Positions 1 through 42,848 of a stretch of DNA of 42,848 nt are shown here, piece after piece. Origin of the DNA: Candidatus Terrybacteria bacterium RIFCSPHIGHO2_01_FULL_48_17 (GTDB lineage Bacteria > Patescibacteriota > Minisyncoccia > Terrybacterales > 2-01-FULL-58-14); contig MHSS01000001.1 in the NCBI GenBank assembly GCA_001822835.1, forward strand, positions 37,297 through 80,144, written 5' to 3'. The notes under the pieces were generated by a model, which searched no databases, had not been told where the DNA came from, and was given only the letters and a program-made list of their open reading frames with translations. A program made the translations under genes and the position numbers. The stretch's first letter is position 1, and every line of letters begins with the position of its first letter.

Positions 1-157
1 GCCGCTGTACTGGTTTTAGGCCATCGCGCGCATCGGGTAATGCGCGCGAAACAATGACCGACATCGCGTAATCCAGATACGATGTTGTCATCTCTTCGGT
101 AATCTCCTGTGGCGTAATCGTACCAATATTTTGTTCCACGGAATCTTTTTTTGCCAT
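1..157 (-). CDS. gyrA: DNA gyrase subunit A, N-terminal fragment (continues off the left edge)
   Basis: Reverse strand translates [51 protein letters not shown], the hallmark GyrA/ParC N-terminus. Confidence 0.93.
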
Positions 158-178
158 ACCTACTGCTCTATTTCTATC

Positions 179-520
179 TTAAGGGAGCTGCGTTGGTGCA
201 ACACCCGCTTCATTCTTGCGTTCTTCCAATGGAGCTTCATTCTTATTTTTTTCTTGTTCTAGTTCTGCCGCTATGATGCGTAAATGCTGCTGAAACCCAG
301 ACACCGCACCGCCCAGCGAGCTTCTCACAAAACTGCCGGGAGATTTTTCCCCTTCCGTGTTATCCGATTTTTCAAGAGCGCCTAACGATTTCATCTGCAA
401 CGGTAACAATAAAAGCCACAAAACAAAAAAAAGTATCCCGGCAATACCTGCCCCAAAAATTATAAGCCGCCACCGATCCTCCTCGGGAAGTGCGCGGATT
501 CTTATAAAAAGATTCTGCAT
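179..520 (-). CDS. Hypothetical membrane-anchored protein
   Basis: ORF with likely start at MQNLFIRIRALPEEDRWRL; single TM segment (LIIFGAGIAGILFFVLWLLLLPL). Confidence 0.65.
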   Translation of the reverse strand: MQNLFIRIRALPEEDRWRLIIFGAGIAGILFFVLWLLLLPLQMKSLGALEKSDNTEGEKSPGSFVRSSLGGAVSGFQQHLRIIAAELEQEKNKNEAPLEERKNEAGVAPTQLP

Positions 521-524
521 ATTC

Positions 525-1121
525 CTATTTCTTAAAAATAACCGTTCGCATCCGATCCTGTTCGCGATCATTGGCTGCGATTTTGTATCGGAAAGAGGTT
601 TGCTCCTCGGGATTTTTTGCCCCAATGAATTTTACCGCAGCGGCGACAACTTCAGGCGCGCCAACAGGGATAAAAACAGACGGCTCAATCTGATGCACCG
701 CCTCAATGCCTTTAAGAACGGCTTCGCCCTCCTTATTACCTTTGCTGCCTTTATGCGCCATTACATATATCATGATATCTACCGTTCCTATTGCATCGAT
801 ATGCTCGTCCTTCAAACTGCGTGCAACAGTAGGACTTAAAAGACAAACGCTGCTTTCGTCATCGGATACCACAAGCGCGTTTTCCCATTCCCCGGCTTTT
901 TTAAATACCGGCACCGCTTTAATGCGAAAACCGGCACAATCATATTCACCGGGACCCTCAATAACAAACCCACGAGCTTCTGTCTGAGGAGGAAAAAGAA
1001 TAACATCGGCACGCTCAAGCGCCCGGCTCGTTTTATCCTCTGCATACATGGCTAACCGCGCCTCTCCAGCATATTTTATTTGCAACTGAACACAACCAGC
1101 TCCACATTGGCCTATGGTCAT
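525..1121 (-). CDS. Metallo-beta-lactamase-fold-like protein (degenerate), hypothetical
   Basis: ORF from MTIGQCGAGCVQLQIKYAGEAR; pattern 'VILFPPQ..GFVIEGPGEYDCAGFRIKAVP' resembles the MBL-superfamily small proteins common in CPR, but the HxHxDH motif is absent. Confidence 0.55.
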   Translation of the reverse strand: MTIGQCGAGCVQLQIKYAGEARLAMYAEDKTSRALERADVILFPPQTEARGFVIEGPGEYDCAGFRIKAVPVFKKAGEWENALVVSDDESSVCLLSPTVARSLKDEHIDAIGTVDIMIYVMAHKGSKGNKEGEAVLKGIEAVHQIEPSVFIPVGAPEVVAAAVKFIGAKNPEEQTSFRYKIAANDREQDRMRTVIFKK

Positions 1122-1228
1122 AACGCTCTTATGGTAACATAAAAATTCACATACTGCACACTGGACATACGCCAAAAAACAATATATTCTGGGAAAACGC
1201 TGGCGTTCGTAAAGAAAGGAGGCGAAAA

Positions 1229-2440
1229 ATGGAAATACCACAACCAACAACACAATTACCTTCCTCCGATGAAAGCTCGGAGGGATTAACGCAGCTATTT
1301 AATGAAGCGACGGCCCTGTTGCCGAAAATCGGAGAGATTGTTGAGGGTACCGTCGTTGCACGAGGTACGGCTTCAATTTTTGTTGATCTGGGCCCCAGAG
1401 GCACCGGCGTTATTTTTGGAAAAGAATTTTATGCCGCGCAAGAAGCGCTCAAGGATTACGCGATTGGAAATATGATTGTGGCGAAAGTAGTGGATACGGA
1501 AAACCAAGAAGGCCTTATTGAGCTATCGATCGCGGAAGCCGGAAAAGAGCTTGCATGGTCGCACATCAAGGAAACGCATCGTAACGGAAGCATTTTCTCA
1601 ACAACGATCAAATCGGCAAATAGAGGCGGTCTCGTTGCGGATGTCGAAGGAACCGCAGCATTTCTTCCTGCTTCCCAATTAGGATTTGACCATTATCCCC
1701 ACGTGGAAGGGGGCGACAAAGAAAAAATTCTTGAAGAATTGCGCAAGTTAATCGGCCAACAATTACGCGTAAAAATCCTGGACATTAATCCCAAAGAAGA
1801 AAAAGTGATCTTGTCAGAACGCGCCGCTGAACTCGACGAACTCCAGGAAGAATTGAACCAATTTCATGTGGGCGATGTCGTGGAAGGAAATATTTCGCGC
1901 ATTGCGGACTTTGGAATATTCGTACGTTTTGGCCCGGATGAAAAACTTGAGGGCTTAGTACATACATCCGAGCTTGATTGGACACCAGTTCCTGATTTTC
2001 AGCAACACTACAAAGTAGGAAACAAGCTTAAAGTAAAGATAATTGATATTCAAGATGGAAGGGTTTCGCTCTCATTAAAGGCCTTGAAGCCCGATCCTTG
2101 GGCAAAAATAATAGAAAGGTTCCCAAAAAATACAAAAGTGTCGGCAGCCGTCGTGCGCATCACTACCTTCGGCGCATTTGTGGAATTAGCTCCAGGGGTT
2201 CAAGGATTAGTGCATATTGCAGAATATGGCTCGGAAAAGGCGCTTCAAGAAGCCCTCGAAGTCGGGAAAACCTACGATTTTCGGATGGCCGATATTGATC
2301 CGGAAGCGCGACGCATCAGCTTAAAACCGTGGCGAGAGCATGAACCCGAAAAAACTGAACAAGAACTAGCAACCTCAGAAATGAAAGGGGAAGAAATCCA
2401 ACAAGAAGATGCGCCGAAAAAGACCGAGGAAAATTCCTAA
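1229..2440 (+). CDS. rpsA: S1 RNA-binding domain protein (30S ribosomal protein S1-like)
   Basis: Four S1-type repeats (GEIVEGTVVARGTASIFVDLG, GDVVEGNISRIADFGIFVRFG, NTKVSAAVVRITTFGAFVELAPGVQGLVHIAE); SD AAAGGAGG upstream. Confidence 0.88.
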   Translation: MEIPQPTTQLPSSDESSEGLTQLFNEATALLPKIGEIVEGTVVARGTASIFVDLGPRGTGVIFGKEFYAAQEALKDYAIGNMIVAKVVDTENQEGLIELSIAEAGKELAWSHIKETHRNGSIFSTTIKSANRGGLVADVEGTAAFLPASQLGFDHYPHVEGGDKEKILEELRKLIGQQLRVKILDINPKEEKVILSERAAELDELQEELNQFHVGDVVEGNISRIADFGIFVRFGPDEKLEGLVHTSELDWTPVPDFQQHYKVGNKLKVKIIDIQDGRVSLSLKALKPDPWAKIIERFPKNTKVSAAVVRITTFGAFVELAPGVQGLVHIAEYGSEKALQEALEVGKTYDFRMADIDPEARRISLKPWREHEPEKTEQELATSEMKGEEIQQEDAPKKTEENS

Positions 2441-2492
2441 CAGAAAGACAACGGTTACTGCGTCAACCCCCTGCTTTGTATAAAGCGGGGGC

Positions 2493-2521
2493 TTGACTTA
2501 TAAAGCGCGATACGATATAAT
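2493..2521 (+). promoter_or_regulatory. Near-consensus sigma70 promoter for the 2599-4161 gene
   Basis: TTGACT (2493-2498), 17-nt spacer, TATAAT (2516-2521); AAGGAGGA SD at 2586-2593, then ATG at 2599. Confidence 0.8.
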
Positions 2522-2598
2522 ATAAAAGTCACAATAGCTCTTTTAAATCGTGACAAAACGAAAGGGAAACGGGCAACAATACAACAAGGAGGACACTG

Positions 2599-4161
2599 AT
2601 GAGGACAACCGCCACCAAGGCCGGCAAGCCGGCCGCTACGGCTCGCCCCAAGCGAGCCCGACAACCGAATACCGGGAAGGCCACGGCCTCAACCCCTTCC
2701 AACGAACCCAAGCCACAAGTGGCCCGGAAGCCCACACTTCATCGACCGAAGGTGACGGCAGCAGAACTCCTGAAGCAAGAGCGTAAGCTCGAACAGCAGG
2801 AGGAAATAACTGAGGCCGGCGATACACTCTCGGAACTGATCGAGATGCGCGGGCAACTTGCCGAGTTCGAGCGGGCCCGCGCTGCGCTTGAGCGGGAACA
2901 CAAGAAGCCGTCGGCCGAATTCGTCGCGCTGGAACGCAAGTTCCGGGACGACGCCGAACGCCTCCAACACGATCTTGAGGCAAAGGGTGAAGACGTGGCC
3001 AGAATCGCGCAATTCCGTGCCGCTTCGCAGCGGCTGCGCGAGATGGCTCCTCGCCGACCGCACACGCACGGCCCTGACTGCGAACGACCGTGCAAGACGC
3101 CGGATCCGAACGCGGACTACGAGCCGCCCGCCGAAGGCGAATACATCGAGGCGATCCATGGGCTTTTGGAGGTCACTGACCACCAGTCAGTTGATCCCGG
3201 GGCCTATAAGCGCTTGGACGAGACCGATCAGCGCCACCTCGTGTTCTGCCCGTGCCGCGAGCACCGGCAAAACGAGTACATGCTGGACTTCGGTCGCGGG
3301 AGGAAGGCAACCTTCAGAGGAACCTTCTTCTCACTGGACTCCTACGGGAAGTCAAAGGCGATCCGGGCCAGCGTGGACAATGCTGTTCGCATCTACGCCA
3401 AGGTGCGGGAAGCGATCCGCGGTCAGCTCCGGGAGCTCAAGGACCTTGGGACGAAGGCCGTCACGGTGACAGCCGCTGACGTTCTCAACCTCGAGACCGA
3501 AGGCCTTGTCGCTGTTCCCGTGTTCTTCCGGAATCAGGAAGGCGACGATGCCGAGAAGCCGGCCGGCAACCTATTCCTCGAGTGCTCCGGCAACGAGGTG
3601 ACCCTGCGCGCCGCGACTCACATCGGCATGCAGAAGATCCTATCTGACTGCATGGGCCAAACCCTCGCTGGCGGCCCCCGCAAGGACGGCAAGCCAGGTG
3701 TGTGGTTCGAGGGCCCGAAGCTTCTCATTTCCGTCCTCCAATCTGCTTGGGGGGTAGAACGGGAAGCGGCCCGGAGCGAGCGCGAACGCGCCCACAGCAC
3801 CCTCACGATCCAGAAGGCCGATCCCGTTCGGGCCGTCGGCGTCGAAAAGCTCGAGCAGCTCGGCGAAAAACTGCGAAGCGAGGAGAAATCCCCGCGCCGC
3901 AAGCCCAGCCGCAAGAGCACTAGCGAAGCCGAGGGCGAGTCAAAGCCCAAGGCGCGCACGCGCCGACAAGCAGAAAAGCCCACCGCCGAGGTCGAGGATG
4001 AGGCCGATGTCGAAGCCGCAGCTAGCGCTGCTGCCTCGACCGACGCCGACCCCCACACCGAGCGGACATCATCTGGCAGCGAGCCGGAACAGACAGCCAT
4101 GGCAGCGGCTCTGAGAGCCGCCGGCGTGGCGGCCGAGGAAGAGTCCGAGGCCACCAACTAG
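2599..4161 (+). CDS. Hypothetical protein, GC-rich, basic N-tail, coiled-coil region, Cys/His motifs, low-complexity C-tail
   Basis: 520-aa ORF with strong promoter, SD and downstream terminator. Sampled line 3061-3120 is 40/60 GC versus 28/60 in rpsA line 1921-1980. Motifs HTHGPDCERPC and FCPCREH. No family recognised. Confidence 0.8.
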   Translation: MRTTATKAGKPAATARPKRARQPNTGKATASTPSNEPKPQVARKPTLHRPKVTAAELLKQERKLEQQEEITEAGDTLSELIEMRGQLAEFERARAALEREHKKPSAEFVALERKFRDDAERLQHDLEAKGEDVARIAQFRAASQRLREMAPRRPHTHGPDCERPCKTPDPNADYEPPAEGEYIEAIHGLLEVTDHQSVDPGAYKRLDETDQRHLVFCPCREHRQNEYMLDFGRGRKATFRGTFFSLDSYGKSKAIRASVDNAVRIYAKVREAIRGQLRELKDLGTKAVTVTAADVLNLETEGLVAVPVFFRNQEGDDAEKPAGNLFLECSGNEVTLRAATHIGMQKILSDCMGQTLAGGPRKDGKPGVWFEGPKLLISVLQSAWGVEREAARSERERAHSTLTIQKADPVRAVGVEKLEQLGEKLRSEEKSPRRKPSRKSTSEAEGESKPKARTRRQAEKPTAEVEDEADVEAAASAAASTDADPHTERTSSGSEPEQTAMAAALRAAGVAAEEESEATN

Positions 4162-4178
4162 CCCTTTCGTTAACTCAA

Positions 4179-4213
4179 CCCCCATCGTGCCCGCGATGGG
4201 GGTAATTCTTTTA
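4179..4213 (+). terminator. Intrinsic terminator-like hairpin
   Basis: CCCCCATCG-tgcccg-CGATGGGGG followed by TAATTCTTTT. Confidence 0.75.
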
Positions 4214-4260
4214 TCTATCCCGGTTTTTCTATATGACGCCAGCGTGTTACACTATACGCA

Positions 4261-4989
4261 GTGCCAAAACGTCGCTCTAAACGTTTACGAAAACAAAAGA
4301 AAAATAATCAGCCGCATATTATTGCGCTTGGCGGATCCGTAGTTGCGCCTGATGGAATTAATTTAGAGTTTATTTCAAAATTCGGGGCATTTATCAAACA
4401 AGCGGTGCGCCATGGTCACCGTTTTCTTATTGTCATTGGAGGCGGGGCGCTCGCGCGCGAATATCAACGGGCTGCAAAATCGCTTGCCAAAGATACTCCA
4501 CAGATCGAGCTTGATACCATAGGAATGCGAGCAACAAGAGTAAATGCCGATCTTTTGCGTGTGGCGCTTGGAAAAAATGTACACCCAGAAATTGTCGAAA
4601 GTCCAGAAAGATTATTGCATATCCGTGATCCTATCGCAATTGCTGCTGGCTTTATGCCCGGCTACTCCACAGATACGGTTGCCATACGCATCGCAGAAGA
4701 AATTAATGCGGAGCGCGTTATTATTGCAGGAAGGCCGGCGTATGTATACGATCGCGATTTTATGCGCTACCCAAACGCAAAACCGTTCCGTTCGCTCACC
4801 TGGAACGCATACAAGAAGCTTATCGGGAAACGTTGGAAACCAGGCATGTCCTCACCCGTTGACCCGGTTGCGGCACAGCGCGCATCAAAATTCGGCATTG
4901 AGGTCGTGGTAGTTCGCGGAAACGACCTTTCCAACTTTGAAAAGGTCATTATGCGTAAGCCCTTTCGAGGAACGCGCATCAGCAGATAG
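4261..4989 (+). CDS. pyrH: UMP kinase / amino acid kinase family
   Basis: GTG start; IIALGGSVVAPDGIN, FLIVIGGGALAREYQ, YSTDTVAIRIAEEINAERVIIA, SSPVDPVAAQRASKFGIEVVVVRGNDLSN; archaeal-type UMP kinase pattern. Confidence 0.85.
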   Translation: MPKRRSKRLRKQKKNNQPHIIALGGSVVAPDGINLEFISKFGAFIKQAVRHGHRFLIVIGGGALAREYQRAAKSLAKDTPQIELDTIGMRATRVNADLLRVALGKNVHPEIVESPERLLHIRDPIAIAAGFMPGYSTDTVAIRIAEEINAERVIIAGRPAYVYDRDFMRYPNAKPFRSLTWNAYKKLIGKRWKPGMSSPVDPVAAQRASKFGIEVVVVRGNDLSNFEKVIMRKPFRGTRISR

Positions 4990-5040
4990 TTTTGTTGGTT
5001 GCGGATATTAACAATATACGATATAACGGTCAAGTTACCC

Positions 5041-6891
5041 ATGAAAGGATTTACTAAACAATTAATTGTTGTCATCGTGGTGCTTTTTGCGCTTTCCGCG
5101 ATTTTTTCCATTATTTCAGCACGGCTTCAAAAACCGGAGGATATAGCCATCTCACAAGTTGCCACGGAGATTCAAGAGAAAAAGGTGAAACGGCTCGTAG
5201 TGGAATCAAATAAGGTCACCATTGAACGTACCGAAGGCCCCCGAGCACAAGCGAGGAAAGAAGATGAGTCATCCATTACCGAAACACTTGATCGTTTCGG
5301 CGTAAGCCCGGAGGAGCTGCGCAATATTGAAATCGTCACAAAAGAACCAAGCGGCATTGGAGTATGGTTGCCAACTCTTCTTTCCATTTTTCTGCCCATT
5401 CTTATTATTCTTGGCATTTTTTGGTTCTTCACAAATCGTGCACAACAATCAACCATGCAGGCATTCTCTTTCGGAAAAGTGCGGGCGAAAATCTTTTCAT
5501 CCAGGGAACAAAAAGAACGAGCTACATTTGCCGATGTGGCAGGGGTACAGGAGGCAAAGGAAGAACTTCAAGAAGTTGTTGAATTTTTAAAGTTCCCGCA
5601 AAAATTTCTTACGATCGGCGCCCGCATCCCACGAGGAGTTCTTTTGGTGGGACCGCCGGGATCGGGTAAAACGCTCCTTGCGCGCGCGGTTGCGGGAGAA
5701 GCGGACGTCCCCTTCTTTCATATCTCTGGTTCAGAGTTTGTGGAAATGTTTGTTGGTGTAGGCGCTTCACGCGTGCGAGACCTTTTTGAACAGGCAAAAC
5801 GTACCGCCCCGTCCATTGTGTTTATCGATGAAATCGATGCGGTTGGCCGCATGCGAGGTACGGGACTTGGAGGAGGACATGATGAGCGGGAGCAAACCTT
5901 AAACCAGATCCTGGTTGAAATGGATGGGTTTGATCGCGCCACCAATGTTATCGTAATGGCAGCCACCAACCGGCCCGATGTTTTGGACCCGGCCCTTCTA
6001 CGCCCGGGGCGCTTCGATCGACACGTAATGCTTGATCAACCAGACATTAAGGCGCGTGAAGAGATTTTGCGCATACACGCAAAAGAAAAGAAGCTCTCCC
6101 CCGACGTTAATTTTCGCGCCATTGCCGAACGTACCCCGGGATTTTCCGGAGCCGATCTTGCCAATCTTATGAATGAGGCAGCCATCCTTGCTGCCCGCAG
6201 GAACAAACAAAACCTTACCCAGCTTGAGCTTTCAGAATCAATCGATAAGGTGATGTTGGGGCCAGAACGCAAATCCAAAGTACTTTCAGAAAAGGAAAAA
6301 GAAATCGCTGCATACCATGAAGCAGGACACGCGCTTATCGCCGCTTCAATCCCGGGAGCGGATCCCGTACATAAGGTTTCCATTGTTTCACGCGGCATGG
6401 CTGGCGGCTATACACAACAACTGCCTACCGAGGACAGGCGCCTTCATTCGCGTTCGGAGTTTCTCGCGCGGCTTGCAGTGCTTTTGGGCGGTTATGCGTC
6501 GGAGGAACTTGTCTTTAACGAATTAACAACCGGCGCATCAAACGATTTGCGCATCGCGAGTGATCTTACGCGAAAACTGGTTTGCGAATACGGCATGTCG
6601 GAAAAACTTGGACCGGTGGTCTATACGGAACGACAAGAAATGGTGTTTTTGGGCCGCGAACTTGCAGAAAAAACACATTATTCGGAAGAAATTTCCCAAA
6701 TCATTGATAAAGAAATCGAGCGGGTAATTCGTGAAGCGCATCTTCGGGCAAAACGAATCCTTACCCAAAAAAGAAGCTTGCTTGAAAAAATTGCGCAAAC
6801 TCTTATAAAACAAGAAACGCTCGAACGGGAAGAATTTGAGAGAGTGATTGGGAAAAAACTTCCCCCTACGACAAAAAACAAAGCAGCTTAA
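5041..6891 (+). CDS. ftsH: ATP-dependent zinc metalloprotease FtsH
   Basis: Two N-terminal TMs, [18 protein letters not shown] Walker [14 protein letters not shown] region, HEAGHA zinc site. Confidence 0.96.
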
Positions 6892-6916
6892 AAACAAAAA
6901 TAAGGAGCAGTGTTAA

Positions 6917-7639
6917 GTGCGCATACGTGCGGTGCTGTGCGATATAGACGGCGTATTGCTTAATTCGATACCGCCTGCCTTGGAAATCGTAAAAACTATC
7001 CTTATATCGCAGGGAGTAGAGTGGACTGAAAAGCGCGAAGAAGAGTTCAGAAAAATAGCAGGTTTTCGCCTCACAGAATACTTTACAGTGCTTTTCCCAA
7101 ACCAATCGTTTGAACAAGCACGGGCTTCGTGGCGAGTGATTCAGCAACAAATTATTCCATCAACTATTCCTGCGTTCCCTTATGCAACGCGCGCAATACG
7201 CTCTCTCAAGAAACTGAAACTTCTGGTGGTCCTGGCAACCAACCGCCAAGCAGCTTCTTTCCCAGACCATGCGGGCAGCCACCCTCCCTGGCTTGATCTT
7301 GCCGATGCCATTCAAACGCTTGGTAAACGGTCGCCGAAACTCCATCCCCGGCACCTCACCACCAAGTGGGCAAAGCCAAATGGCAAAGCGTTGCATCCTG
7401 CAATACAATGGCTCAAAATGCGCGGCGTCCCCAAACACGAAATTGTGTTTGTCGGTGACTCGCTTGCGGATTTAATTGCCGCTTATGAAAATCATCTTCG
7501 CTTTATAGGAGTTCTTACGGGAACGATTGATACGCAAGAGCGATGGATTTTATGGGCACGCGAATACAATATTTCCCTTGCCACTGAAAATATTATTCCA
7601 TCTATTCGTGAATTTCCCGAATGGATACAACATCAATAG
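6917..7639 (+). CDS. HAD-superfamily hydrolase
   Basis: GTG start; CDIDGVLLNS motif I, VLATNRQ, VFVGDSLADLIAAYEN motif IV. Confidence 0.8.
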   Translation: MRIRAVLCDIDGVLLNSIPPALEIVKTILISQGVEWTEKREEEFRKIAGFRLTEYFTVLFPNQSFEQARASWRVIQQQIIPSTIPAFPYATRAIRSLKKLKLLVVLATNRQAASFPDHAGSHPPWLDLADAIQTLGKRSPKLHPRHLTTKWAKPNGKALHPAIQWLKMRGVPKHEIVFVGDSLADLIAAYENHLRFIGVLTGTIDTQERWILWAREYNISLATENIIPSIREFPEWIQHQ

Positions 7640-7715
7640 CGCCCCACAATCGTGGGGCGTGTTATTATCCTACTTTTGATATAGTATATCATGAAGATGT
7701 CATCTCCTCTTATTT

Positions 7716-9089
7716 ATGCGGACAAACGTTGACCAACCTGCCAAATCACAACAAATGCAACCCCCGCCATCTGACGTTTCCCCTTGGACGGGACTTGTGG
7801 GCTTAGTAGGATTTGCTCTTGCTTTTTTTGTAGCTTTTGTATTGCAAAAGGGTCTGCATCCGGCCCTCCGATCCATAGAAATGCTAAGCATAACCGGCCT
7901 TTTTATGATCGTTTTCGAACTCATCCGACTTAAAAATTATCCCCTTCTTTTCCAGATCATAAAAGGGCGATTGGACAAAGAAATACACGTATGGTCTGCG
8001 CGCGATATATTAATGCGTCTGTTGGGGGCTCTTATAACATTTACGCCATTTACGATCGGATATGTGGTATTAAAAACAATTATGCCGGATCGGTACGCGC
8101 CCTTTTTGATCGGTATTCTAATAAGTATTCCAATCGTTCTCCTATTTCTTGCGGTGCATTTTCTGCTTACCCCCTCCCAAAAGGACGTTTGGTGGCAGCT
8201 TGGCATGGTGGTGCTGCGAAAACAAAAAATAAAAGATATTCACGAAGGGGCAGAACATTGGCGACAATGGATGCTAAAAGCGTTTTTTATTCCTTTCATG
8301 TTTGGAATTGTGTACGGTAATCTTACTATTCTTGGCCGTATCATCGATAACTTCTCCTTTGAATTGCCCCGGGTTTTTTTGGTTCTGCATATGTTCATAT
8401 TTGCTGTCGATACGGTATTCGGTACGGCAGGTTATGTGTTGTCATTTCGTATAACCGATTCTCACATCAGGTCAACGCAAAAAAGCATCTTCGGTTGGGC
8501 TGTGTGCCTTATCTGCTATCCCCCGCTCCTATTTGTATTATTTTCCATTGCCGATTATCAAGATTCTATTACGTGGGATAAATGGCTTGGTACTACAGGA
8601 CCTTTGGCATGGGGATGGGCGCTTGCTATCCTCCTTTTTGAAACTCTGTATGTATGGGCAACGGTTATTTTTGGCCTACGATTTTCGAATCTTACACATC
8701 GTGGCATTGTTACCAATGGCCCCTATCGTTATTTCAAGCATCCCGCCTATTTTGCAAAGAATATCGCCTGGTGGCTGGTATATATCCCATTCATACCCAT
8801 TCTTTCGCTCGGTGTGGCGCTGGTTAATAGCGCGCAGCTTCTTTTTGTAAATTATATCTATTATCTTCGGGCAAGGACCGAAGAACAACACCTCATGGAA
8901 GACCCACGCTACCGCGAATATGCGGCGTGGATTGACGAACACGGAGTGCTTCCGTCGCTTCGATATACCGTTGCGAAAAGCTTTGCCGGAAGATTTGCGG
9001 CGCGACTAAGCAAACCGATTCTGATCCGCATATCGAATGCACACTATAAATATGTCCCGTGGAAGCATATTTTTAAAAAACTTTTGTAA
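7716..9089 (+). CDS. Multi-pass membrane protein with C-terminal isoprenylcysteine-type (ICMT/PEMT) methyltransferase domain
   Basis: GPYRYFKHPAYFAKNIAWWL ... RARTEEQHLMEDPRYREYAAW signature; extra N-terminal TM block. Confidence 0.75.
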   Translation: MRTNVDQPAKSQQMQPPPSDVSPWTGLVGLVGFALAFFVAFVLQKGLHPALRSIEMLSITGLFMIVFELIRLKNYPLLFQIIKGRLDKEIHVWSARDILMRLLGALITFTPFTIGYVVLKTIMPDRYAPFLIGILISIPIVLLFLAVHFLLTPSQKDVWWQLGMVVLRKQKIKDIHEGAEHWRQWMLKAFFIPFMFGIVYGNLTILGRIIDNFSFELPRVFLVLHMFIFAVDTVFGTAGYVLSFRITDSHIRSTQKSIFGWAVCLICYPPLLFVLFSIADYQDSITWDKWLGTTGPLAWGWALAILLFETLYVWATVIFGLRFSNLTHRGIVTNGPYRYFKHPAYFAKNIAWWLVYIPFIPILSLGVALVNSAQLLFVNYIYYLRARTEEQHLMEDPRYREYAAWIDEHGVLPSLRYTVAKSFAGRFAARLSKPILIRISNAHYKYVPWKHIFKKLL

Positions 9090-9100
9090 TCACACTCAAA

Positions 9101-9128
9101 AACCCAGGCATTGCGCCTGGGTTTTTTA
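9101..9128 (+). terminator. Intrinsic terminator
   Basis: CCCAGGC-attgc-GCCTGGG followed by TTTTTT. Confidence 0.8.
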
Positions 9129-9162
9129 TTTCTTTCATAGAAAGCGGTACCCTGCGCAAAAT

Positions 9163-9235
9163 GGGCGCGCCCTGACTCGAACAGGGGACCTTCTCGGTGT
9201 AAACGAGACGCTCTAACCAACTGAGCTACGCGCCC
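9163..9235 (-). tRNA. tRNA-Val(TAC)
   Basis: Full cloverleaf on minus strand; anticodon loop TTTACAC between TCTCG/CGAGA; T-arm GTTCGAGTC. Confidence 0.95.
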
Positions 9236-9300
9236 GCTTTATACGGGATTGCGATTTGTTCCCAATCGCTTCTATCTTGCCTGCCCGCCGAAACGTTGCG

Positions 9301-9345
9301 CAGATGGGGACAAATCGGGAATAAACGAGACGCTGTCAACTGCCT
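9301..9345 (-). pseudogene. Degenerate partial copy of tRNA-Val(TAC)
   Basis: 13-nt exact match TAAACGAGACGCT (9322-9334) to tRNA-Val (9200-9212), with flanking partial similarity (GGGGAC..TCGG / CAACTG). Confidence 0.55.
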
Positions 9346-9389
9346 TGTCCGCCGTAGTTTTAACGAAGGAGGAAGCTAGCCGCTCCCTT

Positions 9390-9851
9390 CTAGTTGTCAC
9401 CCGCCTTTTCTTCTTCTCCTTGATTTTTTTGACTATCCGTCTCTTGGGTAGATTTCGCCACCTCGATCTCCTGTGATTCTTTTTGAACTTGTCCTATCTC
9501 AGGAGGCACAAGCTCTCCGCGAAGGGTGGATCGCTTACCCACTCGTTTTCGTATAAAATTGAGCTTTGCGCGACGCGTTTTTGCACGACGGATAATTTCA
9601 ATATTAACCACCGTTGGGGCCCACAAAGGAAAAATTCGCTCAACACCAACCCCAAAAGCAATTTTCCGTACCGTAATAGTAGCGCCGGGCTCGGCGCCGT
9701 GCTTGCGCGCAATAACCAATCCTTCAAATATTGCGTTGCGTTCTTTCCCCCCCTCTTTCACTTTTTCGGTTACGCGTACCGTATCGCCCGGGCGAACATC
9801 GGGCCGGGGAGGTCTGGCAACCGATTGTTGAAATGTCGTGAGTAAATCCAT
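9390..9851 (-). CDS. rplS: 50S ribosomal protein L19
   Basis: RPGDTVRVTEKVKEGGKERNAIFEGLVIARK...GVGVERIFPLWAPTV..IEIIRRAKTRRAKLNFIRKRVGK. Confidence 0.95.
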   Translation of the reverse strand: MDLLTTFQQSVARPPRPDVRPGDTVRVTEKVKEGGKERNAIFEGLVIARKHGAEPGATITVRKIAFGVGVERIFPLWAPTVVNIEIIRRAKTRRAKLNFIRKRVGKRSTLRGELVPPEIGQVQKESQEIEVAKSTQETDSQKNQGEEEKAGDN

Positions 9852-9888
9852 AAATACTACGAAATACGAGTTATTACGAATATACGAA

Positions 9889-10638
9889 TCAATGATATTC
9901 TATCGATGGCTCGTTGTCTATATTACGCGTGGGAGCGAGATTTTCAAGTGTTTCAAGAAAATCCTCCGGTGGGTCTGCTTCGATGCTCAAACGGAGGCCG
10001 TTTGGCGTTAAAAAATGGAGAGTGCTTGCATGCAGCATCTGCCGGTGTGTTCGTTTCGAGGCGACCTTTCCGCCATACAATTGGTCCCCCAATACCGGAT
10101 GCCCCAACGCCGCAAGATGCACCCGTAATTGGTGCATTCTACCCGATTTTGGATGAAGTTCCAATAGCGTGGCATCTTGCAATCGCTTGCGCACTAAAAA
10201 TTCGGTTTCTGCCTCACGTATTGTCTTGTGCTCTGTACCCTGTACCCTGTACCCTGTGCGAAGTGCCTGCTGTTTTAGCTTGCCTCTTACAATAGGATAG
10301 CGGATTGTTCCTCTAGGTGCTTTAACGTTGCCTTGGACTATAGCAAGATAGGTTTTTTCAACTTTGCGTTGTTTAAATTGATCCTTAAGAAATAAAAATG
10401 CCTTTTGATTTTTTGCAACAGCCAAAACGCCCGAGGTATCCTTGTCCAACCGATGTACAATCCCTGGCCTTTCAGAGCCTTCGCCCACCCCTTGAATTTC
10501 TGGCCGCTGGATAAGCAATATATCGGCAAGCGTTTCCTCGTCTTTCACGCCCGCTCCTTGATGCACCACAAGCCCCGCAGGCTTATTGAGCGCTATTACG
10601 TCATCGTCTTCGTAGAGAATATCGAGGGATCCCTTCAT
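9889..10638 (-). CDS. rluD: RluA/RluD-family pseudouridine synthase
   Basis: LNKPAGLVVHQGAG, RPGIVHRLDKDTSGVLAVAKN, HPKSGRMHQLRVHLAALGHPVLGDQLYGG. Confidence 0.92.
   Translation of the reverse strand: MKGSLDILYEDDDVIALNKPAGLVVHQGAGVKDEETLADILLIQRPEIQGVGEGSERPGIVHRLDKDTSGVLAVAKNQKAFLFLKDQFKQRKVEKTYLAIVQGNVKAPRGTIRYPIVRGKLKQQALRTGYRVQGTEHKTIREAETEFLVRKRLQDATLLELHPKSGRMHQLRVHLAALGHPVLGDQLYGGKVASKRTHRQMLHASTLHFLTPNGLRLSIEADPPEDFLETLENLAPTRNIDNEPSIEYH
10233..10257. repeat. 7-bp tandem repeat CTGTACC (about 3.6 copies) inside rluD
   Basis: ctgtacc ctgtacc ctgtacc ctgt. Confidence 0.9.
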
Positions 10639-10682
10639 AATATACTTGAATTTTATTCTGGTAACATTAGTATATAACAAGA

Positions 10683-10756
10683 GGGCGGTTAGCTCAGCTG
10701 GTTAGAGCGTCACATTGACATTGTGAAGGTCAGTGGTTCAAGTCCACTACCGCCCA
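10683..10756 (+). tRNA. tRNA-Val(GAC)
   Basis: GGGCGGT/ACCGCCC acceptor, TCACA-TTGACAT-TGTGA anticodon arm, AGTGG-TTCAAGT-CCACT T-arm. Confidence 0.95.
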
Positions 10757-10778
10757 TTGGGCACGTAGCCCAACGGTA

Positions 10779-10798
10779 CCTGCCTACCGGCAGGCAGG
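10779..10798. repeat. REP-like palindromic insertion CCTGCCTACCGGCAGGCAGG in the tRNA D-loop
   Basis: CCTGCC-tacc-GGCAGG hairpin lying between D-loop AACGGTA and GAGC. Confidence 0.65.
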
Positions 10799-10808
10799 GA
10801 GCGCGAAG

Positions 10809-11050
10809 TCCCGAAAACGCCCGCGAGCTATAATATATTAATATATTAGGGATGCGTAGCTCAATTGGTTAGAGCGCCAAGCTTATACCTTGGTGGTTCC
10901 AGGTTCGAGTCCTGGCGCATCCATAAGCGAGTGGTTATGTTTTCGTGATCCCGTTGTCTCGCGGATATAAGATCAAAACACCGACCGGGCAATACGGGAA
11001 CTCGAAAACCTAAGCTCCGCAACTGCATGGGCTCAGCAAGATTTTCGGGA
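10809..11050 (+). other. Intervening sequence at the anticodon loop of the interrupted tRNA (intron-like or small insertion element), containing tRNA-Ile
   Basis: Ends TCCCGAAAA / TTTTCGGGA are perfect inverted repeats, extended to 12 bp (AAGTCCCGAAAA 10806-10817 / TTTTCGGGACTT 11042-11053) by flanking tRNA bases. Confidence 0.5.
10850..10923 (+). tRNA. tRNA-Ile(TAT)
   Basis: GGATGCG/CGCATCC acceptor, CCAAG-CTTATAC-CTTGG anticodon arm (anticodon TAT), CCAGG-TTCGAGT-CCTGG T-arm. Confidence 0.92.
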
Positions 11051-11122
11051 CTTATACCTTTGTGGTTCTAGGTTCGAATCCTAGCGTGCCCACCAAAATT
11101 TGGTTATAGTAATAAAAGTTGT

Positions 11123-11194
11123 GCTGGGGTAGCTCAGTGGTAGAGCATCTGCCTGAAGAGCAGAGGGTCGTCGGTTCGATCCCGACCCCCAGCA
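11123..11194 (+). tRNA. tRNA-Phe(GAA)
   Basis: GCTGGGG/CCCCAGC acceptor, TCTGC-CTGAAGA-GCAGA anticodon arm. Confidence 0.95.
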
Positions 11195-11201
11195 TACGTT
11201 G

Positions 11202-11226
11202 AAAGCCGCCGTTTGGCGGCTTTTAT
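11202..11226 (+). terminator. Intrinsic terminator after tRNA cluster
   Basis: AAAGCCGCC-gttt-GGCGGCTTTT. Confidence 0.8.
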
Positions 11227-11275
11227 GTTTTCAGGTGTTATCCGCAACTTAATTGTTCTTACGCAATCTGCCTTA

Positions 11276-11710
11276 TTAATAGTATGCGATTTTTTTCATC
11301 GAAGCAAAGGGCTCGGGTTGCGGATTCACAATAGGGCGGACGCGCCGGATATATGCGACCGCCTCATCCCAATCCATGCCTAAGCGGGTATGCAGCCACG
11401 TGGCAATAAAAGCCGTGCTGCGGCTAATGCCCATGGCACAATGCACGAGACATCGCTTCTTGAGTAAAACCATAAGGTCAAGAAACTGCAGTGCTGCCAC
11501 AAACGCAATCTCTGCGTCTTCGGGAATTGGCTTGGAATCGACAATCGGGAGTTTTGTGTACACAATTCCGGCCTTTTTATACTTCTTGCGCGGCACACGT
11601 ACCCAATCGGCGACACAGATTACCGCCTCTATATGCGCCTCTTTTAACGCTTTGATATTGCGGGCATCATGCCGATCCCCAATTGCAATCCATTCGGTAA
11701 CGAATTCCAC
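11276..11710 (-). CDS. Dual-specificity protein phosphatase family
   Basis: VHCAMGISRSTAFIATWL matches HCx5R; DSP fold order. Confidence 0.85.
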   Translation of the reverse strand: MEFVTEWIAIGDRHDARNIKALKEAHIEAVICVADWVRVPRKKYKKAGIVYTKLPIVDSKPIPEDAEIAFVAALQFLDLMVLLKKRCLVHCAMGISRSTAFIATWLHTRLGMDWDEAVAYIRRVRPIVNPQPEPFASMKKIAYY

Positions 11711-11837
11711 TCGTGTCTCCTTAACTAAAGCAGGTTTTAAAGAACTAGTTGCTGTAGTATGGCAGATTTAACCTCGTAGGTCAATCGGAGGATGCTAAAA
11801 ATAGGAACCCCGCCTTTTGGCGGAGGCAATTTTCTGG

Positions 11838-11909
11838 AGCGGGTGAGCGGAATCGAACCGCCATCTCTACCTTGGCAAGGTAGTATAATAACCACTATAC
11901 GACACCCGC
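11838..11909 (-). tRNA. tRNA-Gly(GCC)
   Basis: GCGGGTG/CACCCGC acceptor, CTACC-TTGCCAA-GGTAG anticodon arm on minus strand. Confidence 0.95.
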
Positions 11910-11963
11910 AAAATAGGGTTCAGTAATTAGGGTACAGGTAAGAAAAGCGAGCGTCAAGATAAA

Positions 11964-11982
11964 AGGGCCGACGATCGGCCCT
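11964..11982. terminator. Hairpin, probable terminator
   Basis: AGGGCCGA-cga-TCGGCCCT followed by ATATTTTT. Confidence 0.6.
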
Positions 11983-11988
11983 ATATTT

Positions 11989-12222
11989 TTAAAACTCCAG
12001 GCGTTCATTAGAATCTTCGGCGTTCTCCACCGAAAGAACAAAATATTCTTTTCCGTAATTGCGGCCATTCCACGTTGTTTCACGCGCCACCTTCTTTTGT
12101 GCTTTAACCACCGCCCTTGTAATGGTACCGGCCCTCACATCCCATGTAATAAATGAGGTTCGCGCTCCCCACCGGTCATATACAGCCACCTGTACAGTAA
12201 CCCGAAAAAGCAAGGGCTTCAT
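11989..12222 (-). CDS. Small hypothetical protein
   Basis: 77-aa ORF from MKPLLFRVTVQVAVYDRW; two nt downstream of the stop of the 12225-12551 ORF. Confidence 0.55.
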   Translation of the reverse strand: MKPLLFRVTVQVAVYDRWGARTSFITWDVRAGTITRAVVKAQKKVARETTWNGRNYGKEYFVLSVENAEDSNERLEF

Positions 12223-12224
12223 TT

Positions 12225-12551
12225 TTACATTTCTCCTCGCAAGGATTTCAGATGATGACGCCAAAAACGAACCGCGCCTCCACACTGTAGGCAAGGTGCT
12301 TGATACTCCACCAGCTCAAATTTAAGCTCATTCTCGGTTGGCGGAGAAATCCTATTTCCTTCACGATCGTATGAAATAGCGGAGGTTCCTACAAAAACTT
12401 CTTGTCCTCTGCCGTCTTGATAAGGCACGGCAAAAGGACGCGTTCTTCCCGTTCTTTTTGCATGCCTATAATCAGGAATGTGGCGCCCTGTCGGCCGGCC
12501 GAAGCGATCTTTTGAAGTACAGAAAAACCAACCCCACATCTTATGTAACAT
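12225..12551 (-). CDS. Small hypothetical protein with a CxxC motif
   Basis: 108-aa ORF; 'APCLQCGGAVRFWRHH'. Confidence 0.6.
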   Translation of the reverse strand: MLHKMWGWFFCTSKDRFGRPTGRHIPDYRHAKRTGRTRPFAVPYQDGRGQEVFVGTSAISYDREGNRISPPTENELKFELVEYQAPCLQCGGAVRFWRHHLKSLRGEM

Positions 12552-12571
12552 TCCCTTCTCCTTTTTTGCTG

Positions 12572-13285
12572 TTAATGTCCTTTCAGTACAGCATTGATTT
12601 CTTCAATAATCAACTGCGCTGCTTTTTGAGGCCCTCCGATGTTTTTTGGTGGCCTCGTAATAGAACGGCCCACCACAAGATAATCCGCTCCGGCTTGTAT
12701 TGCCTCATGAGGAGTCATTGTGCGCTGCTGGTCATCTGGCGGTGCCCACGCTGGTCGTATTCCCGGCGTCATTTTCAAGAGATGCTTAAATTCCAACGTC
12801 GATACGTATTCAAGTTCCCGCGGGGAACAAATTATACCATCGCACCCCGCATACTCGGCAATACGTGCAAACTGAAGCACTTTTTCTTTAACGGATGCGC
12901 CATAAATAAATCTGCACTGCTGCTCATTAAACGAGGTAAGCACCGTTGCAGCAAACAAAAGCGCCTGCCCCTTTCGATTTGCTGCTGTTCGCAGGGCCTT
13001 AGTTCCCGATGAAGCATCTATACTTACCATGGCAACATTCAAAGCCGCAGCTGCTTGCGTCGCACCCCCTAGGGTATAAGGAATTCCCTTAAACTTACAG
13101 TCGAGAAACGTTCTACAACCGAAACCTCGAACCAATTTCACGGCATGTGGCACCCCGACTGCAGTCGCAAACTCAAGCCCCACTTTAAAATAAGTCACGT
13201 ACGGGGAAAGTTGTTTTACCAAGCGCTTTGCTGAAACAAAGGAAAACTCATCAAGCGCAACAATGAGACGATCTTTTGCGTCCAT
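12572..13285 (-). CDS. pyrF: Orotidine 5'-phosphate decarboxylase-like protein (active-site variant)
   Basis: LIVALDEFSFVSAKRLVKQLSPYVTYFKVGLEF, FLDCKFKGIPYT, GATVLTSF-like, PGIRPAWAPPDDQQRTMTPHEAIQAGADYLVVGRSIT. Confidence 0.85.
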   Translation of the reverse strand: MDAKDRLIVALDEFSFVSAKRLVKQLSPYVTYFKVGLEFATAVGVPHAVKLVRGFGCRTFLDCKFKGIPYTLGGATQAAAALNVAMVSIDASSGTKALRTAANRKGQALLFAATVLTSFNEQQCRFIYGASVKEKVLQFARIAEYAGCDGIICSPRELEYVSTLEFKHLLKMTPGIRPAWAPPDDQQRTMTPHEAIQAGADYLVVGRSITRPPKNIGGPQKAAQLIIEEINAVLKGH

Positions 13286-13315
13286 CTCTTCTCCTTTTTT
13301 TCATTTTCAAAGCTA

Positions 13316-13399
13316 TGCCGGCGGCAGGACTTGAACCTGCAAGGAGTTTCCTCCAAGGGATTTTAAGTCCCTCGCGTATACCAATTCCGCCACGCCGGC
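13316..13399 (-). tRNA. tRNA-Leu(TAA)
   Basis: Class II tRNA with long variable arm; GGGA-CTTAAAA-TCCC anticodon arm; GCCGGCG acceptor. Confidence 0.95.
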
Positions 13400-13497
13400 G
13401 CGAAATTTTCTTGCGAGCGAAGCGAGTAACGGTTCGGCCAGAGCTCACCGCCCTGAACGCACCGAAGGGCTGAAAATTTCAGCGCCTCGCCTCTGGC
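13393..13497. repeat. Complex inverted-repeat / folded region
   Basis: GGCGC-GAAATTTTC (13397-13410) / GAAAATTTC-a-GCGCC (13472-13486), plus inner GCCCT/AGGGC and GCCAGAG/CTCTGGC arms. Confidence 0.6.
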
Positions 13498-13505
13498 GGA
13501 CTTCC

Positions 13506-13907
13506 TTAACTTATATATCCCATTTGCTTTAAGTCCTCAAACACAATGGGAAGAATTTCGTATGAATAAATTTCATCGGCATACACCCACTGATACGCCA
13601 CGTGTTCATCATTTAAACGCGGCGCGTCTTGCGCTGTTTGAAACCGATAAGCCCACGTGCGCCATGTTTTCCCCTCATAATCAACATCATATATCGGATA
13701 TTCTTGAGTAAGCGTTACGTCAAGACCGGTTTCTTCTTCAATCTCGCGAAGTGCTGCGGTATGCGGTTCTTCGTTCTCTTCAATATGGCCGGACACAATA
13801 TTCCATACGTTTGGCGCCCACTTTTTGTGAGGCGCACGCTTCATTAACAAAAGCTTTCCTTCCCTATTTTCGATGGCAGCAACAATCACTGGGACAATTT
13901 CTAGCAT
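13506..13907 (-). CDS. Nudix hydrolase
   Basis: Nudix box GHIEENEEPHTAALREIEEETGL. Confidence 0.9.
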   Translation of the reverse strand: MLEIVPVIVAAIENREGKLLLMKRAPHKKWAPNVWNIVSGHIEENEEPHTAALREIEEETGLDVTLTQEYPIYDVDYEGKTWRTWAYRFQTAQDAPRLNDEHVAYQWVYADEIYSYEILPIVFEDLKQMGYIS

Positions 13908-13909
13908 AT

Positions 13910-14380
13910 TTATGAAAAATAATCGTGTTCCATCAAGAAGGGAATGATTTTGTTGCGCAAGATCGGAGAAAGCTCATCGTCGTCATCCCATCCCGGCGCA
14001 TACCATACGACTTCCGCAATTTCGTTGCTTGCTTCGGGTGTTGATACAAGCCCCGCCGTATACAAACGAATTGATACGGTTTTCTCGTCATAAAGATCAT
14101 CGGCAGCCGCCACATCTTCAAACTCACCAATAAAATCAATCGGCTCCACCATTTCGGTGGATAGTTCTTTCTTAATTTCCCTTCGCAAACACGACAGATC
14201 ATCTTCTCCCGGCTCATATTGTCCGCCGGGAAGGATAAGTTGAGTTGTTGTGTCGCCTTCTCGCTTCCGGACTAACAATATTTGTTTTTTCTCATCAAAC
14301 ACCAAAAGGCCGCATTTGTTGATGGTTCGACTTTGCTCACCATCAATCCTGAGCTTGGCCGAAGGATTGAAATCTGCCAT
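13910..14380 (-). CDS. Nudix hydrolase
   Basis: Nudix-like box GGQYEPGEDDLSCLRREIKKELS. Confidence 0.8.
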   Translation of the reverse strand: MADFNPSAKLRIDGEQSRTINKCGLLVFDEKKQILLVRKREGDTTTQLILPGGQYEPGEDDLSCLRREIKKELSTEMVEPIDFIGEFEDVAAADDLYDEKTVSIRLYTAGLVSTPEASNEIAEVVWYAPGWDDDDELSPILRNKIIPFLMEHDYFS

Positions 14381-14409
14381 AAATATTTCTTAGATGCAGG
14401 ATATATTTA

Positions 14410-14481
14410 AGGCCGCGGCGGGAATCGAACCCGCGAATAAGGCTTTTGCAGAGCCTTGCCTTACCACTTGGCTACGCGGCC
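14410..14481 (-). tRNA. tRNA-Cys(GCA)
   Basis: GGCCGCG/CGCGGCC acceptor; AAGGCT-CTGCAAA-AGCCTT anticodon arm. Confidence 0.95.
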
Positions 14482-14489
14482 ATAAAACT

Positions 14490-14873
14490 CTATTCCCTAT
14501 TCCCTAGTTTCCTTATTTTGTAAAGCTCCTCTTCAATTTCAGCTGCTTGAGCTTCAACATTATCCAATAAAAACCTGATGCGCGGCACAGGACGCATACG
14601 TAGGCGTTTGTTCACCATCTGTTGAAACTCGAAGGTGCGCTGCGCAAGCTCTTGAAGAATCTGTCCCGCTTTTGTCCCGGGAAGCACGCTCACAAACACA
14701 TCCGCAGCGGCAAGATTAGGGGCAACGTCAACCCGAGTTACGGTAAGAAAGAGGTCCGGCGGTATATCCATTTCACGGTTCAGTATTTTTGCAAGCTCTT
14801 CTTGCATCAGCACATCAACTTGCTTTTGACGTCGTTCCGTCGCCATAATACCAACATTTTGTTGCAAATCCAA
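14490..14873 (-). CDS. rbfA: Ribosome-binding factor A
   Basis: RRQKQVDVLMQEELAKILNREM...FLTVTRVDVAPNLAAADVFVSVLPG...RLRMRPVPRIRFLLDN; adjacent to infB. Confidence 0.88.
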   Translation of the reverse strand: MDLQQNVGIMATERRQKQVDVLMQEELAKILNREMDIPPDLFLTVTRVDVAPNLAAADVFVSVLPGTKAGQILQELAQRTFEFQQMVNKRLRMRPVPRIRFLLDNVEAQAAEIEEELYKIRKLGNRE

Positions 14874-14885
14874 AACACTGAATCC

Positions 14886-16406
14886 CTAAAACAATTTTCT
14901 TTCCCTCCGCTCCTCATGAAATACTCTCAGCATATCTCCCTCAACAATATCAATGCTTCCTTTAATTTCAATAAGCATGCCGCATTCATTGCCTTGCTTC
15001 ACCTCATCTACCGGAATCTTATTTTGCTGCACTTCTTTAAGCCTTCCTCGACCCAACAAGCGATCGTCGCGCATCACCTCTGCAAATTCACCCTTGCGGA
15101 TAATGCCCGAAGCCACCCTTCCGCCCACAATCTGTTGCGTTCCCTCATCCCTGAAAAGCGCCAAAACACGTACCTGCCCAAGATCTTCTCTAATAATTTC
15201 AGGTGGAACGGTATCTTGCAATGCCCGTTTTACAATGTCGGTCAGGTCATAAATAACAGCAAGCATATGGATTTTTACCCCAGTCCTTTCGGCGCGCAAT
15301 GCAATCTGCCCGCGGATTTTTGTACGGAATGCAAAAATCTGGGCACGTGTTGCCTCGGCTTGGTCAATATCATTCTCGCTTACTTCCCCCGTATCCGCGC
15401 TTACGATATGAAGAGCAACATAGGGATTTGCCAATTTCTCAAGTTCGCCCACAATCGCCTCAAGCGAGCCGACAACATCCGCCCGAATTATCACCGCAAG
15501 TGTTGCCTCGCTCTCTTGACCGCCCAATATTTTTTCAAACGTACGTCGACTCGCTTCTTTTTCTGCGGCAGCCACCGCTTCCTTTTCTGAATCAAACGTC
15601 AACACCCTATCCCCCACATCTGGAACATCATTAAAACCAAGAAGAACTACAGGTATTGCGGGGCTGGCTTCGGTTACGGAATTTTTAAGAAAATTTTCCA
15701 TAGCTTTCACCTTTCCCACAACGGTTCCTGCAGAAATAACATCCCCAACTTTCAATATGCCGCTTTTGACCAATACTGTAGCAGTAGGACCCTGTCGAGA
15801 ATCTCGATGTGCCTCTATCACTACGCCCCAAAATGGTTCATCAACGGTATCCTTTAGTTCCGCAACTTCCGCAACGAGCAAAAGAAGTTCCAACAATTCT
15901 GCGATGCCCGTACCCGTTTTCCCCGAAACCTCAAGATTGGGCACGTCCCCTCCCCATCCCTCAAGCAAAACGCCCGCTTCAGCAAGTTGCGTTTTCGCGC
16001 GCTGCACATCTGCCTGCGGAAGATCGATTTTGGTAAAAGCCACAAGGTAAGGAATTTTGGCTGCACGAATCGCTTCAAGCGCCTCGCGTGTCTGAGGCTT
16101 CATGCCGTCATTGGCCGCTATAACAAGCACGGCAATATCGGCAACTGCTGCCCCACGCTTACGAATTGCAGAAAAGGCCTCGTGGCCAGGCGTATCCAGA
16201 AAGGTTATTTTTTTCCCATCGTGTTCCACCTGATAGGCACCAATATGCTGGGTAATGCCCCCCGATTCACGCGCAACCACATTCGTTTTGCGGATATAAT
16301 CCAAAAGCGTGGTCTTTCCATGATCAACATGACCTAAAACAACCACTACGGGGGGGCGAGTGGTTTGCGCAATTTCTTTTCGTTTTTTCCCTGCTGTTGC
16401 AGCCAT
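14886..16406 (-). CDS. infB: Translation initiation factor IF-2 (short form)
   Basis: [51 protein letters not shown]. Confidence 0.96.
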
Positions 16407-16452
16407 AATATTAAAACACTATTCCGATTTTAGGATCTGATTAGGACATTGA

Positions 16453-16920
16453 TTATTCGTTTTGTAATGCCCGTCTGATTGCCTCCCGCTCTTCGTCTGA
16501 CAGATGATGCTTGGAAGATCCGCGAACAATTGCCTTAGCAAAAATTCTCGCGCCTTCCCGTGAATAGAGAGAAGAGATAACGGCGCCATTATCATTTGCG
16601 TCAAGCAATGCTATGGCAAATGACTGATCGCCTCCCGTATCATCAAACGGATTAAAACGGACCACCCCAACCTTTTGCACGGCGTCGGTCGCCATAACAT
16701 CAATACGCGCGACATCGTCACGCAGATTCTTGAATTCCTTTTCAATCGCCACAAGCCGTTTAGTTGCTTCAGAAATAACTCCTTCCAGGTCTTTGCCTTT
16801 ATTGCCTCGAAAAATTTCGGTGAGGCGGCGGTCAAACCCTAAAACCTTAAAAAGGACGAATATCGAAACGATAAGCGCCACAAGGGACCAAAGCCAGGAA
16901 TATTGAACCATAAAAGACAT
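16453..16920 (-). CDS. DUF4446 family protein
   Basis: VQKVGVVRFNPFDDTGGDQSFAIALLDANDNGAVISSLYSREGARIFAK; N-terminal TM. Confidence 0.85.
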   Translation of the reverse strand: MSFMVQYSWLWSLVALIVSIFVLFKVLGFDRRLTEIFRGNKGKDLEGVISEATKRLVAIEKEFKNLRDDVARIDVMATDAVQKVGVVRFNPFDDTGGDQSFAIALLDANDNGAVISSLYSREGARIFAKAIVRGSSKHHLSDEEREAIRRALQNE

Positions 16921-17119
16921 AATCCTATTATATCAAAGCTTTTTGAGAACAAAATTGAAATAGGGGCGCACGGCCTGTGCAAAAGAGGTATATAAATTCT
17001 AAAAATTGCATATTCTTGGTATTCAAAAATCCGCCTCATCCAGGTTCGGTACTTCGATACGCCCAATACGAATACTATCCATGCTAACGCATGTTATGGA
17101 TTTTTGGAAGTCACTGCTA

Positions 17120-19219
17120 TCAAATTTTTTTATTTCGTAACAGTAGGGCATTAACTGCCACAATCACGGTGCTTAGCGACATAAATACGGCGGCAATGGC
17201 AGGACTAAGGATAATTCCCTTAAACGCCAAGGCGCCCGCCGCAAGCGGCATTGCGACCACGTTATAGCCGGTCGCCCAAAAGAGATTTTGGATCATTTTT
17301 GTATACGTCATTCTGGATAACCTTATAATTTTCACAATATCGCGGGGGTCGTTTCGCACAAGAATAATGCCTGCCGATTCGATGGCAACATTTGTTCCTG
17401 CGCCAATTGCTATGCCAAGCTCGGCTTGACTAAGGGCCGGAGCATCATTGATCCCATCGCCGACCATGGCAACTTTGAAGCCGCGGCGTTGAAGTTCTTT
17501 TATCTTTTCCGATTTCTCATGAGGCAAAACGCGAGCGAAATATTCATCGATGCCAAGCTCTTGGCTTACCCATTTTGCAACATCTTCGGAATCACCGGTG
17601 ATCATGGAAGTATTAACCCCCGCCTCTTTGAGGGCAGTAATGGCTTGACGCGATTCCTCACGGATAATGTCTGCAAGCGCAATTGCGCCAATAAGCATTC
17701 TGTCTTTCACCACAAATATGACTGTCTGTCCTGTTTTGCCGGCCTCCTCGATTGTTTTCTGTGTTTGGCCGGAAATCATTACTCCAATACCCTCAAGAAG
17801 CGCCGGTCCGCCAACCATAACTTCCGCATCCTCAAGAAATGCTTTTACACCGCGCCCCTTGAGCGCCTGAAATTTTTTAGGTTCTTTAAGGAGAAGACCG
17901 CGTCCTTTTGCTTCGGCAACAACTGCCTTGGCGATCGGATGTTCTGACAGGGCGTCAACGGAACCGGCCAGCATCAACACGTCGTCGCGGCTCTTGTTGC
18001 CAAACGCCCAAATATTAACAACTCCAAATTCGCCCCGAGTCAGCGTGCCGGTTTTATCGAAGAGTACCGTATCGACCGTCCGTGCTATTTCCAAGGCAAG
18101 GCGTTGCTTTACCAAAAAACCATTTTGCGCCGCTTTCGTCGTTGAAATCGAAGCCACCAAAGGCACGGCAAGACCGAGCGCATGAGGACATGCAATTACG
18201 AGCACGGCTACAAGCCGGGCTGCAGCAAAACCAACTTCGGCGCCGGCCACAAGCCAGGCAATCAGGGTGATAATTCCTCCCCCAACAGCCACAATCGTTA
18301 GGTAAAGCGCTGCTCTGTCCGAAAGAATTTGAAGCCGCGATTTAGAGGCCTGTGCCTCTGCAACTAAGCGCATGACGCCGGCAAGAAATGTTTTCTCCCC
18401 AATGTGTGTAACTTTCACCTTAAGCGCGCCGTCTCCACTGATCGTACCGGCAATAACGGAATCGCCCTCCTTTTTTGAAACGGGCTTTGACTCGCCGGTC
18501 ACCATTGATTCATTCACGTCCGAATCTCCCTCAATAATTAATCCGTCCACAGGAATTTTTGCACCGGGTTTGACCAATACTACATCATTCTCCACAAGAC
18601 CAGCAAGGGGAATAATTTCTGCTTTTCCATTGCGGATTACCTCTGCAGTATCGGGAAGGAGTTTTGATAATTCCTTCAATGCGCCTTGCGCTCCAGAAAC
18701 CGCCCGCATCTCCAGCCAGTGGCCAAACAGCATAATAGTGATAAGTGTCGTGAGCTCCCAGAATAATGCTTCCATGCTGGCAAAAACTGCATAGACACTC
18801 CAAAAATAAGCGGCCGAAATGGCGATACCGATAAGGGTCATCATGCCCGGCAACCGTCCCCTGATTTCGCGCCACGCCCCGGCAAGAAATACCCACCCGC
18901 CATAGAAAAAGACGATCGAACCAAGGATCAAAGGAAGATAATCCGAGCCGGGAAAATCCGGTGGTGACCATTTGAAAATGGTCTTCACAATATCCGCAGA
19001 AAGCACCACCGGAAGAGTAAGGATTAAGCTAACCCAGAACTTTCTGAAAAATATTGAAGTGCTATGTCCGGCATGTTTATCGTGCCTTTCGTGCGTCAAT
19101 GGTTTCTTCTTCGTGGGCACCAACCGCATACCGCACTCAGGACACATGCCGGGTTTATCCTGAATAATTTCCGGATGCATCGGGCAGGTATAAGCTTCGT
19201 GAGAAATTTTGGTATTCAT
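17120..19219 (-). CDS. copB: Heavy-metal (copper) translocating P-type ATPase, CopB-like (CPH motif)
   Basis: TCPMHPEIIQDKPGMCPECGM N-terminal metal-binding domain, ACPHALGLAVPLV, DKTGTLT, GDGINDAPAL. Confidence 0.93.
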   Translation of the reverse strand: MNTKISHEAYTCPMHPEIIQDKPGMCPECGMRLVPTKKKPLTHERHDKHAGHSTSIFFRKFWVSLILTLPVVLSADIVKTIFKWSPPDFPGSDYLPLILGSIVFFYGGWVFLAGAWREIRGRLPGMMTLIGIAISAAYFWSVYAVFASMEALFWELTTLITIMLFGHWLEMRAVSGAQGALKELSKLLPDTAEVIRNGKAEIIPLAGLVENDVVLVKPGAKIPVDGLIIEGDSDVNESMVTGESKPVSKKEGDSVIAGTISGDGALKVKVTHIGEKTFLAGVMRLVAEAQASKSRLQILSDRAALYLTIVAVGGGIITLIAWLVAGAEVGFAAARLVAVLVIACPHALGLAVPLVASISTTKAAQNGFLVKQRLALEIARTVDTVLFDKTGTLTRGEFGVVNIWAFGNKSRDDVLMLAGSVDALSEHPIAKAVVAEAKGRGLLLKEPKKFQALKGRGVKAFLEDAEVMVGGPALLEGIGVMISGQTQKTIEEAGKTGQTVIFVVKDRMLIGAIALADIIREESRQAITALKEAGVNTSMITGDSEDVAKWVSQELGIDEYFARVLPHEKSEKIKELQRRGFKVAMVGDGINDAPALSQAELGIAIGAGTNVAIESAGIILVRNDPRDIVKIIRLSRMTYTKMIQNLFWATGYNVVAMPLAAGALAFKGIILSPAIAAVFMSLSTVIVAVNALLLRNKKI

Positions 19220-19235
19220 AGATCAGTCCCTATGT

Positions 19236-19697
19236 TTATTCGATATTCCATTTAAATGAACGCTCGAGGATTCCACCTACGCCTTTGATTTTTAATTCAA
19301 CAAAGGATGGTATTGGGTTGATGGGATCAAACACTAACACTCCTTCACGATGATGACCTCCTGCTCCAGGCCCCTCCCATGCAATCGGCTGGTATATATT
19401 GCCTTTGTCATCTATGAGTGTCGCTACGACAAGAGGATCGTCATCTAAACTTCCGGAGTGGGCATCAAAGGCAACATCAAACTTCCACAAAGGGATATCC
19501 TTACCCAATTTAAGCGGAGTCACCGTAATTGTTACTGGCGGCTGTTCGTCGGTTTTCGTTTCCCATTGCGGTTGAGTGGTTTGTTCTTGATTGATAGATG
19601 CACTCTCATCTTTCTTGGGGTTTTTTGGAACAACCAAGAAAATGTACATTAAAAACACGACTGTCAGGCCAATTATTATAAAGCGTAAATATTTCAT
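19236..19697 (-). CDS. Hypothetical membrane-anchored extracytoplasmic protein of the copper-type operon
   Basis: N-terminal TM then soluble beta-rich domain with GAGGHHREG; sits between copB and the 19704 ORF. Confidence 0.7.
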   Translation of the reverse strand: MKYLRFIIIGLTVVFLMYIFLVVPKNPKKDESASINQEQTTQPQWETKTDEQPPVTITVTPLKLGKDIPLWKFDVAFDAHSGSLDDDPLVVATLIDDKGNIYQPIAWEGPGAGGHHREGVLVFDPINPIPSFVELKIKGVGGILERSFKWNIE

Positions 19698-19703
19698 ATT
19701 CTT

Positions 19704-20141
19704 TTACCGTAATAGTTTAGCGACCCTATTCGCCATAAAACCAATACCGCCAAGGTTAAACAGTAATCCAACCCAAAACAACTCAACCTGATACTGTGAG
19801 ACAAATGTCACAATACCTACAACACCAAGAATAGGAAGGAAATTCGCTAGATAGTGAGTACAGCATGAAATCATTGCGGCGGTGGATGTGGTTCCGGTAA
19901 CCCCCAAAACCGCACCTTCGCCGCGAGCCCCCTTAAGGAGAGCTTTTAGATAAACGTAAAGCCCAATCTGAATTCCAAAGCCAATTGCTAAACTTACAAT
20001 AAAATACCAAAAAGTTGAAAATTGGCTTTGGGCAAAATTCAAACCCGAAACTAAGGCAAGGATGACAAAATAAGCCCCGAGCAAGAGTCCGCTTGCCAAG
20101 ATGCCGTATAAAATAGGCCTTACGAGCATTCTCCCACGCAT
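19704..20141 (-). CDS. Hypothetical multi-TM protein with a CCTHY motif
   Basis: About four TMs, 'TGTTSTAAMISCCTHYLANFLPILG'; operonic position. Confidence 0.7.
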   Translation of the reverse strand: MRGRMLVRPILYGILASGLLLGAYFVILALVSGLNFAQSQFSTFWYFIVSLAIGFGIQIGLYVYLKALLKGARGEGAVLGVTGTTSTAAMISCCTHYLANFLPILGVVGIVTFVSQYQVELFWVGLLFNLGGIGFMANRVAKLLR

Positions 20142-20192
20142 GATTCAGCAATGTTATCCAGATATAATCAAAAATGAATTGCTGCACCTATA

Positions 20193-20465
20193 TTATCTAG
20201 TGGACAACGTATAAACCCTAATCAATTCTTTGATGGCCTTTTCTTCTTTATCTCTTCCCCTCATCTGGCGCTTCACGTGGGTCCTTAAGTGATTTTCTAG
20301 AAGAAAAGCGTCAAGGCTTTTCAGCGATTTTTGAACGGAAAGCGATTGCCCCAAGAGCTCCGGACAATAAACCTCTTTTTCGATTGCCTTAATAAGGCCA
20401 TCGATCTGGCCCCGAATGATTTTCGCGCGATGGATTGATCTCCTTTTTAGCTTTTGATCCAACAT
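20193..20465 (-). CDS. csoR: CsoR/RcnR-family (DUF156) metal-responsive repressor
   Basis: HRAKIIRGQIDGLIKAIEKEVYCPELLGQSLSVQKSLKSLDAFLLENHLRTHV. Confidence 0.88.
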   Translation of the reverse strand: MLDQKLKRRSIHRAKIIRGQIDGLIKAIEKEVYCPELLGQSLSVQKSLKSLDAFLLENHLRTHVKRQMRGRDKEEKAIKELIRVYTLSTR

Positions 20466-20509
20466 GGCAAATAAGCATTTATAGAGTGCGCGACCTGTTT
20501 CTACACCTT

Positions 20510-20525
20510 ATACCCCTCCCCCCTA
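20510..20525. promoter_or_regulatory. Candidate CsoR-type operator (C-rich tract upstream of csoR)
   Basis: ATACCCCTCCCCCCTA about 45 bp upstream of the csoR start; resembles the A/T-flanked C/G tracts of CsoR operators. Confidence 0.3.
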
Positions 20526-20670
20526 TTTGCAAGAGGGCTTGTGGATAGTTTGTATTCCCCCCATATCCATACCGTGATTTTCCTTACGAAAACAGCAGCG
20601 CATATGCGCTGCTATTTTTAACTTATTATGAAGAAAGCCCTTGGCGCCGCCCCGCTTAGGGGACATGGGT

Positions 20671-20865
20671 TTAACTTTTCCTCTTACTAAAAATAAAAAT
20701 ATAGAGAATATCCACCACCCCAAGCGTCTGCAACACTAAAAGCACGATAAACCATCCTCTATCGTTACGCGTGGCTGCCCTCCATAAGGCCCATCCTTTC
20801 CAAGGGATAGCCCATAACATAAGCGGAATTAAAACCCACAAATTGTGTTGGAAAAACTGTTCCAT
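20671..20865 (-). CDS. DUF5652-like small membrane protein
   Basis: IPLMLWAIPWKGWALWRAATRNDRGWFIVLLVLQTLGVVDILYIFIF. Confidence 0.75.
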   Translation of the reverse strand: MEQFFQHNLWVLIPLMLWAIPWKGWALWRAATRNDRGWFIVLLVLQTLGVVDILYIFIFSKRKS

Positions 20866-20972
20866 GCAATTTTGAGATAGTTGGCTTTACTCTTTTGCAG
20901 TAAATTTTTTATTTATCTAATTTTCCATTTGGTTATTCGACTCTCTCGATCCTCGATAAAAAATGTTGTGTG

Positions 20973-21059
20973 CGGTGGGGGTGGGATTCGAACCCACGGT
21001 ACCCGCAAAGGTACACCTGATTTCGAGTCAGGCCCGTTCGTCCACTCCGGCACCCCACC
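20973..21059 (-). tRNA. tRNA-Ser(CGA)
   Basis: Class II tRNA; CCTGA-CTCGAAA-TCAGG anticodon arm; GGTGGGG acceptor. Confidence 0.94.
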
Positions 21060-21148
21060 GTCTAACCACGATTACCATATCAGAAATTATTCCAAGAGAA
21101 AAGCCGGCGCTCAAAGAGAACCGGCTTTTCAGCAAATGCAAAATAGGG

Positions 21149-21304
21149 TTATTTCTTTTTACCCATGATGCGATACATGGACGTGCCGCATACGGGACAC
21201 TTGCCCTTCATGGCATACCGTCCGCCTTTCATGTCCACTTCCGCGGCATCGTTCATAGTACGCTTTTGTTTGCATTTGACGCAATATGCTTCGACGTCTG
21301 CCAT
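21149..21304 (-). CDS. DUF5679-like small zinc-ribbon protein (51 aa, not in ORF track)
   Basis: MADVEAYCVKCKQKRTMNDAAEVDMKGGRYAMKGKCPVCGTSMYRIMGKKK; two CxxC knuckles. Confidence 0.85.
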   Translation of the reverse strand: MADVEAYCVKCKQKRTMNDAAEVDMKGGRYAMKGKCPVCGTSMYRIMGKKK

Positions 21305-21569
21305 ATATTAATAGTATACCTGTTAAGGAAAGGCGGCACAAACCAATTGTGGAAGCATTTTTTCATTGTGCGGTAACGGTTTTGGACGCTCTTATAGCCA
21401 TAAGCAATTTTCACCGTTCCTCTCCTTGGTATAAAACCCGGTAAATTATCCCACCCTAGCAACGAAAATATATCTATAATGCAAGAAAAAATATCTTCTT
21501 GTGTTCATCCGTTTGGTGTACGATACAAACCTCTTCGAAAAACACTGCAGTTTATGATAGAATAACAAT

Positions 21570-22784
21570 ATGAAGCTTTTCACCAACCGATATTCCTTGA
21601 GAATATTCGCCGTCCTCGGCATGTTGCTGGCTATGGGTGTGCTTACCTATCTTGTATTTCTGCCAAACCAAAAAGTTACCATCGTATATAACGAGTCCAC
21701 CTTTATTGGCGATGAAATCGTGGTGCAATTCCCCCGATGGGCCACCGAGAAAGCTGCCGTTTCCGCATTTCACATTGCGCCTACAACCCGAGGACAAATG
21801 GTATGGCTTGATGATACGAAAGAACTTCATTTTGTACCGGAAGCTGGCTTCGACCCCACAATCTCCTATCGCATCACGGTAACGCTCAAGCACCCGCTTG
21901 TGGCGGCAGCAACGCTCGCGCAAAAAACCTATACCGTAACGGCGCCCGCCGCAAAAAACGAAACGTATTATCCTCCTGCAATCACTGAAGGGAAATATAT
22001 TGATGTAAATCTTGAAACCATGAAATTAACGCTTGTGGAAAACGGGAAAACGCATAAGGCATTCCCCATGGCCGGCAAAGGAAATCCGTGGCGTACCCCT
22101 ACGCGCCAAGGCACGTTTACTATCAGGTCAAAAGAGAACCTCCATTGGTCAACCATTTACAAACTCTGGATGCCATACGCCATGAATTATTCCGGCGATT
22201 ATTTCCTTCACGGCATGCCATATTGGCCCAATGGTGCACGGCTTACCAGCATCTATTCGGGAGGGTGCGTCCGTTTATTTGATGACGTCGCGAAAGCGGT
22301 ATTTGAATGGTCGGAAATTGGGACAAAAGTCGTGGTTCATTCAACCCCACAAGCGTCGTTGGTTGCGCCTACTCATCTTGAAGACGGAGATCTTGTTCGC
22401 GAACTTGGGGACCCACGCGTATATCTTGTCAAACAAGTTGACGCGAAACGTTTCAAGCGTCATATTCTGACTGACAAAATGCAAGAATGGTATCCGCACC
22501 TTAAGCCCTTCTTCCCTAAAGTAAAGATTGTACCGCAGGGTATGCTTGCCGATTATATTGAGTCGCGCTGGGTTCGCACGGATCAAACCGATGCCGCTAT
22601 TTATGAAATAATTGCTGACGGCACAAAGCATCCCATGACGTGCGGCAACACTACTAATTGCAATGGCGCATGGACTGCATATGGCTGGGATGCGGAAGAA
22701 ATTTATACTGTCAACGAGCGGGAGCTTAATTTCTATAAAACGGGTCATGTTGTTGAGCTTGAACGTGCGTCGCTTGCGCCTTAA
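21570..22784 (+). CDS. L,D-transpeptidase (YkuD) family protein
   Basis: KYIDVNLETMKLTLVENGK ... FLHGMPYWPNGARLTSIYSGGCVRLFDDVA; N-terminal TM. Confidence 0.9.
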   Translation: MKLFTNRYSLRIFAVLGMLLAMGVLTYLVFLPNQKVTIVYNESTFIGDEIVVQFPRWATEKAAVSAFHIAPTTRGQMVWLDDTKELHFVPEAGFDPTISYRITVTLKHPLVAAATLAQKTYTVTAPAAKNETYYPPAITEGKYIDVNLETMKLTLVENGKTHKAFPMAGKGNPWRTPTRQGTFTIRSKENLHWSTIYKLWMPYAMNYSGDYFLHGMPYWPNGARLTSIYSGGCVRLFDDVAKAVFEWSEIGTKVVVHSTPQASLVAPTHLEDGDLVRELGDPRVYLVKQVDAKRFKRHILTDKMQEWYPHLKPFFPKVKIVPQGMLADYIESRWVRTDQTDAAIYEIIADGTKHPMTCGNTTNCNGAWTAYGWDAEEIYTVNERELNFYKTGHVVELERASLAP

Positions 22785-22807
22785 ACATATTATTGTGCTG
22801 CGCCAAA

Positions 22808-22839
22808 ACACCGCTTCGCTGAAGGAAGCGGTGTTTTTA
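22808..22839 (+). terminator. Intrinsic terminator
   Basis: ACACCGCTTC ... GAAGCGGTGTTTTT. Confidence 0.85.
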
Positions 22840-22855
22840 AAAAAACAAGAAACAT

Positions 22856-23662
22856 TTACACAAGCGTAAAATCTTCAGCTTTTTGTCTTATAAAGCCCTC
22901 TGTCGCAAGAGCTTTGAGAATAGGCTTAAGTTCCCCTATCGGTTTTTGAAACCGGTGAGCAAGGGTTTTAGCGGACAGCTTTTGTTCTATGATAAAGAGC
23001 TTTAAAATTTTCCCGCGAAGTTGTCTGCGCGAGCCCATAAAGGGTGTTTGTTTCCTATAATGTAAACTCCGACGATTCGGATTTTGAGAAGACCGAACGG
23101 CAAGCATTGCACCGTAATCCATAAGCGCCCAAAACCATTCGCGTGGATATCGCATATCTATGGTACGGGCAACAAGTTTTAAGATATCGGCATCTTGTAC
23201 CTTGCGTTTTTGCGGAAAGAAAAAGTGAATATAGACGCGTCTGATATTGGTTTCAATAAACGGAACGGGTTTATTGAACGCAAACGCGCATATGGCTCCT
23301 GCCGTTGCATTACCTACGCCAGGAAGCGCGACCAATTGTTCGAGATCTTGGGGCAGCCGACCCTTATAATCACGCACGACAATTACGGCAAGGCGTTTTA
23401 GCGCGAGCGCCCGGCGGTTATAGCCCATACCCTGCCATACACGAAACACCTGAGAAAGGCGCGCGTGCGCAAGTGTTTTGAAGTTTGGGAAACGCGTGAG
23501 AAACTCGCCGTATTTTTGTATCACCCGCTGTGTTTGCGTCTGCTGAAGCATCACCTCCGAAACCAGGATATGGTAAGGATCTTTTGTCCTCCGCCATGGA
23601 AAATCGCGCCGATAAGCGCGGAAGTGCCTCCAAATTACCTTTCGAAATAAAGCATCAGACAT
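22856..23662 (-). CDS. mutY: A/G-specific adenine glycosylase-like (MutY family), lacking Fe-S cysteines
   Basis: FPWRRTKDPYHILVSEVMLQQTQTQRVIQKY, VALPGVGNATAGAICAFAF, FIETNIRRVYIHFF. Confidence 0.85.
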   Translation of the reverse strand: MSDALFRKVIWRHFRAYRRDFPWRRTKDPYHILVSEVMLQQTQTQRVIQKYGEFLTRFPNFKTLAHARLSQVFRVWQGMGYNRRALALKRLAVIVVRDYKGRLPQDLEQLVALPGVGNATAGAICAFAFNKPVPFIETNIRRVYIHFFFPQKRKVQDADILKLVARTIDMRYPREWFWALMDYGAMLAVRSSQNPNRRSLHYRKQTPFMGSRRQLRGKILKLFIIEQKLSAKTLAHRFQKPIGELKPILKALATEGFIRQKAEDFTLV

Positions 23663-24425
23663 AAGAACCGCACACAGCATAATTCGACAAAGTGATATGA
23701 TGACGCTCAACTGCCGCCCTTGCCTTTGGGGAACAAAGTATTTCAAGTTCATTGAGACGCTCTTGATTATAGGAATCCTCTAATTGCTGGCTGACAAAAC
23801 CGGGGTGTGCCGAAATTTCATTAATTCCATCGGGAAGATCTTCCAGCAACTGTTCAAGATCGCGCAGCACAAGATGACCTCCGTGAAATAAATCGTACCA
23901 TCGATGCGGGCATTTTGATTTTTCCGACAGAGGAGAAGTTAGCTCATTTACGCGCTTAAAACGAAAAACAATACGTGCTTTTTGAGCAAAAGCGATAAAG
24001 ACGTCAAGCACCTCTGGGATAAAATGCAAGCCAAAATGATAACTCACGTGGTTTGGCAAAACCCCTACCATTCCATAAAACAGTTCGGTCTGTCGTTCAA
24101 ACTCATACGAAACGGCCGCAAGCACATCTGGTGAAAGACGCTCATTGATCTTTCCTAGTTCTTCTCGCTCGTATAGCACCTGCCGGAGCAGGCCATGCGG
24201 GCCGAAAAGGTCGCCGGCATCCGCAAACTCCCCCGAAAAAAGATTCAAATGTAACCCCACAGGCAAACCGTGTTTTTGTGCAAGCCGTGCGGCGTCTTTG
24301 CTTGCCATCTCATTTACGATCATGCTGGCGTTTGTTACGATTCCATTCTCAAAACAATGCACGATGCCTTGGTTTATCTCGACAGAAAACCCATAATCAT
24401 CAGCGTTTACAATAAGATGCTTCAT
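23655..24425 (-). CDS. ChbG/HpnK (YdjC) family deacetylase
   Basis: MKHLIVNADDYGFSVEINQGIVHCFENGIVTNASMI..GLPVGLHLNL..NHVSYHFGLH..EISAHPGF. Confidence 0.88.
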   Translation of the reverse strand: MKHLIVNADDYGFSVEINQGIVHCFENGIVTNASMIVNEMASKDAARLAQKHGLPVGLHLNLFSGEFADAGDLFGPHGLLRQVLYEREELGKINERLSPDVLAAVSYEFERQTELFYGMVGVLPNHVSYHFGLHFIPEVLDVFIAFAQKARIVFRFKRVNELTSPLSEKSKCPHRWYDLFHGGHLVLRDLEQLLEDLPDGINEISAHPGFVSQQLEDSYNQERLNELEILCSPKARAAVERHHITLSNYAVCGSYV

Positions 24426-24835
24426 AAAGTTGGGCTGATGAAAGAATATACAACTTTTCGGGTTCGGGGGCCGCTGAACTCCACAAGCACTATACGTTGC
24501 CACGTGCCAAGCATAAACTTTCCATTCTCAAACGGCACATTTAATGAGGTTCCGATGAGTGCTGATAAAAAATGGTTCGGCATATGAGACGGATCGTGTG
24601 GATGTCGCCATGCCACCTCCGGCACCAATCGTTCAAAGCCATCTAATAAATCAAGATCGGTTCCGGGATCAAGGTCTGCGGTAGTCAAAGCCGCGGTTGT
24701 ATGGAGCAAGAAAAGATGCGCCACTCCACGTATAGTTTTTTTTGGGAGCAATTCCTCAAGCGTATCAGTAATATCAACTATTTCTTTTTCTTTTGTAGTG
24801 TGAACTAATAATTGACTCTCCGACGTATTGCGCAT
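24422..24835 (-). CDS. YjbQ/UPF0047 family protein
   Basis: IRGVAHLFLLHTTAALTTADLDPGTDLDLL...HMPNHFLSALIGTSLNVPFENGKFMLGTWQRIVLVEFSGPRTRKV. Confidence 0.9.
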   Translation of the reverse strand: MRNTSESQLLVHTTKEKEIVDITDTLEELLPKKTIRGVAHLFLLHTTAALTTADLDPGTDLDLLDGFERLVPEVAWRHPHDPSHMPNHFLSALIGTSLNVPFENGKFMLGTWQRIVLVEFSGPRTRKVVYSFISPTL

Positions 24836-24882
24836 GGCTTCTAATAAAAAACGATAACATTTCGAGAAGCAACTTATTTTTC

Positions 24883-25791
24883 TTAGAATGTCGGGAGTGA
24901 ACTGCTTTCTTTTTCATGCAATTTTTCATTCAAGCCAAACCAAAAAAAGAACCAAAACATTCCCAATAGAAGCCCCCCCACCACATCGGAAAACCAATGA
25001 ACGGAAAGAATAATCCTACTTACCACAACAAATGCAATAACCGTACTGGCCATAACCCATATATATCTTCGGCGTGTTTCAGAAGCGGTAAGGATATACG
25101 CCACAATAAGCCATAACACGGTCCCCAAAAATACGTGGCCGCTGGGAAAGCTTGAACCATATGCCTGGACCCATTCCACGGCCTCCGGCCGAGGACGGGA
25201 AAAAAGAAATTTCAGCAACAGCACAATGAGTTCACCCCCCAACAACCCTCCCGCCAAAAGAGTAAAATGTTTATAGTGTTGTCGCACTAAAAGTATAAGC
25301 GACATGAGTCCCCCTACACCCACAATGACTTGCCATCCGCCAAGCAAGGTTACGATTCTTGCAAATCCGATACCAAATGACGTACGGAAAGGAATGAGGA
25401 ATTCCTGCAAGGTAAAATCAAACAGTAACAAAGGGCGTACTAAAATAAGTCCGGCAATAATAACTGCAGCCGTTGCCGCAAGCAATACCGCTCCGGCCAT
25501 TGTATCCTTAATACGCTTTACCTCGGGGGAAAAATGCGGATGAATAAGGTCGAGCATGCGCTCAAACAGGGAATTAATAACCTCAAGCGCAAGCACAAAC
25601 GTAATTATTAAAACGAGTACAGCTCGCTCAAGTCCGTGCAACGGAAGGATGATCATGGCCGCCAAAACTCCTACGGCAATAAACGCCTCAATTCTGAAAT
25701 TGGGTTCCTTTTGCCATGCATACCAAATACCACGAAACGCATGGACAAAACGTTCTGTAAGCGGCGATTTGCCCTTATAATACGGCTCCAT
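24883..25791 (-). CDS. DgkA-type lipid kinase fused to PAP2-family phosphatase
   Basis: N-term EVINSLFERMLDL..VKRIKDTMAGAVLLAA (DgkA); C-term KFLFSRPRP...YGSSFPSGH...SVHWFSDVVGG (PAP2). Confidence 0.88.
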   Translation of the reverse strand: MEPYYKGKSPLTERFVHAFRGIWYAWQKEPNFRIEAFIAVGVLAAMIILPLHGLERAVLVLIITFVLALEVINSLFERMLDLIHPHFSPEVKRIKDTMAGAVLLAATAAVIIAGLILVRPLLLFDFTLQEFLIPFRTSFGIGFARIVTLLGGWQVIVGVGGLMSLILLVRQHYKHFTLLAGGLLGGELIVLLLKFLFSRPRPEAVEWVQAYGSSFPSGHVFLGTVLWLIVAYILTASETRRRYIWVMASTVIAFVVVSRIILSVHWFSDVVGGLLLGMFWFFFWFGLNEKLHEKESSSLPTF

Positions 25792-25816
25792 ATTTATTGC
25801 GTTATTTTGTCGAAAG

Positions 25817-26683
25817 CTATCCGGAAACGCAACGGTTAAATTCGGTAACCTCCATATTATACTGCGCAATCATGGCCTGGGTATGTTCAAATAATTGATT
25901 ATATTGGGCAACCAAAACATTGTACTCCTCGGCCTTCTGGTTATACTGCGGATCGTGTTGCGCGCGCATGCGATCAAGCTCCTGTTTGCGTAGCGCAAGC
26001 TCTTGTTCTTGCCGATCGAGTTCCTGGACATTGCCATCTATGCTCTCTTTTAAAGAAACATCAGGCCACACACAGGCAGACGAGGGTTTTGCGAACTCCT
26101 GAACCGCAACCCATGTGGTCTCTCCTTCGAATGTCCCCCGAACAACACCGACGCCAATTTCCGAAAACAGAGGGCTTAATATATTTTCGCGGTGGCCGGG
26201 GCTCGCCATCCATGCCTGCACCAAAACCATATCATCCTCGTAATTACCCAAAGCAAGATTTTCTCCCACTGCGAGAAATTCATATCCCGCGCCCTCAACC
26301 AATTCTTGCACATTCTGGCCTGTGGGTGATTCGTGGGCAAAATATTGACGAGCCAATATATCTTTTGCCTTTGTGAGGGCCGCCGCATTCAATATCTCGT
26401 TTTCTGAAAGTTCTGCCACCCCGTATAATATTCTCTGTCTATTGGTCTCTGCGATAACGCCGTTTGGCGTCAATAATGCATCGGAAGCCGAACCTTGAGA
26501 ACGAAGCGGAGGAGGCAGTGAAAATGTTTTTTCGAGAGGCGTTGCTAATTCCGTCCGAACACTTCGAATGCTATCAAAAATACCTGCAATTTCGCTACGA
26601 TATAATACCGCGACTCCCGCAACCGAAAGAACCAGCATAGCTCCGCCCACCAACCAAAAGAGCTTGCGAGAAATACTATTCAT
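25817..26683 (-). CDS. CAP/SCP-domain secreted or anchored protein with C-terminal coiled coil
   Basis: VIAETNRQRILYGVAELSEN..AKDILARQYFAHESPTGQN..GENLALGNY..AWMASPGHRENILSPLFSEIGVGV; then Q/E/L-rich heptads. Confidence 0.85.
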   Translation of the reverse strand: MNSISRKLFWLVGGAMLVLSVAGVAVLYRSEIAGIFDSIRSVRTELATPLEKTFSLPPPLRSQGSASDALLTPNGVIAETNRQRILYGVAELSENEILNAAALTKAKDILARQYFAHESPTGQNVQELVEGAGYEFLAVGENLALGNYEDDMVLVQAWMASPGHRENILSPLFSEIGVGVVRGTFEGETTWVAVQEFAKPSSACVWPDVSLKESIDGNVQELDRQEQELALRKQELDRMRAQHDPQYNQKAEEYNVLVAQYNQLFEHTQAMIAQYNMEVTEFNRCVSG

Positions 26684-26744
26684 GGTGTTGTATGTCCTAC
26701 TACAAAATCGTACGAGTGGCCTTTCTGCTGGTTTTAAAACATCC

Positions 26745-27287
26745 TCATTGCTTAATGAACTTTGAAAATTTTTTCTGAAGGTATGCGATTTTGGGGGCAA
26801 TGACCGCTTGGCAATAAGCTTTCTGGGGATTCTGTTCAAAATACCGATGATGATATGCTTCGGCTTCAAAAAATTGCTTAAGTGCCTTCACTTCCGTAAT
26901 AATTGGTTGCGCAAAGATTTTCTTACGCCCAAGCTCTAAAAGAAACTCCTCGGCTCTACGCTTTTGCTCATCATTTTCGTATAAAATGATCGAACGATAT
27001 TGCTCACCACTATCGTTCCCCTGCCGATTTTTAGTAGTAGGATCATGCACAGCAAAAAAGACCGAAAGGAGATCTCCGTAGGAGATTATCGAAGGATCGT
27101 ATTCAATCTTTACGACTTCGGCGTGTCCAGTGGTGCCCCCACATACCTCTTGATAGGTTGGATTCGGAACGTGACCGCCAGCATACCCCGGCACTACCGA
27201 TACCACGCCTTTTAACTGCAAAAAGGCGGCTTCAGTACACCAAAAACATCCGCCGCCCAAAACCGCAGTTTCAATTTTCTTTTCCAT
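26745..27287 (-). CDS. msrA: Peptide-methionine (S)-S-oxide reductase
   Basis: [55 protein letters not shown]. Confidence 0.95.
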
Positions 27288-27654
27288 ATCCTTGTTTCGG
27301 TACGAATCGAAGCGAGATGGAATTGACGCAATGGCGGATGTTTTTGGGAGTAAAGCTCTCTCCCTTAAAAACATGCCCAAGGTGCGCCCCGCACGCAACG
27401 CATGTAATTTCTGTGCGGATGCCATCCGGATCGGGTGCGCGTCTCACAGCACCTTTAACCTCATCGTCAAAACTTGGCCAGCCGCATTTTGCGTCAAACT
27501 TATCTTTCGAACGATAAAGCACTGCACCGCAGCGTTTACACACATATGTTCCCTCTTCCCAAAAATCTTCGTATTTTCCGGAAAAGGGTTTTTCCGTCCC
27601 CTTCTGGACAATCACTCTTTTTTCTTCTGGAGTAAGTTTCGTGAAGTGAGCCAC
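27271..27654 (-). CDS. msrB: Peptide-methionine (R)-S-oxide reductase
   Basis: [57 protein letters not shown]; overlaps msrA start by 17 nt. Confidence 0.95.
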
Positions 27655-27672
27655 GTGTTTTCGTTTTGCCGT

Positions 27673-28614
27673 TTAAAAGGTAATCGGCATATACAATGCA
27701 TCCTGATGTTCCGGAAGTCCTGAAGGATTGTCCTTCTCAAAAATAATTCTTCCCTGAAGTGTTAAGGGCTTTGAAAATTCAATTTCTCCGCGAAATGGTA
27801 CAAACTCCTCCGTCATCCATTCGTCTTGTGCCTGCGCAAAACTAACTCCAAGTTCGTTGCCGCTATCATCGAGAATACGTATTGGAAAACTTGCCTCAAA
27901 AAACCAAATACCGCGTGCTTCGCCCTCAACCACGAGAGGGCTTGAAATTATTTGGTTCGGCCGCGGGCTTGAAACACGAATGAGGTCCTGTTTCTCAAGT
28001 TCATTGCCGATATCCTGCACAAAACCTTCGCCGTCCGGAGTTTTGCATTGCGCCGGATAGCTTTCCAGCACCGGATAACCAGCTTTCACGCACTCGTCAA
28101 AATTAGTAATCTGTCCCGTGTTCCCGCTATCCCCCAAGCTGCTTGCGTTGAGCTTCCATAAAGAAAAGTTTAAGACAGCGGCAAACGATACCCAAATAAG
28201 ATAAGGTATTAAAAGCACTGCGGCCCATTTATATATCTTTCGAAATTGTGCGATCAGTATTGCAATCAACGCCCACAATATAATAATCTCGATAAATGCG
28301 AGAAGCAGATTTTGAAAGCCGAAAAAAATAATTGTCCAAGCAGCATTAAATATCAAATGTATCAAAAAAAACAAAGCAGCCCTCCTTACCTCCAAACGCC
28401 CAAGACCTTTTTGCCATATTAAAAAGAAAGAGATACCCATAAGGGTGTAAAGCGTCACCCACACCGGACCAAACAGCCAATTTGGCGGGCTGAATGAAGG
28501 TTTATCAAGCATTGCATACCACGTAGGTATGGCTGATACCGTAAACGCCGACCCTACCACGCCGGCCAATTGCGACACCGCAATTGCCAATAAAAGCTTT
28601 AGAAGTTTTTCCAT
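27673..28614 (-). CDS. TspO/MBR-family membrane protein fused to a C-terminal Gmad2-like domain
   Basis: KPSFSPPNWLFGPVWVTLYTLMGIS (TspO); NFDECVKAGYPVLESYPAQCKTPDGEGFVQDI + SPRPNQIISSPLVVEGEARGIWFFEASFPIRILD (Gmad2-like). Confidence 0.85.
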   Translation of the reverse strand: MEKLLKLLLAIAVSQLAGVVGSAFTVSAIPTWYAMLDKPSFSPPNWLFGPVWVTLYTLMGISFFLIWQKGLGRLEVRRAALFFLIHLIFNAAWTIIFFGFQNLLLAFIEIIILWALIAILIAQFRKIYKWAAVLLIPYLIWVSFAAVLNFSLWKLNASSLGDSGNTGQITNFDECVKAGYPVLESYPAQCKTPDGEGFVQDIGNELEKQDLIRVSSPRPNQIISSPLVVEGEARGIWFFEASFPIRILDDSGNELGVSFAQAQDEWMTEEFVPFRGEIEFSKPLTLQGRIIFEKDNPSGLPEHQDALYMPITF

Positions 28615-28648
28615 AAAATAAGTATACCATACTCTTTGCTCTCAAAAA

Positions 28649-28674
28649 CGAAAATCCCCGAGAGGGGATTTTCG
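28649..28674. terminator. Bidirectional intrinsic terminator-like hairpin
   Basis: CGAAAATCCCC-gaga-GGGGATTTTCG. Confidence 0.8.
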
Positions 28675-28699
28675 TTGCGTCCGAAAATAGAACGCATCG

Positions 28700-28960
28700 T
28701 CAGTCGCGCGGCGCCATAGGACGCGCCTCATTTACGGTAATAGTCCTGCCATCAAGCTCTTTCCCATTGAACATTTCAATGGCTTTTTGAGCTTCCTCGT
28801 CAGAGGACATCTCAACGAACCCAAACCCCTTAGAGCGTCCGGACATTCGGTCAGTAATAATTACTGCCGATTCCACGGTACCCGCCTTTAAAAAGGCCTC
28901 TTTAAGGGTTGGTTCGACGGTGCTGTAGGATAAACCGCCGACAAATAATTTCTTTGCCAT
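28700..28960 (-). CDS. RRM-domain RNA-binding protein
   Basis: KKLFVGGLSYSTVEPTLKEAFLKAGTVESAVIITDRMSGRSKGFGFVEM. Confidence 0.95.
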   Translation of the reverse strand: MAKKLFVGGLSYSTVEPTLKEAFLKAGTVESAVIITDRMSGRSKGFGFVEMSSDEEAQKAIEMFNGKELDGRTITVNEARPMAPRD

Positions 28961-29106
28961 GGGTTTAAAATAAAGAATAAACAACTAGCAAGCCGACCTA
29001 TCTTATGATCTTCCGCGCTTACCGAAGTCGGCCCGCTAGAAGAACACAAAGAAACTTACTCGTACTATTGCAATATACCCCAGGAGAGGATAAAACGCAA
29101 TATCTT

Positions 29107-30981
29107 TTATTGTTCAATTTCTAAAATCGGCGTTGTAGCAACCGCACCGTAACCGCACGGCGGTCCGGGATCGGGAATGGGTGTTCCATCGGTTGCGGTC
29201 GCAATACCTTCGGCTGCATGATAATGATTTCCGCAATTCCCCTCCCCCTCAACAATAAGTTGGCTGACCGGAATATACTTTCCGTGGTATGCGATGACAC
29301 GGATTTTCTCTGAAGGTTGCGGAGGAGGCGAGGTGGTAGATCCTGTATCGGGAGGCGGGGTCGTTGTGCTTGTGTCGTCTTCCTTGGGCTGCATACAAAG
29401 ATTCTTTCCGGGTTCTCCATCCTTACCCGGTGGATTACCCTGTCCCCCAATACCACCTTTCCCTTCAAGGCAGCCATCGCCGCCATTTCCGCCATCGCCG
29501 CCTGGCTCACTAAGCACTTCTCCATCATCTCCCCGACGCGTATCTCCTTGACCTCCCTTTCCTGGCGTCGCTTTGGCATTGCCGCCATCGCCGCCATCAC
29601 CACCGAAATCCGTAGGGTCACAATCCCCTCCCTCACCACCCTTACCTCCTTCAATATCTGCGTCACCGCCTTTGCCACCGACATCTTCCGCATCAATTGT
29701 GCTGCCAGCACCCCCTAGTTTCACGCTCGCTCTACCACCATCGCCACCGGTAGCCGTGCCATGGCCACCGCGGCCCCCGTCGCTGTCGCAACCCTTGCCG
29801 TTGCCACCATTTCCCGGGAGCGCGGTTGCATTGCCTCCTGCGCCACCAGTGACTGATCCAATCTCCACGCTTGCCACACCAGACACCGCTCCCACGGCTT
29901 TCAACTGCTTGATGTTATCCGCACCCCGTCCTCCAAAAGCATCGGCATCTCCGCCAGGCTCTTCAGGACCCTTGCCGTCTGCAGCATATGCTATTGCATC
30001 GCCGCCTTTGCCGCCATTGCCAGGGTTAAGACGAAACACGCCTTCAATCGCAAGAGAATTTCCTGCGAGAATTTTCAGATTCCCGGATTCTCCGCCGACT
30101 CCTCCCTCCGCACGCGCTTTAGGATAACAATCCGGAGAGGTTTCCGCATAACCTCCTTCGCCCCCGTCTCCCAAGGTAAGCGTTATGTTATTGATCCGAA
30201 CATTCCCCCCGGCCCAAAAGAGCAGACGCCCCGCCTTTTTCCCCTGACCCCCGCGAGCGTCACAATTTCCGACATCTTCGGTGCCGGGGTCACCAGGCGG
30301 TACGGTCATTGTCAGATTTTTCAGAACCAAATTTGATGCATTCGGAAACCAAAAGAGGATTAACTGTTGACGAGGTGTTTTCGGTTTCTTCACATCCCAT
30401 TTCCCGCTGACGGTCACGGTATCCCCCCGTTGCGTTATTGTATGGCTTGATGCTTCCGCCGTTCCTACAAAGGCAAGCGGCTTCCCTTTTGATTCTTCCA
30501 AGAAAGGACGTGAAACAATGTCAACCGCTGGAGATAAAAAGGTTTGCCCAATCTTATTCTCGGGCACAAACGGCCCAATGCATACACCATCGCAAGAATC
30601 ATTCCCGGCTTCGTTAAAAAGTTCGTCGAGCCGTTCCTGCGTTGGCGCAAGCTGGTCTGCGCTCTCAACAACTTGAATACTACCTTCGGACGAAACTTCC
30701 GCAGTATCTGCAAAACCGACATTGCCGCCAACCACAAGCACGATGCCTTTCTCGTCGCCTTCAAGCGTCCCAGCAACTTCAAGATTTCCAGTTACTGTAA
30801 GCTTCGCACCATTCTTTAAAACGACCTTGGATCCTTCGGCAATCATATAATCGCCCTCAATAGTCATATCAGACGCAATCACTTTTGCGCCTTGAGATAC
30901 GCCAACGAAAAACAAAATAATGCCTATGCCCACAACAGCGGCTGCAATACCACCCAAGAGCAGTATTTTATTCTTTTTCAT
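29107..30981 (-). CDS. Gly-rich (GGxGG) surface protein with N-terminal anchor, bactofilin-like beta repeats and conserved C-terminal Cys/His domain
   Basis: N-term TM; IEGDYMIAEGSKVVLKNGAKLTVTGNLEV; long GGDGGNGGxG tracts; C-term CGNHYHAAEGIATATDGTPIPDPGPPCGYG. Confidence 0.8.
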   Translation of the reverse strand: MKKNKILLLGGIAAAVVGIGIILFFVGVSQGAKVIASDMTIEGDYMIAEGSKVVLKNGAKLTVTGNLEVAGTLEGDEKGIVLVVGGNVGFADTAEVSSEGSIQVVESADQLAPTQERLDELFNEAGNDSCDGVCIGPFVPENKIGQTFLSPAVDIVSRPFLEESKGKPLAFVGTAEASSHTITQRGDTVTVSGKWDVKKPKTPRQQLILFWFPNASNLVLKNLTMTVPPGDPGTEDVGNCDARGGQGKKAGRLLFWAGGNVRINNITLTLGDGGEGGYAETSPDCYPKARAEGGVGGESGNLKILAGNSLAIEGVFRLNPGNGGKGGDAIAYAADGKGPEEPGGDADAFGGRGADNIKQLKAVGAVSGVASVEIGSVTGGAGGNATALPGNGGNGKGCDSDGGRGGHGTATGGDGGRASVKLGGAGSTIDAEDVGGKGGDADIEGGKGGEGGDCDPTDFGGDGGDGGNAKATPGKGGQGDTRRGDDGEVLSEPGGDGGNGGDGCLEGKGGIGGQGNPPGKDGEPGKNLCMQPKEDDTSTTTPPPDTGSTTSPPPQPSEKIRVIAYHGKYIPVSQLIVEGEGNCGNHYHAAEGIATATDGTPIPDPGPPCGYGAVATTPILEIEQ

Positions 30982-31135
30982 ATGATGTATTATGTTAACG
31001 ATTTTTTAATAAAAAATTACGACTTTATCACTATACCGCAACCATACAAGCCCCACAACGATATTGGGGAAAAGTTTTTTCGCGCATAATTCACCCGAAA
31101 AGCTTTACCGTTGTAGCCATACCATTTCGGAGGTC

Positions 31136-31357
31136 TTACATTTCAACCTCAAACACCTTTTGGCGCGAAGCAAATCCCGACATCAAATGCACCCCAGAAG
31201 CCGGAACGGAAAAATATTTCGCAAGTGCTTTAACAATAGCTGCATTCGCTCGTCCCTGCTTGGGCGGCTCTTTTACCAAGACAACAAAATGCGTATCGTC
31301 TGCTTTTTCTATTTTGTCCTGGCTTGCGCCTGGTTTTGCGTGAACGAAGATTCTCAT
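31136..31357 (-). CDS. DUF167 (YggU) family protein
   Basis: MRIFVHAKPGASQDKIE..KEPPKQGRANAAIVKALAKYFSVPASGVHLMSG. Confidence 0.88.
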   Translation of the reverse strand: MRIFVHAKPGASQDKIEKADDTHFVVLVKEPPKQGRANAAIVKALAKYFSVPASGVHLMSGFASRQKVFEVEM

Positions 31358-31452
31358 AATATAATTTACTGATATATGTTTGTTTTATTTCGCATAGGTT
31401 TATTATAACAAACTCTTTTCTGCTTAAACTCGATACGCAGACAAAAGCCGCG

Positions 31453-32070
31453 CTAAGAGCGCGGCTGCAAAAATTGAACAGATTCGATTTTGTCAACAAG
31501 AATATACACTATTTCTTCCAGGCCAACGCCTGGCCTTGTGATTGGCTTATCGGGATCGGGTAGCATAATTCGCTGCGTACGAACTTCCAGAACTCTTCCT
31601 TCGATCATAACCTCATTGCCTTGTGCCAATGCAAGAAGTTCTTCTTGCTGCTCGCACGGGATGTTGCCCGTAAAACGAAACGTGTATTCAGCCGGCAATG
31701 AGAGTGTCTCCTTTGCACGAACTATACTCATAGAAGACGAAGCCTCTGCTGTCGCCTCGAATTTACACGTCGAACTAATTACCAACGTATCCTTTTGTAA
31801 ATCTTTCACGGTATATCGAGAAATAGAGATGTCAGCAAGCGTTACAGGAATAACCACAGCAATACCGCGCCGCGGCCACATACGAAATTCCCCTTTTATG
31901 ATGTCATCACGGTCATGCTGGAGTGTCCGGAATTGTACCAACGAATCGGCCATCTCTTGAAGTGTTGTTTGTTGATAGGGACTCCCCTTACCAGGACTCC
32001 ACAACAATACACCCACCACTACAACACCGCATAAAATCACGGCCGCGTAAAAGAGAAGCACGAACCTCAT
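31453..32070 (-). CDS. Hypothetical membrane-anchored protein
   Basis: 205-aa ORF; N-terminal TM; no family recognised. Confidence 0.7.
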   Translation of the reverse strand: MRFVLLFYAAVILCGVVVVGVLLWSPGKGSPYQQTTLQEMADSLVQFRTLQHDRDDIIKGEFRMWPRRGIAVVIPVTLADISISRYTVKDLQKDTLVISSTCKFEATAEASSSMSIVRAKETLSLPAEYTFRFTGNIPCEQQEELLALAQGNEVMIEGRVLEVRTQRIMLPDPDKPITRPGVGLEEIVYILVDKIESVQFLQPRS

Positions 32071-32154
32071 AGGATTACCTCCTGTCGCTTTTCAAGGTGC
32101 AAAGTCACGTATAGCATAAACTGCTATTCTGTCAATGACCTTGAGAAGAATAAA

Positions 32155-32173
32155 CCGCTCCATCAAGGAGCGG
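32155..32173 (-). terminator. Hairpin downstream of GDPD gene
   Basis: CCGCTCC-atcaa-GGAGCGG; A-rich left flank gives U-tract on minus strand. Confidence 0.55.
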
Positions 32174-33058
32174 CTAGTGATTTACGTAGGAACCTGCGAA
32201 TCGGGCGTAGCTAAACATTTCAGAAATACGGTTTGTCGTCATTTTGTCCGCCCCCCACGCAAAAACCCGCAGTGCTTTTTCTGGATCATCAACCGTCCAT
32301 ACCGCAACAAAAATTCCACGTGCTTGGATTTGACGAACGATACGTTGGGCTGATGAATCACCCATCTGGGCAAGATTATGGAAATCGATATATATGCCGG
32401 CAATCTTGCACGCCTTAAGATAACGCAACACATCAAGCAAATAAGTGCCTGAAAGCGATGCTCCCCCAGGATCAAAGCCAAGCATGAGCTTCGGGAATTG
32501 CCTAGATAATGTGCAAAGCATTTCTCTTTGGCCGGAGCTTATAGTAACACGTTGTTGGATTTGTGGATGGCTTGAGATAAAATCTGCCAATACCGCAAAG
32601 CCCTGCTCGTCCTTAAGTTTTGCGTCTATCTGCAAACGGGCGCGGGGGTATTCCCTCAAAAGCATAAAAACATCTTCAAGAGATGCGATAGGTTCTCGGG
32701 TTACATTTCCGTGGTCGTCTTTGCGTGCAAAACCGGCTAGTTCTGAAAAGGCACGTTCCTCAACGCGACCAACCCCATTTGTTTCATTTCGTAGATCAGA
32801 ATCGTGTAAAAGAACGAAGCGGCTATCGAGGGTTACGCGCACATCAATCTCCGCCTCTCCGCCAGGATTCCTGTTAAACACTTCCCGAAGTGCTGAAATG
32901 CTATTTGGCGGAGTATCGCTATCAAAAATTGCGCGATGCGCCACCAATTCGGGGATCTTTTGGATGTCATCAAGTGACCGTCTCGGTGGATTGCTGAAGA
33001 ACAAAATGCCCAGACAAATTACACCAAGTAAAACGATCAATGGTCTTATTTTTCGCAC
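32174..33058 (-). CDS. Glycerophosphodiester phosphodiesterase family protein
   Basis: VAHRAI..PPNSISALREVF..GEAEIDVRVTLDSRFVLLHDSDLRNETNGVG..VAVWTVDDPEKALRVFAWGADKMTTN. Confidence 0.88.
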   Translation of the reverse strand: MRKIRPLIVLLGVICLGILFFSNPPRRSLDDIQKIPELVAHRAIFDSDTPPNSISALREVFNRNPGGEAEIDVRVTLDSRFVLLHDSDLRNETNGVGRVEERAFSELAGFARKDDHGNVTREPIASLEDVFMLLREYPRARLQIDAKLKDEQGFAVLADFISSHPQIQQRVTISSGQREMLCTLSRQFPKLMLGFDPGGASLSGTYLLDVLRYLKACKIAGIYIDFHNLAQMGDSSAQRIVRQIQARGIFVAVWTVDDPEKALRVFAWGADKMTTNRISEMFSYARFAGSYVNH

Positions 33059-33179
33059 TCAATTCTCCTCTCAAGGTACTGTAATATATTATACATCTTT
33101 TTAAAAAATTTTACAAGTATCTGTTGTGGGCATGGTTTATCGTAAACGAAATCCGCGCCGGAAAGGCGCGGGTATGTTA

Positions 33180-34565
33180 TTACAAAAGCTCTGCACCAAG
33201 CTCAGCAAGGCGTGAGCGCTCGGTCTTTTTCATGGTGATATGCCCAAAGGCATCTTTGCCTTTCATGCGCTCGATAACGTGCACAAGACCGTTTGCGGTT
33301 GGATCTAAAAATGCATCGGCAATTTGTTCAGGATCGCCTGTAAGCACAATCTTTGATCCCTCACCCATGCGCGTGATCACGATTTTCAACTCTGCCGGCG
33401 TAAGGTTTTGCGCTTCATCTACAATCACGAACGCCGAATGAAGCGTGCGGCCTTGGATAAAGTTAATGGGGCTTATTTCAAGAAGACCGTGCTCGATGAA
33501 ACCCTCAATATCAACATAGAGCCCCGCCTTTTTCCCTTTTTGCCTAGAAAGCCCTTTCACGTTGGGTGTCTCAGGCGGTCCGTGCATGACCAAAATAAGA
33601 TTGTCAAAAATTGGCTTCATCCACGGCTCAAACTTCTCTTCGAGCGTTCCGGGAAGATATCCCAGAGGCCTTCCCAATTCTATATTAGGACGGTACACCA
33701 CCAGCTGCCGATAGCGATCTTCCAATTGGTTGTATCCGGCGAGCAATCCCATAAGGGTTTTTCCGGTGCCTGCCCTTCCTGCAAGGGTAACAAGAGTAAT
33801 ATTAGGATCCGTAAGCAAGGCGTAGGCAAAACATTGTTCGTCGTTGATCGGAATGATTTTATTTTCTTGCTGCTGCGGTTTCGATACCAAAAGGAATTGC
33901 TGTTTTTGCTCGCAATAACGAGCCAATATACTTTTGCCCCCGGGCAACACAAGACAACAACACTGGTTGGCAAGAAGCTCGGGAGGTTCGGAAAGCATTG
34001 CAAAGATATGGGCTTGAGCAACGGCTCCTCCTTGGCAAAGCTCGGCCAACACCCGCTGATCCGGTTGAGCCACCGTAAGAGTGGCAACACCCCCATAAAG
34101 GTCTTCGGTAGAATTGAGTACCTTATCATGACGATAATCCTGCGCAGTAAGCTTAAGCGAGTTTGCCTTAAGGCGCATATTAAAATCCTTGCTTACTAAA
34201 ATGACCTCGGCATCCGGGTGTTCGGCTTTAAATTTAATCGCAGTAAGAATAATACGGTGATCGTTGGTCTGACCAAACCCCTGCGGCAACCCGGCATAAT
34301 CATCTCCTGCATAATCGACAATGAGCATGCCGCCGCTTTTGGTAGATACGCCTTCTTGCAGATTTCCTAGGTCGCTGTATGCATCCAAAAAACGGGAGGC
34401 GCGACGCGCCATTTCGCCTTTATGGGGAATAGTTTTAAGCTTATCCAATTCTTCAATCACCCAAATAGGTACGACGACAATGTTGTCTTCAAACCGCTCA
34501 ATAGCCGCGGGATCGTGCATCAAAACGCTCGTATCAATCACATAGGCCTTTTTCGGTGAACTCAT
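33180..34565 (-). CDS. PIN domain-PhoH family ATPase
   Basis: N-term KAYVIDTSVLMHDPAAIERF (PIN); LAGRAGTGKTLMGLLAGY Walker A; FVIVDEAQNLTPAELKIVITRMGEGSKIVLTGDPEQ. Confidence 0.93.
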   Translation of the reverse strand: MSSPKKAYVIDTSVLMHDPAAIERFEDNIVVVPIWVIEELDKLKTIPHKGEMARRASRFLDAYSDLGNLQEGVSTKSGGMLIVDYAGDDYAGLPQGFGQTNDHRIILTAIKFKAEHPDAEVILVSKDFNMRLKANSLKLTAQDYRHDKVLNSTEDLYGGVATLTVAQPDQRVLAELCQGGAVAQAHIFAMLSEPPELLANQCCCLVLPGGKSILARYCEQKQQFLLVSKPQQQENKIIPINDEQCFAYALLTDPNITLVTLAGRAGTGKTLMGLLAGYNQLEDRYRQLVVYRPNIELGRPLGYLPGTLEEKFEPWMKPIFDNLILVMHGPPETPNVKGLSRQKGKKAGLYVDIEGFIEHGLLEISPINFIQGRTLHSAFVIVDEAQNLTPAELKIVITRMGEGSKIVLTGDPEQIADAFLDPTANGLVHVIERMKGKDAFGHITMKKTERSRLAELGAELL

Positions 34566-34636
34566 CTAACTCCTTTTCGATTGGAAACGTACCTCTAAAC
34601 GTACGGTAGCGCGCAGTGGAGTTTTTGTAAAGGAAT

Positions 34637-34661
34637 GCCGCCCCGCAGAACGCGGGGCGGC
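34637..34661. terminator. Strong GC hairpin
   Basis: GCCGCCCCGC-agaac-GCGGGGCGGC. Confidence 0.55.
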
Positions 34662-34674
34662 ATGAAACATGACT

Positions 34675-34836
34675 TTATGCCCCCACTTCTTTTTTCAGCT
34701 GCTCATAGGTGTTCTTTTTAGCTTCATCAATGGACTGATTTGCTGCTTTAGCTGCCTCTGAAAAGGTTTCGCTAGTAATATTTTTGGCATTGCCCATATC
34801 GTTGTCGAGCATGCCGCATCCGCAGTTGTAGCACAT
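34675..34836 (-). CDS. Small conserved-type protein with CxxCxC (53 aa, not in ORF track)
   Basis: MCYNCGCGMLDNDMGNAKNITSETFSEAAKAANQSIDEAKKNTYEQLKKEVGA; clean start and stop. Confidence 0.7.
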   Translation of the reverse strand: MCYNCGCGMLDNDMGNAKNITSETFSEAAKAANQSIDEAKKNTYEQLKKEVGA

Positions 34837-34920
34837 ATATTGTAGTGATTAATGAACAGGGAATTAGGGAATAGTGAAGCGACCTTTATATAGCATATCA
34901 TAAACTGCCATATTAAAACA

Positions 34921-34947
34921 AAAACCGCCACATGGGCGGCCTTTTTG
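34921..34947 (-). terminator. Intrinsic terminator of trx
   Basis: AAAACCGCC-cat-GGGCGGCCTTTTT (bidirectional). Confidence 0.7.
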
Positions 34948-34954
34948 CTATGCC

Positions 34955-35287
34955 TTACGATAAAAGGTCGTTCAGAAATGTCTTTTCAATGGCGTCTTTC
35001 TGACGAAAACCAACAAATCTTCCCACCAGTTTCCCGCCCTTAAACCCAATAACCGTGGGAATGGAACGAACGCCAAAACGTACGGCAAGATCAACGTTGT
35101 CGTCCGTATTCACCTTCACAAATTTCACTTGGTCTTTAAATTCTCGGGCAAGTTCTTCCAAGACCGGCGAAAGCATGCGACACGGGCCGCACCACGGCGC
35201 CCAAAAATCGACAACCACGGGTTTGTCGGTTTGTAAGACCTCTTCGTCAAATGTCGCCTCAGTTACTTCCCCGACCATTCCGACCAT
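34955..35287 (-). CDS. trxA: Thioredoxin
   Basis: VVVDFWAPWCGPCRMLSPVLEELA..VKVNTDDNVDLAVRFGVRSIPTVIGFKGGK. Confidence 0.97.
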   Translation of the reverse strand: MVGMVGEVTEATFDEEVLQTDKPVVVDFWAPWCGPCRMLSPVLEELAREFKDQVKFVKVNTDDNVDLAVRFGVRSIPTVIGFKGGKLVGRFVGFRQKDAIEKTFLNDLLS

Positions 35288-35393
35288 TGCTCTCTCCTTT
35301 TTTCAAAAAACTCCTTCTACAACTATATCGTTCTCCGTATTATCCTGTCAATGCTTCCGTGCAGATGAATACGTGCGCGTCTGTTCGCGCTAT

Positions 35394-37106
35394 TTACGCA
35401 ACCGGTATGGTAACAACAAACGAAGACCCCTTCCCAAGATTAGACGAAACAGTAATTGTGCCACCGTGCGCCTCAACAATGCTTTTTGACAAAAAGAGCC
35501 CAAGTCCATGGCCTTCGGTTTCCTTTAATATGGCGTTCTTTGCGCGAAAGAATTTTGTAAAAAGGCGGGACATGTCGTCCGCCGCGATGCCTATCCCGGT
35601 ATCTTGAACCACTACTTCTACCATACCGTCACGAGACGTAACCAGCAGCGATACGCTTCCCCCGGAATCGGTATACGCAATTGCATTCTCGATAAGATTT
35701 TCAAATACCATCCGGATGCGCTCTGGATCTATCCTTGCCTCTGGAAGCGGCTGTGGCGGCCATTGAACAGACAACGTAATACCTTTCCTTTTTGCCGAAC
35801 CCGTAAAAGATACCACCACATCATGAATCACCGAGGCGAGCGGCTGAGCCACAAAATGGTACTCGTAGCTTCCTTCTTCGATGCGTACTACGTCAAGTAC
35901 TTCATTCACTATACGTATCATGCGTTCTGTTTGCTGAAGCTCTTTTTCCAGCGCCCCTCGTTGAACATCCGAAATTGATCCGTATTCCCCTTCCAACATA
36001 AAATTTAAATTCCACTTCATTGCAGATAATGGCGTGCGAAGCTGATGGGCAACCAATGAAATGAATTCGGACTTCATTTTATTGATAATGGTATCCCGGG
36101 AAATATCGGTAAAGATGATTACAGAAAGTACGCGCGTTTTTCTGTAAGGATCCTTGATTTCAAGGCCGCGGGCACGAAAAGTGCGCGGGGCGCGTGATCC
36201 AATCGCCACCTCTTGCGCGTCTCCCCTCCAGGCACGCTCAAACCACTGCGAAAGAAGATGAAATACGGTTTTCGCTTCCTCGCGTGGGGCGATATCAGAA
36301 AACAACTTGCCGCTTACTGCAATAAATGGATACCCTAACAAATTTGCCGCAACCGAATTGACATATACAAACCGCCTTATTTCATCAAAGACCACAACGC
36401 CCTCGGGCAAATTTTCAAATACCGCATCAAGACGGTCGCGTTCAATAAGCAATGCCGCGCTCTTTTCGCGAAGTTTATCTGAAAAAATTCGGCTGTAATA
36501 ACCGATAAAAAATAAAAGCCCTAATGTGGAAAGAATGTTTACCGCAAAAAAAGATGGGTTCCGATTTGCTTCCACCGAAACGCCGGTAATGTTAAAGGAT
36601 GGAATGGTACCAAAATATTCCAAAAAGGAAGTAGCAGAAAAAAATAAAAGAACGGCGGCAAGCACAGTATAGCTTTGCCATCTGAACGGATATACCAAAT
36701 AGGCATAAATAATATATAACGGCAATGCAAGAATCGCCCCGAACGTGAAACCTCCAATAACATACAGCAACGAACCAAGAATCAATAGGTCTGCTATCGT
36801 AATAAGGGTTGAAGCAATACTTAGCGTAAAGAGCGTCTTAAAAACCTTCCACCGCAAAAAAAGAAGATAATAGATTGCGGAAAGCGCAAACAAAATCCCT
36901 AATATGGGGAAAATAGCCCAGTGGATGGGAAGATCAAAGAGCCATTTGATCAACGCAAAACCGGGTATGAAAAATGCGCTGATATACGAACGCACTCGAA
37001 GGTTTGTTTGTACATTCTTTAAAAGCTCATCGTATTGTTCTTTTACGTTGCGGTCTTGCATGGTAGCTATTATTTTTCGAATTTTGTCTCTTCCATTGCG
37101 CCCCAT
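35394..37106 (-). CDS. Membrane sensor histidine kinase with PAS domain
   Basis: FISLVAHQLRTPLSAMKWNLNFMLEGEYG (H-box), FENLIENAIAYTDSGG (N-box), DTGIGIAADDMSRLFTKFFRAKNA, GHGLGLFLSKSIVEAHGG. Confidence 0.95.
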   Translation of the reverse strand: MGRNGRDKIRKIIATMQDRNVKEQYDELLKNVQTNLRVRSYISAFFIPGFALIKWLFDLPIHWAIFPILGILFALSAIYYLLFLRWKVFKTLFTLSIASTLITIADLLILGSLLYVIGGFTFGAILALPLYIIYAYLVYPFRWQSYTVLAAVLLFFSATSFLEYFGTIPSFNITGVSVEANRNPSFFAVNILSTLGLLFFIGYYSRIFSDKLREKSAALLIERDRLDAVFENLPEGVVVFDEIRRFVYVNSVAANLLGYPFIAVSGKLFSDIAPREEAKTVFHLLSQWFERAWRGDAQEVAIGSRAPRTFRARGLEIKDPYRKTRVLSVIIFTDISRDTIINKMKSEFISLVAHQLRTPLSAMKWNLNFMLEGEYGSISDVQRGALEKELQQTERMIRIVNEVLDVVRIEEGSYEYHFVAQPLASVIHDVVVSFTGSAKRKGITLSVQWPPQPLPEARIDPERIRMVFENLIENAIAYTDSGGSVSLLVTSRDGMVEVVVQDTGIGIAADDMSRLFTKFFRAKNAILKETEGHGLGLFLSKSIVEAHGGTITVSSNLGKGSSFVVTIPVA

Positions 37107-37113
37107 CTGATGA

Positions 37114-37725
37114 TTAACGGATAAGCACTACTCTGGTGGGCGCGCCGTCGCGGCCAACAAGTTTCAACGGCAACCCAACAAATATATACGTTCCGGACGA
37201 AACCTTTGAAAGATCTAATCCCTCAAAAATGGGAATACCCTGTTTTAAAAGCTCGGTATGCGGCCGATTGTCGCTACTGCCGTATTGCTTTACGGAAAGA
37301 TAATCGATGCCAAAAAGCGCTATTTTTTTCTTCGCCATATACGCTGCAGCGTCGCCGTCAAGATAAACGTAATTGCGATAAAAGCGGCTAAAGCCCCGTT
37401 TTGAATTGGTGGTTTTTACTAAAATGCGCTCTCCTGTTTTAATGCGATGCCGCAACAGATCTTTTGTAAAAATAGCTTTGCGGTTACGAGTTAAATCAAG
37501 CACGCGGCATGGGCCGATCAAAACCTTAGGCCTAATTGCGTCTACGCCCCATCCGTTCTTGAATACGTGCCGCGCAACATCAACGTGGGTACCCGTATGT
37601 GTTCCCAGCGTTGTTTTGGTAAGCCAGGAGTGCGGGGTTTTTACCCAACGCAATGAAACTCTGGGATTGAGAGGATAAATGAGCGTTTTTGGGGATATTG
37701 GAAGAGAAATATCGTAAAGCTGCAT
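37114..37725 (-). CDS. Cyclase / kynurenine formamidase-like family
   Basis: YDISLPISPKTLIYP..LGTHTGTHVDVARH..LFGIDYLSV. Confidence 0.85.
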   Translation of the reverse strand: MQLYDISLPISPKTLIYPLNPRVSLRWVKTPHSWLTKTTLGTHTGTHVDVARHVFKNGWGVDAIRPKVLIGPCRVLDLTRNRKAIFTKDLLRHRIKTGERILVKTTNSKRGFSRFYRNYVYLDGDAAAYMAKKKIALFGIDYLSVKQYGSSDNRPHTELLKQGIPIFEGLDLSKVSSGTYIFVGLPLKLVGRDGAPTRVVLIR

Positions 37726-37793
37726 ATACTAGATTTTTTAAGGAAAATATCTTATGGTAAGAAAAAGTTCATTTCCAAGAAAGAGGAAGAAAC

Positions 37794-38525
37794 GTGCAGG
37801 AATTATTGGCGGATTTTCATGTACATACTGCCCAAAGCGATGGCCAAGTACCACTGCTTGAGGTTATCGATATTTTCGGGAAGGGCGGTGTAAAGGTCAT
37901 TAATATTTCAGACCATCTTTACGATACCATCACGGAACACGGAAAACGAGTGCATGAGATGAAACAGTGCATTCAAGATTGGGAGTTGTACTGTGCGCAA
38001 GTAGAGAAAGCGCGCCGATATGCGGAACAACGATACGGTATGTTGGTAATCCGCGGGGCTGAAATTACGCGCGCCGATTCGGGAGACGGCACTGCCGGTT
38101 TTCATATTGTCGCGGTGGATCTAAAAGAGCCGGTAAATCCCAATCTTTCTCCGCAAGAAATTGTAAAAGCAATACAGGCGCAAGGCGGACTTGCAATTTC
38201 CGCGCATCCTTACGACAAACCCGATGCGGGACCGCGAGGCAACGTCTTTTATCTTTGGGAGAATCTTGAGGCGTTTCGAGACATGGTGGATCTTTGGGAA
38301 ATCGGAAACGGGCGCGTATTATACGAAAAAGTAGCACAGGAAGGGCTCCGGTTTGTTGCCGACTCAGATTTTCATATACATATCGACTCCCACGATGCAC
38401 AATGCCTAAGCCAATTTTTTTCTTGGAAAACGAAAGTGGCGGCAAAACGAAACAAAGACGCCGTGAAAGAGGCACTTTTGAAACAGAAGGTTTCCTTGGT
38501 CCTTGTTAACAAAACGCCGGGATAA
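37794..38525 (+). CDS. PHP-domain metal-dependent phosphoesterase
   Basis: GTG start; LLADFHVHTAQSDGQVPLLEVI..VKVINISDHLYDT..GLAISAHPYDKP..DSDFHI. Confidence 0.88.
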   Translation: MQELLADFHVHTAQSDGQVPLLEVIDIFGKGGVKVINISDHLYDTITEHGKRVHEMKQCIQDWELYCAQVEKARRYAEQRYGMLVIRGAEITRADSGDGTAGFHIVAVDLKEPVNPNLSPQEIVKAIQAQGGLAISAHPYDKPDAGPRGNVFYLWENLEAFRDMVDLWEIGNGRVLYEKVAQEGLRFVADSDFHIHIDSHDAQCLSQFFSWKTKVAAKRNKDAVKEALLKQKVSLVLVNKTPG

Positions 38526-38534
38526 TCGCCGGCG

Positions 38535-39386
38535 TTATTTATTGAGAGCTACTTGTTGTTTTAAAAATTCCAGTGCGCCGTAAAGACCGCCAAAATCCCC
38601 CAAACTTGCCTCAACAACTTCTGGAGGATTGGGGAAAATGGTAAGAATGGTTTTTAAATGCCTCCGCACGTCTTCAACATCGATACCCGGTTTTTTCAAA
38701 ACCATAGGACCCCCTAAAATAATAATATCGGGAGACCACAATACCGTGACGTTATTGAGCCCAAACGCAAGCCATTGCGCAAGCTCATCCCATACGGCCG
38801 TATCGGTAATATCATAAGGTTTTTTCTTAAACCGTTTTTCCGTGGCAGTACCAGAGGCAAGGTTTTCAAGAATTCCGCCTCCCGCGCACGTCGGACACAG
38901 CTTGCCGCTTGCGTCCACAATTTGATGCCCTGGTTCAAACCCGAGGGCATTGTTATCAATTCTCTCTTCAACAATGCGTGCGCCTCCAATGCCCGTGCTT
39001 ACGGTGAGATACGCGACAATGCGCTTTCCTTTCCCAGCGCCATGTACGGCCTCGCCAAGTCCGGCAAGTGCGGCATCATTCTCAAAAAACATTGGAGCCG
39101 AAAACGCTTTTTCAATCGCCTTTTTTATGGGAGCATTTGCCCACAACGGCATATTAGGGGGTGTTAATAGATGCGTGCGTTCACGATTCATGGGTCCTGC
39201 AATGCCGCCTGCCACTGCATCAATTTTTTGGCCATCGGAAAGCTCTTTGGCTGTTTTTTCAAGTAACAGAAGGCCGTCGCGAAACGCAGGCGGCGTTGGA
39301 CGCACCACCGGATTGTCTAATGCCGTGCCGTCATGAGAAACGGCAATGCGCATGTTTGTTCCCCCGATATCAAAAAGAAGGTACAT
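38535..39386 (-). CDS. ROK-family sugar kinase / transcriptional regulator-like
   Basis: MYLLFDIGGTNMRIAVS..AVAGGIAGPMN..NDAALAGLGEA..VSTGIGGARIV..EPGHQIVDASGKLCPTCAGGGILENLASG. Confidence 0.92.
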   Translation of the reverse strand: MYLLFDIGGTNMRIAVSHDGTALDNPVVRPTPPAFRDGLLLLEKTAKELSDGQKIDAVAGGIAGPMNRERTHLLTPPNMPLWANAPIKKAIEKAFSAPMFFENDAALAGLGEAVHGAGKGKRIVAYLTVSTGIGGARIVEERIDNNALGFEPGHQIVDASGKLCPTCAGGGILENLASGTATEKRFKKKPYDITDTAVWDELAQWLAFGLNNVTVLWSPDIIILGGPMVLKKPGIDVEDVRRHLKTILTIFPNPPEVVEASLGDFGGLYGALEFLKQQVALNK

Positions 39387-39419
39387 AATATACGTTCCAA
39401 GGCGACAGTAAATTTCAGA

Positions 39420-40397
39420 TTACAAAAAAAGGCGTGCGACACTAAAATAAACGAACACGCTTAAAATATCCTGAATGATAGTAGCGATCGGCCCGCTTGC
39501 GTTTGCAGGATCAAGCCGAAACTTGCTAAACATAAACGGCACAATTACCCCGGTAAAAAGAGAGGTTAAGATCGCCGCAAACAACGCAACCACCAATACA
39601 AAACTCATGCGGAAACTAGAGTAAAGCGCAAGGCTTACGACGAAAAGCAAAATACTAGTAATTGCCCCCAAAAGAACAACGACGGTAAATTGCCGCCCTA
39701 AATACTTTATGAATTGAAATTTTTGACTCGTAGCTAAATCGCGAATAACAAATGCTACCATCTGCGCGCTCACCGCGTCGGCCATATATACAACAAGTGG
39801 AATAAAGGCAGCAATCAAAAGATTTTGCGAAAGCACGTCTTCAAATCCATTAACGATCCCTGCCACAAACATTCCGCCCAAAAGCCCCAAAAGGAGCCAC
39901 GGCAACCGATGCTTGAGCGATGTCAGTATAGGAATTTGCATGATATCGTCAAACGACCCTTTATGCAGAACTCCTCCGAACCGTAAGATATCTTCAATTG
40001 CCTCGCTATCCAAAATTCTAAGAATAGTAGTGTCGGGAACCATGCCTAAAAAATGGTCTTCCTTATCCACCACCGGAATGCCTTTCAAATTATGCCGCAA
40101 GGCAAGATACGCAAGTCGCTCCTGGTCAGTATGGGCACGCGCCTTTACAAGAGGACCTTTTGCCATTACATCGGTCGCTTTTGCTTGCTTATCCGCACGG
40201 AAAACTTCCTTGAGCGAAAGCGTTCCCTGTAATTTCTGCGCATGATCCACCACATACACATAATGTATGCTCGCAAAAGCGTCTGCCTCTCTAGTCAGCA
40301 TACGCTCAATCTCGCCGATAGTGGTTGATTCCAAAACCATCGGGACGTTTGTCTCCATTAAGCTTCCCGCGCTTTCTTGAGGATAGGTTTTTACCAT
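39420..40397 (-). CDS. mgtE: MgtE-like magnesium transporter lacking the N-terminal domain
   Basis: YPQESAGSLMETNVP then CBS pair (KGIPVVDKEDHFLGMV) then five-TM MgtE domain (LLLGLLGGMFVAGIVNGFEDVL..IPLVVYMADAVSAQ..DPANASGPIATIIQDILSVFVYF). Confidence 0.9.
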   Translation of the reverse strand: MVKTYPQESAGSLMETNVPMVLESTTIGEIERMLTREADAFASIHYVYVVDHAQKLQGTLSLKEVFRADKQAKATDVMAKGPLVKARAHTDQERLAYLALRHNLKGIPVVDKEDHFLGMVPDTTILRILDSEAIEDILRFGGVLHKGSFDDIMQIPILTSLKHRLPWLLLGLLGGMFVAGIVNGFEDVLSQNLLIAAFIPLVVYMADAVSAQMVAFVIRDLATSQKFQFIKYLGRQFTVVVLLGAITSILLFVVSLALYSSFRMSFVLVVALFAAILTSLFTGVIVPFMFSKFRLDPANASGPIATIIQDILSVFVYFSVARLFL

Positions 40398-40495
40398 AGA
40401 ACTCTTTTAGTATACCGCTTTGTGCCAAAGAAGGGTACGTTGAAATACGATTTGTTGTGCGATATTTTTCCTGCTAAGATAACCGGTGAAAGGAT

Positions 40496-40966
40496 ATGAA
40501 CGAAACATCGTTGCCGCGTGATGCGGTCTTTATGAAACAGGCGGAGGCGGAAAGCAGACGCGCCACATGCCCTCGGGCGCATGTGGGTTTTTTGCTTGAA
40601 CGACACGGGAAGCTGCTTATCCGCTCAAGCAACCAAAGCCCCGAGGGTTTGCCCACATGCAAAGAGGCGGGGCATCTTATGGTTGACGGCCACTGTGCCC
40701 GCGTTACGCACTCTGAACGAGGCGGATTTGTAAAGCTCGCCTTAAAGCGCCTTTCACCGCAAGGAGCAACGGCATACACTACCTGGTTTCCCTGTGTTGA
40801 TTGTATGAACCTGATTATTCTGGGAAAAATAAAGCGCTTGGTGTTTGCTTCCATGGCGGATCCAAATTCCAATTATCGGCGCGAATTTCACATCGCAAAA
40901 CGGTTTGCGCTTCGAGCTGGCGTAAAGCTTATCCATTTTCCAAAAGAAAAACTGCTCCGGGCATAA
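40496..40966 (+). CDS. Cytidine/deoxycytidylate deaminase family protein
   Basis: HCARVTHSERGGFVKLALKRL..TTWFPCVDCMNLIILGKIKRLVFA; ComEB/dCMP deaminase-like layout. Confidence 0.88.
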   Translation: MNETSLPRDAVFMKQAEAESRRATCPRAHVGFLLERHGKLLIRSSNQSPEGLPTCKEAGHLMVDGHCARVTHSERGGFVKLALKRLSPQGATAYTTWFPCVDCMNLIILGKIKRLVFASMADPNSNYRREFHIAKRFALRAGVKLIHFPKEKLLRA

Positions 40967-41000
40967 ACGCAGCCAAGAATGTCTTTGTACAAGTTTTAAA

Positions 41001-41024
41001 AACCGCCCATACGGGCGGTTTTTT
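41001..41024 (+). terminator. Intrinsic terminator
   Basis: AACCGCCC-atac-GGGCGGTTTTTT. Confidence 0.85.
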
Positions 41025-41171
41025 ATGGACAAAACGAAATCAAATCTTTAAAAACCAAACGAGGGACTTTGCTGTCTATTCTAGAAAAACAATGTCGGCG
41101 AGGCGATCGGCTTGCTTATAAGAATTAGCCGGAGCAAAAGGAATGTTAAGACCCCGTGACCGCCGACTTCC

Positions 41172-42068
41172 TCATGGTCCCAGAGTCCATTGTAAGGTAC
41201 AGCTACCGCTCCCTGCGGCTTCGGTGGTCTGAATTGATAAGATGTCATTGTTCGAAAATCCTACTGGGGTAATAAGAGTGCTGGTGGACCAATTGGTACT
41301 GCCCGCGGATATTGAAGGACTAAGGCCTGTATCCACAGAGTTCTTACGAAGGCTAACGGTGAGCGAACCATTGAGGCTATTTGCTATACAGCGCGCAGAG
41401 AATCTCGAAAAGTAGAATGTGACCGTTGTTGGAAACAGTAATCCTGCGGACGTTTCCGAAGAGGTAAACGACTGGCCCCAGACGTAGTGGTATTTCGTGC
41501 CCTGTGTTGCGTCATAGATGACTGGTGCCTCATTTGCAAGAATCATAGCTTTTCCGGTAGGCGTTTGCCAGCTCGCAAGGCCGTTCGCATCCGACGTAAG
41601 AACCTTCGATGATCCTTGAGTGCCGTCAACGATTTTGACCGATCCATTGACGCGGAGCTTTGCATCCGGGTTGTTGTTGCCGATTCCGACATTGCCGTTC
41701 TCAAGCACTGTGAGCCGTCCGCCAATGACGCCCGAGGAGTCGATGACAAATTGGCCGTTGCTGCCCATCCGAAACCCATAATCCGTCGCAGCCAATCCCG
41801 TCGTTTCCAGATGAAGCCGTGCCGCCGGACTTATGGTACGGATACCAAAACTTCCAGAGTTTGTAGCAACATTCAAACCACCACCCTTACTTTGGGTTAT
41901 ATCAGAAACATTAACCGGAGCAGGAGCATTAAGACCCGGGGGCGCATCTTGTGGATCAACCCAAGAAAAAATACCGCGCACGAGAACGCCGAGCGCAAAT
42001 CCAAGCAACACGAGAGAAATCGGCCGGAATATTGACCATGGTCGTAGGATTTTGCGGGATTCGTTCAT
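41172..42068 (-). CDS. Membrane-anchored fibre-like surface protein
   Basis: N-terminal TM, Gly/Asn-rich beta repeats typical of tail-fibre-like surface proteins (LTVLENGNVGIGNNNPDAKLRVNGSVKI). Confidence 0.75.
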   Translation of the reverse strand: MNESRKILRPWSIFRPISLVLLGFALGVLVRGIFSWVDPQDAPPGLNAPAPVNVSDITQSKGGGLNVATNSGSFGIRTISPAARLHLETTGLAATDYGFRMGSNGQFVIDSSGVIGGRLTVLENGNVGIGNNNPDAKLRVNGSVKIVDGTQGSSKVLTSDANGLASWQTPTGKAMILANEAPVIYDATQGTKYHYVWGQSFTSSETSAGLLFPTTVTFYFSRFSARCIANSLNGSLTVSLRKNSVDTGLSPSISAGSTNWSTSTLITPVGFSNNDILSIQTTEAAGSGSCTLQWTLGP

Positions 42069-42424
42069 ATCTATCTATTATTCGTATAGCTATTAGTATA
42101 ATATATGCTTTCGCATGATACCAACCTCACAACACGCCCTAGTGGCTCTTGGAGTTTTAGTCGAACTTTTAATCAGAAACGCACGGAAAGCTGTTCACAA
42201 GATCAATCGCCGATACAATGGCACCCGTCCCTTCATAGCGGACCGATCTAACTGCATGTATTCATGATAACAGAACCCAATACGTTTATATCATCTAAAT
42301 CGATCCCGCAATCGCGGGTCAAATCCCAACGAGCGTCGTAATTTGTGTCGCCGCACCTTGCGCTCATTTTGGGGCGAATGAGTTTATGTCAAAGACATTT
42401 ACCGTTCTATTGCGTACACCACGG

Positions 42425-42848
42425 TTAATTATCACACCCACCCTTTGTCTTCTGCCACTCCCCATTTTCGATCCAGGTGCAGTAAAGCTGGCCGGTTGCC
42501 TTATCGCGAAGCTCAATTTCATCGGTGGCAACACGGCGAGCTGTGAGGGTATCAACAACAAGCTCACGAAACGCGAGTACGCCGTCTTTCAGCGTCGCAC
42601 CGATGCTCTCAAGAAGGGACGCCAACAGCCCTTCGGAGTTTAGAGTTTCGGATGTCAAGGTTAGGGTTCCCGCGTCTGCGGCGAAGTACCACGAAGGGTT
42701 CACAAACACCATCACCTCGCCTTGCGAGGAATGTCCGAGGTCAAAATCCAAAGTTCCCAAATCGTTTTGGTCGTTGGGAATTGGGAATTCATTTGACATT
42801 GGGATTTGGTCATTCGGACTGGCGGGAAATGCTTCGAGGGCTATTCCA
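42425..42848 (-). CDS. C-terminal part of a larger surface/fibre-like protein (open at right edge)
   Basis: Frame stays open through 42848 (..GIALEAFPASPNDQIPMSNEFPIPNDQND..); C-term 'DTLTARRVATDEIELRDKATGQLYCTWIENGEWQKTKGGC'. Confidence 0.65.
   Translation of the reverse strand, partial: GIALEAFPASPNDQIPMSNEFPIPNDQNDLGTLDFDLGHSSQGEVMVFVNPSWYFAADAGTLTLTSETLNSEGLLASLLESIGATLKDGVLAFRELVVDTLTARRVATDEIELRDKATGQLYCTWIENGEWQKTKGGCDN

Follow-up and report, generated by a model that had tools for sequence, protein, structure and literature searches.

The nearest precedent for the arrangement described here is SegB, a GIY-YIG homing endonuclease that T-even phages encode in free-standing form next to tRNAs of many isotypes. 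It cleaves tRNA genes internally and drives the spread and duplication of the tRNA-segB unit (Brok-Volchanskaya 2008, as cited in PMC13096335). The small Parcubacterial open reading frames (ORFs) considered below share with SegB the GIY-YIG family and the tRNA gene as neighbour, whereas SegB, as far as it is described in PMC13096335, is phage-borne, occupies no broken tRNA and produces no scar with a nested tRNA; the ORFs of the Parcubacteria, of approximately 80-95 aa, are chromosomal and lie between broken and intact copies of the same tRNA. In CPR bacteria, rRNA genes contain many insertions, mostly at the tops or bases of stem-loops, and many of these carry homing endonucleases, some of which have been lost; they are mostly LAGLIDADG insertions or presumed spliced introns, a replacement gene is lacking, and the paper that describes them does not mention tRNA (PMC11270868). 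They resemble the present case in the bacterial group, in the choice of structural RNA genes as targets and in the occasional loss of the nuclease, and differ from it in their mostly LAGLIDADG or spliced character and in lacking a replacement gene. Group I introns of bacterial tRNA genes share with the present insert the anticodon-loop position, whereas the latter has no detected group I core and holds a whole replacement tRNA. Integrative elements insert in tRNA genes, restore one gene end and carry an integrase; as in the present locus, the target is a tRNA gene whose function is kept by element-borne sequence, but the present insert contains a complete second tRNA and no integrase. In Allomyces, the mitochondrial gene atp6 has reportedly been invaded by a homing-endonuclease ORF bringing a replacement gene end, so that the element supplies the missing part and a truncated copy is left behind, although the target there is a mitochondrial protein gene. 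Unusual introns in Patescibacterial tRNA genes may also have been discussed elsewhere. In the part of the literature that our search covered, no description of nested tRNAs or of tRNA-replacing homing elements in these bacteria was found.

The window (the whole stretch of 42,848 nucleotides analysed) belongs to the genome of a Parcubacterium (G000), assembled in 16 contigs and 98.7% complete. The initial annotation had placed at 10759-11095 a tRNA-Ile(UAU) gene interrupted twice, and all its coordinates for this segment agree with the sequence (Table 1). Excision of both interruptions (10779-10798 and 10809-11050) restores a tRNA with anticodon UAU and an encoded 3'-terminal CCA, in which the acceptor strands GGGCACG (10759-10765) and CGTGCCC (11085-11091) pair throughout, as do the T-stem (5/5) and the anticodon stem (5/5, one G.U), while the D-stem retains three of four pairs. 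Altogether 20 of the 21 stem pairs are intact, the exception being C12.A23 in the D-stem, and the joined molecule ranks tRNA-Ile(UAU) first among the 43 isoacceptors of its own genome. In other Paceibacterial genomes the outer 3' half (11036-11095) has matches of up to 93% identity, mostly at intact tRNA-Ile(UAU) genes, and this resemblance to tRNA is far beyond chance. The hairpin forming the first interruption has no second copy anywhere in the window; hairpins also occur in the D-loops or T-loops of broken tRNA copies at other loci. ARAGORN in intron mode did not call the outer tRNA of the window, and one of its settings mis-joins the nested 5' half to the outer 3' half.

Table 1. Features of the interrupted tRNA-Ile(UAU) locus in the window, followed by the loci at which a GIY-YIG ORF lies between a broken tRNA 5' piece and an intact tRNA
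Feature	Positions	Strand	Genome	Details
Outer tRNA-Ile(UAU): acceptor 5' strand, D-stem 5' strand and D-loop	10759..10778	+	G000	GGGCACG-TA-GCCC-AACGGTA; 7/7 pairing with 11085-11091
Palindromic hairpin of 20 bp within outer D-loop	10779..10798	+	G000	CCTGCCTACCGGCAGGCAGG
Outer tRNA: D-stem 3' strand and anticodon stem 5' strand	10799..10808	+	G000	GAGC-G-CGAAG
Left arm of 12-bp perfect inverted repeat	10806..10817	+	G000	AAGTCCCGAAAA
Insert of 242 bp at anticodon stem/loop boundary	10809..11050	+	G000	Between tRNA positions 31 and 32; starts TCCCGAAAA, ends TTTTCGGGA
Intact nested tRNA-Ile(UAU), GGATGCG acceptor	10850..10923	+	G000	ARAGORN; Rfam tRNA 74 bits
Inner inverted repeat of insert, imperfect	10935..11013	+	G000	Arms 10935-10954 / 10994-11013; 85% complementary
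Right end of insert plus CTT, 23-mer	11031..11053	+	G000	Exact copy at G000:C2:105146
Right arm of 12-bp perfect inverted repeat	11042..11053	+	G000	TTTTCGGGACTT
Outer tRNA-Ile(UAU): anticodon loop to acceptor 3' end, encoded CCA	11051..11095	+	G000	Matches intact tRNA-Ile(UAU) genes across class
GIY-YIG ORF, Trp			G000, G002, G079	
GIY-YIG ORF, Pro			G001	
GIY-YIG ORF, Gln(CUG), Gln(UUG), Arg(CCU)			G002	
GIY-YIG ORF, fMet			G003	
GIY-YIG ORF, Val			G188	
GIY-YIG ORF, Ser			G119	
GIY-YIG ORF, Tyr			G260	

The second interruption is bounded by a perfect inverted repeat and encloses an intact tRNA-Ile(UAU), both as originally annotated, and this nested tRNA is the sole intact Ile(UAU) gene found in the genome. 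Inserts of the broken tRNA-Gly and tRNA-Ala copies in G000 are delimited by ends of the same TCCCGA/TCGGGA type. The right-arm sequence has three occurrences genome-wide, two of them at the window locus, and with up to three mismatches the 23-mer of the right end is present elsewhere in only one of 293 genomes of the class; a dispersed repeat was accordingly rejected as the entire source of the inverted repeat. No second full copy of the insert was found in G000, where only the right-end 23-mer recurs; that copy (G000:C2:105146-105168, locus L010) is intergenic and lies upstream of an EF-G-like gene. Neither a target-site duplication nor an integrase nor a GIY-YIG ORF was seen at the window insert, the three GIY-YIG matches of the genome being located on contigs C5, C8 and C13, and CCCG-type words showed no clear over-representation in the tRNA-rich stretches of G000.

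The same-family sample consists of G000 and Candidatus Terrybacteria RIFCSPLOWO2_01_FULL_58_14 (G001). The Ile(UAU) gene of the latter is 97% identical to the nested tRNA and is placed, as in the window, between tRNA-Val(GAC) and tRNA-Gly(GCC); its flanking sequences, GGGCCAG..CGGTA upstream and CGAATCCTGACAGGCCCACCA downstream, look like the decayed ends of an outer copy. Many tRNA-Ile(UAU) genes across the class have a GGGC-type acceptor, as in the outer copy, and match the outer 3' half, and the GGATGCG type of the nested gene was seen in G000, G001, G003 and G052 only. Since G052, a member of another family, has a GGATGCG gene with an orphan GGGC-type 3' half downstream, this distribution suggests that the GGATGCG type may have spread and displaced the GGGC type, the tRNAs being too short for a firm tree.

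Nesting of this kind recurs at other tRNA genes. A scan for orphan 3' halves of tRNAs for which a pairing acceptor lies upstream recovered Ala(UGC) and Gly(CCC) in G000, each enclosed by a broken tRNA for its own amino acid, and, in both G023 and G044, Val(UAC); in G000, Ser(UGA) is a fourth nested case, recognized by eye from GGTGGGA upstream pairing with TCCCACC downstream. In a set of five genomes (G000, G001, G003, G023 and Parcubacteria GW2011_GWB1_40_14, which belongs to the same order as G000 and is designated G002), a 5' piece of the same tRNA was significant upstream of 26 of 200 intact tRNAs, with about two expected (p<=0.01 against mismatched flanks); as three of these genomes were picked for kinship and G023 for an orphan half, such rates are not class-wide frequencies. 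Clear double-sided nesting was found in G003 for Thr(UGU) and Ile(GAU) and in G023 for Thr(UGU), Gln(CUG) and Val(UAC). Perfect inverted repeats of 13-18 bp, starting with TCCCG or CCCCG, delimit the inserts at the Thr, Ile(GAU) and Gln loci, and in several inserts the right arm contains the reverse complement of the initial 4-5 nt of the nested gene. The outer Thr gene of G003 is itself enclosed by a second inverted repeat, and on contig C8 of G023 (L052, minus strand, approximately 1400-1930) a layered tRNA-Val was observed with an inverted repeat at every layer, in the order truncated Val 5' half, second broken Val, intact Val(UAC) and orphan 3' halves; insertions therefore nest in earlier ones.

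Eight outer tRNAs were joined by hand for scoring, and in each case the top or tied-top score within its own genome fell on a tRNA of the nested tRNA's amino acid, the outer Ile(GAU) tying with Val. The Gly outer tRNA, once the inserts bounded by TCCCGA...TCGGGA are removed, keeps 20 of 21 pairs by manual count. The completeness of the joined halves at the window locus does not extend to several of the sister loci: the Thr outer of G003 is without the 5' anticodon stem, the Ala outer of G000 is without the D-arm and the 5' anticodon stem, and some outer copies elsewhere consist of a 5' piece only. Short inverted-repeat elements free of tRNA cargo, with ends CCCGTTAGA...TCTAACGGG similar to those of the nested-tRNA inserts, were also noted at L161:1300-1370 and L148:318-374 in G003 and at L175:557-634 in G023. 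At L054:1018-1156 of G002, a tRNA-Arg(UCU)-like gene contains a hairpin-rich anticodon-loop insert with no nested tRNA and is read by ARAGORN as an intron-bearing tRNA-Pyl; an intact Arg(UCU) is present elsewhere in that genome.

At several loci, a small GIY-YIG ORF separates the broken 5' piece from the intact tRNA (Table 1). Pfam confirmed the domain for four of these ORFs (E 1.6e-18 to 3.1e-14). In G079, the broken piece is identical to positions 1-36 of the intact tRNA-Trp, and the event is therefore recent. The search of the five genomes returned 27 GIY-YIG matches, from which four with long frames (436-494 aa), UvrC-like in appearance, were removed; 11 of the remaining 23 ORFs have a same-strand tRNA within approximately 135 bp, against a chance expectation roughly estimated at 2% per ORF (45 tRNAs, 300 bp per side, two strands, 800 kb). 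Used as a class-wide query, the Trp-linked GIY-YIG protein matched in 165 of 293 genomes. Thirty loci were taken, 21 of them with full flanks, and a same-strand tRNA lies within 150 bp at 15 of these 21, usually directly downstream of the ORF; because the set was picked by similarity to a tRNA-linked query, this figure describes the habit of that nuclease family, not of all GIY-YIG ORFs. Among the sampled loci, tRNA-Trp is the neighbour at all five closest matches of the Trp-linked ORF, the query locus counted. Another arrangement of tRNA and nuclease was observed at L185, L186, L194 and L198, where the GIY-YIG ORF lies approximately 90-135 bp downstream of an intact tRNA (Gln, Gln, Met and Ala, respectively) and no broken tRNA piece was detected.

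The anatomy of the window locus, the recurrent same-amino-acid nesting, the inverted-repeat ends of the inserts and the position of the GIY-YIG ORF in related loci are directly visible, and the nesting of a tRNA in a copy of itself, often with a small GIY-YIG ORF between, suggests that selfish elements enter tRNA genes and supply a working replacement. For the window locus we favour, with moderate confidence, the reading that it is the scar of such an invasion, left by a GIY-YIG homing cassette with a replacement tRNA, the resident copy being dead. A cassette with a complete tRNA-Ile(UAU) of the GGATGCG lineage would have entered the anticodon loop of a resident GGGC-type tRNA-Ile(UAU) gene; function would have passed to the cassette tRNA, and the split resident copy would now be dead and slowly decaying. 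By this scheme the GIY-YIG protein would cut the uninterrupted tRNA gene, double-strand-break repair would copy the cassette into the cut gene, that is, homing, and the cassette's own tRNA would keep the cell alive after insertion. The nesting would join tRNAs of the same amino acid because a cell could survive the disruption of a single-copy tRNA gene only when a substitute is supplied. Inserts without an ORF, such as that of the window, could be cassettes that lost the nuclease or that are moved in trans; loss of the ORF would leave the compact nested form seen here, in which the nested tRNA would be matured normally and the outer RNA would stay unjoined.

Several results count against the homing-cassette reading. 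Linkage between nuclease and target gene holds across these loci as a group but not at the window locus: the window insert has no GIY-YIG ORF, and none was seen at any Ile(UAU) gene. The small ORFs found elsewhere also show no obvious DNA-binding domain. Given that the ORF is missing from this insert and present in related loci, the window locus is probably a nuclease-less relic of homing-endonuclease elements rather than a member. The outer Ile and Gly copies are also well preserved for dead genes, and homing alone does not explain the perfect inverted ends of the compact inserts together with the reverse-complement tRNA start in the right arm. More tentatively, Paceibacterial (Parcubacteria) chromosomes might host a large class of selfish tRNA-replacement cassettes, consisting of a minimal GIY-YIG nuclease and a complete tRNA, that home into tRNA-gene loops and replace the resident with a foreign copy frequently enough to leave relics nested in relics. 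If true, homing elements would be turning over the essential, single-copy tRNA genes in a very large group of bacteria, and would need no intron because the replacement is carried along. This would account for the common broken halves, nested tRNAs, fast-changing acceptor stems and small GIY-YIG ORFs of these genomes, would provide directly testable candidate nucleases with predicted tRNA targets, and would caution that automatic annotation may take relics for introns or split tRNAs.

The good preservation of the outer Ile and Gly copies leaves room for a different reading, in which the joined outer tRNA is functional and the locus yields two tRNA-Ile(UAU), either by an unknown bacterial splicing mechanism or by RNase P/Z release of the nested tRNA and ligation across the 12-bp helix. 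The encoded CCA, the 20 of 21 stem pairs kept in both outers, the perfect inverted repeat carried at the splice points and the presence of the RNA ligase RtcB in G000 would all fit such a product. We nevertheless hold it to be improbable, as the isoacceptor is already supplied by the nested gene, several outers elsewhere have lost essential parts and could not form a tRNA if joined, and C12.A23 disrupts the U12-A23 pair, an Ile identity element in Escherichia coli. RtcB, moreover, is not conserved with the arrangement: of the five genomes searched it was found in G000 only and not in G001, G002, G003 or G023, at least three of which share the nesting, and RtcB-based joining is thus unsupported as a general mechanism. 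The initial annotation had also offered a small self-splicing intron as an option, and this found no support in Rfam, in which no intron family matched the locus at the gathering threshold or even at E<=10 and only tRNAs exceeded the threshold; a group I or group II intron was therefore rejected. The double interruption, the nested tRNA-Ile(UAU) and the absence of a canonical group I core that the same annotation had reported all stood. The Rfam check that it had recommended for group I/II introns and tmRNA found neither at the locus, and a tmRNA or permuted tmRNA was discarded in view of a separate tmRNA at G000:C2:52008-52380 (129 bits). Splicing of the outer tRNA, for which an archaeal bulge-helix-bulge route was also considered, is unsupported. 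Since defining features that were looked for did not appear, the window locus is classed neither as a group I intron nor as a split tRNA or tmRNA.

Among the options put forward at the outset, a MITE-like insertion or a decayed tRNA fits best, and the former can be framed as a rival to the homing cassette: a DNA element with TCCCGA...TCGGGA ends, unlinked to GIY-YIG nucleases, would have carried a tRNA by chance, with cell survival selecting insertions of the matching tRNA. The perfect terminal repeats, the related termini of the Gly and Ala inserts and the cargo-free elements of G003 and G023 agree with this, but elsewhere in G000 nothing beyond the right-end 23-mer was found, and the GIY-YIG ORFs at the same position would be left unexplained. 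A Y1 (IS200/REP) transposase was rejected as the general mover, as it was not found in three of the five genomes (G002, G003 and G023), and we regard an element unlinked to GIY-YIG as unlikely, though deserving more weight than a functional outer tRNA. Tandem tRNA arrays and decayed copies do exist in these genomes, and the locus could in principle have arisen by chance tandem duplication and decay or by an assembly chimera; this is very improbable, however, as the acceptors of the outer halves pair with each other and not with the nested gene, and loop-position nesting with inverted-repeat ends repeats in independent assemblies.

Some further observations concern the tRNA complement of G000 and the neighbourhood of the locus. 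The tRNA-Asn(GUU) was not found among the tRNA genes of its 16 contigs and may lie in an assembly gap or be interrupted. On contig C12 (L081:4240-4520), a broken copy resembling Gln, with a CCA anticodon like that of Trp and a T-loop interruption, lies upstream of an intact Gln(CUG), which is followed by a stray acceptor 3' end, TTAGCCCCGCAGC. At the start of contig C13 (L092, positions 1-200), a short type-I tRNA with anticodon UAA, called Leu by ARAGORN, is directly preceded by a sequence in two tandem copies that finishes like the 3' end of a tRNA (GATTCCCCCCCGCCGGCACCA); a normal long-armed Leu(UAA) is present besides it at 13316-13399 of the window. Finally, an ORF on the minus strand of the window (11276-11710), between tRNA-Phe and tRNA-Gly, contains by eye an HCxMGxSRS motif that resembles those of dual-specificity phosphatases.
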